Positions 1 to 43,820 of a DNA stretch of 43,820 nt are shown here, piece by piece. Position numbers and translations under genes: made by a program. The stretch spans positions 1 through 43,820 of the forward strand of contig CASFNR010000028.1 in the NCBI GenBank assembly GCA_949296115.1, given 5' to 3'. The notes under the pieces were generated by a model that saw nothing but the letters and a program-made list of their open reading frames with translations, ran no database searches and was not told the DNA's origin. The DNA is from an uncultured Eubacteriales bacterium. GTDB lineage: Bacteria; Bacillota; Clostridia; Oscillospirales; Oscillospiraceae. Position 1 is the first letter of the stretch, and each line of letters opens with the position of its first letter.

Positions 1-1155
1 ATTGAGGTATCCAAGTCCTTCATGGACCAGGTGCCCGACCACTACATCCGCAAGCAGACCCTGGCAAACTGCGAGCGGTACATCACCCAGGAGCTGAAAG
101 AGCTGGAAAACCAGGTGCTCACCGCCAAAGACCGGCTCACCGCCCTGGAATACCAGATTTTCACCCAGCTGCGGGAGCATCTGGCCCAGCAGGCCGCCCG
201 GGTGCAGATTAGCGCCGCCGCCGTGGCTGCGGCGGACGTGCTGTGCAGTCTGGCTGCGGTGGCGGTCCAGCGGGGATACTGCCGTCCGGAAATCACCCTG
301 GGTCAGGAAATTTCCATCACCGACGGGCGGCATCCGGTGGTGGAGGCCATGCTGAAGGATTCCCTGTTCGTTCCAAACGACACCCAGCTGGGTGCAGACA
401 ATCACAAGGTCTCCATCATCACCGGCCCCAACATGGCGGGCAAGTCCACCTACATGCGTCAGGTGGCCCTGATTGTCCTCATGGCCCAGATGGGCTCCTT
501 TGTCCCCGCTCGGTCGGCCAAAATCGGCCTGGTGGACCGGGTGTTCACCCGGATCGGCGCCAGCGACGACCTGGCCTCCGGCCAATCCACCTTCATGGTG
601 GAGATGTCCGAGGTAGCCTCCATTCTGAAATACGCCACCTCCCGCAGCCTTTTGATTCTGGACGAAATCGGCCGGGGCACCTCCACCTATGATGGCATGG
701 CCATTGCCCGGGCGGTGCTGGAATATGCCGCCAACCCCAAACGGCTGGGAGCCAAAACCCTGTTTGCTACCCACTACCACGAGCTGAGCAGCCTGGAGGA
801 CAAACTGCCCAATGTAAAAAATTACAACATTGCCGTGAAAAAGCGGGGAGATCAGATGATTTTCCTTCGGAAAATTGTTCCCGGGGCCACCGACGACAGC
901 TACGGCATCGAGGTTGCCAAGCTGGCGGGAATCCCCAACCCGGTCATCACCCGGGCAAGGGAGATTCTGGCGGAGCTGGAGGAGCAGGGCGTTCCTGCCC
1001 CCGCCGCTCCCATAAAAGAGCCGGAGGACCAGGTCAGCATGCTGGACCTGACGGGACAGCAGATTGTCAGCGCCCTCAGCGCCATTTCCGTGGAAACCCT
1101 GACCCCCATTGAAGCCATGAACGAACTGTACCGGCTGAAAAAGCTGCTGGATTGA
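1..1155 (+). CDS. mutS: DNA mismatch repair protein MutS, C-terminal part (5' end outside window)
   Basis: The reading frame is open from base 1, so this is the last 384 residues of MutS, the ATPase that recognises mismatches and recruits MutL. Visible are the end of the lever/clamp helices and the ABC-type ATPase domain: Walker A GPNMAGKST with the following YMRQ, the signature stretch ASDDLASGQSTFMVEM, Walker B LLILDEIGRGTSTYDG and the H-loop ATHYHEL. The C-terminal tail ends with a helix of the kind used for dimerisation or clamp contact (IEAMNELYRLKKLL). The next gene starts 4 bases after the stop and mutL follows, so this is a mismatch-repair operon. The apparent ATG at 22 is internal. 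Confidence 0.97.
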   Translation: MEVSKSFMDQVPDHYIRKQTLANCERYITQELKELENQVLTAKDRLTALEYQIFTQLREHLAQQAARVQISAAAVAAADVLCSLAAVAVQRGYCRPEITLGQEISITDGRHPVVEAMLKDSLFVPNDTQLGADNHKVSIITGPNMAGKSTYMRQVALIVLMAQMGSFVPARSAKIGLVDRVFTRIGASDDLASGQSTFMVEMSEVASILKYATSRSLLILDEIGRGTSTYDGMAIARAVLEYAANPKRLGAKTLFATHYHELSSLEDKLPNVKNYNIAVKKRGDQMIFLRKIVPGATDDSYGIEVAKLAGIPNPVITRAREILAELEEQGVPAPAAPIKEPEDQVSMLDLTGQQIVSALSAISVETLTPIEAMNELYRLKKLLD

Positions 1156-1159
1156 GCCT

Positions 1160-1858
1160 ATGAGGAAAGGAACCACTGCATTCTGCGCCCCCAATTCCCG
1201 GGAAACCACCCTGGGATTCTGCTATCTGGCATTCCAGATGCTCCTTCTGCCCGGGATTCTGACCTGGGCCAACGGGCAGCTGAAGCCTACGCTGAACGGA
1301 GCGGAACTGAACTTTGTATTCTATTTTCTGAATTTTCTGGCGGTCCTTCTGATCTTCCATGACTTTCTGGGCCGCTCTGCCGGTCAGGTCCGGCAGCACC
1401 CCGCCTACTTCTGTCAGGCCGTGATTCTGGGGCTGGCCGCCTACTATGCCAGCTCTTACGCCATTGACTATGTCATCCGCCTGCTTTCCCCCGCCTTTGC
1501 GAACTACAACGACGGCTCCATCGCCGCCATGAAGCAGACCAACGCCTTCCTCATGGTCATCGGGACGGTGGTTCTGGTTCCCCCGGCGGAGGAGTGCTTT
1601 TACCGGGGACTGATCTTCCGGAACCTGTACCGCAAGTCCCCGGCTGTTGCCTACATCGTTTCCATGCTGGTCTTTGCCTGCATCCACGTCCTGGGCTACC
1701 TGGGAACCTACCGCCCCCTGGAGCTGTTTCTGGCGGTATTGCAGTACCTTCCCGCCGGGCTGTGCCTTGCCTGGAGCTATGTGAAGAGTGAAACCATCTT
1801 TGCCCCCATTGTAATCCACGCCTGGATCAATTTTTTCGCCATTCGGCAGCTGAGGTGA
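1160..1858 (+). CDS. CPBP-family intramembrane metalloprotease
   Basis: This 232-residue, strongly hydrophobic protein has several predicted membrane helices. It carries the CPBP (Abi/CAAX-protease-like) motif EECFYRG near residue 150, followed by a conserved His-containing helix (FACIHVLGY) and a last helix ending VIHAWINFFA. In the family these Glu and His residues form a membrane-embedded metalloprotease site; roles range from prenyl-protein processing to bacteriocin immunity. The substrate here is unknown. The ATG lies 4 bases after the mutS stop and its TGA overlaps the region just before mutL, so it is translationally coupled between two mismatch-repair genes. No functional link to repair is known to me; co-transcription may be incidental. 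Confidence 0.85.
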   Translation: MRKGTTAFCAPNSRETTLGFCYLAFQMLLLPGILTWANGQLKPTLNGAELNFVFYFLNFLAVLLIFHDFLGRSAGQVRQHPAYFCQAVILGLAAYYASSYAIDYVIRLLSPAFANYNDGSIAAMKQTNAFLMVIGTVVLVPPAEECFYRGLIFRNLYRKSPAVAYIVSMLVFACIHVLGYLGTYRPLELFLAVLQYLPAGLCLAWSYVKSETIFAPIVIHAWINFFAIRQLR

Positions 1859-1863
1859 GTATC

Positions 1864-3846
1864 ATGCCAAAGATTATTCAATTATCCCCCCATATCGCCA
1901 ACCTGATCGCCGCCGGCGAAGTGGTGGAACGCCCGGCCAGCGTGGTCAAAGAGCTGCTGGAAAACGCCGTGGATGCCGGAGCCTCCAAAATCACCGTCGA
2001 AATCCGGGACGGCGGCATGACCTTCCTGCGGGTGACGGACAACGGCTGCGGCATGTCGGCAGAGGATGCTCGGACTGCCTTTCTGCGCCACGCCACCTCC
2101 AAGCTTCGCACTGCCGAGGATCTGGCTGCCATCGGCACCATGGGGTTCCGGGGAGAGGCCCTGGCTGCCATCGCCTCCGTCAGCCGGATTGACCTGATGA
2201 CCAAAACCCCCGGGGCCGTGGGCGGCGTCAGCCTTCACCTGGAAGCGGGGCAGATTCTGGAGGAGTCGGAAGTGGGCTGTCCCGACGGCACCACCATCAT
2301 CGTCCGGGATCTGTTCTACAACACCCCCGCCCGGATGAAATTCATGAAATCCGACACAGTGGAGGGCGCCCGGGTTGCTTCCGCCGTGCAATTGCAGGCC
2401 CTGGCACATCCTCAGGTTGCCTTCCAGTTCCTCCGGGACGGAAAGCAGGTTCTCTCCACCCCGGGAAACGGGGGACTTCAGGCGGCGGTCTACTGCGTCT
2501 ACGGCCGGGACTGCGCCCGGATGGTTCCGGTGGAAAGCCGTTGGGAAAGCTACTCCCTCACCGGATTTGTCAGCCGCCCCACCGACGCCCGGCCCAGCCG
2601 GAACTTGCAGACCTTTTTCGTCAACAACCGGCCGGTGAAATCCCGGCTGCTGGTATCCGCTCTGGAGGAAGCCTACCGCAACCAGATTATGGTGGGAAAA
2701 TTCCCCGCCTGCGTGCTGCACCTGACTCTTCCCGCCGGCGCGGTGGATGTGAACGTCCATCCCGCCAAAACCGAAGTGAAATTTCTGTCGGAGAAGGCAG
2801 TCTTTGACTGTGTACATTACGGTGTTCTGGGCGCGCTGAACAAGCAGACCGATCGGCCGGAGGTGCGTTTTTCCAAGAAGCCGGAGCAGGCTGCCCCGGC
2901 CATGCCCCCGGAGATGCCCGCCAAAGCCGCTGCTCCCCGGCAGGACTTTTTCCGCACCATGACGGCCCAGGACTTCAAAGCCTTTTCCCAGGCGGTGGAA
3001 AAGGCCCCCCAGCCGGCCCCCGCCATGGCGGCAGCCACGGCGGCAAAGGTAAAGCAGGAATCCGGCAGCCTGCTCCGGGAATCGGTGGTGCTGCCCTTCT
3101 CCCGGACAGAGAAGGAGGCTCCCCCTCCCCTCCCGGAAAAGCCCAAGCCTGCCCAAACGCTTCCGGAGCGGACCCCATCCCCGGCGCCTGTTTCCGCCCC
3201 GGAACCGGAAGACATTCCCTTGCCTCCGGAACCCCAGCAGGCTGAACCGGAGCAAACGCAATTGGAGCTGCCCGCCGCCGCCCCCTGGCGGATGGTAGGA
3301 GAGCTGTACAACAGCTACATTCTGGTGGAGCAGGGAGACGACGCCTTCCTCATCGACAAGCACGCTGCCCACGAGCGGATTCTCTTTGAAAAGCTGAAAG
3401 CCCATCAGGAGGCCATCAGCAGCCAGAGTCTGATTTCCCCGGTCTCCCTCCGGCTGATGCCAAACGCCGCGGGAGAACTGTTGGCCAACCAGGAAATGCT
3501 GGATGCACTGGGCTTTGAAGTAGAGGAATTTGGGGAAAATACCGTACTGATCCGCCGGATTCCCATGGATTTAAGTCCGGAGGATGCGGCGGAAACCGTG
3601 GAAACCCTGGCCGCCGACCTGCTGAACGGGCGGCGGGAGCAGGCAGACACCGTCCGGGACGAGCTGCTGCACACCGTGGCCTGCAAGGCCGCCATCAAAG
3701 CCGGATGGAACAACGACGAAGCAGAGCTGCTGGCGGTGGCGGAAGCGGTCATGTCCCGGGAGGACCTGAAATACTGTCCCCACGGCCGACCCATCTGTGT
3801 CACCCTGAGCAAAAAGCAGCTGGAAAAGCAATTCAAGCGCACCTGA
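1864..3846 (+). CDS. mutL: DNA mismatch repair protein MutL, endonuclease type
   Basis: This 660-residue protein couples MutS mismatch recognition to strand incision. The N-terminal GHKL ATPase shows LIAAGEVVERPASVVKELLENAVDAGA, DNGCGM and GFRGEAL. A Pro/Ala-rich linker (about residues 340-460) separates it from the MutL dimerisation domain. That domain has DKHAAHERILFE, matching the D-x-H-A-x2-E-x4-E metal site of nicking MutL proteins, plus the late motifs ACKAAIKAG and CPHGRP. It should therefore be endonuclease-active, as expected for organisms without MutH. A GTG at 1855 is in frame, but GAGGTG at 1852-1857 sits 6 bases before the ATG at 1864 and fits a ribosome binding site, so the ATG is preferred. 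Confidence 0.96.
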   Translation: MPKIIQLSPHIANLIAAGEVVERPASVVKELLENAVDAGASKITVEIRDGGMTFLRVTDNGCGMSAEDARTAFLRHATSKLRTAEDLAAIGTMGFRGEALAAIASVSRIDLMTKTPGAVGGVSLHLEAGQILEESEVGCPDGTTIIVRDLFYNTPARMKFMKSDTVEGARVASAVQLQALAHPQVAFQFLRDGKQVLSTPGNGGLQAAVYCVYGRDCARMVPVESRWESYSLTGFVSRPTDARPSRNLQTFFVNNRPVKSRLLVSALEEAYRNQIMVGKFPACVLHLTLPAGAVDVNVHPAKTEVKFLSEKAVFDCVHYGVLGALNKQTDRPEVRFSKKPEQAAPAMPPEMPAKAAAPRQDFFRTMTAQDFKAFSQAVEKAPQPAPAMAAATAAKVKQESGSLLRESVVLPFSRTEKEAPPPLPEKPKPAQTLPERTPSPAPVSAPEPEDIPLPPEPQQAEPEQTQLELPAAAPWRMVGELYNSYILVEQGDDAFLIDKHAAHERILFEKLKAHQEAISSQSLISPVSLRLMPNAAGELLANQEMLDALGFEVEEFGENTVLIRRIPMDLSPEDAAETVETLAADLLNGRREQADTVRDELLHTVACKAAIKAGWNNDEAELLAVAEAVMSREDLKYCPHGRPICVTLSKKQLEKQFKRT

Positions 3847-3871
3847 AACATTGACCCTGGAGGGATGGATT

Positions 3872-4822
3872 TTGGATCGCATCGTCTGTATTGCCGGGCC
3901 CACTGCCTCGGGAAAAACCGCCCTGGCCGTGGAGCTGGCCAAGGAGCTGGATGGAGAAGTGGTGTCCTGCGACTCCATGCAGGTGTACAAGTACATGGAC
4001 ATCGGCACCGCCAAACCCACCGCAGAGGAGATGCAGGGCATTCCCCACCACATGCTGTCCGTGGCGGAGCCGGCGGAGGATTTTTCCGTCAGCCGCTATT
4101 GCGCAATGGCGACCCCCATTGTGGAGGACATCCTTTCCCGGGGGAAAACCCCCATCATCGCCGGCGGCACCGGTCTGTATATGGATGCCCTGATCCGGGG
4201 CAACGACTTTGCCCCCTTCCCCTCCACCGGCGTCCGGGAACGGCTGGAGGCCCAGGCAGACCGGGAAGGGATGGAGGCCATGCTGGACCGGCTCCGGTCT
4301 GTGGACCCGGACTGCGCTGCCCGGCTCCACCTGTCCGACCGGAAGCGGATCATCCGGGCGCTGGAGGTTTACCTGGAAACCGGCGAAACCATTACCGAAC
4401 ACAACCGGAGGACCCAGCAAATCCCCCCTCGGTTTTCCCCCCTCTGGCTGGGGATTGACTATGCCCAGCGTGCAGACCTGTACCGCCGGATTGACCTGCG
4501 GGTGGGGCTGATGCTGGAGCAGGGACTGATGGCGGAAATTCAAGGACTTCTGGACCGGGGGATTCCCCGAAAATGCACCGCCATGCAGGCCATCGGCTAC
4601 AAGGAATTTCTGGATGTGCTGGACGGGGCGGTTCCTCTGGAAGCAGCGGCGGACCAGGTCCGTCAGTCCTCCCGGCGCTATGCCAAACGGCAGCTGACCT
4701 GGTTCCGCCGGAACCCGGCCATCCGCTGGCTGGTGCGCAGAGGTGATGAGCCTCTATCGGAAATTCTGGGGCAGGCCCGACGGATTGTGTGTGCATTTGA
4801 CAACCCGGACATGCTAGCATAG
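3872..4822 (+). CDS. miaA: tRNA dimethylallyltransferase MiaA
   Basis: This enzyme transfers the dimethylallyl group to N6 of A37 in tRNAs that read UNN codons. The P-loop GPTASGKT is at the N terminus, followed by the DSMQVYKYMDIGTAKPT block, GGTGLYMDAL, and the C-terminal motifs MQAIGYKEF and SSRRYAKRQLTWFRR. Length (about 316 residues) is normal. No ATG suits the start: a TTG at 3851 is possible, but GGAGGG at 3859-3864 sits 7 bases before the TTG at 3872, which is chosen. It lies 25 bases after mutL and precedes hfq, a common miaA-hfq order. Confidence 0.95.
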   Translation: MDRIVCIAGPTASGKTALAVELAKELDGEVVSCDSMQVYKYMDIGTAKPTAEEMQGIPHHMLSVAEPAEDFSVSRYCAMATPIVEDILSRGKTPIIAGGTGLYMDALIRGNDFAPFPSTGVRERLEAQADREGMEAMLDRLRSVDPDCAARLHLSDRKRIIRALEVYLETGETITEHNRRTQQIPPRFSPLWLGIDYAQRADLYRRIDLRVGLMLEQGLMAEIQGLLDRGIPRKCTAMQAIGYKEFLDVLDGAVPLEAAADQVRQSSRRYAKRQLTWFRRNPAIRWLVRRGDEPLSEILGQARRIVCAFDNPDMLA

Positions 4823-4851
4823 GGACATCCTAAAAGAAAGAGGTTGTACTT

Positions 4852-5082
4852 ATGACAGAAGCATCAGCTTTGCAGGAATCCATTTTGAAGGAGGTGCGCC
4901 GGGACAAGGTACCCGTTACCCTGTTCCTGATGAACGGATTCCAGCTGCGTGGTGTAATCACAGGCTTTGACAGTTTCGTGGTGGTTCTGGTATCCGACGG
5001 AAAACAGCAGATGATTTACAAGCATGCCATCTCCACCCTTGCGCCGATGAAGCCCCTGAAGGCTGCGGCCCCCACAATTTAA
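4852..5082 (+). CDS. hfq: RNA chaperone Hfq
   Basis: This 76-residue Sm-like protein forms a hexameric ring that binds A/U-rich RNA and helps small RNAs pair with mRNAs. The Sm1 motif ([23 protein letters not shown]) and the Sm2 motif (YKHAISTL) are intact; the KHA-x-S-T signature defines the proximal U-binding pore. The C-terminal tail is short, as in other Firmicutes. The ATG is preceded by an AAGAGG-like site. It is the last gene of the mutS-CPBP-mutL-miaA-hfq group and is followed by a strong terminator hairpin that has been duplicated around a repeat element. Confidence 0.97.
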
Positions 5083-5089
5083 CAGGAAA

Positions 5090-5117
5090 CGGACGGCAGC
5101 CGATCTGGCTGCCGTCC
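5090..5117 (+). terminator. Left copy of the duplicated terminator hairpin downstream of hfq
   Basis: A 28-base stretch forms a hairpin with arms GGACGGCAG and CTGCCGTCC. It begins 7 bases after the hfq stop. An identical 28-base copy lies at 5321-5348. The left copy has lost the T-rich 3' flank expected of an intrinsic terminator; that flank (GTTCTGTTCTG) is found only after the right copy, and the pairing AAC that would extend the stem is found only before the left copy. Confidence 0.8.
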
Positions 5118-5320
5118 CAGACTGTCGAAAAACCCCTTCGGGGCTTTCCGACAGTTTTTTTGCAGTCTGCTGCATGCATAATTTGTCCCCCGATGGGGGA
5201 CAAATTCCACACTTGCAGCCTGAGAAGTATTTTCGTCCAGGTGCACGCCCCGGCCGAAAATAGATTTTGTCCCATTTGCCGCCCCAGGCGGCAAATTCTG
5301 CGAGACTTTTTTGACACGCT
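5118..5320 (+). repeat. Structured dispersed repeat, copy 1 (forward orientation), possible miniature mobile element
   Basis: This 203-base element is homologous to the reverse complement of 32881-33050. From 5' to 3' it holds a hairpin with arms ACTGTCG and CGACAGT followed by T7 (terminator-like), a GCAGTCTGCTGC segment, a perfect 11-bp hairpin at 5181-5205 (ATTTGTCCCCC), a conserved unpaired block CCACACTTGCAGCCTG, a hairpin at 5275-5297 (ATTTGCCGCC arms), and a final CTTTTTTGACA. Ends form imperfect inverted repeats: AGACTGTCGAAAAA against AGCGTGTCAAAAAA, 11 of 14 matching. It is bracketed by an exact 28-base direct repeat of the hfq terminator hairpin. No transposase is present in the window. 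Confidence 0.8.
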
Positions 5321-5348
5321 CGGACGGCAGCCGATCTGGCTGCCGTCC
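5321..5348 (+). terminator. Right copy of the duplicated hfq terminator hairpin
   Basis: This is an exact repeat of the 28 bases at 5090-5117, here followed by the T-rich GTTCTGTTCTGTTCT. Joining the left flank of the first copy with this right flank would regenerate a normal terminator with a stem extended by AAC/GTT. The ancestral hfq terminator was therefore probably split by insertion of the 5118-5320 element with duplication of the hairpin. Confidence 0.75.
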
Positions 5349-5522
5349 GTTCTGTTCTGTTCTCCACGGCTGAAATTCCATGGGGACAAAACAGATGGGA
5401 ATCTGTATTTTTCGGATTTGGCAATTCAAACATATGTATCGAATAGAACGGCTTATTCTCTTTTTGCACAGAGAATCCGGCAGAAAATCCAAATTTTTTT
5501 CAAAAAAAGATTGAAATTCTTG

Positions 5523-5551
5523 TTGACATAAGGGGCAAAATAGAGGATAAT
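5523..5551 (+). promoter_or_regulatory. Vegetative promoter of sepF
   Basis: TTGACA (5523-5528) and GATAAT (5546-5551) are separated by 17 bases, the standard sigma-A layout. The predicted transcript has a leader of about 165 bases before sepF. Confidence 0.75.
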
Positions 5552-5600
5552 GTCATGGTGGACTGTTTATCCAAGAGGATTTCAGTATATTGAACAAAAA

Positions 5601-5693
5601 ATGCGATATGCACTCCGGCGCAGGCACTGTTGTGTCCGTGAATGCCGACACAGTCTTTGGTGCCTGAGATACGCCAGGGATTTCTCTACATGA
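5601..5693 (+). other. Structured sepF leader with a possible 30-codon upstream reading frame
   Basis: The sepF leader contains a long imperfect hairpin (5621-5666; outer arms CAGGCA and TGCCTG, inner arms TGTGTC and GACACA). An ATG at 5601 opens a 30-codon frame rich in Arg and Cys that runs through the hairpin to a TGA at 5691. There is no good ribosome binding site, so translation is doubtful. The hairpin has no T-run, so it is not an intrinsic terminator. Confidence 0.35.
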
Positions 5694-5722
5694 TGTGAAG
5701 ATATACTAGGAGGAAATGCAGA

Positions 5723-6271
5723 ATGAGCTTTTGGGATAACGTGAAGAAATTTGCCCAGCCCTATGCCGATGACGAATATGACGATTATGACGAAGAGGAC
5801 GAGTATGCCGACGAGTATGAGGAGCCTGCCGAGCAGCCTGCCCGCCGCAGCCCCCGCCGTGCCCCCGCTCCCACTGTAGAGGAGGAGGAAGAGGAGGATT
5901 ACGGCTTTTCTCCCATGCCTGCCAGCTCCGCACCTTCCAGCACGGCCTCCAGCGGCTTTACCGGCCAGGTTCTGAGCATGAACAACGCTCCCTCCAACAA
6001 GCAGGAGGTCGTTCTGTTCCGTCCCGGCAGCTTCAACGATACCTCCAAGGCCGCCGATGACCTGCGCAATCACAAGGCTGTCATCGTCAACATGGAAAAT
6101 GTGGACAAGGCCATGGCCCGCCGGGTGGTGGATTTCCTGTCCGGCTGTGTATACGCCCTGGACGGCGATGTGAAGAAAATCGCTCAGTCCGCTTATCTGT
6201 TCTGCCCCCACAACATGGATATTGTCGGGGATCTGGAAACCCTCCAGGCGGAAGTTGAGAGCTATATCTGA
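5723..6271 (+). CDS. sepF: Cell division protein SepF
   Basis: This 182-residue cytoplasmic protein joins FtsZ to the membrane and acts in septum assembly. The N-terminal helix (MSFWDNVKKFAQPYAD) is the amphipathic membrane anchor type. It is followed by an acidic, Asp/Glu/Tyr-rich linker (about 12-60), then the SepF core from about residue 85: EVVLFRPGSFNDTSKAADDL, AVIVNMENVDKAMARRVVDFLSGCVYALDG, and KKIAQSAYLFCPHNMDI. The ATG is preceded by AGGAGG. It sits upstream of divIVA and ileS as in the ylm cluster of Firmicutes, but ylmG and ylmH are absent between them. Confidence 0.95.
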   Translation: MSFWDNVKKFAQPYADDEYDDYDEEDEYADEYEEPAEQPARRSPRRAPAPTVEEEEEEDYGFSPMPASSAPSSTASSGFTGQVLSMNNAPSNKQEVVLFRPGSFNDTSKAADDLRNHKAVIVNMENVDKAMARRVVDFLSGCVYALDGDVKKIAQSAYLFCPHNMDIVGDLETLQAEVESYI

Positions 6272-6353
6272 TTTGCCTGATGGACGGTATCCGGGTCTTT
6301 TCTCCCGCTGCCGTAAGCAATATGCAATATAGATCGGAAGGAGAACGCAATTC

Positions 6354-7016
6354 ATGTTTACACCGCAGCAGATTGATCAGATTTCCTTTGGCAAAGCTAC
6401 CTTCGGCGGCTACGATATGCAGCAGGTCGACGAATTTCTGGAGCCTTTGACCGAGGACTATGTTACACTGTACAAGGAGAACGCCCTGCTCAAGAGCAAG
6501 ATGCGGGTTCTGGTGGGCAAACTGGAAGAGTACCGCAAGAACGAGGCTTCCATGAAGGAAGCTGTGGTCAACGCTCAGAAAACCTGCGACAAAATGGTCA
6601 TGGAAGCAGAGGCCAAATGTGCCAAGATGCTCAATTCCGCCAGCACTTCTGCTGCCGAAAACGGTGAAGCCGCTGTGGCCGCAGAGAACGCCCGGGTAGA
6701 AGAAGCCCGGAAGATGGCTGCCGCCAAGATCAACGAGCTGCAGGAGCAGCTGCGCACCTGCATCCAGGCGTTAGAGCGGATCAAGACCTCCAACGCCCCC
6801 AGCGCCGAGGCGGCTCCCGCTCCGGTGGCTCCCGAGGTGAAGAGCGACGATGTGGCCGACGAGATTGCCCAGAACATTGAGGCCATGATCGGCTCCACCG
6901 TGGACACCGCCCCCAAGGCTGCTCCCAAGCATCCCACTGCCATGGAGTCCACCACCAGCAAGTTCGCCAGCCTGAACCTGCAGTTCGGACGGAACTACGA
7001 CCCCAAGAACAAATAA
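6354..7016 (+). CDS. divIVA: DivIVA-domain cell division/polarity protein
   Basis: The N-terminal DivIVA lipid-binding domain is clear: FTPQQIDQISFGKATFGGYD followed by MQQVDEFLEPLTEDY. A long coiled coil follows (about residues 38-145, Glu/Lys/Ala-rich), then an Ala/Pro-rich linker and a short C-terminal tail. DivIVA binds negatively curved membrane at poles and septa and recruits partners. The ATG at 6354 follows GGAAGGAG. No terminator is evident after it before the ileS T-box leader, so read-through into that leader is possible. Confidence 0.93.
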   Translation: MFTPQQIDQISFGKATFGGYDMQQVDEFLEPLTEDYVTLYKENALLKSKMRVLVGKLEEYRKNEASMKEAVVNAQKTCDKMVMEAEAKCAKMLNSASTSAAENGEAAVAAENARVEEARKMAAAKINELQEQLRTCIQALERIKTSNAPSAEAAPAPVAPEVKSDDVADEIAQNIEAMIGSTVDTAPKAAPKHPTAMESTTSKFASLNLQFGRNYDPKNK

Positions 7017-7036
7017 TTTCCCGAATCGGATAGGTT

Positions 7037-7285
7037 AAAGCAAGGACGAGGACACGCGGAATCCGACACCGCCTTCAGAGAGCTGCCGTTTGGTGCGAGG
7101 CAGCAGGCAGGCCGCTTTTCGTATCACCTCCGAGCAGCGCACCGAACATCATTGTAGGCTGCGCCGGTCTGCACCCGATAGCGTGCACAACGAGTGCCGG
7201 CGCCAGCGCCGGAACAAGAGTGGTACCGCAGAGGTCAACTGTGCCTTTGTCTCTTATGGGACGAGGGCGCAGTTCTTTTTTTGCT
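7037..7285 (+). promoter_or_regulatory. T-box leader (isoleucine) controlling ileS
   Basis: The T-box sequence AGAGTGGTACCGCAGAG at 7217-7233 is nearly consensus; its TGGT pairs with the ACCA end of uncharged tRNA. The distal Stem I hairpin GCTGCCGTTTGGTGCGAGGCAGC lies near 7082-7104. Flanked by CCGC and CCTC arms, the specifier loop presents ATC (7123-7125), an Ile codon. The competing terminator pairs AACTGTGCC (7237-7245) with GGCGCAGTT (7266-7274) and is followed by T7. Uncharged tRNA-Ile should stabilise the antiterminator and allow ileS transcription. The 5' limit is approximate. Confidence 0.92.
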
Positions 7286-7333
7286 CCGGCTTTTCCCGGA
7301 GCGGTTGAAATTTCTTATGGAGGTTGCATTCCC

Positions 7334-10126
7334 ATGGAATACAAAAACACCATCATCACCCCCAAGACCAACTTCCCCATGAAGGCCGGTCTGCCTGCCC
7401 GGGAGCCGGGTATGCTGAAGAACTGGGAAGAGCAGAAGCTCTACAGCGCCATGCTGGAGAAGAACAAGGACCTGCCCCGGTTCGTGCTCCACGACGGCCC
7501 TCCCTTCTCCAACGGCGACATCCACATGGGCCACGCCCTGAACAAAACCCTGAAGGACTTTATTGTCCGCAGCCACGCCATGCTGGGCTACTACACCCCC
7601 TACGTCCCCGGCTGGGACAACCACGGCATGCCCATTGAATCTGCCATCATCAAGAAGAACAAACTGAATCACAAGGCCATGCCGGTGCCGGAATTCCGCA
7701 CCGCCTGTGAGGAATTCGCCGAGACCTACATTCAGCGGCAGATGGCCGGCTTCAAGCGCCTGGGCGTGGTGGGCGACTGGGAGCATCCCTACCGGACCAT
7801 GGACAAGCATTTTGAAGCCCAGGAAGTCAAGGTCTTTGGCAGAATGTTTGACAAGGGCTATATCTACAAGGGCCTGAAGCCGGTTTACTGGTGCCCCAAG
7901 GACGAGACCGCCCTGGCGGAGGCCGAAATCGAATACCAGGAGGACCCCTGCACCTCCGTGTATGTGAAATTCCCCCTGAAGGACGATCTGGGCAAGCTGA
8001 GCCAGTTTGACCTGAGCAAGACCTTCTTCGTGATCTGGACCACCACCATCTGGACCCTGCCCGGCAACATGGCCATCTGCCTGCATCCCCGGGACAGCTA
8101 TGTGCTGGTGAAGGCCGAAAACGGCGAGACCTACATCATGGCGGAAGCTCTGATGGAGAAGGTGATGACCGTGGGCGGCTTCACCAACTATGCGGTTCTG
8201 GCAACCTTCCCCGGCGCCTTCTTTGAGAACATGGTGGCCCAGCACCCCTTCCTGGACAAGACCTCCCGGCTGGTAAACGCCGAATATGTCACCATGGATT
8301 CCGGTACCGGCTGCGTCCACACCGCCCCCGGCTTTGGCGCCGACGACTACCAGACCTGCATGCGCTACGGCATGGAGCTGGTGGTTCCTGTCAACGATCA
8401 GGGCCGTCACACTGAGTATGCCGGCAAGTACGCCGGTCTGAAAACCGACGAATCCAATCCCATCATCCTGGCGGACATGAAGGAAAGCGGCATGCTCTTC
8501 GCCAGTGAAGAAATCACCCACTCCTATCCCCACTGCTGGCGGTGCAAGAACCCCATCATCTTCCGGGCTACCCCCCAGTGGTTCTGCTCCGTGGACGCCT
8601 TCAAGGACGAGGCCGTGGCCGCCTGTGAAAATGTACGCTGGCTGCCCGCCTGGGGCGGCGACCGGATGGTGAGCATGATCCGGGAGCGGGCCGACTGGTG
8701 CATCTCCCGGCAGCGCCGGTGGGGTCTGCCCATCCCCGTATTCTACTGCAAGGACTGCGGCAAGCCCATCTGCACCCCCGAGACCATTGAGCACATCTCC
8801 AAGCTGTTTGACGAATACGGCTCCAACATCTGGTTTGAGAAGGATGCCGCCGACCTGATTCCCGAAGGCCTGACCTGCCCCCACTGCGGCAGCGCCGCCG
8901 GATTCGAGAAGGAGACCGACACCCTGGACGGCTGGTTCGACTCCGGCTCCACCCACTACGCTTCCCTGATGCACGACACCCCCGAGCTGTGGCCCGCTGA
9001 CGTGTATCTGGAGGGCGCCGACCAGTACCGTGGCTGGTTCCAGTCCAGCCTGCTGACCTCTGTGGGCGCTCTGGGCAACGGCGCTCCCTTCCGGGACGTG
9101 CTGACCCACGGCTGGACTGTGGACGGCCAGGGCCGGGCCATGCACAAGTCCCTGGGCAACGGCATTGACCCCGCCGACCTGATCAAGGAATTCGGTGCAG
9201 ACATCGTCCGGCTGTGGGCCGGCTCCTCTGACTACCACGCGGATGTGCGCTGCTCCAAGGAAATCTTCAAGCAGCTGTCCCAGAACTACCTGAAGTTCCG
9301 CAACACCGCCCGGTACTGCCTGGGCAACCTGAACGAGTTTGACCCCGACCACCTGGTAGCCCCGGAGGAGATGGAGGAGCTGGACCGCTGGGCCCTGACC
9401 AAGCTGAATCAGCTCACCGCCGCCTGCCGGAAGGCCTATATGGGCTATGAGTTCCACACCGTGTCCCACGCCATCAATGATTTCTGCGTGGTGGAGCTGT
9501 CCTCCTTCTACCTGGACATCATCAAGGACCGGCTGTACTGCGAGGAAAAGGACGGCCTGCGCCGCCGCTCCGCTCAGAGCGCCCTGTTCCTGATTCTGGA
9601 CGCCATGGCCAAGCTGTTCGCACCCATCCTGGCATTCACCTGTGATGAGATCTGGCAGGCCATGCCTCACCGGAGCACCGACGACACCCGGAACGTGCTG
9701 CTCAACCAGATGCCGGAGAATTTCGACGCCTACGCCCTGGATGCCGCTGCCATGGAGAAGTGGAATGTGATCATGAAGCTTCGTCAGGACGTCAACGGCG
9801 TTCTGGAGAAGGCCAGAGCCGACAAGCGGATCGGCAAGGCTTTGGAGGCCCATGTGACCCTTGCCACCGAGGATGCCGCTGTGAAGGCCGCCTGCGACGG
9901 TGTGAACCTGGCGGAAATCTGCATTGTCTCCACCTGCACCTGGGATGTGCCGGAAGAGGGCGCCGAAGTTGCCCAGGGCGTGAACTTCCCCGCCCTGACC
10001 ATCGGCGTCAGCGAGGCCAAGGGAACCAAGTGTCCCCGGTGCTGGATGCACAGCCTGGAAGCTGATGAAAATGGGCTGTGCCCCCGCTGCGCCGCTGTGG
10101 TGGCCAAGCTGGATGTGGAAATCTGA
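7334..10126 (+). CDS. ileS: Isoleucine-tRNA ligase
   Basis: This 930-residue class I aminoacyl-tRNA synthetase has the catalytic motif PPFSNGDIHMGHALNKTLKD (HIGH-type, here HMGH), the editing CP1 domain with TTTIWTLPGN and GTGCVHTAPGFGADDY, and the KMSKS-like loop read here as AMHKSLGNGIDP. A C-terminal zinc-finger CPRCWMHSLEADENGLCPRC is of the bacterial type. The ATG at 7334 is preceded by GGAGG at 7319-7323 and lies just after the T-box terminator; an upstream in-frame extension would run through the T-box and is rejected. A clear terminator follows. Confidence 0.97.
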   Translation: MEYKNTIITPKTNFPMKAGLPAREPGMLKNWEEQKLYSAMLEKNKDLPRFVLHDGPPFSNGDIHMGHALNKTLKDFIVRSHAMLGYYTPYVPGWDNHGMPIESAIIKKNKLNHKAMPVPEFRTACEEFAETYIQRQMAGFKRLGVVGDWEHPYRTMDKHFEAQEVKVFGRMFDKGYIYKGLKPVYWCPKDETALAEAEIEYQEDPCTSVYVKFPLKDDLGKLSQFDLSKTFFVIWTTTIWTLPGNMAICLHPRDSYVLVKAENGETYIMAEALMEKVMTVGGFTNYAVLATFPGAFFENMVAQHPFLDKTSRLVNAEYVTMDSGTGCVHTAPGFGADDYQTCMRYGMELVVPVNDQGRHTEYAGKYAGLKTDESNPIILADMKESGMLFASEEITHSYPHCWRCKNPIIFRATPQWFCSVDAFKDEAVAACENVRWLPAWGGDRMVSMIRERADWCISRQRRWGLPIPVFYCKDCGKPICTPETIEHISKLFDEYGSNIWFEKDAADLIPEGLTCPHCGSAAGFEKETDTLDGWFDSGSTHYASLMHDTPELWPADVYLEGADQYRGWFQSSLLTSVGALGNGAPFRDVLTHGWTVDGQGRAMHKSLGNGIDPADLIKEFGADIVRLWAGSSDYHADVRCSKEIFKQLSQNYLKFRNTARYCLGNLNEFDPDHLVAPEEMEELDRWALTKLNQLTAACRKAYMGYEFHTVSHAINDFCVVELSSFYLDIIKDRLYCEEKDGLRRRSAQSALFLILDAMAKLFAPILAFTCDEIWQAMPHRSTDDTRNVLLNQMPENFDAYALDAAAMEKWNVIMKLRQDVNGVLEKARADKRIGKALEAHVTLATEDAAVKAACDGVNLAEICIVSTCTWDVPEEGAEVAQGVNFPALTIGVSEAKGTKCPRCWMHSLEADENGLCPRCAAVVAKLDVEI

Positions 10127-10140
10127 TTGTCTCCCATTGA

Positions 10141-10174
10141 TTTCCGGGGTGGAAAACCACCCCGGAAACTTTTT
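10141..10174 (+). terminator. Intrinsic terminator of ileS
   Basis: Arms TTTCCGGGGTGG (10141-10152) and CCACCCCGGAAA (10157-10168) form a perfect 12-bp stem with an AAAA loop, followed by C and T5. Confidence 0.93.
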
Positions 10175-10195
10175 CGAGAATCCAGGAAAAAAAGC

Positions 10196-10223
10196 TTGAC
10201 AAATGGGATTTCGGTGTTATAAT
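10196..10223 (+). promoter_or_regulatory. Strong promoter of the tRNA locus
   Basis: TTGACA (10196-10201) and TATAAT (10218-10223) are both consensus, with a 16-base spacer. The tRNA sequence begins about 20 bases downstream, as usual for stable RNA genes. Confidence 0.85.
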
Positions 10224-10243
10224 AAGCGTGTTCTGTTTGAGCC

Positions 10244-10315
10244 GCCGGTATAGCTCAGTTGGTAGAGCAACTGATTTGTAATCAGTAGGTCGGGGGTTCG
10301 AGTCCGTCTACCCCC
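10244..10315 (+). tRNA. tRNA-Thr(UGU), damaged: 3' acceptor strand and CCA replaced by fusion to tRNA-Tyr
   Basis: The 5' acceptor strand GCCGGTA, D-arm GCTC-AGTTGGTA-GAGC, anticodon arm ACTGA-TTTGTAA-TCAGT (anticodon TGT, Thr) and variable loop are normal. The T-arm GGGGG-TTCGAGT-CCGTC has a G-G mismatch in the middle. The following 3' acceptor strand reads TACCCCC instead of the TACCGGC needed to pair with GCCGGTA, and no discriminator plus CCA follows; the sequence runs straight into the D-arm of a tRNA-Tyr. RNase P and RNase Z processing would not yield a normal tRNA. It is either a genuine deletion fusion or an assembly collapse. Confidence 0.75.
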
Positions 10316-10388
10316 GAGTGGCCAAAGGGGACAGACTGTAAATCTGCTGCGTTTCGCTTCGATGGTTCGAATCCGTCCTCCCCCACCA
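10313..10388 (+). tRNA. tRNA-Tyr(GUA), damaged: 5' acceptor strand missing
   Basis: From CCCGAGTGGCCAAAGGGG onward this is a class II tRNA-Tyr: anticodon arm with CTGTAAA loop (anticodon GTA), a long variable arm (TGCGTTTCGC), T-arm GATGG-TTCGAAT-CCGTC, 3' acceptor strand CTCCCCC and an encoded ACCA ending at 10388. The matching 5' strand GGGGGAG and the two linker bases before the D-arm are absent; in their place is the T-arm and acceptor side of the preceding tRNA-Thr. Confidence 0.75.
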
Positions 10389-10390
10389 AA

Positions 10391-10428
10391 ACGAGAGTAA
10401 ATCGTCTGATTTGCTCTCGTTTTTCTTT
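10391..10428 (+). terminator. Intrinsic terminator of the tRNA transcript
   Basis: ACGAGAGTAAAT (10391-10402) pairs with ATTTGCTCTCGT (10409-10420), 12 bp with one G-T wobble and loop CGTCTG, followed by TTTTTCTTT. Confidence 0.9.
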
Positions 10429-10454
10429 ATCTTTTGGGGATGTCGGATTCGAAA

Positions 10455-10499
10455 GCCGGTTCTTGGAAACAGTCCGGCGGACTGTTTCCAAGAACCGGC
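10455..10499. repeat. 45-bp perfect palindrome
   Basis: Arm GCCGGTTCTTGGAAACAGTC and its exact complement form a 22-bp inverted repeat around a single central base. It lies between two terminators in a stretch with no convincing gene. It has no T-run and so is not a standard terminator. It could be a recombination or protein-binding site, a remnant of a mobile element, or the stem of a short RNA. Confidence 0.7.
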
Positions 10500-10616
10500 G
10501 CATCTCGCTCACAGGTGTACAAATCCGCCCCATGCAATTCCACCACCTGCGGACAGTCTCAAAATTCGGCCTCAGATTTGACCCAGGCGGAAATTGAGCG
10601 GGAAATAACATCAGCC

Positions 10617-10647
10617 GGACAGGGCAAAGTCCCTGTCCAGCTTTTTT
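10617..10647 (+). terminator. Intrinsic terminator, plus strand
   Basis: GGACAGGG (10617-10624) pairs with CCCTGTCC (10631-10638), loop CAAAGT, followed by AGC and T6. The T-run is on the plus strand, so it serves a rightward transcript, yet no plus-strand gene is evident in 10430-10616. It lies just beyond the 3' end of the leftward anti-sigma gene. Confidence 0.75.
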
Positions 10648-10683
10648 CTTTGGCCCGTCCCGGGCTCGTTCTGCCGCCCCGCT

Positions 10684-11655
10684 TTACCACAGCCGGACGT
10701 TCTCCACATAGAGGGAATCCAGGCTGTTCTCCTGAAGGAATTGAACAACCTCATCTCTCTGGCCGTATACGCAGTAGTTCTTGCTTTCCAGGGATGTCAG
10801 AGTTTTTGCGTTCTCCCAGGTTTCTGTCAGGCTCTGCTCATAGTAGATTGTCCCCCGTCCGTCGCACAGACTCAGCTGGGACCAGATATCGGTATGGTTT
10901 ACAAGATTTTCAAGATTGCCGCAGTAGATTGCCAGCAGTTCCTCCGGGGTTTTCTCCCTTCGGTCCTCATCCTCTTCATAACGGGTGACCATTTCCAGAT
11001 TGATTCCCCCGTTGAAGTCCACATCCGGCTGATAAACCTGAATCCACTTTAGGGAAACAGGGAGATTTCTCAGCGTCTCCAGGTCCCTGGGCGCCGTGTC
11101 ACTGACGGACAGGTAAACCAGGGCAGACTGGGGCAGTTCGCTGATTTTCCGGGTCATTTCCTCCTGGTCGTTCCATTGGGCCGTGAATCGGCTCATATTG
11201 TGAAGGGGCACATCCTCGGAGAAATAATCCCGGTAAACACCCCGGACCATCTCAAAGCGAATATTGGGCGTTTCAATCCGAATTGGCTCCGTCAGGTCCA
11301 GAATCTGCATCCGCAGTTCGTACCGGGCAAACCCCTTCTCCTCCACCTCCAGAATTGCCAGCTCCCGATAGGGGTGAACGGTTTCATAGTAGTCCCGAAG
11401 GACATACAGCATGGTCCGCTCCGGTTCCTGGTTCAGCTGGTAGGGATTCAGATACATTCCGCTGATCAGCGGCTCTACCACCAGCACCGCCCCCAGGACG
11501 ACACAGGCCACCACCAGCAGGCACCCCAAGACCGTTCTCCGGATTCGCCGGTTGATGCTTCTGATAATCTTTGCTTCCAGCTTCTCCGGCTCCGGAATCT
11601 CTTCCGCCATGGCATTCAGTTCCCGGTCCAGCTTGTCTTCATTCCACTCGCTCAT
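10684..11655 (-). CDS. Membrane-anchored probable anti-sigma factor (sigma-factor-regulator-like)
   Basis: This 323-residue protein has a cytoplasmic N-terminal segment of about 35 residues (MSEWNEDKLDRELNAMAEEIPEPEKLEAKI), one strong transmembrane helix (about 40-65) and a large extracytoplasmic domain. This topology, and position 3 bases after an ECF sigma gene, match sigma-regulator proteins (Sigma_reg_N/Sigma_reg_C type). The extracytoplasmic part is thought to sense an envelope signal and the N-terminal part to hold the sigma factor. The family assignment rests on layout plus the YQPDVDFNGGINLEMV-type C-terminal segment, not on a strong catalytic motif. The stimulus is unknown. Confidence 0.75.
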   Translation of the reverse strand: MSEWNEDKLDRELNAMAEEIPEPEKLEAKIIRSINRRIRRTVLGCLLVVACVVLGAVLVVEPLISGMYLNPYQLNQEPERTMLYVLRDYYETVHPYRELAILEVEEKGFARYELRMQILDLTEPIRIETPNIRFEMVRGVYRDYFSEDVPLHNMSRFTAQWNDQEEMTRKISELPQSALVYLSVSDTAPRDLETLRNLPVSLKWIQVYQPDVDFNGGINLEMVTRYEEDEDRREKTPEELLAIYCGNLENLVNHTDIWSQLSLCDGRGTIYYEQSLTETWENAKTLTSLESKNYCVYGQRDEVVQFLQENSLDSLYVENVRLW

Positions 11656-11658
11656 TCA

Positions 11659-12147
11659 TCATTCCTCCTTCATCCGGCTGATCAGCCGCTGCTTCCCACG
11701 GGAGCGAATTTTCCGGACATTTTCTTTGCTGAGTCCGTGAAGCTTCCCGATTTCCTCATCGCTCATTCGGAAATAGACGCTTTCCATCAGGACCGCCCGC
11801 ATCTGTTCCGGCAGCTGCTGTATCTCCGCAAACAGCCGCCGGCGCTCCTCCTTCTCAATATAGTCCGCCAGCGGGTCCTCCCCGGCGGCAGCCCTCGTCA
11901 GATAGCACGTTCCGTCATCCAGGATTTCTTTCCGGCGCTTTCGCAGCCAATTCAGATATGTATTGCGCAGCACCTTCACCAGCCAGTATTGAATGCTGCC
12001 GGTATTGGCGTAAGACAAATAGGCTTTCACAAAGGTGTCCTGGAGAAGATCCTCTGCGTCATGGGGGTTTCCGGTGAGAGACAGTGCATACAGGTACAGC
12101 CGCTTGTAGTATCTCTCATAAATGATTTTCCATTCGTCCTGAATCAT
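11659..12147 (-). CDS. ECF-type RNA polymerase sigma factor
   Basis: This protein of about 162 residues is a sigma-70 family ECF factor. Region 2 reads YYKRLYLYALSLTGNPHDAEDLLQDTFVKAYLSY, followed by YWLVKVLRNTYLNWLRKRRK. Region 4 reads LPEQMRAVLMESVYFRMSDEEIGKLHGLSKENVRKIRSRGKQRL, a normal helix-turn-helix. A longer start at 12168 is possible, but GGGGGGAGG lies just before the ATG at 12147, and a likely -10 element at 12180-12185 would place the transcript start very close to 12168, so the shorter form is preferred. It is followed 3 bases later by the membrane anti-sigma gene, so the pair is coupled. Confidence 0.88.
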   Translation of the reverse strand: MIQDEWKIIYERYYKRLYLYALSLTGNPHDAEDLLQDTFVKAYLSYANTGSIQYWLVKVLRNTYLNWLRKRRKEILDDGTCYLTRAAAGEDPLADYIEKEERRRLFAEIQQLPEQMRAVLMESVYFRMSDEEIGKLHGLSKENVRKIRSRGKQRLISRMKEE

Positions 12148-12179
12148 CGGCCTCCCCCCCCTGCCCATGTTCTTTCCTA

Positions 12180-12212
12180 TTTATATAACACTTCCCCAAG
12201 GGTTTTGTGACA
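12180..12212 (-). promoter_or_regulatory. Possible autoregulated ECF promoter
   Basis: On the minus strand TGTCACAAAACCC (12200-12212) is followed 14 bases later by TATAAA (12180-12185). The AAC-containing upstream element resembles -35 elements of ECF promoters, which are usually autoregulated. There is no housekeeping -35 at the right spacing. Confidence 0.45.
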
Positions 12213-12462
12213 TGGAAATTGAATCGTCTGGATTTTTCTTTATCATAAAGCCTTTCCCGGGTTTTATCAATCGCCATCCACATTTTTGGTTTGCCGTTTC
12301 ACACAGAGGCGATTCAGCATATTGGATTCCAGTTCTGTTTTCCCCCGCATCCGCTCCAAAAAAATTCAGCCGGAACCGGATTTATTCCTGGTTCCAGCTG
12401 TATTTTTGATGATTTTGCGTCTGATCAAACCGCAGGTTCTATTTGCCCGGCAGCAGGAAAGG
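12213..12462. other. Intergenic stretch with no recognised feature
   Basis: About 250 AT-richer bases lie between the sigma gene promoter and the 3' end of the MgtC-like gene. Short open frames here have no start signals or family resemblance. No clear terminator for the mgtC-like gene was found. Confidence 0.4.
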
Positions 12463-13161
12463 TCACACATCCAGCTGCTCCGCAAAAAACACCCCGGAAA
12501 TCTGCATGATCTGATCAACAATATGTTGGTGCGGTTGGCGTTTTTTCAGGCGAAGCACACAGCATAGACATATCCCCTGATCCGCCACCTCTTCTCCAAG
12601 TTCAATGGAGCCAATGAAAATATCTTCTTCCTTCAACTTAATTTGTATGGCAGAGAGCACTTCAACAGAGGAAATAATCATCGCCAGGCTGATTCGCCGC
12701 AGGTTCCGGTAATACCGCACCTCCAACTGATCCGCAAAAAACATGGTAAGCAGAAGTACAACAAACACACTGGCCGCAACCACATAATACCCCGCCCCAA
12801 TCGCAATCCCGAGGCAGGCCGCTGCCCAAACACCAGCCGCAGTTGTCAATCCCTTCACCTTGTGTCTGGGCGTAACCATTATGGTGCCCGCGCCAATAAA
12901 TCCGATTCCCGAGACAACCTGCGCTGCCATTCTGGCAGGATCAAAGCCCGGGCCGTATCGATGAAACAGAAACAGCCCCGTAAGCATTACGCAGCAGGCG
13001 GCAACACATACCAGCATATAGGTGCGCAGCCCAGCGGGTCTCTGCTTTCTTGTCCGCTCCAGTCCCAGTATCGCCCCCATTGCCACCGCAAGCCAAACAC
13101 GGAAAACCGCCGTATCCGCTCCCAGTGCGGCAAGGTCTTGAGTGTGAATATCATCCCACAT
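12463..13161 (-). CDS. MgtC/SapB-family membrane protein
   Basis: This 232-residue protein has about five hydrophobic segments in the N-terminal 145 residues. They carry the MgtC/SapB signatures GAILGLERTRKQRPAGLRT, VSGIGFIGAGTIM and KGLTTAAGVWAAACLGIAIGAGYY. A C-terminal cytoplasmic domain of about 85 residues has an ACT-like pattern. In other bacteria MgtC affects Mg limitation survival and F-ATPase activity, while SapB-like proteins are of uncertain function. The ATG follows GAGGG. The gene lies 52 bases after the sugar isomerase gene on the same strand and may be read from the same transcript, although no functional tie is obvious. Confidence 0.88.
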   Translation of the reverse strand: MWDDIHTQDLAALGADTAVFRVWLAVAMGAILGLERTRKQRPAGLRTYMLVCVAACCVMLTGLFLFHRYGPGFDPARMAAQVVSGIGFIGAGTIMVTPRHKVKGLTTAAGVWAAACLGIAIGAGYYVVAASVFVVLLLTMFFADQLEVRYYRNLRRISLAMIISSVEVLSAIQIKLKEEDIFIGSIELGEEVADQGICLCCVLRLKKRQPHQHIVDQIMQISGVFFAEQLDV

Positions 13162-13213
13162 TGATCGCCCTCATATTGAAGTGTTCATTTCCACGCTTAC
13201 TGCCAAGTTGCGC

Positions 13214-14131
13214 CTATTGCGCCGAACCGCACAGTTCCCGGTATCGCTTCAGCAAATCCTGCGCATTGTTCCAGGTTGCCCGGAGAAGGTGATTCTGAAA
13301 ATCTCCGGCAGGCGCAAGCTTGCTCACCATGCCAACCTCATAGGTCAAATCTCCCTTGTATCCAATCTCAATCAGCGTCCGTAAAATCGCATCCCAGTCA
13401 TTTGTGCCCAGGTACGGCAGCAGATGCTCATCCCGGTCCTGTCCGTGATTGTCATTGATATGCAGTGCAATCAATCTGCTTCCGACCGCCCGCAGTGCCC
13501 TGGCTTGATCCAATCTTGCCAGATTGCCATGGCCGGTGTCCCAGCAGATCCCCACATTCTGGGGATCTTGGAAGCTGTCCACAAGCTCGATTAAATCATC
13601 GTAATGCATGCAGTACCGCATGGGATAGCTTTTATCCAGCAGCGGCGGCATATTTTCGATAGCAGTCGCCACCCCCAGTTTTACGCCAAGTTCGATGTAC
13701 GGATCAAGCCATCTCCTGTTCTCCTCCAGGCAGGCCCGCCGCTCATGATTCAGGTGGGGATATGTCTGCGGGTGAACAACGCCGCAGGGGATATGCAAAA
13801 TTGAAGCAGCCCAGTATGCCCGTCGTGTTGCTTCCGCAAACATCTCCGCATAGCCGTTCTCCCGGAAAATCGGCTTTCGCATTTCAATGTAAGGAAAATG
13901 GCACTGGTTGAACGTTACGCCCAGTCTCTGCGCAGCAAGTCCCAGGGCCTCAACCTTTTCTTCCCAATCAGGCCCATGAAGGATGAACTCCGGATAAGCC
14001 TGAAAAACAAAGGATAAGTCCACCGTGTCAAAACCGGCATTTTTCAGCAGCGCCAGCGCTTCCGCATCCTGGATTAAGCCGGATTTTCCCCGAGAAACCA
14101 TGCAGCTGGCCGTATTGGTCGATATTCTCAT
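13214..14131 (-). CDS. Sugar phosphate isomerase/epimerase (xylose isomerase-like TIM barrel)
   Basis: This 305-residue protein has the AP-endonuclease-2/xylose isomerase-like TIM-barrel pattern. Likely metal ligands are visible in order: ATAIENMPPL (Glu), NVGICWDTGHGN (Asp and His), LIALHINDNHGQDRDEHLLP (His, Asp) and DLTYEVGM (Glu). Members interconvert or isomerise free or phosphorylated sugars and inositols; the substrate cannot be deduced. It is the last clear member of the minus-strand sugar-transport operon and lies 12 bases after the unknown anchored protein, supporting intracellular conversion of the imported compound. Confidence 0.85.
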   Translation of the reverse strand: MRISTNTASCMVSRGKSGLIQDAEALALLKNAGFDTVDLSFVFQAYPEFILHGPDWEEKVEALGLAAQRLGVTFNQCHFPYIEMRKPIFRENGYAEMFAEATRRAYWAASILHIPCGVVHPQTYPHLNHERRACLEENRRWLDPYIELGVKLGVATAIENMPPLLDKSYPMRYCMHYDDLIELVDSFQDPQNVGICWDTGHGNLARLDQARALRAVGSRLIALHINDNHGQDRDEHLLPYLGTNDWDAILRTLIEIGYKGDLTYEVGMVSKLAPAGDFQNHLLRATWNNAQDLLKRYRELCGSAQ

Positions 14132-14143
14132 ATTCTACCTCCG

Positions 14144-14743
14144 TCATGTGAGATAAGGCTTCAGGATCTGAAGCAAGGCATCCCGTCCAACCTGATAGGC
14201 CGATGGGTCTTTTCCGGATGCCGCCAGATAAAGTGTCAGACCATCCATCGACCGAAAGTCTCCCAGCATTGGAACTTGTGCGACCGCCAGTCGAAAAACC
14301 TCGCCTTCCTCATCCCCTTGTGAACACACCGCCACCAGAGACAGTTCCTCAAGCCACCTTCCCCCAGGCTCGTTGGCCAGGAACACCATTGTATCCCCCA
14401 CAGAGAGCATGGTAAGAAGCTCCTGTCTGGTATCGGCCGCCAGTTCCTCATAGGGCTTGTCAAAGTGGATGTAACTCAGCACAATTCGGGTTACACCATC
14501 TCCATTGATGTCCAGCGGCAGGCTCTCCCACTGGGATCGGATTGCTTCTTCCTCCCGCAGGTCAAATTGGTCGGATAATATCACAATCTGCACATCCACA
14601 GCAGGTTTTCCAAAAATCAGGTATCCCGTGTACCCCGCAAGCGCCAGTATTACAGCCGCCGCAACCACCGTAAAACCATAATAGGTCCAGAAGTGACTCC
14701 ACCGCTGACCTTTGGCCACATCCCGCAACCGGTAATGATTCAT
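14144..14743 (-). CDS. Unknown membrane-anchored protein of the sugar operon
   Basis: This 199-residue protein has a short basic cytoplasmic N terminus (MNHYRLRDVAKGQRWSHFW), one transmembrane helix (about 20-46) and an exported domain of about 150 residues. The exported part has the strand LPLDINGDGVTRIVLSYIHF. The stretch ILSDQFDLREEEAIRSQWESL could be a small extracellular fold. I recognise no family. It lies 18 bases after the second permease and 12 bases before the isomerase, so it is a regular member of the operon. A role in substrate capture or transporter assembly is speculation. Confidence 0.75.
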   Translation of the reverse strand: MNHYRLRDVAKGQRWSHFWTYYGFTVVAAAVILALAGYTGYLIFGKPAVDVQIVILSDQFDLREEEAIRSQWESLPLDINGDGVTRIVLSYIHFDKPYEELAADTRQELLTMLSVGDTMVFLANEPGGRWLEELSLVAVCSQGDEEGEVFRLAVAQVPMLGDFRSMDGLTLYLAASGKDPSAYQVGRDALLQILKPYLT

Positions 14744-14761
14744 AGCAGCCGCGCCTCCGGA

Positions 14762-15655
14762 TTATTTCATGGCGGCTTTGGAATAGCCAGTCAGCATATT
14801 TTTCTGGTTCAGAACAAACAGGATTACAACCGGAATCATGGATACCAGCACCGCAGCCATGACCACATTGTAATTTTGAGACTGCACAGATTGTTCAAAA
14901 GAATTTTTCAGCATCACCAAGCCCACAGAAATCGGCCGGGTCTGCTCCGTTTTGGACAGAATCTTCGGCCAAAAATAGTTGTTCCATCCGTCCATGACTG
15001 TCACAAACGCAACCGTTGCCACGGAAGAACGGCACATGGGAATCAGAATATGCCGCAAAGTGCCTATGATTCCAAGTCCGTCTATTTTGCCTGCATCCAG
15101 ATAGCTCTGGTCCACAGACATAAAATTCTGCCTCAGCATAAAGATCAGATACGCCGATACGGACGTTGGCAGCACCAGTCCCGCAAATGTGTCAATCCAG
15201 CCCAAATTCGCCACAAGAATATAAATTGGCACAAAAGTCACCTGATGAGGAATCATCAATGCGCCGAGGACTAGAATGAACAGCGTATTTTTCAGCGGGA
15301 AATTTCCCCGGGCAAAGCCATATGCCGCCAGAATTCCGGTTCCCATCTGTATCACCAGCGTCAGAGCGGTGAGATAAATTGTATTGAACAGATAGCGGAA
15401 AAACGGGATCTGTTCAAAAACTTTCAAGTAGTTTTCCCAATGAATGCCATCCGTGGGGAAGAAGGACGCTGTCGGCCCAATCAGTTCCTTTCCCGACTTC
15501 AGCGACGTAATGAACATCCAATATAGCGGGAACGCCATCACCAGGGTCACGAGAATGGCGGCAAGTGTTTGTGCCAGCCGCAGCAGCTTCTTTCTCCTCC
15601 GCGTTTTCCTGAAATCCAGGCGGCTATCTGCTTTTCCCATACTCATCCTCCTCAT
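14762..15655 (-). CDS. Carbohydrate ABC transporter permease, MalG/UgpE type
   Basis: This 297-residue inner-membrane permease has six predicted helices and the cytoplasmic EAA loop, read as LDAGKIDGLGIIGTLRHILIP, which docks the ATPase. It belongs to the CUT1 class of oligosaccharide, glycoside or glycerol-phosphate importers. Its ATG overlaps the stop of the first permease by 4 bases (ATGA), showing coupling. No ATPase gene occurs in the island; CUT1 importers of Firmicutes often share a MsmX-type ATPase encoded elsewhere. Confidence 0.95.
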   Translation of the reverse strand: MRRMSMGKADSRLDFRKTRRRKKLLRLAQTLAAILVTLVMAFPLYWMFITSLKSGKELIGPTASFFPTDGIHWENYLKVFEQIPFFRYLFNTIYLTALTLVIQMGTGILAAYGFARGNFPLKNTLFILVLGALMIPHQVTFVPIYILVANLGWIDTFAGLVLPTSVSAYLIFMLRQNFMSVDQSYLDAGKIDGLGIIGTLRHILIPMCRSSVATVAFVTVMDGWNNYFWPKILSKTEQTRPISVGLVMLKNSFEQSVQSQNYNVVMAAVLVSMIPVVILFVLNQKNMLTGYSKAAMK

Positions 15656-16599
15656 GCGTCATAGTTAACCTTTCGTTCGGACACATTCATGGTCAGCGCG
15701 GTAACTACCAGAAGGAACAGGAAGAAGCATATGGAAACCACAGCCGCCCGATCCACCCGGAAATCGACAAATGCCATTGTGTATATCAGATACACCATGA
15801 CTTCCGTGGCACGATAGGGTCCGCCGGCTGTCAAAACATCAGCAACTGCATACACCTTCATGGAAGAGATAAATTGTGTTACGACCAAGAACAATGTGGT
15901 GGGCGCCAGCAGCGGCAGCGTAATATTGAAAAACAACGTGACGCCGCTTGCGCCATCCAGCATGGCTGCTTCGTAATAGTCCCTGGAAATGCCCTGCATT
16001 CCACCAAGATATATCAGCATATCATAGCCGACAGAACGCCAGGAGGCAATGACAATCATGGAAAGCATCGCAAGCGATCCCGTTTGCAGCCAGTCCACAC
16101 GAATTCCGGCAACCGCCTCCAGGATCACATTCGCCACACCATACTGTTTATTCAGGATCACCATAAAGATTAGGGCAGCAGACGTCATTGCCACGTAGTG
16201 GGGTAAAAATACCACCGAACGCATAAACGAAAACCCCCGGCTCATGCGATTAAACAGCAGAGCCATCAGAAGGCCAGCCACAAGTATGATAACCATGTGT
16301 CCGACTGTAAACTTTAATGTCGCAAAGAAACTATTCAGCACATGATTGTATTGCCAGGTTTCAAAAAGCCACTTCCAGTTTGTCAGGCCAACATATGTAT
16401 AGGTAGGCCGAATCAGATTCCAGTCCGTAAAGCTGATCCGGATCAACTCCACAATCGGATAATAAGCAACCAGAAGGATCAGCGCCATCGCAGGCACACA
16501 GCACAGGAACTCCTGAAAGGATTCCATCCGGAATTTTCTTCTGCGTTTTGCAGTCGGCTCTGACCGCATCGAAATTTTTTTCACGACCTTCCCCCCCAT
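15652..16599 (-). CDS. Carbohydrate ABC transporter permease, MalF/UgpA type
   Basis: This 315-residue permease has the family N-terminal motif FMAL-like stretch LCCVPAMALILLVAYYPIVELI and six helices. The EAA loop EAAMLDGASGVTLFFNITLP is clear. It pairs with the following permease to form the CUT1 channel. A GTPase-free, typical start with GGGGGGAAGG upstream of the ATG at 16599 supports the call. The gene is separated from the binding-protein gene by a 72-base gap that contains a strong stem-loop. Confidence 0.95.
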   Translation of the reverse strand: MGGKVVKKISMRSEPTAKRRRKFRMESFQEFLCCVPAMALILLVAYYPIVELIRISFTDWNLIRPTYTYVGLTNWKWLFETWQYNHVLNSFFATLKFTVGHMVIILVAGLLMALLFNRMSRGFSFMRSVVFLPHYVAMTSAALIFMVILNKQYGVANVILEAVAGIRVDWLQTGSLAMLSMIVIASWRSVGYDMLIYLGGMQGISRDYYEAAMLDGASGVTLFFNITLPLLAPTTLFLVVTQFISSMKVYAVADVLTAGGPYRATEVMVYLIYTMAFVDFRVDRAAVVSICFFLFLLVVTALTMNVSERKVNYDA

Positions 16600-16619
16600 G
16601 GAACCATTCTAAAAGCAAG

Positions 16620-16656
16620 GGCTTTACCGTGAGGAGATCCTCCCCACGGTAAAGCC
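16620..16656 (-). promoter_or_regulatory. Intercistronic stem-loop between binding-protein and permease genes
   Basis: GGCTTTACCGTG (16620-16631) pairs perfectly with CACGGTAAAGCC (16645-16656), and the loop can pair further (AGGA/TCCT). On the minus strand it is followed only by a broken T-run (CTTGCTTTTAG), so it is likely a partial terminator or a 3' mRNA stabiliser. Such structures keep binding-protein mRNA in excess over permease mRNA. Confidence 0.7.
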
Positions 16657-16671
16657 TGGACCGTAATCGAA

Positions 16672-18027
16672 TCAGTTTCCTGCCAGCAGGTAGTTGATCT
16701 CGTTCTCCGCGTTTGTCCAGACCTCATTCAGATCTGCGCCGTCAAAGAAGTATTTCGACATGGCGTCCAGAAGAATCTTGTACGCAGCAGTCTGGTAAGG
16801 TGTCTTATTCTTGGAAACGATGCCCTCCAACCCAGCAAAAATTCCTTCATACAGCGGCTGTGCGCTGTACAGCTCCGACATCATGGCGTCGTCTTCCAAC
16901 ACAGAGTAGCGGCTGGGATAGGTTCCTCCAATCACAGACCAACTGTAGACATTCTCCTTATTGGTCAGCCAGGTAAGGAACTGAAATGCGGCATTTTTCA
17001 CCTCCTGGGAGTTGTTCGCAGGGATGATGGCCGCAGCACCGGCAACGCAGGAAATAACAGGATCTGCCTGGTCCTTAATGCCGAACGCGGTGGCAACCTC
17101 AAATTCTGCATTCTCACTCACCTGGTTTACAACTGCGCAGGTATTGATCATACAGGCCAGGTCCCCAGAGTAGAAGGCAGTGGAGATGTTTGTATTCTGA
17201 TCGGTGCCTACATAGAACTGCGCCTCTCCGGCATCGATCATCTCCTTGTACTCCGTCAAGAAGTCGAGAATCGCAGGATTCTGCATATCCGCAACGGTCC
17301 CGTCTCCCAGAGGATCCGCCCCCGCATTGCGCATCATCACTTCCACGTAGTTCAGCTCGGACAGCAATCCAACAGTTGTCTTTCCGGTGGTCTCCTTGAT
17401 GATTTTCGCAGCCTCCCGGACCTCGTCCCAGGTAGAAGGCATCTCCTCAATTCCAGCCTCCCTCAGCAGGTCCATGTTCCAGAAAACAACGGAGCTGGAA
17501 ATTCCGAACGGAATGCCGTAAATCTTCCCATCCGAATCAAGAATCATGGAATCAACCATGCCATCATAAAAGTCATCGATTTCAAACCCGGTTGCGCTGA
17601 TGTAATCATCCAACGGTTCCAGCATGCCGTTGGCCGCATATGTCTGTTCTCTGGGGCAGTTAATCAGGCAGAGGGCAGGCAAGCCCATTCCAGCAGCCTG
17701 CGCCGCTGTAATCTTCTCATCAACTGCCGGATAGCCGGAGATGTCCATGATGCTGACGGTAATCAAATCCTGAGACGCATTGAACTCGTCAACCTTATCG
17801 TGCAGCCAGTCAATTTTCGCTTCCTCTGTATAGCTGTTCCAGAATTCAATCTCAATCGGTTCCGTGATTTGGTACAGATCCGGGGAGCTGGCCGCTGCCG
17901 CTGTCTCATCCCCCTCTCCGGACACGCCTGTTGAAGCGGGAACCGCAGCAGGATTGGTGCCGCCGGAACACCCTGACAAACACAGAAGAATCGCCAGCGA
18001 CAACAGCAACGCAATCATTTTTTTCAT
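16672..18027 (-). CDS. Extracellular sugar-binding lipoprotein of an ABC importer
   Basis: This 451-residue lipoprotein has the signal MKKMIALLLSLAILLCLSGC with a lipobox LSGC at Cys20, followed by a Gly/Ser/Ala-rich tether. The mature part fits family 1 solute-binding proteins: IEIEFWNSYTEEAKIDWLHDKVDEFNAS near the start, FGISSSVVFWNMDLLREAGIEEMPSTWDE, and a C-terminal YQTAAYKILLDAMSKYFFDGADLNE. It captures an oligosaccharide-like or glycoside ligand outside the membrane for the two permeases that follow. An in-frame longer start is rejected because AAGGAGGA precedes the ATG at 18027. Confidence 0.94.
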   Translation of the reverse strand: MKKMIALLLSLAILLCLSGCSGGTNPAAVPASTGVSGEGDETAAAASSPDLYQITEPIEIEFWNSYTEEAKIDWLHDKVDEFNASQDLITVSIMDISGYPAVDEKITAAQAAGMGLPALCLINCPREQTYAANGMLEPLDDYISATGFEIDDFYDGMVDSMILDSDGKIYGIPFGISSSVVFWNMDLLREAGIEEMPSTWDEVREAAKIIKETTGKTTVGLLSELNYVEVMMRNAGADPLGDGTVADMQNPAILDFLTEYKEMIDAGEAQFYVGTDQNTNISTAFYSGDLACMINTCAVVNQVSENAEFEVATAFGIKDQADPVISCVAGAAAIIPANNSQEVKNAAFQFLTWLTNKENVYSWSVIGGTYPSRYSVLEDDAMMSELYSAQPLYEGIFAGLEGIVSKNKTPYQTAAYKILLDAMSKYFFDGADLNEVWTNAENEINYLLAGN

Positions 18028-18087
18028 TTTTAGGTCCTCCTTCGTTTTTATTATCCATCTGCCCTTCGAACAGGCAGTCATGGCTTG

Positions 18088-18966
18088 CTAGAATTGTTCC
18101 ACAGTTGATACCGGCAAGAACGTTTTCATCAGGAACCGGGCGATCCCATCCTCCGTGTTGGAAGCCGTGCAGTAGGGCGCTGCGTTCCGCACCTCCGCCG
18201 CAGCGTTTCCCATGGCAACTCCATACCCAGCGCAGAGCAGCATGCTCAAATCATTATTTCCATCTCCAAAAGAAACCGTGCGGCAGCGAGGAATATTCAG
18301 ATAGTCACTGAGCCACAGCAAAGCCTCCCCCTTGTTGCACCCCAGCGTGGTTATTTCCAAATTCAGCCCGTCGGAGGTAACCTCAAACAGCCCGGTCTCC
18401 CGGAGGGTATCCCGCAGCTCCGGACATTTTCGAAGATTCTTCCCCGGAAAATTAATTTTCGTGACTTTGCTTCCCTCCTTTTCCAGATATTCATCAAAGG
18501 AAGGAACATATTTTGCCTTTCCGCTGGAAATATGCGGCATATGAAAAGACGGAATCCGAGCCGCATATTGTCCGATGTTGCTGAAAATTTTGTCCTCCAC
18601 AACCACCTGTCTTTCTTCAAATACTTCCACCACCACATCCAATTCCCGGACACGATCCCGAATCAGGTCCCAGGCCGCAATTACATCTTGTTTGGGAATG
18701 TACTTTGTCCGGAGCACCAGCCCTCCTTCCGCATCTGTGATCATCGCCCCATTGCAGGAAATGACATATCGCACAGGCGGCAGGGCCTGGAGCGGAATAA
18801 TGGACTCACACCGGCCTGTTGTGGGTACAACATAGGCGCCTCTGTCCACATAGTCACACAAGGTCCGGTGCGTTAACGGAGTGATGGTTTTGTGATCGGC
18901 AGAAAAAAGCGTCCCATCCAGATCCACGGCGATAATGGCAGGAAAATCGCAAGTCAATTCCTGCAT
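18088..18966 (-). CDS. HAD-superfamily hydrolase, Cof type (sugar phosphatase)
   Basis: This 292-residue cytoplasmic phosphatase has motif I AIIAVDLDGTLFSAD with both nucleophile and acid Asp residues, motif II PTTGR, a C2-type cap, the KG-type Lys in LEITTLGCNKGEALL, and motif IV VSFGDGNNDLSML. The Cof/YidA group removes phosphate from sugar phosphates and cofactors. The ATG at 18966 lies inside the end of the YesL-like gene (13-base overlap), so it is coupled to it. Substrate unknown; a role in dephosphorylating an intermediate of the imported sugar is likely. Confidence 0.92.
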   Translation of the reverse strand: MQELTCDFPAIIAVDLDGTLFSADHKTITPLTHRTLCDYVDRGAYVVPTTGRCESIIPLQALPPVRYVISCNGAMITDAEGGLVLRTKYIPKQDVIAAWDLIRDRVRELDVVVEVFEERQVVVEDKIFSNIGQYAARIPSFHMPHISSGKAKYVPSFDEYLEKEGSKVTKINFPGKNLRKCPELRDTLRETGLFEVTSDGLNLEITTLGCNKGEALLWLSDYLNIPRCRTVSFGDGNNDLSMLLCAGYGVAMGNAAAEVRNAAPYCTASNTEDGIARFLMKTFLPVSTVEQF

Positions 18967-19613
18967 TCTGGTACACCCCCTTCCCGGTTGTTTTCCTGTT
19001 TTTCCTCGCAGGATTGGCAGTACCTGTGGAAGATCCATACGTTCACCCGGGCAACCTGGTATCCATATACGGGCGCAACAAAAATAAATGCATACGGAAT
19101 AAAATAGGCCGCAATACCGCAAATTGCCGCCAGCGCCAGAAGTCCCAAACTATGCGGGAGGCAGGCCAGTGCCGTCGCACCCGCATCGTGCAGAAGCTTC
19201 GCAATCGAAAAGTCAAAATACCCAGCCATAGGATATGCATATTGGGCAACAGCGAGGACCGCCAGCAGAAGCATCCCATTCATCACCATGAGAACCGTCC
19301 CCAGATCCGTGCCCATGTTCAGCCCAATCAGGAGATTCACCGTCAGCAGTGCAACCAACATAATCTCCATCATCCACAGCATCGTAGCCTTGGAAAACGC
19401 ATTGCAAAAGCCGCTCCAGAAATCACGCCATACTCCCCGGTCTGTTTCCTCGTTGATTTTCATGAGGCCACAGTAGAAACCGGACATCGCAGCTCCGGCA
19501 GTTACAATTGGAAGGCTGAAAAGAAACAGGAGAAGGCTGCACAGGAAAATATCCGTTGCCTTGTTCAAGAACAGATACAGTCTTCCCTCAACATGAAAGA
19601 TCTGATTTCCCAT
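18954..19613 (-). CDS. YesL-like DUF624 membrane protein
   Basis: This 219-residue integral membrane protein has about five helices and the DUF624 pattern: FLNKATDIFLCSLLLFLFSLPIVTAGAA near the N terminus and an acidic loop with RGVWRDFWSGFCNAFSKAT. YesL-type proteins are found at the start of carbohydrate ABC operons of Firmicutes and have no established function. The ATG at 19613 follows GGGGGGAT. It is the first gene of the minus-strand operon, behind a good promoter and a palindromic operator. Confidence 0.85.
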   Translation of the reverse strand: MGNQIFHVEGRLYLFLNKATDIFLCSLLLFLFSLPIVTAGAAMSGFYCGLMKINEETDRGVWRDFWSGFCNAFSKATMLWMMEIMLVALLTVNLLIGLNMGTDLGTVLMVMNGMLLLAVLAVAQYAYPMAGYFDFSIAKLLHDAGATALACLPHSLGLLALAAICGIAAYFIPYAFIFVAPVYGYQVARVNVWIFHRYCQSCEEKQENNREGGVPECRN

Positions 19614-19661
19614 CCAATCCCCCCAGTTAGATTTTGATGCGATAGTTTTTTGCTTGATATA

Positions 19662-19676
19662 GTTTCGTATCGAAAT
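19662..19676. promoter_or_regulatory. Operator-like palindrome, site 1 (sugar operon side)
   Basis: GTTTCGTATCGAAAT, with arms TTTCG and CGAAA, is identical to 19817-19831. It lies about 20-35 bases downstream of the predicted start of the minus-strand operon. A related half-site pair ATTTCGTTTCGCAC lies at 19683-19696. DeoR-family operators often contain TTTCG units. Confidence 0.75.
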
Positions 19677-19701
19677 ACATCCTATTTCGTTTCGCACCTT
19701 C

Positions 19702-19730
19702 ATGCTACCATATGTTTTGTAAATTGTCAA
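19702..19730 (-). promoter_or_regulatory. Promoter of the minus-strand sugar operon
   Basis: Read on the minus strand, TTGACA (19725-19730) and TAGCAT (19702-19707) are separated by 17 bases. The transcript would begin near 19695 and pass through operator site 1. Confidence 0.75.
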
Positions 19731-19758
19731 CAAAAATCCTTGTAAAAAAAGATTTTAT

Positions 19759-19787
19759 TTGCAAAGTTTTATTAAATGGAATATAAT
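19759..19787 (+). promoter_or_regulatory. Promoter of the DeoR-type regulator gene
   Basis: TTGCAA (19759-19764) and TATAAT (19782-19787) are separated by 17 bases. The transcript would begin near 19794 and pass through operator site 2, consistent with autorepression. Confidence 0.75.
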
Positions 19788-19816
19788 GGAAAGGGAACAA
19801 ATTACGGCACGGACTG

Positions 19817-19831
19817 GTTTCGTATCGAAAT
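19817..19831. promoter_or_regulatory. Operator-like palindrome, site 2 (regulator side)
   Basis: This exact copy of the 15-base site at 19662-19676, in the same orientation, is about 24-38 bases downstream of the predicted regulator transcript start. The two sites flank the divergent promoters. Confidence 0.75.
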
Positions 19832-19881
19832 CAGCGTACAGTTCAGATACCTTCAAACAAATCAGGAAAGAGGATATTGGA

Positions 19882-20634
19882 ATGGAAAACAGAAGGAAAA
19901 GAATTGCAGAACTGGTAAACCAGGAACATTATGTCAGTTTTCAGCGGCTGCGAAATGAGTTCCCCGGGGTATCAGATGTAACACTGCGCAAGGATTTAAG
20001 TTTTCTCGACTCCACACTTCAGCTGGTCAGAGTTCACGGCGGTGCAAAATCCTTACCCACCGCCATCGGCATGATTGACAGCTTTCACGCACGCATCGTA
20101 GCAAATACAGAAGCCAAAAAGGAAATTGCACAGAAAGCCATAAAACTACTGAGTGAAAACGATGCGTTCTACATTGGATCCGGCTCTACCTGCAATGAGT
20201 TTACCAAAGTGCTCCCGGACATCTCCATGTTGGTTTTTACCGACGGAATTGCCACCGCATTGGAGCTTTCCAAATTTTCAAAAATTAAAACCTCTGTCTT
20301 CGGCGGTATTTTGAACCCCCACACGCTGCAAATGCAGGGGCCGAAGCTGTTCGCTGAGCTTTTCAATCTTCATTTCAATTATGCATTTATCGGCTCGGAC
20401 GGATTCTCCCAGGAGCATGGTTTTATCTACTGCGATCCATACTTCGGTGCCCTGTTGGAAACGCTGCGAAAGCACACGGACAAAATGGTGATTCTGATGG
20501 ATTCCACCAAAGTAGATTCCATTCGGGCTCCTTACCGCTTCGCTTGCGAAAACGTGGATATTGTGGTCAGTGACAGCAAACTGGACCCCGCCACGGTCCG
20601 AAGCATGACTCAGGCCGGCATTGTGGTGCTTTAA
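19882..20634 (+). CDS. DeoR/GlpR-family transcriptional regulator
   Basis: This 250-residue regulator has an N-terminal DeoR helix-turn-helix (MENRRKRIAELVNQEHYVSF, FPGVSDVTLRKDLSFLD). The C-terminal DeoRC sugar-phosphate sensor domain has the ISOCOT-type motifs IGSGSTCNEF, GGILNPHTLQMQGPKL and FIGSDGF. The family usually represses catabolic operons and is released by a phosphorylated intermediate. The ATG at 19882 is preceded by AGAGG. It is divergent from the sugar operon, with identical palindromes on both sides of the two promoters, so it very likely controls that operon and itself. Confidence 0.92.
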   Translation: MENRRKRIAELVNQEHYVSFQRLRNEFPGVSDVTLRKDLSFLDSTLQLVRVHGGAKSLPTAIGMIDSFHARIVANTEAKKEIAQKAIKLLSENDAFYIGSGSTCNEFTKVLPDISMLVFTDGIATALELSKFSKIKTSVFGGILNPHTLQMQGPKLFAELFNLHFNYAFIGSDGFSQEHGFIYCDPYFGALLETLRKHTDKMVILMDSTKVDSIRAPYRFACENVDIVVSDSKLDPATVRSMTQAGIVVL

Positions 20635-20682
20635 TCTCCCCGCCCCGGCTTTCTCTCATCCCCGCCGGCCTCCCATACAGCA

Positions 20683-20717
20683 AGCCCCGCGCCAGACAAC
20701 AGGTCTGGCGCGGGGCT
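20683..20717. terminator. Strong hairpin between convergent regulator genes
   Basis: AGCCCCGCGCCAGAC (20683-20697) pairs perfectly with GTCTGGCGCGGGGCT (20703-20717). It lies between the 3' ends of the plus-strand DeoR gene and the minus-strand LacI gene. Neither side has a strong T-run, so it is probably a weak bidirectional terminator or a transcript-end stabiliser. Confidence 0.65.
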
Positions 20718-20773
20718 GTCTATCATGGCCTATGGTTGGTTCTTCCCCATCCGGTTGCCCGCCCAGAGGGGAA

Positions 20774-21784
20774 CTAACCGGTTTTGACCGGTGCGCAGGA
20801 CTCCCGGCAGATCAGTCGGTTGGGCAAAATCAGCTTTACCGGAAGCTTGTGCCCTCCCTCGATTCGGTCAATCAGGAGTTTGGCTGCGTGTTTTCCCATC
20901 TCTTCAATGGGAATATTGACCGCAGTAAGCATGGGGTCCAGATAGCGGACCTCTTCTTTGTCATTGATCCCCACAACAGAGACATCCCTGGGAACGTGAA
21001 GCTTATGCTCTTTCAGCGCTTTCAGAACCCCCAGAGCCAGAACATCGTCTGCGCACAAGATGGCAGTAAAAGGTTTTCCACGCTCAAGAAGCGCTTTGAC
21101 GGCATCGTAGCCGCCGCTGGGCGAGAACGCTGTTTCCACTACCAAGGATTCCGGATTCAGAATCCCAAGCCGCTTCATTTGGTTCAGATACGCCTCATAG
21201 CGCTGTTCGTCCACGGTTTCTCCCAGATAGCAGATCTGCTCGTGTCCCAGGGAGTTCAGATATTCAATCGCAGCTCCCACTGCGTCGTAGCCGCTGCTGA
21301 TTACCTGGTCGACTGGGAGGGCATGGTCCTGAAGGCTGACTGCAACAATGTGCGTATAGTGTTGTTTCAGCCTTTTTATCTGCTCCTCGTTTATGCGTCC
21401 CAGGACAATGGTAGCCCCCCCGTGGCTTCCAGGCGAATCGTCACGCAGTATTTCCTGCAAATTACAGATGGTTCCCAGTTGGAATCCGTGTGCAATCGCC
21501 TGTTTCCGAATCTCGAACATCAGCTGCTCAAAGAAATAGTCCGCTTTTTCGTCCACTACCCGGGCAAAAATACAGTCAAAGCGTTTCGCCGACACCGGAG
21601 CAGCCGGCCCCGGCTGACGCAGCCGCCGGGCGTTCTGATTGGGCACATACCCCACTGCCCGGGCTGCATCCCATATTCTTTTTTGCGTTTCTGCGCTGGC
21701 CGTCGAAGTATTTCCCCCGTTGATGACCCGGGAAACCGTCGAAGCAGAGACTCCTGCGAGCCGCGCAACATCTTTGATTGTCAT
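20774..21784 (-). CDS. LacI-family transcriptional regulator
   Basis: This 336-residue regulator has the LacI DNA-binding domain MTIKDVARLAGVSASTVSRV with the hinge helix ending YVPNQNARRLR. The periplasmic-binding-protein-like sensor follows (AVGAAIEYLNSLGHEQICYLGE, FTAILCADDVLALGVLKALKE, DVSVVGINDKEE). It is divergent from the phosphodiesterase/dehydrogenase/LarA-like operon. A symmetric AAACGTTT core, typical of LacI-family operators, lies in the shared upstream region. It probably senses a sugar or sugar acid of the same pathway. Confidence 0.94.
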   Translation of the reverse strand: MTIKDVARLAGVSASTVSRVINGGNTSTASAETQKRIWDAARAVGYVPNQNARRLRQPGPAAPVSAKRFDCIFARVVDEKADYFFEQLMFEIRKQAIAHGFQLGTICNLQEILRDDSPGSHGGATIVLGRINEEQIKRLKQHYTHIVAVSLQDHALPVDQVISSGYDAVGAAIEYLNSLGHEQICYLGETVDEQRYEAYLNQMKRLGILNPESLVVETAFSPSGGYDAVKALLERGKPFTAILCADDVLALGVLKALKEHKLHVPRDVSVVGINDKEEVRYLDPMLTAVNIPIEEMGKHAAKLLIDRIEGGHKLPVKLILPNRLICRESCAPVKTG

Positions 21785-21879
21785 TCTCTGTATGCCTCCC
21801 CCCGAACCGCTTGTGGCAGTCCCTTGTCAATTTTCTCTTTAATCATAATTCATTTTCCACGCAAATGCAACCTCTTTTA

Positions 21880-21893
21880 CGCAAACGTTTTCA
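21880..21893. promoter_or_regulatory. LacI-type operator
   Basis: The palindromic core AAACGTTT (21883-21890) sits in CGCAAACGTTTTCA, close to LacI/GalR-family and cre-like consensus with its central CG. It lies 14 bases upstream of the -35 of the plus-strand operon. A related stretch ACGCAAATGCAACC lies at 21859-21872. Confidence 0.65.
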
Positions 21894-21903
21894 TTATTTT
21901 TTG

Positions 21904-21933
21904 TTGACAGGAACAATCGTCCAGTGATATACT
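21904..21933 (+). promoter_or_regulatory. Promoter of the phosphodiesterase/dehydrogenase/LarA-like operon
   Basis: TTGACA (21904-21909) and TATACT (21928-21933) are separated by 18 bases. The leader (about 108 bases) contains two small palindromes, TCATTTTG/CAAAATGA (21968-21988) and TTATTT/AAATAA around 21992-22007, that may be extra operator or mRNA structures. Confidence 0.7.
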
Positions 21934-22047
21934 TTAGTCAGATTGAACTTTATATTCAATTAAAAAATCATTTTGTTGTGCAAAATGACAGCTTATTTCG
22001 TAAAATAAACGCAAATTCAAGCAAACTACAATAGGAGGGAACACAAC

Positions 22048-24072
22048 ATGGACAAAAAGATTTTATTCCTTGGATTGGACGCAGCGATGCCGGATCTAAT
22101 GAAGAAATTCATTGCGGAAGGCATCATGCCCAACACCGCAAAACTGATGGACCAAGGTATTTTTTCCCGGCTGGAAACAGTATTTCCTCCCCTGACAGCT
22201 GCCGCATGGACCGCAATTATCAGCGGTGCGGGTTCCGGCACCAACGGCGTTCCCAGTTTGATGGTTAAGCACCCCGGCGAGGAATTGGATCACTGGCATA
22301 CATCCTTTGACCGCAGAGAGGTGCTCTGTGAGACGCTTCTCGACGTCGCCAGAAGAATGGGAAAGAAGGTCGCCTTGATTAACTGGCCGGAAACCTTCCC
22401 CATGGACGAAACATTTACCGAAAAAGACGGCGTCCAGTTGGCCGGTTCCCTGAACCCTCCATTCCGTTATTTCTTCATGCCGCTGTGGGACGTTGCTTCC
22501 AGCGCCTGTTTCTCCAACAAGCTGCTCCACTGCAATCAGATCCCCGGCCGTGCTGTGAAGCTGGAGAGCAAACCGGCAAAAGGCTGGGCGAATCTGCCCG
22601 ACAGCAAAATGCCTTGCCTGGAATTTGAGATCACCGTCCCGCCCACTTATGTGGAGGGATACAAAATGCAGGTCCTGATTTTCGCCTCCTCCGAGGAAGG
22701 CTACGACCGGATGCTCATCAGCGAGACCAAAGACGCAGCCCGGGCCATCACCAATCTTGCTGTCGGCGACTACGGCCCGTGGATCACCAAACGCTTCCGT
22801 TCCGGCGGCGAAGAACGGGACGGCCGTTTCCGCTTCCAGATTCTGGAACTGAGCAAGGATGGAAAAGACTTTAAGCTGTATCAAAGCGCCATCAACACTG
22901 CTGGGATTTACTCCATGCCAGCCTCCCTGACCGAGGAAGTGGAACGTGTTGCCGGCACCTATATGGAAGTCGATGACCCTTGGGCATTTATGGACGGCTG
23001 GATGGATTCCGATCTCTATCTGGAGCAGCTGGAGCTGCACGCAAACTGGTGGGGTAACGCTACCAAGTACATTCTGGAAAATAAGGAATGGGACTTTGCC
23101 TTCAGCTGGGTAGGAACCATCGACCACATCGAACACGCCTTATACGCAGGCATCGAGCCCAAGTCCCGTGTCTACAGCGAACGGACCGCTCCCTTCTGCT
23201 GGTACATGATTCGGGAGGTTTATCGTCAGGTTGACCGCAACATCGGAAAGATTCTGGAGCATGTTGATCTGAACGAGACATATGTCATCCTGATTTCGGA
23301 TCACGGAATGACGCATTTGGATTGGAATCCCTTCGTAAAGGAGCACCTGTCCCGTGCCGGACTTCTGAAGTACAATCTGGATCTCAGTACGGACGACCCC
23401 TCCAACCTCTCCATTGACTGGAGCAAGACCAAATGTCACCCTCTGGAACCCTGTCATGCCCATATTTTCGTAAACCTGAAGGGCCGCGATCCCCATGGAA
23501 TTGTGGAGCCTGAGGACTATGAAGCAGTGCAGGAGGAGATTATCAACTGTCTCATGAGCATGCGTGACCCAGAAACCGGCGCGAATGTTGTGGCCTACGC
23601 ACTGAAAAAGAAAGAAGCGGGCCGGTTAGGCATTGTGGAGGGGCCTGGATATGACCGGGTCGGAGATGTACTGTACGCCTGGAATCCGGGCTATATGTCC
23701 CACCCCTTTATTTATCGCTCCGCCGTGAAATACCGGGACGGCTCGGAACGTATCATCGCCAACAAAGAGTTGTATGAGCAAGCGGTCCTGTGCAAAAACT
23801 TCCCGGATCTGATTGCCGGCATTGTTGCGGAAAACGGAGGAGATTATACCGCCGTATGCGGGAATTTTACCGGGGTTCACCTGGCGGACCCCACCCTCCA
23901 CGATATGCACGCCTGTATGCTGCTGACAGGCCCGGGGGTCCCAAAGTATGAGCGGAAATTCGCAGCAAGAATCATTGACGTTACACCCACAATCTGCAAA
24001 ATTCTGAATATTGACGTGCCAAAAGATGCGGAAGGAGGCGTCCTGTATGATATCCTGGACCGGATTCGATAA
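22048..24072 (+). CDS. Alkaline-phosphatase-superfamily phosphodiesterase/nucleotide pyrophosphatase-like enzyme
   Basis: This 674-residue protein starts LFLGLDAAMPDLMKKF with a metal-binding Asp, followed by FPPLTAAAWTAIISGAGSGTNGV, the nucleophile region of type I phosphodiesterase/pyrophosphatases. Further metal-site motifs are TIDHIEHALYAG and LISDHGMTH. The C-terminal GVHLADPTLHDMHACMLLTGPG carries the last His. There is no signal peptide, so it should be cytoplasmic. It could split a phosphodiester or phosphonate-type bond, or remove phosphate or sulfate; the exact substrate is unknown. GGAGG precedes the ATG. The end overlaps the next gene by 26 bases. Confidence 0.85.
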   Translation: MDKKILFLGLDAAMPDLMKKFIAEGIMPNTAKLMDQGIFSRLETVFPPLTAAAWTAIISGAGSGTNGVPSLMVKHPGEELDHWHTSFDRREVLCETLLDVARRMGKKVALINWPETFPMDETFTEKDGVQLAGSLNPPFRYFFMPLWDVASSACFSNKLLHCNQIPGRAVKLESKPAKGWANLPDSKMPCLEFEITVPPTYVEGYKMQVLIFASSEEGYDRMLISETKDAARAITNLAVGDYGPWITKRFRSGGEERDGRFRFQILELSKDGKDFKLYQSAINTAGIYSMPASLTEEVERVAGTYMEVDDPWAFMDGWMDSDLYLEQLELHANWWGNATKYILENKEWDFAFSWVGTIDHIEHALYAGIEPKSRVYSERTAPFCWYMIREVYRQVDRNIGKILEHVDLNETYVILISDHGMTHLDWNPFVKEHLSRAGLLKYNLDLSTDDPSNLSIDWSKTKCHPLEPCHAHIFVNLKGRDPHGIVEPEDYEAVQEEIINCLMSMRDPETGANVVAYALKKKEAGRLGIVEGPGYDRVGDVLYAWNPGYMSHPFIYRSAVKYRDGSERIIANKELYEQAVLCKNFPDLIAGIVAENGGDYTAVCGNFTGVHLADPTLHDMHACMLLTGPGVPKYERKFAARIIDVTPTICKILNIDVPKDAEGGVLYDILDRIR

Positions 24073-24964
24073 ACCCATCGTCAAAATCGGACTCATTGGA
24101 TGCGGTCGAATGGGTCGGTGCATGCTTGAATGCATGATGAAATCGGGCTACCCCGTGATCGTCTACGACAAGTATCCCCCCGCTATCGAAAGCGCAAAGG
24201 AAATGGGTGCGCAGGCGGCTGAGACACCCCGTCAGCTGGCTGCAGCAGCCGATATCGTTCTGATGAGCCTGCCCGGCCCTGCACAGCTGGAAGACGTGAT
24301 CTGGGGAGAGAGCGGATTGATCTATGGTATGACTTCCGATCATGTCATCATCGATACCAGCACTGTAGACCCCGGAACCACCCGCTCCTTCTCCGCCCGA
24401 ATTGCGGAGGAAATAGGCGCCGCCTATTTGGACTGTCCGATTCTTGGCCGGCCTTCGGCCGCCGGCAAATGGATGCTTCCCACAGGCGGAAATCCCAAGG
24501 CCCTTGAAAAAGTCAGACCGGTTTTACTCACCTTTGCAGCGGACGCTATTTCCGTCGGAGCTTCCGGCGCCGGCAATGCTCTGAAACTTCTGAATCAGCT
24601 GATGTTTTCCTGCATCAACGCCATCAGCGCCGAAGTCATGGCCATCAGCGACCATGTTGGAATTGATAAAGAGGTGTTCTACGCAACCGTAGCAGGTTCC
24701 TCCGCCGCCACTGTCAGCGGTTTGTTCCGGGAGGTGGGAAAGAGCATTGTCGAGAACCGCTTCACCTCTCCCTCGTTCACAGTGGATCTGCTGATCAAGG
24801 ACGCAAAGCTGGGGCTTCAGATGGCTGCGGATGCCAACGCCCCCTCTGTGATCGCCGGTATGGTCCAAATTTACAATGAGCTCGCCCACACCGAGGGTCT
24901 GGGTGTCCAAGATACCAGTTCCCTGTACAAAGTATTTTCGCAGCATTACCAAACGCTGAACTGA
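24047..24964 (+). CDS. Beta-hydroxyacid dehydrogenase (3-hydroxyisobutyrate/tartronate semialdehyde reductase family)
   Basis: This 305-residue NAD(P)-dependent enzyme has the Rossmann motif IGLIGCGRMGRCM. VIIDTSTVDPGTTRSFSARI corresponds to the substrate-binding DxSTxxP block (DCPILGRPSAAGKW replaces the usual DAPVSGG). The catalytic Lys lies in GAGNALKLLNQLM. Family members oxidise 3-hydroxyisobutyrate, or reduce tartronate semialdehyde to glycerate. AAGGAGG sits 8 bases before the ATG at 24047; a longer start at 24011 lacks such a site. It is translationally coupled to the upstream enzyme and followed by a LarA-like protein, suggesting a hydroxy-acid branch of sugar catabolism. Confidence 0.9.
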   Translation: MISWTGFDKPIVKIGLIGCGRMGRCMLECMMKSGYPVIVYDKYPPAIESAKEMGAQAAETPRQLAAAADIVLMSLPGPAQLEDVIWGESGLIYGMTSDHVIIDTSTVDPGTTRSFSARIAEEIGAAYLDCPILGRPSAAGKWMLPTGGNPKALEKVRPVLLTFAADAISVGASGAGNALKLLNQLMFSCINAISAEVMAISDHVGIDKEVFYATVAGSSAATVSGLFREVGKSIVENRFTSPSFTVDLLIKDAKLGLQMAADANAPSVIAGMVQIYNELAHTEGLGVQDTSSLYKVFSQHYQTLN

Positions 24965-24988
24965 TCGACCAAGGAGGATATACTTTCC

Positions 24989-26455
24989 ATGAAACTGAAT
25001 TTCGAATATGGCCATGGCCTAATGAGTGCCGAATTACCAGACAATACAGACGTATTTATTCCCGGGCAGACAGTTGCCGACCCTGCGTGTCTGCCCCAGG
25101 ACTGGGACACGCTGTATGGCGCGACACGGGATTCCATCGAACATCCCATCGGAATGCCCCCGCTTCGTGAAATTGCTAAAAACGGAAAGGGAAAGAAAGT
25201 TGTCTTTGTCATCCCGGATATTGTGAAAGGCGGCATTCAGCCCACCGCTCACCGGAAGGTTGCGGTTCAGGCCTGCCTGGACATTCTCTTTGAATGCGGC
25301 GTCGAAAAGAAAGATGTCCTGCTGCTGATTTCCAATGGTCTGCACCCCCGTGCCACCATGGAAGAATACAGGAAAATTCTCGGTGAAAAACTGTTCAACG
25401 AGTTCTTCTGGACCAATCAGATTACCTCCCACGATTCTGAGGACGAGGAGCATATGATGGATCTGGGAACCACCCAGCGGGGTGACCCGGTGCTCATGAA
25501 CAAATATGTTTTTGAATGCGACATTCCCATCCTGATCGGTCATGCCCAGGGCAACCCTTACGGCGGATACTCCGGCGGCTATAAGCACTGTGCAACCGGT
25601 ATCACGCACTGGAGGAGCATCGCATCCCACCATACACCGAAGGTCATGCACCGGGGAGATTTTACCCCCGTCTCCAATCACTCCCTGATGCGTACAAAAT
25701 TTGATGAGATTGGAATGCATATGGAGGAGAAAATGGGGCACCCCTTCTTCTGCTGTGATGCGGTTCTGGATACCTATTCCCGACAGATTGCAATTTTCTC
25801 CGGTTACGCCAAGCTGATGCAGCCCGCCGCCTGGGAAATTGCCAACAAGCGCACCTATGTCCCCTTCGCAAAAGAGAAATACGACGTTATGGTGTTCGGA
25901 ATGCCCCAGGATTTTCATTATGGAGACGGAATGGGCACCAACCCGATTCAGATGATGCAGGCGTTGTCTGCTCAGGTCATCCGTCACAAGCGGGTAATGA
26001 AGGAAAACTGCGTTATCATCTGCTCTTCAACCTGCAACGGCTATTTCCACGATGAGCGTTGGCCCTACCTTCGTGAGCTCTATGAAATGTTCCAGCATGA
26101 CCACATGAACATCCTGCCGGACATGGATCGATACGGCGAGTATTTTGCCACGAACCCGGAATATATCCGCAAATATCGTTTCGCAAACGCATTCCACCCC
26201 TTCCACGGTTTTTCCATGATGAGCTGCGGTCACATTGCGGAAATGAACACATCGGCGATCTACATTGTCGGCGCCCAGGAGCCGGGCATCGCTCGGGGTA
26301 TGGGACTCAAAACCCGGGCCACTTTTGAAGAAGCGCTGGAAGATGCCATGCGAAAGTATGTCGGTCCAAACCCAAGGATCCTGGCACTTCCGCTGGCCTT
26401 CAAGGTCGGCGCCGTTCATTTGTGTATGCTGGATAACGATTTGTCTGATGTCTGA
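24989..26455 (+). CDS. LarA-like (lactate racemase family, DUF2088) protein
   Basis: This 488-residue protein resembles LarA, the nickel-pincer enzyme that racemises or epimerises 2-hydroxy acids. Matching blocks are SNGLHPRAT with His119 (His108 of Lactobacillus LarA), YGGYSGGYKH with Lys199 (the cofactor-tethering Lys184) and His215 (nickel ligand His200). At the position of the second catalytic His174 there is Asn189. The wider family includes malate, 2-hydroxyglutarate and gluconate-type racemases or epimerases, so the substrate may be a sugar acid. Cofactor genes larB, larC and larE are not in the window. AAGGAGG precedes the ATG. Confidence 0.85.
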   Translation: MKLNFEYGHGLMSAELPDNTDVFIPGQTVADPACLPQDWDTLYGATRDSIEHPIGMPPLREIAKNGKGKKVVFVIPDIVKGGIQPTAHRKVAVQACLDILFECGVEKKDVLLLISNGLHPRATMEEYRKILGEKLFNEFFWTNQITSHDSEDEEHMMDLGTTQRGDPVLMNKYVFECDIPILIGHAQGNPYGGYSGGYKHCATGITHWRSIASHHTPKVMHRGDFTPVSNHSLMRTKFDEIGMHMEEKMGHPFFCCDAVLDTYSRQIAIFSGYAKLMQPAAWEIANKRTYVPFAKEKYDVMVFGMPQDFHYGDGMGTNPIQMMQALSAQVIRHKRVMKENCVIICSSTCNGYFHDERWPYLRELYEMFQHDHMNILPDMDRYGEYFATNPEYIRKYRFANAFHPFHGFSMMSCGHIAEMNTSAIYIVGAQEPGIARGMGLKTRATFEEALEDAMRKYVGPNPRILALPLAFKVGAVHLCMLDNDLSDV

Positions 26456-26565
26456 TTGATTTTCAGATTCTGACTGGATTTCGCGCCCTTTCCGAAGGCA
26501 AGCCATAGATGATCTGCTCATATTGTTTTATCTTTCTTCAATTCCATTGATTTCCTCCCTGAGGG

Positions 26566-26602
26566 AGAGGGCCGCCATAGCATTGTGGCGGCCCTCTTTC
26601 CA
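26566..26602 (+). terminator. Terminator of the LarA-like operon
   Basis: AGAGGGCCGCCA (26566-26577) pairs with TGGCGGCCCTCT (26586-26597), followed by TTCCATTTTTC. The T-run is interrupted, so efficiency may be moderate. Confidence 0.75.
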
Positions 26603-26639
26603 TTTTTCTGCGTCAGCATAGGCACCGCAGCGCCGGGAC

Positions 26640-26668
26640 TTGCATTGCTTCCCTCCGCCGGATATAAT
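26640..26668 (+). promoter_or_regulatory. Promoter of the two-component system
   Basis: TTGCAT (26640-26645) and TATAAT (26663-26668) are separated by 17 bases. Downstream, TTAA-containing units occur at 26685-26716, including GGTTAAACTGG, which resembles GGTTAAGACTGG upstream of the VTC gene. Confidence 0.65.
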
Positions 26669-26748
26669 GGAATTGTCCTTATCCTTTTAAGCGTATTTAA
26701 AGTTTTGGGGTTAAACTGGTGAAAAAGCATTGGAAAGGGAGAGAAACC

Positions 26749-27423
26749 ATGCGACTATTGTTAGCGGAGGATGAAAAAGCGCTGTCCAGAGCCTTGACTG
26801 CCATTCTGGAGCGGAACAATTATTCCGTGGATCCGGTGTATGATGGGCAGGCCGCTCTGGATTATCTGAAAGCCGGGAACTATGACGGCATCATCCTGGA
26901 TATCATGATGCCCAAGGTGGACGGGATTACTGTTCTGAAGGAAATCCGCAGTCAGGGCAGCCTGATCCCTGTGCTGCTGCTCACCGCCAAATCTGAGGTA
27001 GACGACAAAGTGCTGGGGCTGGACGCCGGCGCCAACGACTACCTGACCAAACCCTTCAATACCCGGGAACTGCTGGCCCGGATTCGGGCCATGACCCGCA
27101 CCCAGACTGCCCAGGCAAATTCTCAGCTTCAGATGGGGAACATCACCCTGGATCGGGCCACTTTCGAGCTGTCCTCCCCCACCGGCAGCTTCCGGCTGGC
27201 CAACAAGGAATTTCAGATGCTGGAACTGATGATGTCCAATCCCAAAACTCTGATCTCCTCCGAGCGGTTCCTGGAAAAAATCTGGGGCTACGACACCGAG
27301 GCAGAGCTGAATGTGGTGTGGGTATATATCTCCTACCTGCGCAAAAAGCTGGCCGCCCTCCATGCCAACATCCAGATCAAGGCCACCCGGAATGCGGGAT
27401 ATACCCTGGAGGAGCTCCCATGA
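26749..27423 (+). CDS. OmpR-family response regulator
   Basis: This 224-residue regulator has an N-terminal receiver domain: MRLLLAEDEKALSRAL with the acidic pair, phosphoacceptor Asp in YDGIILDIMMPKVDG, LLLTAKSE with Thr, and KPF. A C-terminal winged helix follows (ANKEFQMLELMMSNPKTLIS, VWVYISYLRKKLAA). The ATG at 26749 follows AAGGGAGAG; a longer start has no site. The stop overlaps the kinase start (ATGA). It probably binds the TTWAG repeats upstream of the VTC gene and may act on its own promoter. Confidence 0.95.
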   Translation: MRLLLAEDEKALSRALTAILERNNYSVDPVYDGQAALDYLKAGNYDGIILDIMMPKVDGITVLKEIRSQGSLIPVLLLTAKSEVDDKVLGLDAGANDYLTKPFNTRELLARIRAMTRTQTAQANSQLQMGNITLDRATFELSSPTGSFRLANKEFQMLELMMSNPKTLISSERFLEKIWGYDTEAELNVVWVYISYLRKKLAALHANIQIKATRNAGYTLEELP

Positions 27424-28649
27424 TCCGGGCGCTGCGAATCAAGCTGGTTGTGGCCGCCATGTTCTCCCTGACGGTGGTGCTGACGGTGATTCTCAGTGTG
27501 GTGGCTGTGGTTGGCTACCAGCGCACCGTATGGAGCGCCGATGTCACCTTGTCCATGCTCTCCGCCAATGACGGGAAATTTCCAGAGGACCTGTTTTCCA
27601 AAGGGGACTTTCTCCGGGAGCACCCCAGAATTTCCCAGGAGCTGCCCTATGAATCCCGGTATTTCTCCGTTTTTCTGTCCCAGGATGGCAGTGTACTCTC
27701 CGCCAACACCGGGAAAATAGCAGCAGTGGACGAGGAAACCGCCGTTTCCTTTGCTGAGAGCGTCCTGTCCGGTGGGAAAGAGCAGGGATTTGTGGGAGAT
27801 TACCGCTACATTGTGTATTCCGTCGGAACGGAAACCCACATTATCTTCCTGGACTGCGGGCGCATTATGTCCATGTTCCGGGGAATGGTTCTCATCGGCA
27901 TTGGGGTATCCCTGACCGGACTGCTGGCGGTGGGGCTGCTGCTTGGGTTCCTGTCCGGGCGGATTGTCAAGCCATTTTCCGAAAATTATGAAAAGCAGAA
28001 GCGGTTTATTACCGATGCCGGTCACGAACTGAAAACTCCTTTGACCATCATCGATGCCGACACGGAAGTATTGGAAATGGATATCGGGGAAAATGAATGG
28101 CTCCGGGACATCCAAATTCAGACCAAACGGCTGGCAAACCTGACCAATGATTTGATTTTCCTATCCCGGATGGAGGAAAGTCAAGCCCGTATGGAGATGA
28201 TTGAATTCCCCCTGTCGGATGTGGCGGAGGAGACGGCGGAGGGCTTCCAGGCCCTGGCCAAAACCCATGGCAAAACCCTAATCTGCCGAATCCAGCCCAT
28301 GATCTCCCTGCAGGCCAATGAAAAAGCTCTGCGGCAGCTGATTTCCATTCTTCTGGACAACGCAATAAAGTATTCCGACGAGGGCGGACAGATTATCCTG
28401 ACTGTGGAAAAGCAGAAAGCAAGCGTATCCCTCTCTGTTTTCAACACCGCCCAATCCGTCCCTCGGGAGAGTCTTTCTCACCTGTTTGACCGGTTTTATC
28501 GGACAGACGCCTCCCGGAATTCCCAGACCGGTGGGTATGGCCTGGGACTATCCATTGCCCAAGCCGTTGTAAGCGCCCATAAGGGCAGAATCACCGCCGC
28601 CACCCAGGATGAACGGTCTCTTCAAATCACAGCAGTCTTTCCGTTGTAA
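27420..28649 (+). CDS. Membrane sensor histidine kinase
   Basis: This 409-residue kinase has two transmembrane helices (about 8-32 and 155-180) that enclose an extracellular sensor domain of about 120 residues. There is no long HAMP domain. The H-box is FITDAGHELKTPLTII, the N-box LLDNAIKYSDEGG, and the G boxes GGYGLGLSIAQAVV. It should phosphorylate the response regulator encoded just before it; the genes overlap by 4 bases. The signal is unknown. A terminator follows, and the VTC operon then has its own promoter. Confidence 0.95.
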   Translation: MIRALRIKLVVAAMFSLTVVLTVILSVVAVVGYQRTVWSADVTLSMLSANDGKFPEDLFSKGDFLREHPRISQELPYESRYFSVFLSQDGSVLSANTGKIAAVDEETAVSFAESVLSGGKEQGFVGDYRYIVYSVGTETHIIFLDCGRIMSMFRGMVLIGIGVSLTGLLAVGLLLGFLSGRIVKPFSENYEKQKRFITDAGHELKTPLTIIDADTEVLEMDIGENEWLRDIQIQTKRLANLTNDLIFLSRMEESQARMEMIEFPLSDVAEETAEGFQALAKTHGKTLICRIQPMISLQANEKALRQLISILLDNAIKYSDEGGQIILTVEKQKASVSLSVFNTAQSVPRESLSHLFDRFYRTDASRNSQTGGYGLGLSIAQAVVSAHKGRITAATQDERSLQITAVFPL

Positions 28650-28657
28650 CCCATCGG

Positions 28658-28694
28658 CCGGACGGCCGGGAGCCTTTCCCGCCGTCCGGTTTTT
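28658..28694 (+). terminator. Intrinsic terminator of the two-component operon
   Basis: CCGGACGGC (28658-28666) pairs with GCCGTCCGG (28681-28689), followed by T5. Confidence 0.88.
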
Positions 28695-28715
28695 CGGCGA
28701 ATTCCCCCAAGCAAA

Positions 28716-28771
28716 TTTTAGGTTGGCTTAAGGCGTTCTTTTAGCTCCGGTTAAGACTGGGGCGATATACT
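28716..28771 (+). promoter_or_regulatory. Response-regulator-type half-sites and promoter of the VTC operon
   Basis: Four TTWAG half-sites are at 28716 (TTTTAG), 28727 (CTTAAG), 28739 (TTTTAG) and 28750 (GTTAAG), spaced 11, 12 and 11 bases, all in one orientation and on one face of the helix. A -10 TATACT follows at 28766-28771. The -35 position (about 28743-28748) is not consensus and lies under the half-sites, which fits activation by an OmpR-type regulator. Confidence 0.7.
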
Positions 28772-28828
28772 GCACTCATTCTCAAGGCCCCCCGAGCGGG
28801 GGAACGTGATAAAGAAGGAGCATTTTTT

Positions 28829-29548
28829 ATGGCCTATCAGGCAACCTTTCAGCGATTTGAAATCAAATATCTGCTGAACCGGCAGGACAAAATCAAAATC
28901 CTGCAGGCGATGGACCCCCACATGCGCCTGGACACTTACGGGCGCACCACCATTCGGAATATTTACTTCGATACAGACAATTACCGGCTGATTCGCCGCT
29001 CCCTGGAGAAGCCCGCCTACAAGGAAAAGCTCCGGCTGCGCAGCTACCAGGCTGCAGGACCCCAGGACCCGGTCTTTGTGGAACTGAAAAAGAAGTATCA
29101 GTCGGTGGTATACAAGCGGCGGATGACCCTGCCTCTGGAGCAAGCCGTGGAAAGCTTCGCCCAGGGAACACCTTTGCCCGCCCTCTCCCAGATCGGGGAG
29201 GAAATCGACTATTTCCGCCGCTTTTACCAGACTCTCCGCCCGGCAGTGTTTCTGTCCTATGAGCGGGAAGCATTCTTCCCCCTGGAGGGCGGAGATTTTC
29301 GGGTGACCTTCGATGAGAACATTCTCTACCGCCGGCAGGATCTGTCCCTGGGCAGCGGCGTTTACGGCATCCCCCTGCTGGAAGAAGGGCAGACTCTGAT
29401 GGAAATCAAGACTTCCGGCGCCATTCCTCTGTGGATGAGCCGGATTCTGAACCAACGGCATCTGTACAAAACCTCCTTTTCCAAATACGGTGCAGCCTAT
29501 TGCCACATGACGGCAGGAAATCGTCAGCTCTGGAAGGAGGCAATGTAA
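28829..29548 (+). CDS. VTC-domain (polyphosphate-polymerase-like) protein
   Basis: This 239-residue cytoplasmic protein has the VTC/CYTH tunnel fold pattern: FQRFEIKYLLNRQDK with Arg/Lys at the start, IRNIYFDTDNYRLIRRSLEKP, KEKLRLRSY, PVFVELKKKY, VYKRRM and LMEIKTSGAIP. In yeast the VTC4 domain makes polyphosphate from ATP, and several bacterial members are also thought to be polyphosphate synthases or polyphosphate-binding. GGAG precedes the ATG. The stop overlaps the DUF4956 start (TAATG). This gene pair with a Cthe_2159-type lipoprotein is a recurring neighbourhood in Firmicutes. Confidence 0.9.
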   Translation: MAYQATFQRFEIKYLLNRQDKIKILQAMDPHMRLDTYGRTTIRNIYFDTDNYRLIRRSLEKPAYKEKLRLRSYQAAGPQDPVFVELKKKYQSVVYKRRMTLPLEQAVESFAQGTPLPALSQIGEEIDYFRRFYQTLRPAVFLSYEREAFFPLEGGDFRVTFDENILYRRQDLSLGSGVYGIPLLEEGQTLMEIKTSGAIPLWMSRILNQRHLYKTSFSKYGAAYCHMTAGNRQLWKEAM

Positions 29549-30243
29549 TGAACGGCACTTTTTTCGGAGGGCTGTTTGACACCTCCCTGACCGATGTGAT
29601 TTCCCCGGGAGATTTTCTCCTCTGCGTGGGCAGTTCCCTGGTGATCGGCCTGTTTCTGGCGCTGTGCTACCGGTTCCGCTCCCGGTGTACTCGGAGCTTT
29701 CTGGCAACCCTCGCCCTTCTGCCTGCAGTGGTGTGCGTGGTCATCATGATGGTCAACGGCAACGTGGGCACCGGCGTGGCGGTGGCTGGCGCCTTCAGCC
29801 TGGTGCGGTTTCGTTCCGCTCCCGGCTCCGCCAAGGAAATCGGCGCTATCTTCCTGGCCATGGCCGCCGGCCTGATCGCCGGTATGGGCTATCTGGGCTA
29901 TGCGTTCCTATGCGCTGTTGTGCTTGGCGCAGTCAGTGTGGTATACAACCAGCTGGATTTTGGGGCTGGAAAGCAGGCGGCCCTATATAAGACCCTGCAC
30001 ATCACCATCCCCGAGGATCTGGACTACACCGGGGTGTTTGATCCCCTGCTGACGGAATATGCCTCCCGGTGGGAGCTGACCCAGGTGAAAACCACCAATA
30101 TGGGCAGCCTGTTCCGCCTGACCTATGACCTGACCCTGCGAAGCCAGGGCTCTGAGAAGGCCCTGATCGACAAGCTCCGCTGCCGCAACGGGAATCTGGA
30201 AATCTCCATTTCCCGGCAGGAAACGGTTCTGGGAGAGCTGTAA
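29548..30243 (+). CDS. DUF4956 membrane protein
   Basis: This 231-residue protein has four predicted helices (about 20-140) with the DUF4956 core GTGVAVAGAFSLVRFRSAPGSAKEIGAIFLAMAAGLIAGMGY, then a soluble C-terminal domain of about 75 residues. In related loci it accompanies VTC-domain proteins; it may form a membrane channel or scaffold for polyphosphate made by the VTC protein, but this is not established. The ATG at 29548 overlaps the previous stop and has GGAAGGAGG upstream. Confidence 0.88.
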   Translation: MNGTFFGGLFDTSLTDVISPGDFLLCVGSSLVIGLFLALCYRFRSRCTRSFLATLALLPAVVCVVIMMVNGNVGTGVAVAGAFSLVRFRSAPGSAKEIGAIFLAMAAGLIAGMGYLGYAFLCAVVLGAVSVVYNQLDFGAGKQAALYKTLHITIPEDLDYTGVFDPLLTEYASRWELTQVKTTNMGSLFRLTYDLTLRSQGSEKALIDKLRCRNGNLEISISRQETVLGEL

Positions 30244-30259
30244 TTCAGGAGGAAGTTTG

Positions 30260-32200
30260 ATGAAAAAACACGTTGTGATTTCCGGTCTGCTGGCCTTATC
30301 CTTGGCCCTGTCCGGCTGCGGCGGCGTCGCCCAGACGGAGGCCAGCGTTATTCAGACTTCGGCTGCACCCCAAACTGCCGAAACGACGGCAGCCGTTCCC
30401 ACTACTTCCGCTGTGGATTCGTCGGATATGTTCACCGACCGGGATCTGCGGACGGAATACGATGTATCCGACTGCGTTCCCATCACCCTGTCCGGTTCCA
30501 CCGCCGTCTGCGACGGCAGTGGGGTATCCATCTCCGGCAGCGTGGTCACCATTGGAGAGGAGGGAGTCTACCTGCTCTCCGGCACCCTGGACAACGGCCA
30601 GATTCGTATTGAGACAGGTGATTCCGACAAGGTTCAGCTGATTCTGGATAATGTGTCCATTTCCTGTGCCGACTCCGCCGCCATCTATGTTGTGGAAGCG
30701 GACAAGGTCTTTCTAACCACCACTTCCGGCTCGGAAAACACCCTGTCCAACGGGGGCAGCTATGCCCAAACCGACGACAACAATGTGGACGCAGTGATCT
30801 TCTCCAAATCCGACCTGACCCTCAACGGCACCGGCAGCCTGACCATCCAGGCGGATGCCGGGCACGGTGTGGTGTCCAAGGATGATCTGGTGGTTGCGGG
30901 AGGCAGCTATGTCATCACCGCCGCCAGCCACGGCCTGTCCGGGAAGGACAGTGTCCGGATCGCCGACGGCAGCCTCTCCATCACCTCCGGCAAGGACGGC
31001 ATCCATGCGGAAAACGCCGACGATGACAGCCTGGGCTTCCTGTATATTGCCGGCGGGACCTTTGTCATTGCCGCCGAGGGCGACGGCCTCAGTGCCGGCA
31101 GCTACCTGCTGGCTGAGGACGGTGACTTCACCATCACCGCCGGAGGCGGCAGCACCAATGCGCCGGAGCAAATCAGCGGCCGGGACTTTGGTCATGGGCC
31201 TGCCCAGAGCACCCAGACGGACGCAGAAGAAACCGCCAGCACCAAGGGCGTAAAGGCGGCGGGCACGCTGACCATCAACGGCGGCAGCTATATCCTGGAC
31301 ACCGCCGATGACGGCGTTCATTCCAACGGTGATGTCACCATCAATGCAGGCGCCCTCTCCATTGCCGCCGGAGATGACGGCATCCACGCCGATGGCGCTC
31401 TGGCGGTCAATGGGGGAACCATCCACATCTCCCAGAGCTATGAGGGATTGGAAGGCATGACCCTGGATCTGAACGGCGGTGAAATCGATCTGACCGCCAG
31501 CGATGACGGACTGAACGCTGCAGGGGGCAATGACAGCAGCGGCTTCGGCGGTCGGGGCGGAGATCAGTTTGCCGCCACGGAGGGCGTCTATATCCGCATC
31601 TCCGGCGGGTATATACACATCGATGCCGGCGGCGACGGCATTGATTCCAACGGAGATCTGTATATGACCGGCGGAGCGGTGTACGTCTCCGGCCCCACAG
31701 ACAACGGGAACGGTGCGCTGGACTATAACGGGGAGGCCGCCATTACCGGCGGTACCATCATTGCGGCCGGTTCCTCCGGCATGGCCCAGACCTTTGGTTC
31801 CAGTTCCACCCAGGGCGTGATTACCCTGACAATCGGCTCCTGCGCCGCAGGCAGCACTGTTGCCCTCACTGACAGCAGCGGAGCCGTGCTGGTTTCCTGG
31901 CAGCCGGACAAGGCCTTTGACTGTGTGGTCCTCAGCTGCCCGGACATCCAGGTTGGAGAAACCTACACCCTCACCGCCGGGGATACCGTCACCGAAATCG
32001 TCATGGACAGTCTGAGCTATGGCTCGGCAGCCGCCATGGGCGGCGGTTTCGGCGGCGGCATGGGCAGAGGCGGAAAGGGACAAATGCCCATGGATGAGAA
32101 TATGACCCCTCCCTCGGGAGACGATCCGGGTCAGCCCATGGAGAAGCCTGATGGCGGACGAGATGGGCAGGAACCCCCTGACCAGCCCCCCAGCACCTGA
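30260..32200 (+). CDS. Cthe_2159-type carbohydrate-binding lipoprotein
   Basis: This 646-residue lipoprotein has the signal MKKHVVISGLLALSLALSGC with a lipobox LSGC at Cys20. An Ala/Thr-rich tether follows. The body has many short beta-helix-like turns rich in Gly and Asn and recurring DGI/DGV units (DDGVHSNGDVTINAG, DDGIHADGALAVNGG, GDGIDSNGDLYMTGG), as in Cthe_2159, a beta-helix protein that binds polygalacturonate. The last 60 residues are Gly/Met then Pro/Asp/Glu-rich and probably disordered. It is the last gene of the VTC-DUF4956 operon, so it is likely the surface component. GGAGG precedes the ATG at 30260; the upstream TTG at 30257 is less likely. Confidence 0.9.
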   Translation: MKKHVVISGLLALSLALSGCGGVAQTEASVIQTSAAPQTAETTAAVPTTSAVDSSDMFTDRDLRTEYDVSDCVPITLSGSTAVCDGSGVSISGSVVTIGEEGVYLLSGTLDNGQIRIETGDSDKVQLILDNVSISCADSAAIYVVEADKVFLTTTSGSENTLSNGGSYAQTDDNNVDAVIFSKSDLTLNGTGSLTIQADAGHGVVSKDDLVVAGGSYVITAASHGLSGKDSVRIADGSLSITSGKDGIHAENADDDSLGFLYIAGGTFVIAAEGDGLSAGSYLLAEDGDFTITAGGGSTNAPEQISGRDFGHGPAQSTQTDAEETASTKGVKAAGTLTINGGSYILDTADDGVHSNGDVTINAGALSIAAGDDGIHADGALAVNGGTIHISQSYEGLEGMTLDLNGGEIDLTASDDGLNAAGGNDSSGFGGRGGDQFAATEGVYIRISGGYIHIDAGGDGIDSNGDLYMTGGAVYVSGPTDNGNGALDYNGEAAITGGTIIAAGSSGMAQTFGSSSTQGVITLTIGSCAAGSTVALTDSSGAVLVSWQPDKAFDCVVLSCPDIQVGETYTLTAGDTVTEIVMDSLSYGSAAAMGGGFGGGMGRGGKGQMPMDENMTPPSGDDPGQPMEKPDGGRDGQEPPDQPPST

Positions 32201-32243
32201 TTTCCATTCCTTCCGCATTCCCTTATCCTTGGAGGCGATTCCC

Positions 32244-32838
32244 TTGACCATGGAAGAATACTACGGCCGCGACCTGCCCCGGCTGCGGCACATGGAGCAG
32301 ACGTTCCAGGAGCTCCCCCGTCAATATCCGGTCCCTGTCCCCGGAGGGACTCCAGCCAATCCTGTACTGCAAAACCAGAATCAAATCCCCGGACAGCATG
32401 ATTCGAAAGCTGGCCTCCCGGAATCTGCCCACCGATGCCGGCACCGCTCTGGCGCAGATGCACGATGCTGTGGGACTGCGGATTGTGTGCTCCTTCGTGG
32501 AGGACGTTTACGCCGTGGCCCGGTGGCTGTCCGGTCAGTCCCTGTTCTCCGTCGTCGAGACAAAGGACTACATTGCCTACCCCAAACCCAACGGATACCG
32601 GAGCCTGCACCTGATTGTCCGGTTCGCTCAGGGGACGGAGGCGGGACTTCTGGGAGAAATTCAGCTGCGCACCATTGCCACGGACTTCTGGGCGGCCCTG
32701 GAGCACCAGCTGAAATACAAGCAGCACATCCCCCACGAGAAAACCATCTGTGCGGAACTCCGGCGGTGTGCCGACGAAATCGCCTCTGTCGATATTTCTA
32801 TGCAGACGCTCCGGGACATCCTTCGGGAAAAACCATAA
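32244..32838 (+). pseudogene. Small RelA/SpoT-type alarmone synthetase (GTP pyrophosphokinase), frameshifted
   Basis: The catalytic part is intact: RIKSPDSMIRKL, HDAVGLRIVCSFVEDVY, KDYIAYPKPNGYRSLHL and EIQLRTIATDFWAALEHQLKYK are standard RelA-domain motifs of small (p)ppGpp synthetases. The N-terminal helices (MEEYYGRDLPRLRHMEQTFQ) are in another frame. Removing one C from the run of five at 32315-32319 would join both frames as a continuous QEL-PVNIRSLSPEGLQP segment. As given, translation from the TTG at 32244 or ATG at 32250 goes off frame. An internal ATG at 32398 could make a 146-residue catalytic fragment. Either it is a sequencing error in a C-run or a true inactivation. Confidence 0.8.
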
Positions 32839-32843
32839 AAAAA

Positions 32844-32880
32844 CACCCGTTTCCTTCCAGAAAAGAGGAAGGAAACGGGT
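32844..32880 (+). terminator. Left copy of duplicated terminator hairpin between alarmone synthetase and galM
   Basis: Arms ACCCGTTTCCTTCC (32845-32858) and GGAAGGAAACGGGT (32867-32880) form a perfect 14-bp stem. An A7 run precedes it, so on the minus strand it is a proper terminator for galM. A second copy, 35 of 37 bases identical, lies at 33051-33087. Confidence 0.8.
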
Positions 32881-33050
32881 CAGCTTGTCAAAAAAGCCTC
32901 GCAGAGTTTGCTGCGGCAGCAGCAAATAAAGTCAAAAAACACTTTACAGGCTGCAAGTGTGGAATATGTCCCCCATGGGGGGACATATTATGCGCGCAGC
33001 AGACTGCCAAAGTTTGTCGGAAAAGCCCGAAGGGGTTTTTCGACAGTCTC
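32881..33050 (-). repeat. Structured dispersed repeat, copy 2 (reverse orientation)
   Basis: The reverse complement of this 170-base segment aligns with 5118-5320. Shared are the first hairpin (ACTGTCGAAAAACCCCTTCG), GCAGTCTGCTGC, the central hairpin, the block CCACACTTGCAGCCTG, the third hairpin and the CTTTTTTGACA end. The central stem here is AATATGTCCCC/GGGGACATATT and the third is TTTGCTGC/GCAGCAAA; both differ from copy 1 by paired changes that keep the stems. It is about 33 bases shorter, the loss lying between the central and third hairpins. It is flanked by a duplicated terminator hairpin unrelated in sequence to that at copy 1. Confidence 0.8.
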
Positions 33051-33087
33051 CACCCGTTTCCTTCCAGAAAAAAGGAGGGAAACGGGT
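33051..33087 (+). terminator. Right copy of the duplicated hairpin, next to galM
   Basis: CACCCGTTTCCTTCC with GGAGGGAAACGGGT forms the second copy, differing from 32844-32880 at two positions. It lies 8 bases beyond the galM stop on the minus strand, whose 3' end it would terminate or protect. Confidence 0.75.
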
Positions 33088-33094
33088 TTCTGCA

Positions 33095-34044
33095 TTACCA
33101 GGTGAAGCGGTAGACCGTTTCACTGTGATAGGTTTCCCCGGCCTTGGTCACCGGCTGGGGCCATTCGGGGTGGTGAAGGGCATCAGGGTAGAACTGAGTT
33201 TCCAGGGCCACGCCAGAGCGTTTGCCGTAGTACACCCCACCCTTGCCCATCTCATTCAGGAAATTTCCCGCATAGAACTGGATGCCGGGACAGTCGGTGG
33301 ACACCGCCATGGTCCGGCCGGAAACCGGATCGGAGAGCACAGCGCAGGGATCGCAGAACACCTCCCAGTTGTGGTCGTATCCCCCCTGAAGATGCAGGGG
33401 TTCATAGTCCGCTTCAATGTCCTGGCCGATGGGCTTGGGGCTGCGGAAATCCATGGGGGTTCCCGCCACCGGCCGCAGCTCCCCGGTGGGGATGTTCTCG
33501 GCATCGTCCGGGGTGAAGAACCGCCCCGGAATGGTCAGAACCTGATTCATAGCGGCATCAGTTTTCTCGTGTCCCGCCAGATTGAAGTAACTGTGGTTGG
33601 TGAAATTGAACACCGTATCCCGGTCGCGTTTCCAGGGAAGCCCTGGTCCCCGTGGGGACTGAACAGGGACAGGGCAATGGCGTTGTCCGTATGGGACGCT
33701 ACCTGCCACAGCCGGTGAAAAAAGAAATCCGGGCCGGAATGGAGGTTATTCTTCCCCTCATTGGGGGTCATGGCGTAGGCCTTGCCGCCCAGAGCAAAGG
33801 TCGCCTGCTTCAGTCGGTTGGCGCTGCGGCCCACCGTCGCCCCCAGGCAGCCGCCGCCATTGCGGTAGCCCTCCCAGGAATCATGGCCCAGCACCACATC
33901 CGCCACGTTTCCGGCTGCATCCGGGACCAGCAGCCGCACCAGGGCCGCACCGTAGTCGGTAACTGCGGCAGTCAATCCGCCCCCGGTTATGGTGTACAGG
34001 GAGGCTTCCTCCCCCGAGGGCAAAACGCCGAAAGATTCTTTCAT
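33095..34044 (-). pseudogene. galM: Aldose 1-epimerase (galactose mutarotase), internal deletion and frameshift
   Basis: The N-terminal frame (MKESFGVLPSGEEASLYTIT, NRLKQATFALGGKAY, NLHSGPDFFFHRLW, SPHGDQGFPGN) and the C-terminal frame (RDTVFNFTNHSYFNLAGH with the catalytic His, VALETQFYPDALHH with the catalytic Glu) are clear GalM. They are out of frame and meet near 33622-33632. Compared with normal mutarotases, about 28-30 residues after GFPGN (the beta-strands that lead to the FTNHSYFNL motif) are missing. The whole locus is 950 bases, not a multiple of three, versus about 1040 for a full gene. AGGGGA precedes the ATG at 34044. It is either a genuine deletion or a sequence collapse. Confidence 0.8.
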
Positions 34045-34240
34045 CAAAATGTCCCCTTTCATTTTTCAGTCCGGAAACCCGGAAATTATGTAAAGATCCT
34101 TTCAAGAAATTATACTATATTTTCTGCGGATTTTCAAATCCTTCTTTCGGCGATTCGGGAAAAAAGCGGATTTTCCGCTCCCTCCCCGGACGGATTCATG
34201 GGCAGGAAAAATCATAATTTTCTGCCTCAGAAAATGCGCC

Positions 34241-34287
34241 TACTACATTTTGTAGATTGCGCTTGACAAAAACACAATATCTAGTAT
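34241..34287 (+). promoter_or_regulatory. Probable NrdR boxes upstream of nrdD
   Basis: Two palindromic sites about 30 bases apart, TACTACATTTTGTAGA (34241-34256) and ACACAATATCTAGTAT (34272-34287), resemble the tandem NrdR boxes found before ribonucleotide reductase genes. The second overlaps the spacer and -10 of the promoter, as expected for repression. Confidence 0.6.
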
Positions 34288-34290
34288 AAT
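34263..34290 (+). promoter_or_regulatory. Promoter of nrdD
   Basis: TTGACA (34263-34268) and TATAAT (34285-34290), both consensus, with a 16-base spacer. Confidence 0.85.
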
Positions 34291-34340
34291 AGTGCCTGCG
34301 TGAGTGAAATCTATCGTTTGTTCGTCCAAGGAGGAAGACC

Positions 34341-36518
34341 ATGAAAATTATCAAGCGCAACGGCGCAGAGGTCGTTTTCGACATCGATAAAATCCGGATG
34401 GCCGTGACCAAGGCCAACGCCGCCGCCGAGCAGAAAGTTCGCATGACCCCTTTGCAGATTGAGCGCATCTCCCAGAGCGTCCAGATTTCCTGTGAGGAGA
34501 TGGGCCGCAGCCCCTCCGTCGAGGAAATCCAGGACCTGGTGGAAAAGGCCATCATGGCCCACGGAGCCTTTGAGGTGGCCAAGGAATATATCACCTACCG
34601 TTATATCCGCTCTCTGGCCCGTCAGGCCAACACCACCGACGACCGGATTCTCAGCCTGATCGAATGCAACAACGAGGAGGTCAAGCAGGAGAACGCCAAC
34701 AAGAACCCCACCATCAACGCTGTGCAGCGGGACTACATGGCCGGTGAAGTGAGCAAGGACATCACCCGCCGGATTCTCCTGCCCCAGGATATTGTGGCCG
34801 CCCATGAAGCGGGCATCATCCACTTCCACGACTCCGATTACTATGCCCAGCACATGCACAACTGCGATCTGGTGAACCTGGAGGATATGCTGCAGAACGG
34901 CACCGTCATCTCCGGCACTCTGATTGAGAAGCCCCACTCTTTCTCCACCGCCTGCAACATTGCCACCCAGATTATTGCCCAGGTGGCCTCCAATCAATAC
35001 GGCGGTCAGTCCATTTCCCTGACCCACCTTGCACCCTTTGTCCAGGTCAGCCGGGAAAAAATCCGCAAGTCCGTGGAAAAGGAAATGAAGCTGTTCGGCA
35101 TTGACGCCGAGGAAAGCGCCATCGCTCAGGTGGTAGAAGATCGGCTCCGGGAGGAGGTCCGCCGGGGCGTTCAGACCATCCAGTACCAGGTGGTTACCTT
35201 GATGACCACCAATGGTCAGGCCCCCTTCATCACCGTGTTTATGTACCTGAACGAGGCCCGCTCCCAGCAGGAGAAGCAGGACCTGGCCATGATTATTGAG
35301 GAAACCCTCCGTCAGCGCTATGAGGGCGTGAAGAACGAGAAGGGCGTGTGGATCACCCCCGCCTTCCCCAAGCTGATTTACGTGCTGGAGGAGGACAATG
35401 TCCGGGAGGGCACCCCTTACTTCTACCTGACCCGGCTGGCCGCCCAGTGCACCGCCAAGCGGATGGTGCCGGACTACATCTCCGAGAAGAAGATGCTGGA
35501 GCTGAAGGTGGACAAAAACGGCGAGGGCCACTGCTACACCTGCATGGGCTGCCGCTCCTTCCTGACCCCCTATGTGGATCCGGAAACCAATCAGCCCAAA
35601 TATTACGGCCGGTTCAACCAGGGCGTGGTCACCATCAATCTGGTGGATGTGGCCCTGTCCTCCGGCAAGGACATGGACAAGTTCTGGCAGATTTTCGACG
35701 AGCGGCTGGAGCTGTGCCACCGGGCGCTGATGTGCCGTCACAACCGGCTCAAGGGCACCCTGTCCGACGCCGCCCCCATTTTGTGGCAGTACGGCGCCCT
35801 GGCCCGGCTGGAAAAGGGAAAGCCCATCGACAAGCTGCTCTACGGCGGCTATTCCACCATCTCCCTGGGCTACGCCGGACTGTACGAGTGCGTCAAGTAC
35901 ATGACCGGCAAGTCCCACACCGACGAGGCCGCTAAGCCCTTCGCCCTGCAGGTCATGCAGCACATGAACGATGCCTGCAAACAGTGGAAGGCCCAGCACA
36001 ACATCGACTTCTCCCTCTACGGTACCCCCCTGGAGTCCACCACCTACAAGTTCGCCAAGTGCCTGCAGAACCGCTTCGGCATCATCCCCGGCATCACGGA
36101 CAAGAGCTACATCACCAACTCCTACCACGTCCACGTCAGTGAGCCCATTGACGCCTTCACCAAGCTGTCCTTCGAGGCGGAGTTCCAGCAGCTCTCCCCC
36201 GGCGGCGCCATCAGCTATGTGGAGGTGCCCAATATGCAGCAGAACATCGATGCGGTTCTGGAGCTGATGCAGTTCATCTACGACAACATCATGTACGCCG
36301 AGCTGAACACCAAGTCCGACTACTGCCAGGCGTGCGGCTTCGACGGTGAAATCGAGATCAAGGAGGACGACGGCAAGCTGATCTGGGTCTGCCCCCAGTG
36401 CGGCAACACCGACCAGTCCAAAATGAATGTGGCCCGCCGGACCTGCGGCTATATCGGCACCCAGTTCTGGAACCAGGGCCGTACCCAGGAAATCAAGGAC
36501 CGGGTCCTGCACCTGTAA
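34341..36518 (+). CDS. nrdD: Anaerobic ribonucleoside-triphosphate reductase (class III)
   Basis: This 725-residue glycyl-radical enzyme reduces ribonucleoside triphosphates without oxygen. The N-terminal ATP-cone MKIIKRNGAEVVFDIDKI is the allosteric site. The active-site block is HCYTCMGCRSFL. The C-terminal zinc site has CQACGF and CPQCGN, and the radical Gly lies in RRTCGYIGTQFWNQGRTQ (about residue 703). GGAGGA precedes the ATG. The activase gene nrdG, commonly next to nrdD, is not here: the next gene is unrelated, so nrdG must be elsewhere. A strong terminator follows. Confidence 0.97.
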   Translation: MKIIKRNGAEVVFDIDKIRMAVTKANAAAEQKVRMTPLQIERISQSVQISCEEMGRSPSVEEIQDLVEKAIMAHGAFEVAKEYITYRYIRSLARQANTTDDRILSLIECNNEEVKQENANKNPTINAVQRDYMAGEVSKDITRRILLPQDIVAAHEAGIIHFHDSDYYAQHMHNCDLVNLEDMLQNGTVISGTLIEKPHSFSTACNIATQIIAQVASNQYGGQSISLTHLAPFVQVSREKIRKSVEKEMKLFGIDAEESAIAQVVEDRLREEVRRGVQTIQYQVVTLMTTNGQAPFITVFMYLNEARSQQEKQDLAMIIEETLRQRYEGVKNEKGVWITPAFPKLIYVLEEDNVREGTPYFYLTRLAAQCTAKRMVPDYISEKKMLELKVDKNGEGHCYTCMGCRSFLTPYVDPETNQPKYYGRFNQGVVTINLVDVALSSGKDMDKFWQIFDERLELCHRALMCRHNRLKGTLSDAAPILWQYGALARLEKGKPIDKLLYGGYSTISLGYAGLYECVKYMTGKSHTDEAAKPFALQVMQHMNDACKQWKAQHNIDFSLYGTPLESTTYKFAKCLQNRFGIIPGITDKSYITNSYHVHVSEPIDAFTKLSFEAEFQQLSPGGAISYVEVPNMQQNIDAVLELMQFIYDNIMYAELNTKSDYCQACGFDGEIEIKEDDGKLIWVCPQCGNTDQSKMNVARRTCGYIGTQFWNQGRTQEIKDRVLHL

Positions 36519-36540
36519 GAAAAATCTTCCAAAACCATTT

Positions 36541-36576
36541 GCGGAGCACACTTGCGTGTGCTCCGCTTCCTTTTGT
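36541..36576 (+). terminator. Intrinsic terminator of nrdD
   Basis: GCGGAGCACAC (36541-36551) pairs with GTGTGCTCCGC (36556-36566), loop TTGC, followed by TTCCTTTTG. Confidence 0.85.
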
Positions 36577-36669
36577 TCCAACCCGCCGGAATTGTCTGCA
36601 CTTCCCGCCCTGCCCTGCATAAACTGTCCTATAAGCGCTACGCTTATTCTCATTTCGGGAGGTATTCCA

Positions 36670-37494
36670 ATGGCAGAGCAAAAAAAGGACACCCTGCGCT
36701 GCGATCCCCAGGATCTGCGCCAGGCCATGTCCATCCATACACGGAAGATCACCGACTCCTGTCGGGACAAAGACTGTATCGAAGATCTTCGGGTTTACTT
36801 AACCACCGGTTCCCAGGCCATCCTGGACGCCGCCACCAGCGCCCGGGTGCGCTGTGCCGAGCTGCTGTATACCTACATGGATGTGGAGCCTGTGGCCTTC
36901 GACCGGAACCACTACTGCATCGACATCACCTTCTACTACCGGATTCTGGCAGATGCAGTGGTGGGCGTCTCCCGTCCCGCCACTCTGTACGGCCTGGCGG
37001 TATTCAGCAAGCGGGCGGTGCTGTGCGGGGAGGAAAGCCGGGCCCACATCTACCGCAGCGACACCCGCATCGGGGAGCCTGACGGACTGACCCGGATCTG
37101 CGCCAACCTGCCCACCGCCGTGGTGGAGGTTCTGGACCCCATGGTCCTCAGCTCCAAGGTCAAGGACGTGTGCGACTGCGGCTGCGGCGAATGCCTGGCC
37201 CAGATCCCCACCGCCATCCGGAGCCAGTTCGACGAAGAGCTGGTGCTCTCCGGGGACCGGCGGCGGCTGTTCGTCACCCTGGGACAGTTCTCCATCGTCC
37301 GTCTGGAGCGGGACGCCCAGCTGGTGGTGCCGGTACTGGAGTACGCCATTCCCTGCAAGGAATGCTGCGACGCGCCGGGCGGCGGAGAGGACCCCTGCGA
37401 AATGTTCAGCCGGATCCCCTTCCCTGCTGGACAATTCGCCCCCAAATGCTGTGATGATAAGCAGGAGGGAGACTCCTGCTACCAGACCTGCTGA
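36670..37494 (+). CDS. Conserved-looking Cys-rich protein of unknown function
   Basis: This 274-residue soluble protein has no signal peptide. The first half has SCRDKDCIEDLRVYLTTGSQ, a segment VRCAELLYTYMDVEPVAFDR and FYYRILADAVVG. The second half is Cys-rich (CDCGCGECL, CKECC, and C-terminal CCDDKQEGDSCYQTC), about 16 Cys in all, suggesting metal binding or disulfide cross-linking. The CIEDLRVY and EPVAFDRNHYCIDI patterns remind me of Clostridia proteins linked to spore surface layers, but I cannot confirm this. GGGAGG precedes the ATG at 36670. It is a single gene between terminators. Confidence 0.7.
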   Translation: MAEQKKDTLRCDPQDLRQAMSIHTRKITDSCRDKDCIEDLRVYLTTGSQAILDAATSARVRCAELLYTYMDVEPVAFDRNHYCIDITFYYRILADAVVGVSRPATLYGLAVFSKRAVLCGEESRAHIYRSDTRIGEPDGLTRICANLPTAVVEVLDPMVLSSKVKDVCDCGCGECLAQIPTAIRSQFDEELVLSGDRRRLFVTLGQFSIVRLERDAQLVVPVLEYAIPCKECCDAPGGGEDPCEMFSRIPFPAGQFAPKCCDDKQEGDSCYQTC

Positions 37495-37498
37495 TTCA

Positions 37499-37525
37499 CC
37501 GGGGGAAGGCTGGTCCTTCCCCCGG
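37499..37525. terminator. Hairpin after the Cys-rich gene
   Basis: CCGGGGGAAGG (37499-37509) pairs perfectly with CCTTCCCCCGG (37515-37525). There is no T-run on the plus strand, so it may act together with the next hairpin or as an mRNA-end protector. Confidence 0.55.
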
Positions 37526-37530
37526 AAGCG

Positions 37531-37568
37531 AAAAAAACTGCCGGTACACCGCTGTGTACCGGCAAATT
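37531..37568. terminator. Bidirectional terminator between the Cys-rich gene and mreB
   Basis: GCCGGTACAC (37540-37549) pairs with GTGTACCGGC (37554-37563). On the minus strand it is followed by AGT7-like run (A7 at 37531-37537), terminating mreB; on the plus strand by AAATTTTT. Confidence 0.88.
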
Positions 37569-37576
37569 TTTGTACG

Positions 37577-38626
37577 TTACTGACCCCGCATGGCCCGCTT
37601 CCGGGCAATGTTGATGGGTCCTTCCTGCATGTTGTTGATCCAGGCCAGGCTCTTGCCTGCGCCATAGGCGGTGCAGGAATCCGGGTCGTCCGCCAGGATG
37701 CAGGCAATGCCCGTCCGCTCCATGAGCAGCAGATCCATGCCCCACAGCTGGCCGCAGCCGCCGGTGATGGTGATGCCGTTTTCCGACACGTCGGACACCA
37801 GTTCCGGACTGGCCTGCTCCATCACCGACAACACCTCGTCGGCAATCTGCCGGGCAGGACGACGGAGCACCTCATAAATTTCATTGGAGGTCAGAGTGAC
37901 CACCTTGGGCATACCGGTTTTGTAATCCCGGCCCTTCACGTTCATGCTCCGCTCCTCGTCCCGGGGATAGACCTGACCAATCTGGATTTTCACACTCTCC
38001 GCGGTGACCTGGCCGATGACCACGCCGTGCTGACGGCGGACATACCGGGCAATCATCTCGTCAAAGTAGTTGCCGGCAATCTTCAAAGAGGAGGACACCG
38101 CTACGCCGTTCATGCTGAGAATGGCAATGTCCGTGGTGCCGCCGCCGATGTCCACCACCAGATGGCCGCTGGCGCCCCGGATGTCCAGGCCGGCGCCCAG
38201 ACCCGCCGCCAAAGGCTCCTCAATCAGGAACACACGGCGGGCGCCGGCTTCGATGGCGGCGTTGATGACGCTGCGCTCCTCCACCTCGGACACGCCGGAG
38301 GGAACGGACACCACCACACGGGGCTTGGGGGTGAACAGGCCCGCCTTGGTGGCGGTCTTGAACATCTCCTGGAGCATCCGGACGGTCATCTCATGGTCGG
38401 AGACAATGCCATCTTTCAGCGGGTGCATGGCCACCACGTTGCCGGGGGTACGGCCCAGCATATTCCGGGCGGCAGCGCCCACCTGGAGAATCTTGCCGGT
38501 GTTCTTGTCCACCGCCACAACGGAAGGCTCCCGGACCACCAGGCCCTTGCCATCGGCATAAATCAACACATTACAGGTACCCAGGTCCACACCCAGGTCA
38601 TTGGAAAACATAGAAAACAGAGACAT
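37577..38626 (-). CDS. mreB: Rod-shape actin homologue MreB (or Mbl paralogue)
   Basis: This 349-residue actin-like ATPase directs lateral wall synthesis. The phosphate-1 loop is GVDLGTCNVLIYADGKG, phosphate-2 VDIGGGTTDIAILS and the adenosine loop ITGGCGQLWGMD. The amphipathic N terminus MSLFSMFSND may bind membrane. mreC and mreD do not follow, so this may be an Mbl/MreBH-like stand-alone paralogue. It lies 9 bases after comF and is the last gene of the minus-strand group. Confidence 0.95.
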   Translation of the reverse strand: MSLFSMFSNDLGVDLGTCNVLIYADGKGLVVREPSVVAVDKNTGKILQVGAAARNMLGRTPGNVVAMHPLKDGIVSDHEMTVRMLQEMFKTATKAGLFTPKPRVVVSVPSGVSEVEERSVINAAIEAGARRVFLIEEPLAAGLGAGLDIRGASGHLVVDIGGGTTDIAILSMNGVAVSSSLKIAGNYFDEMIARYVRRQHGVVIGQVTAESVKIQIGQVYPRDEERSMNVKGRDYKTGMPKVVTLTSNEIYEVLRRPARQIADEVLSVMEQASPELVSDVSENGITITGGCGQLWGMDLLLMERTGIACILADDPDSCTAYGAGKSLAWINNMQEGPINIARKRAMRGQ

Positions 38627-38635
38627 AAGACACCT

Positions 38636-39286
38636 TTACTTTCGTGCCGCCGCAACTGCGGCGCAATGTACTTCCTTCGCTCCCGCTGTCAGAAGAATTC
38701 TGGCTGCCTCACCGGCGGTTGCGCCCGTGGTCAGAACATCATCCAGCAGCAGGATCCGCTTCCCGGCAACCGGCTGCCCCGATCGAATCCGGTAGACCCC
38801 CAGCACATTGGCCCGGCGCAGCGCCGGATCGGGGAGGCCGGATTGGGGCGGATTGTGCCGAACCTTTTTCAGCAAGGGAACCGGCGTCATGCCCAGCTCC
38901 CTGCCCACCGCCCGGGCAAGCAGGTGAACCTGGTCATACCCCCGGGTCAGCCGGCGCAGCGGGCTCACCGGAACCCAGGTCAGCAGGTCGAATCCCTCCG
39001 GATGCTGCTCCAGAATCCGCATGGCCAGCAGGCGGCCGTATGCCGGCGCAAAAGACCGGGCATGATAAAATTTGTAACGCAGGATACTTTTTCTTACGTT
39101 CCCTTCATAGTACCAGACAGCGGCGAAACTGTCAAGAAATTGGAGCTTAGTTTTCTGATTTGTATAGTTCGGCGCCTCAATCCGGCAGTTTTTGCACAAA
39201 TCCGTCTGGCCTTTTTCCAACACCGCGCCGCACAGCACGCATTTTTCCGGGAACAGCAGTTCCATCAGCCACCGGTACAGTCTCAT
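38636..39286 (-). CDS. comF: ComF-family phosphoribosyltransferase-like protein
   Basis: This 216-residue protein has the N-terminal zinc-ribbon of ComF (CVLCGAVLEKGQTDLCKNC), the segment YEGNVRKSILRYKFYHAR, the RGYDQVHLLARAVGRELG block, and the PRPP-type loop ILLLDDVLTTGATAGEAA. ComF in naturally competent bacteria is a cytoplasmic factor in single-stranded DNA uptake, with an unclear biochemical role. The ATG at 39286 overlaps the recD2 stop by 4 bases (ATGA), so the two DNA-processing proteins are coupled. Confidence 0.93.
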   Translation of the reverse strand: MRLYRWLMELLFPEKCVLCGAVLEKGQTDLCKNCRIEAPNYTNQKTKLQFLDSFAAVWYYEGNVRKSILRYKFYHARSFAPAYGRLLAMRILEQHPEGFDLLTWVPVSPLRRLTRGYDQVHLLARAVGRELGMTPVPLLKKVRHNPPQSGLPDPALRRANVLGVYRIRSGQPVAGKRILLLDDVLTTGATAGEAARILLTAGAKEVHCAAVAAARK

Positions 39287-41493
39287 TCTGCTTTCCCCTG
39301 GAGCCGGAGCTTCAGTCCGGTATAGCGCCGGTTTTTGGTGGCGTTGTTCACCATGGCCGCCAGGGTTTCCTCCCGCCCCACCACAATGAGCAGGTCCCTG
39401 GCCCGGGTGATGGCGGTGTAGAGAATGCTTCGGCTGAGCAGGTAGGGGGACCCGTTCCAGGCCGTGAGAACTACCGCCCGGTACTCGCTGCCCTGGCTCT
39501 TGTGGACGGTCATGGCGTAGGCAGGTTCCAGTTCGTTGAGCTGGGTGAAGTCGTACACCGCCTCCCGGTCGTCGAACACCAGGGTCATGGTCTCCGCTCC
39601 GGGGTCGATCTCCCGGATGACCCCCACGTCTCCGTTGAAAATACCGGTGCCCACGGCGGTGCCGTCGGTCTTTTTCCAGACAATGTCATAGTTGTTGCGA
39701 ATCTGCATCACCCGGTCCCCCTCCCGGAAAAGGAAATCCCCAAAAGCCCGTTCCTTCTTTCCCGGGGCGGGAGGATTCAAGGCCGCCTGGAGAAGCTTGT
39801 TCAGATTCACCGTGCCCACGCCCCCCTTCCGGGTGGGGCAAAGCACCTGAATCTGCTCCGGCGGGATACCCATGTTCTTTGGCAGCCGGGTAGTGCACAG
39901 ATCCCGGATCAGCTGGGCCACTCCCTCCTCGCTGCTTCGGCGCAGGAAAAAGAAGTCGCTGTTCACCGTTTTCAGATCGGGCATCTCCCCCCGGTTCACC
40001 CGGTGGGCGTTCATGACGATGAGACTCTTCTGGGCCTGGCGGAAAATCTCCGTCAGCCGCACCGCCGGAAGCACCCCGCTGCGGAGCATATCGCTGAAGG
40101 GGAACCCCGGCCCCACCGGGGGAAGCTGGTCCGGGTCCCCCACCAGAATCAGCCGCTTGCCCTGGGGAATGGCCCGGAGCAGGGCGTGCAGCAACTCCAC
40201 ATCCACCATGGACATCTCGTCCACAATCACGGCATCTGCCTTCAAGGGGTTGTCCTCATCCCGGGCGAACACCATATTGCCGGTATTGGGGTCAATTCCC
40301 GCCTCCAACAGCCGATGAATGGTGGAGGCATCCTCCCCCGTGACCTCCGTCAGCCGTTTCGCCGCCCGTCCGGTGGGCGCCGCCAGCAGGCAGCGCAGCT
40401 GCATCTGCCCCAGCAGGGACAGGATGCCCCGGAGAATGGTGGTCTTACCGGTGCCGGGGCCGCCGGTAATCAGCAGCAGGCCCCGGCCCGCCGCCTCCCG
40501 GATGGCCTGCTTCTGCTCCGGGGAGTATTCTACGCCGCTTTCCTGCTCCGCCCCCCGGATTTTCTTTTCCAGACCGTGGGGCGCAGGAAAGGACTCCGCC
40601 GCAAAGGACAGCAGACGCTGGGCGCAGGTCTGCTCCGCCTCATAAAGCCGGGGCAGATAGATCACCGAAATACCGGCCAGCCTCTGCTTCACCAGCCGGT
40701 CCGCCTCCAGCAGCCGGGCCAGCCCCTGGCTGACCGCCTCCATCTCCACACTCAGCAGCTGGGCAGTAGCGGGAATCAGCTTTTCCTCCGGGAGGAAACT
40801 GTGCCCGCCGGACAAGTTGTAGTTCAGTTCAAACAGAATCCCCGCCTCAATCCGCCGGGGATCGTCCCCCACTACGCCCAGCTCAATGGCAAACCGGTCC
40901 ACCGCTCCGAAGGGGGCCTCCAACCCCTCGTCCATCAGCAGGTAGGGATCGTCATAGAGCAGCTCCAGGGTGCTGTCCCCATAGATTTTGTAGGTCCGCA
41001 CCGCCAGATCCGCCGGAAGCTGATGCACTGCAAAGAATTCCAGCAGCTGGCGCATGCCCACCTGAAGCCGGAATTCCTCCCCGATGGAGCGGGCCTTCTC
41101 CCGGGAAATCCCCGCCACCTCCGACAGCCGCTCCGGCTCCCGCTCCATGACCGCCAGGGTCTCTGCGCCGAACCGCTCCACAATCCGGGTCGCCATTTTG
41201 GGGCCGATGCCCTTGATCACCCGGCTGCTGAGATAGCTTAGAATCTCCATGGCAGTCTGGGGCATCAGCCGCTCCAGAAATTCCGCCTCAAACTGGCGGC
41301 CGTAACTGGCATGGGTGCTCCATTTTCCGGTGACCATCAGCCGCTCCCCCACGGCGGGCAGGGGGATGGTGCCCACCACGGTGATATTCTGTCCGCCGCC
41401 CACAGAAAGGCGAAGCACTGCGTAGCCATTGTCATAATTCTGGTAAACAACAGCACTGATGGCGCCCTGTATTACTTCCAAATCTTCCGTCAA
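39283..41493 (-). CDS. recD2: RecD2-type SF1B DNA helicase
   Basis: This 736-residue 5'-3' helicase has the RecD2-specific N-terminal OB-like region (VIQGAISAVVYQNYDNGYAVLRL) and tandem HhH region (ILSYLSSRVIKGIGPKMATRIVERFG). The motor carries Walker A TGGPGTGKTTILR, Walker B VIVDEMSMVD, LVGDPDQLPPVGPG and YAMTVHKSQGSEYRAVVLT. RecD2 works in DNA repair and mismatch processing outside RecBCD. The TTG start at 41493 overlaps the stop of the upstream small membrane protein (TTGA) and follows GGGAGCGG. A much longer frame extends upstream but it would overlap the preceding gene fully. Confidence 0.95.
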   Translation of the reverse strand: MTEDLEVIQGAISAVVYQNYDNGYAVLRLSVGGGQNITVVGTIPLPAVGERLMVTGKWSTHASYGRQFEAEFLERLMPQTAMEILSYLSSRVIKGIGPKMATRIVERFGAETLAVMEREPERLSEVAGISREKARSIGEEFRLQVGMRQLLEFFAVHQLPADLAVRTYKIYGDSTLELLYDDPYLLMDEGLEAPFGAVDRFAIELGVVGDDPRRIEAGILFELNYNLSGGHSFLPEEKLIPATAQLLSVEMEAVSQGLARLLEADRLVKQRLAGISVIYLPRLYEAEQTCAQRLLSFAAESFPAPHGLEKKIRGAEQESGVEYSPEQKQAIREAAGRGLLLITGGPGTGKTTILRGILSLLGQMQLRCLLAAPTGRAAKRLTEVTGEDASTIHRLLEAGIDPNTGNMVFARDEDNPLKADAVIVDEMSMVDVELLHALLRAIPQGKRLILVGDPDQLPPVGPGFPFSDMLRSGVLPAVRLTEIFRQAQKSLIVMNAHRVNRGEMPDLKTVNSDFFFLRRSSEEGVAQLIRDLCTTRLPKNMGIPPEQIQVLCPTRKGGVGTVNLNKLLQAALNPPAPGKKERAFGDFLFREGDRVMQIRNNYDIVWKKTDGTAVGTGIFNGDVGVIREIDPGAETMTLVFDDREAVYDFTQLNELEPAYAMTVHKSQGSEYRAVVLTAWNGSPYLLSRSILYTAITRARDLLIVVGREETLAAMVNNATKNRRYTGLKLRLQGKAE

Positions 41494-41798
41494 GTTGTTT
41501 CCGCTCCCATTCCCAGCCTGCCGGGCAATTCCGACAGGCTGCACACATCGATTTCCCGTTCCCGCAGCCATTCCCGCTGCTTCTGTTCCACGTTCTCCGC
41601 CACCACCAGCATCGGGCAGCGCACCAGTCCCATGCTCCGCATCCATAAATACACGGGAATGAATCCCCATGGCCCGGGCGACCCCCGGTAGATCAGGATT
41701 CCCTCCCGGCACACCGGCAGCAGCCAGCCGAACACGGCCCACAGCACGCTGAGCACACCCGCTGCGGCAAAAAACGCCGCCACCGCATATCCCGCCAC
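41490..41798 (-). CDS. Small membrane protein of unknown function, coupled to recD2
   Basis: This 102-residue protein has an N-terminal transmembrane segment (AVAAFFAAAGVLSVLWAVFGWLL) and a soluble tail with VYLWMRSMGLVRCPMLVVAE and a Glu/Arg helix (EQKQREWLREREIDVCSL). I recognise no family. Its stop codon overlaps the recD2 start, so translation of recD2 is probably coupled to it. AGGTGA precedes the ATG. A minus-strand TATACT at 41817-41822 may be the -10 of this operon, without a clear -35. Confidence 0.7.
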   Translation of the reverse strand: MAGYAVAAFFAAAGVLSVLWAVFGWLLPVCREGILIYRGSPGPWGFIPVYLWMRSMGLVRCPMLVVAENVEQKQREWLREREIDVCSLSELPGRLGMGAETT

Positions 41799-41957
41799 GG
41801 CAGATCACCTCAGGACAGTATATGCGTACCCCGGCGGTTTGGTTCCGATTGTCTCCATTCTACAACATTTCAGGGCAAAAGAAAAGTACCATTCCCACAA
41901 TATCCCCCCGGATTTGTCAAGCGGTACCCGAGTCGATGTAAAATTTACAAAAACCAC

Positions 41958-41986
41958 TTGCAACGGTACATTTTTTCGGTTATAAT
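41958..41986 (+). promoter_or_regulatory. Promoter of the ATP synthase operon
   Basis: TTGCAA (41958-41963) and TATAAT (41981-41986) are separated by 17 bases, with the first gene of the operon about 60 bases downstream. Confidence 0.8.
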
Positions 41987-42046
41987 AATCAGGTAATCAT
42001 TCCAAAAATATCGTTTTAGAACGTCAGAAAGAGGACAGGTTCCCTT

Positions 42047-42304
42047 ATGAAACTGCTGAGCCTTCTCATGTGGGTCGGGCAATTCGGTTTTTCCGTGGTG
42101 TTTCCCACCCTCTTTTTCCTGCTGCTGGCGGTATGGCTCCGGGACCGGTTCGGTCTTGGGCTGTGGATTGTAGCAGTGCTGGGCGTGTTGGGATTGATGA
42201 CCTCCTTCAGTACCGCCCGTTCCTGTCTCCGCTCCCTGCGCAAGGCCGCCAATGAGGCCGCCGGTGAGCAGGAACCCCCCGTGGCTTTCAATGACCACAA
42301 GTAA
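42047..42304 (+). CDS. AtpZ/AtpI-family small membrane protein
   Basis: This 85-residue protein has two hydrophobic helices separated by a short Arg/Asp loop (WVGQFGFSVVFPTLFFLLLAVWLRDRFGLG and WIVAVLGVLGLMTSFSTA). This is the AtpZ layout found at the start of F-type ATP synthase operons, where AtpZ/AtpI aid c-ring assembly or Mg uptake. The basic-acidic C terminus is short. It lies first in the operon, 24 bases before the next gene. Confidence 0.8.
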   Translation: MKLLSLLMWVGQFGFSVVFPTLFFLLLAVWLRDRFGLGLWIVAVLGVLGLMTSFSTARSCLRSLRKAANEAAGEQEPPVAFNDHK

Positions 42305-42328
42305 CCATCTTGCAAAGGAACTGCTTCT

Positions 42329-42769
42329 ATGAAACTACAACCTGCGTCCCGAAAGGAAATCCGCCGCATCACCCTGGGCACCCTGGTATGCGATGGAATT
42401 TTGCTGATCGCTCTGTTTCTGCTGAGCCTGGTGGGAGTGGGCACCTTCTCCCTTTGGCCCGTGCTGCTGGGGATCTTCTGCGGCACCGTGATTGCCGTAT
42501 TAAACTTTACCATTCTATGTCTGACGGTGCAGAGCGCCGTGGGGATGGAGAATCGCCGGAAAATGAAGGCACGATTCCAGTTCAGCTACAACACCCGAAT
42601 GCTCCTGCAGGCCGGGTGGGTGGTGGCGGCCTTCCTGATCCCGCAGATTCCCTTCTTCGCCGGAGCCCTGCCCATTCTGTTTCCCCATGTGGTAATCTAC
42701 TACCTCCAGTTCACCGGCAGGCTGATGCCCAAGGAACCGGAAAAGCCCGACGAATCTCAGCCATCCTGA
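42329..42769 (+). CDS. atpI: ATP synthase protein I-like membrane protein
   Basis: This 146-residue protein has four predicted helices: DGILLIALFLLSLVGVG, LWPVLLGIFCGTVIAVLNF, MLLQAGWVVAAFLIP and FFAGALPILFPHVVIYYL. The C terminus is charged. The pattern and position after atpZ-like and before atpB fit AtpI, a chaperone for c-ring assembly. Sequence resemblance in this family is low, so the call relies partly on context. Confidence 0.8.
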   Translation: MKLQPASRKEIRRITLGTLVCDGILLIALFLLSLVGVGTFSLWPVLLGIFCGTVIAVLNFTILCLTVQSAVGMENRRKMKARFQFSYNTRMLLQAGWVVAAFLIPQIPFFAGALPILFPHVVIYYLQFTGRLMPKEPEKPDESQPS

Positions 42770-42809
42770 TTTCCACCCATCCATTCCAACGTGAAGCGAG
42801 GTTTTGTTC

Positions 42810-43684
42810 ATGGATATCTCCATCAACGGCGCAAAAATTCTGGCAACCATTGACAACGTGCCTCTGTTCGGCACCGTGCAGATCACCCAGACGCTTATAG
42901 CCAGCTGGCTGGTGCTGCTGATTATTTCCGCACTGTGCATCTGGCTGGGCTCTGGGCTGCGGGTGACCAACATTTCCCGGAAACAGGCTGTGGCGGAGCT
43001 GGCGGTAACCAGTCTGCTGAAGTTTGTCCGGGGCAATATGGGCACCGGCTTCGACCACTACATTCCGCTGATCGGCACCATCTTCATTACCAGCGTTGTG
43101 TCCAATCTCATCGGCCTGATTGGCGTGTGGAGTCCCACCGCCGACCTGATGACGGAGCTTGCCTGGGCGTTGGTGGTATTTGTCCTGATTACCTACCACA
43201 AGATCAAGGCCGCCGGCATCCTCAGCTACCTGAAGGGCTTTCTGGATCCGGTCTTTATTCTTGCCCCCATCAACGTGCTCAGCGAGTGTTTCACGCCGGT
43301 TTCCATGGCCTGCCGTCACTTCGGCAACATTATCTCCGGCACCGTCATCAGCACCCTGATCTACGCTGCCCTGACCACCGCCAACAATGCCCTGTTCGGC
43401 TTCCTGGGCTCCAGCCTGTATGCCGGCATCGCCCTGGTTTCGGCGGGATTCTGACGGCTCTGGGAGTTTCCCGGAAGAAAAAGAAGCTGTGGATTCCCGG
43501 CGCCATCCTGGCTGTTCTGGGCGTTCTGGCCATCCTGACCTGGGTGGGTGTGGAGTATCCCTGGCTGACCATCGGCATTCCTGCCATTCCCAGTCTGTAC
43601 TTCGACTGGTTCGGCGGCTGCATCCAGGCCTTCATCTTCTGCACCCTGACCACCCTCTTCATCAAACAGGCGGCGGGCGACTGA
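42810..43684 (+). pseudogene. atpB: F-type ATP synthase subunit a, frameshifted
   Basis: From the ATG at 42810 (GAGG upstream) the frame gives the first four helices and the proton-channel segment ALTTANNALFGFLGSS, then a TGA at 43452. The rest of subunit a continues in another frame to 43684: a basic patch VSRKKKKLW, a helix ILAVLGVLAILTWVGVEYP, and SLYFDWFGGCIQAFIFCTLTTLFIKQAAGD, the typical C terminus. One missing base near 43449-43452 (restoring GF-LTALGV) would give a 291-residue protein, longer than most by an extra hydrophobic segment. A lesion in this essential subunit suggests a sequencing error, but it is reported as seen. Confidence 0.82.
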
Positions 43685-43738
43685 GTCCCAACGCCATTTG
43701 AATATTGAACCGAACTAAAATTTTAGGAGGAACATTTC

Positions 43739-43820
43739 ATGAATGATTTTCAGATTTTGGCTAAAGGTATCGCGCTGGCCGGCTGCGGCATCGGCGCAGG
43801 TCTGGCTCTGATCGCCGGTA
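43739..43820 (+). CDS. atpE: F-type ATP synthase subunit c, N-terminal part (truncated by window end)
   Basis: Twenty-seven codons are visible: MNDFQILAKGIALAGCGIGAG and the start of the first helix, matching the Gly-rich first helix of the c-ring subunit. AGGAGG sits 8 bases before the ATG at 43739. It follows atpB by 54 bases, in the normal atpB-atpE order. The ion-binding carboxylate in helix 2 lies beyond the window, so H+ or Na+ specificity cannot be read. Confidence 0.9.
   Translation, partial: MNDFQILAKGIALAGCGIGAGLALIAG

Follow-up and report, generated by a model that had tools for sequence, protein, structure and literature searches.

Why does the terminator hairpin of hfq occur twice, once on either side of a 203-bp segment, and what placed the segment there? 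By direct comparison, we see that a 28-nt repeat is exact at 5090–5117 and 5321–5348 (spacing 231), just where a preliminary description of this DNA had placed a duplicated 28-base hairpin; on the forward strand of ‘the window’, by which we mean the whole 43.8-kb stretch of DNA analysed, this 28-mer has these two occurrences only. The left copy begins 7 nt past the hfq stop codon, and a moderately T-rich tail (GTTCTGTTCTGTT) stands directly after the right copy only; the segment between them (5118–5320) terminates in imperfect inverted repeats (CAGACTGTCGAAAAA / GAGCGTGTCAAAAAA). On both points the preliminary description, which had noted a tail on the right copy alone and short imperfect terminal inverted repeats, is borne out. 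The features of the site are as follows:

4852–5082, forward strand: hfq, the gene with the targeted terminator (76-aa open reading frame; of 38 genomes searched, our own among them, 30 have a match)
5090–5117, forward strand: first (left) copy of the hfq terminator hairpin (exact 28-nt direct repeat)
5118–5320, forward strand: non-autonomous element (MITE) of a multicopy family, A end first; 5321 possibly included
5118–5132, forward strand: A-end terminal inverted repeat CAGACTGTCGAAAAA, like the IS1182 end downstream of the transposase
5307–5321, reverse strand: B-end terminal inverted repeat GAGCGTGTCAAAAAA (minus-strand reading), like the IS1182 end upstream of the transposase
5321–5348, forward strand: second (right) hairpin copy, with the T-rich tail after it; target duplication 5322–5348

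Base 5321 can be assigned either to the element or to the right hairpin copy; with the ends of the other copies as anchors, a target duplication of 27 bp (5091–5117 and 5322–5348) is the best reading. The inferred empty site would have a stem of 15, a loop of 3 and a dyad offset of 0, with 3 bp of stem lying beyond the duplication on each side. At 203 bp the element is too short to hold a transposase of its own, the open reading frames that cross it being mechanical; short and multicopy, with terminal inverted repeats, a target duplication and no transposase gene, it has the make-up of a MITE.

The same locus was compared between genomes using 23 of the 30 hfq loci, our own and those of 22 same-genus relatives (a 23rd, G008, has no hfq match and hence falls outside the comparison). 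In all 22 relatives one or more hairpins begin no further than 60 nt from the hfq stop codon, the MITE is absent from the 330 nt searched beyond hfq, and an exact 14-mer test finds no repeat of the post-hfq hairpin; one locus, L270, has an unrelated repeat further downstream. In G020 the stretch downstream of hfq is recognisably shared by eye, and we therefore take the site to be orthologous there. The preliminary description had proposed looking for a single hairpin at orthologous sites that lack the element, and an element-free hfq locus whose hairpin is not repeated, by the 14-mer test, is what all 22 relatives present.

Copies of the element and their flanking hairpins

The element stretch has 37 matches in its own genome, of which 22 (L001–L022) were taken as copies, the remainder being fragments or secondary matches. 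One of these copies also lies in the window:

32844–32880, forward strand: left hairpin duplication of the second copy, 37 bp, imperfect (flank comparison)
32881–33050, reverse strand: second window copy of the element (L022), internally shortened, 170 bp (genome search with the element)
33051–33087, forward strand: right hairpin duplication of the second copy (flank comparison)

Matches were found in 16 of the 60 genomes searched, own genome included, and 15 of the 16 belong to the genus; G018, G023 and G036 have one short match each, and G042, from outside the genus, a partial one only (query 105–193). Together with 60 near-full-length copies from relatives, chosen among the matches listed without looking at their flanks, the 22 own-genome copies give 82 measured copies; four of these (L019, L020, L021 and L128), with an end that was not aligned, were dropped from the anchored analysis, leaving 78, of which 68 are 199–204 bp long. 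L013, L015 and L018 have in common an extra stretch of ~46 bp in one internal stem (around 1501–1750), and L034 (~1501–1590) is a much shortened derivative that keeps both element ends and has a hairpin seen on the left only.

In 67 of the 82 copies (21 of the 22 from the own genome), the flanks repeat each other with a score beyond the maximum, 13.5, of 2000 mismatched pairs made from the flanks of different copies; in the own genome a different hairpin is found at nearly every site, mostly on both sides. With so many copies above the control maximum, and with different hairpins at different sites, these flank repeats are not chance. When anchored on the element ends, 62 of the 78 copies have a direct repeat, and 60 of these 62 are hairpins, in agreement with the earlier expectation that other copies would also be flanked by duplicated hairpins. 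Random windows of the same loci are themselves rich in hairpins (111 of 310), such that centring is the stronger evidence: dyad axis and repeat centre are no more than 1 nt apart in 54 of the 60 MITE hairpin repeats, against 12 centred hairpins in the 310 random windows. The repeats are 16–38 bp long (median 27, most of them 20–35 bp) and their length correlates with that of the stem-loop (rho 0.62); for the 18 own-genome copies alone rho is 0.35, which is not significant.

The remaining copies are a mixture. No flank repeat above the control maximum is seen in 15 of the 82, and 16 of the 78 lack an anchored repeat; among the 16, L008 and L152 are hairpin pairs whose loops have changed or that differ by an indel, and L124, L138, L178 and L179 have repeats of 9–10 bp. 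Several copies, such as L139, L140 and L166, show no repeat. In L138 the 10-bp repeat, which is below the score threshold, occupies precisely the middle of a longer hairpin, the stem of which continues for another 10 nt on each side.

T- or A-tracts adjoin 57 of the 60 MITE sites (control 417 of 1200), and the junction bases are A-rich, becoming G+C-rich from ~4 nt inside, the composition to be expected where the stem of a terminator begins. Taken together, the flanks and the empty hfq sites support the original proposal of a non-autonomous element whose target is a terminator hairpin and whose insertion duplicates the whole of it. As a side observation, the terminator tail is on the B-end side at 35 of the 60 sites, on the A-end side at 18 and undecided at 7, a weak bias.

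The interior of the element folds into a series of hairpins:

5122–5154, forward strand: internal hairpin 1, overlapping the A-end repeat (helix 1 of the covariation analysis)
5180–5206, forward strand: internal hairpin with a strongly covarying stem (helix 3; both-side changes in 8 of 10 pairs)
5228–5262, forward strand: internal hairpin with a covarying stem (helix 4; both-side changes in 5 of 12 pairs)
5274–5296, forward strand: internal hairpin ATTTGCCGCC/GGCGGCAAAT (from folding; outside the covariation count)

In the covariation alignment, which holds 42 of the 74 listed copies, the four MITE stems have 97.7% standard pairs, and changes on both sides of a pair occur in 94 cells, compared with 26.5 in shuffles (none of 500 reaching 94) and 5–30 in slid controls. 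Kinship among sequences can inflate such counts; the slid controls preserve that relatedness, and the excess over them argues that some of the structure is probably being kept, whether through selection or because imperfect palindromes undergo templated correction. The window copy folds better than shuffles on both strands (z −7.0 and −9.2), such that folding favours neither strand for a possible RNA; the covarying multi-hairpin core may have a function as a structured RNA or DNA. Across 4700–5700, Rfam returns no family above threshold and two sub-threshold matches only.

IS1182 transposons with similar ends

A search for IS1182 transposases revealed full-length elements in the same genus, three of which (L093, L094 and L095) have MITE-like ends. 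L095, an element of 1.5–1.6 kb, is flanked on both sides by an exact 25-bp hairpin; L093, also within 1.5–1.6 kb, likewise has a 25-bp hairpin on both sides, matching at 24 of 25 positions, and L094 a decayed flanking pair. The transposase of L095 belongs to the IS1182 family (NF033551, 388.6 bits against a cut-off of 270) and contains DUF772 and DDE_Tnp_1 domains. Scanning 84,980 species genomes with this protein gave 207 loci, the best 80 of which were kept; 71 of the 80, with most of the gene covered, were analysed (the other 9 are partial), and 56 of the 71 could be scored, 11 running into contig ends and 4 having no recognisable end. Two loci of the scan coincide with elements named above, L181 with L095 and L187 with L094.

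Among these best 80 of 207 loci, a direct repeat found without recourse to an end motif exceeds the control maximum (16.5, control of 1500) in 41 of the 67 that have enough flank, nearly always abutting a CAG..TGT end. Once anchored, 39 of the 56 scored copies (best 80 of 207 loci) have a repeat, exact in 35; all 39 are hairpins and 38 are centred to within 1 nt, the controls giving 48 hairpins and 5 centred hairpins in 195. In the same best 80 of 207, the repeats span 19–64 bp (median 29) and their length follows that of the stem-loop (rho 0.80); in L189 a 64-bp palindrome is duplicated exactly. No significant repeat is seen in the other 17 of the 56 (best 80 of 207 loci), and among the MITE and IS copies without a significant repeat, L008, L152, L187, L216 and L246 are decayed or mis-anchored. 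T- or A-tracts adjoin 34 of the 39 IS sites (best 80 of 207 loci; control 364 of 780). The stem continues for 0–5 nt outside the repeat at 48 of the 60 MITE sites and at 31 of the 39 IS sites (best 80 of 207 loci), and for ~8–11 nt in L003, L013, L138 and L241; in L241 and L003 the repeat junctions thus lie inside a longer stem and are still centred. On these alignments, autonomous IS1182 copies also duplicate whole hairpins.

Chakrabartyella piscis offers a comparison within one genome, its complete chromosome (CP092441.1) carrying duplications of 20, 22, 22, 24, 24, 25, 31 and 35 bp at the eight IS copies listed, which are 0.968–1.000 identical to L237; the length correlation within these listed copies (rho 0.67, p 0.066, n = 8) is not significant. 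Such figures bear on a rival account, in which the transposase makes a fixed or loose stagger of 20–40 bp and prefers terminators, the hairpins merely being of that size. Most MITE duplications, at 20–35 bp, would suit this account, as would the T- or A-tracts at most targets; we nevertheless think it improbable, since closely similar copies in one genome yield 20–35 bp, since the IS copies (best 80 of 207 loci) range from 19 to 64 bp with a rho of 0.80 and dyad centring in 38 of 39, and since the 10-bp duplication of L138 is centred in a longer stem.

The MITE ends can be aligned with those of the IS elements in two ways. Matching A to the IS end that lies downstream of the transposase, and B to the one upstream of it, fits better in 32 of 39 elements than the opposite pairing does (6 fit worse and 1 ties; best 80 of 207 loci), the mean identity over 20 nt being 14.0 for B/upstream and 15.7 for A/downstream, compared with 14.9 and 12.3 when swapped and 5.8 for random 20-mers. 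The IS ends were located with a motif for this comparison; at positions 16–20, which lie outside it, the fit is 202 against 119 swapped, of 390 (best 80 of 207 loci). Judged by these alignments, the ends of the MITE match those of the IS1182 element, and an IS1182-family transposon with matching ends is the likely mover of the MITE. The own assembly, 89.6% complete, yielded no related transposase, apart from one weak partial IS1182-type match, and the IS copies of the MITE-rich same-genus relatives are decayed (one TAG in G002, three TGA in G013, fragments in G001); G036 has an intact IS1182 copy, yet one short element match only. With no intact related transposase in the own or MITE-rich genomes, it is from the ends that we infer mobilisation in trans.

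Beyond these genomes, 23 phage records were found, and of the 15 listed we examined four; three of the four phage-borne copies, in Streptococcus phages, have hairpin duplications of 18, 22 and 26 bp, and one phage-borne copy is annotated IS1562. Among plasmids (1784 records found, 9 of the 50 listed examined), one of the nine loci, L320 in Acinetobacter, has a 27-bp hairpin duplication, and L322 (ISCfr1), L323 (ISPsp5) and five others have no direct repeat above background. The ninth, L319 in Enterococcus faecium, has CAG ends and a hairpin on one side only, with no hairpin duplication, which could reflect deletion, recombination or replacement. Hairpin duplication is therefore not uniform across the wider IS1182 family. 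In a transposase tree of 50 sequences (36 duplicators and 14 without; L216, L254 and L320 were omitted for having too many stops), the duplicators are clustered, with 6 changes against 12.4 in shuffles; they do not form one clade, and the outer part of the tree is unsure owing to long branches.

The occurrence of duplications in several genomes, in the complete chromosome of C. piscis and in phage records also speaks to the notion that chance or misassembly set two similar terminators beside an unrelated repeat. The assembly is indeed a draft, of 85 contigs; saying this, most repeats score 20–40, against control maxima of 13.5 (2000) and 16.5 (1500), and we regard such an origin as extremely improbable.

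Mechanism and relation to known systems

What the sequence shows is a dispersed repeat that has at most sites a hairpin of the site's own, duplicated whole, to a length that tracks the target hairpin, and transposons of relatives, with similar ends, that behave alike. Most DDE transposases make target duplications of nearly constant length, a property of the enzyme; here, the pattern suggests an enzyme that picks its target by folded shape and not by sequence. Because the repeat is symmetric about the target dyad and of hairpin length, we propose a junction-based mechanism, the simplest form being strand transfer at the base of an extruded cruciform. The two target bonds would there be near each other whatever the length of the stem, and a fixed active-site spacing would make a staggered cut as long as the hairpin; joining at the hairpin base, followed by gap repair, would then leave the whole hairpin duplicated. 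Branch migration or partial extrusion could place the junction a few nucleotides inside the stem, and the centred junctions within longer stems of L138, L241 and L003 fit partial extrusion. That the window segment is a MITE which a DDE transposase of the IS1182 family mobilises in trans, with hairpins duplicated at the cruciform base, we consider probable; for the broader statement, that a widespread group of DDE transposases and their MITEs insert at the cruciform four-way junction, such that target and not enzyme sets the duplication length, we lean towards acceptance.

An identical product would come from a transposase that acts on a hairpin in single-stranded DNA, whether on the lagging strand or in the wake of RNA polymerase. 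Centring and length dependence are equally expected of it, and the terminator-like tracts place many targets where transcription opens the duplex; sequence cannot tell it apart from a cruciform, and we hold it as a tentative and rather unlikely alternative.

Terminators would be safe sites, as the distal hairpin copy retains the T-tract; since the duplication leaves one of the two sides with a hairpin and its T-tract, an insertion could do almost no harm, and the duplication would provide a route for terminator multiplication. A duplication length that varies with the size of the folded target, if true from 19–64 bp among the IS copies that were scored (best 80 of 207 loci) down to ~10 bp in one MITE copy, means that insertions may record hairpins opened or extruded in living genomes; the sites would be natural substrates for testing cruciform-directed transposition. 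A target-set length would also explain the spread of IS1182 direct repeats, which PMC7335449, in its available portion, cites from ISfinder as 2–60 bp and calls an extreme case.

Two other kinds of element deserve comparison. Group IIC introns associate with terminator hairpins and insert without target duplication; unlike them, the window element ends in inverted repeats and has duplicated its target, and Rfam gives no intron match in 4700–5700 at E up to 1, so that the likeness to group II introns drawn in the preliminary description was a wrong match. IS200/IS605-type single-strand elements have neither terminal inverted repeats nor target duplication, and were set aside because both are present here.

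The palindrome preference of IS1182 elements and the hairpin deletion of IS1272 are already known. According to the accessible text of PMC4923244 and PMC5678879, IS1272 / TnSha1, of the IS1182 family, insert into hairpins, several of them confirmed terminators, and delete the hairpin with no duplication; whole-hairpin duplication is drawn in the IS1272 model as ‘pathway b’, what was observed being stem-loop replacement without duplication, plus some non-palindromic targets (PMC5678879, in part). A replacement of this type followed by later gain of a second hairpin has in its favour the same transposase family and the same terminator-hairpin preference (PMC4923244 and PMC5678879, same portions), and is very improbable given that the same local hairpin is on both sides at most sites, that relatives have no duplicated hairpin at hfq, and that exact duplications of 19–64 bp occur at 35 IS sites (best 80 of 207 loci); replacement as such was rejected for the window element, the hairpin being on both sides in most copies. 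If our reading is true, these are natural cases of pathway b. In the open-licence literature, as far as its available text extends, we found no account in which duplicating the whole hairpin is the rule, and no IS1182 paper in which the repeat is the whole target hairpin with its length set by the hairpin; either may stand in ISfinder or in subscription papers. Hairpin duplication is not mentioned in the available parts of PMC10969869, PMC3281130, PMC3196728 and PMC2766830, and a 2025 paper, in the part available, describes IS1182 elements as little known, with or without target duplication or deletion (PMC12056078).

Another counterpart is MITEPye1 of Paracoccus yeei, a short non-autonomous element of 159 bp, assigned by its ends to the IS1182 family, with 4-bp direct repeats and no hairpin duplication reported in the available part of its description (PMC11578231); like the window element, it is a MITE tied by its ends to that family. 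With the IS1182 family itself, the system described here shares CAG..TGT ends, a DDE transposase over the NF033551 cut-off (L095) and palindromic targets; the Clostridia copies are without an IS name in this analysis, and the window element, unlike IS1182 elements, is without a transposase. The resulting contrast would lie within one family: IS1272 / TnSha1 delete their target hairpin, whereas the window element duplicates its own.
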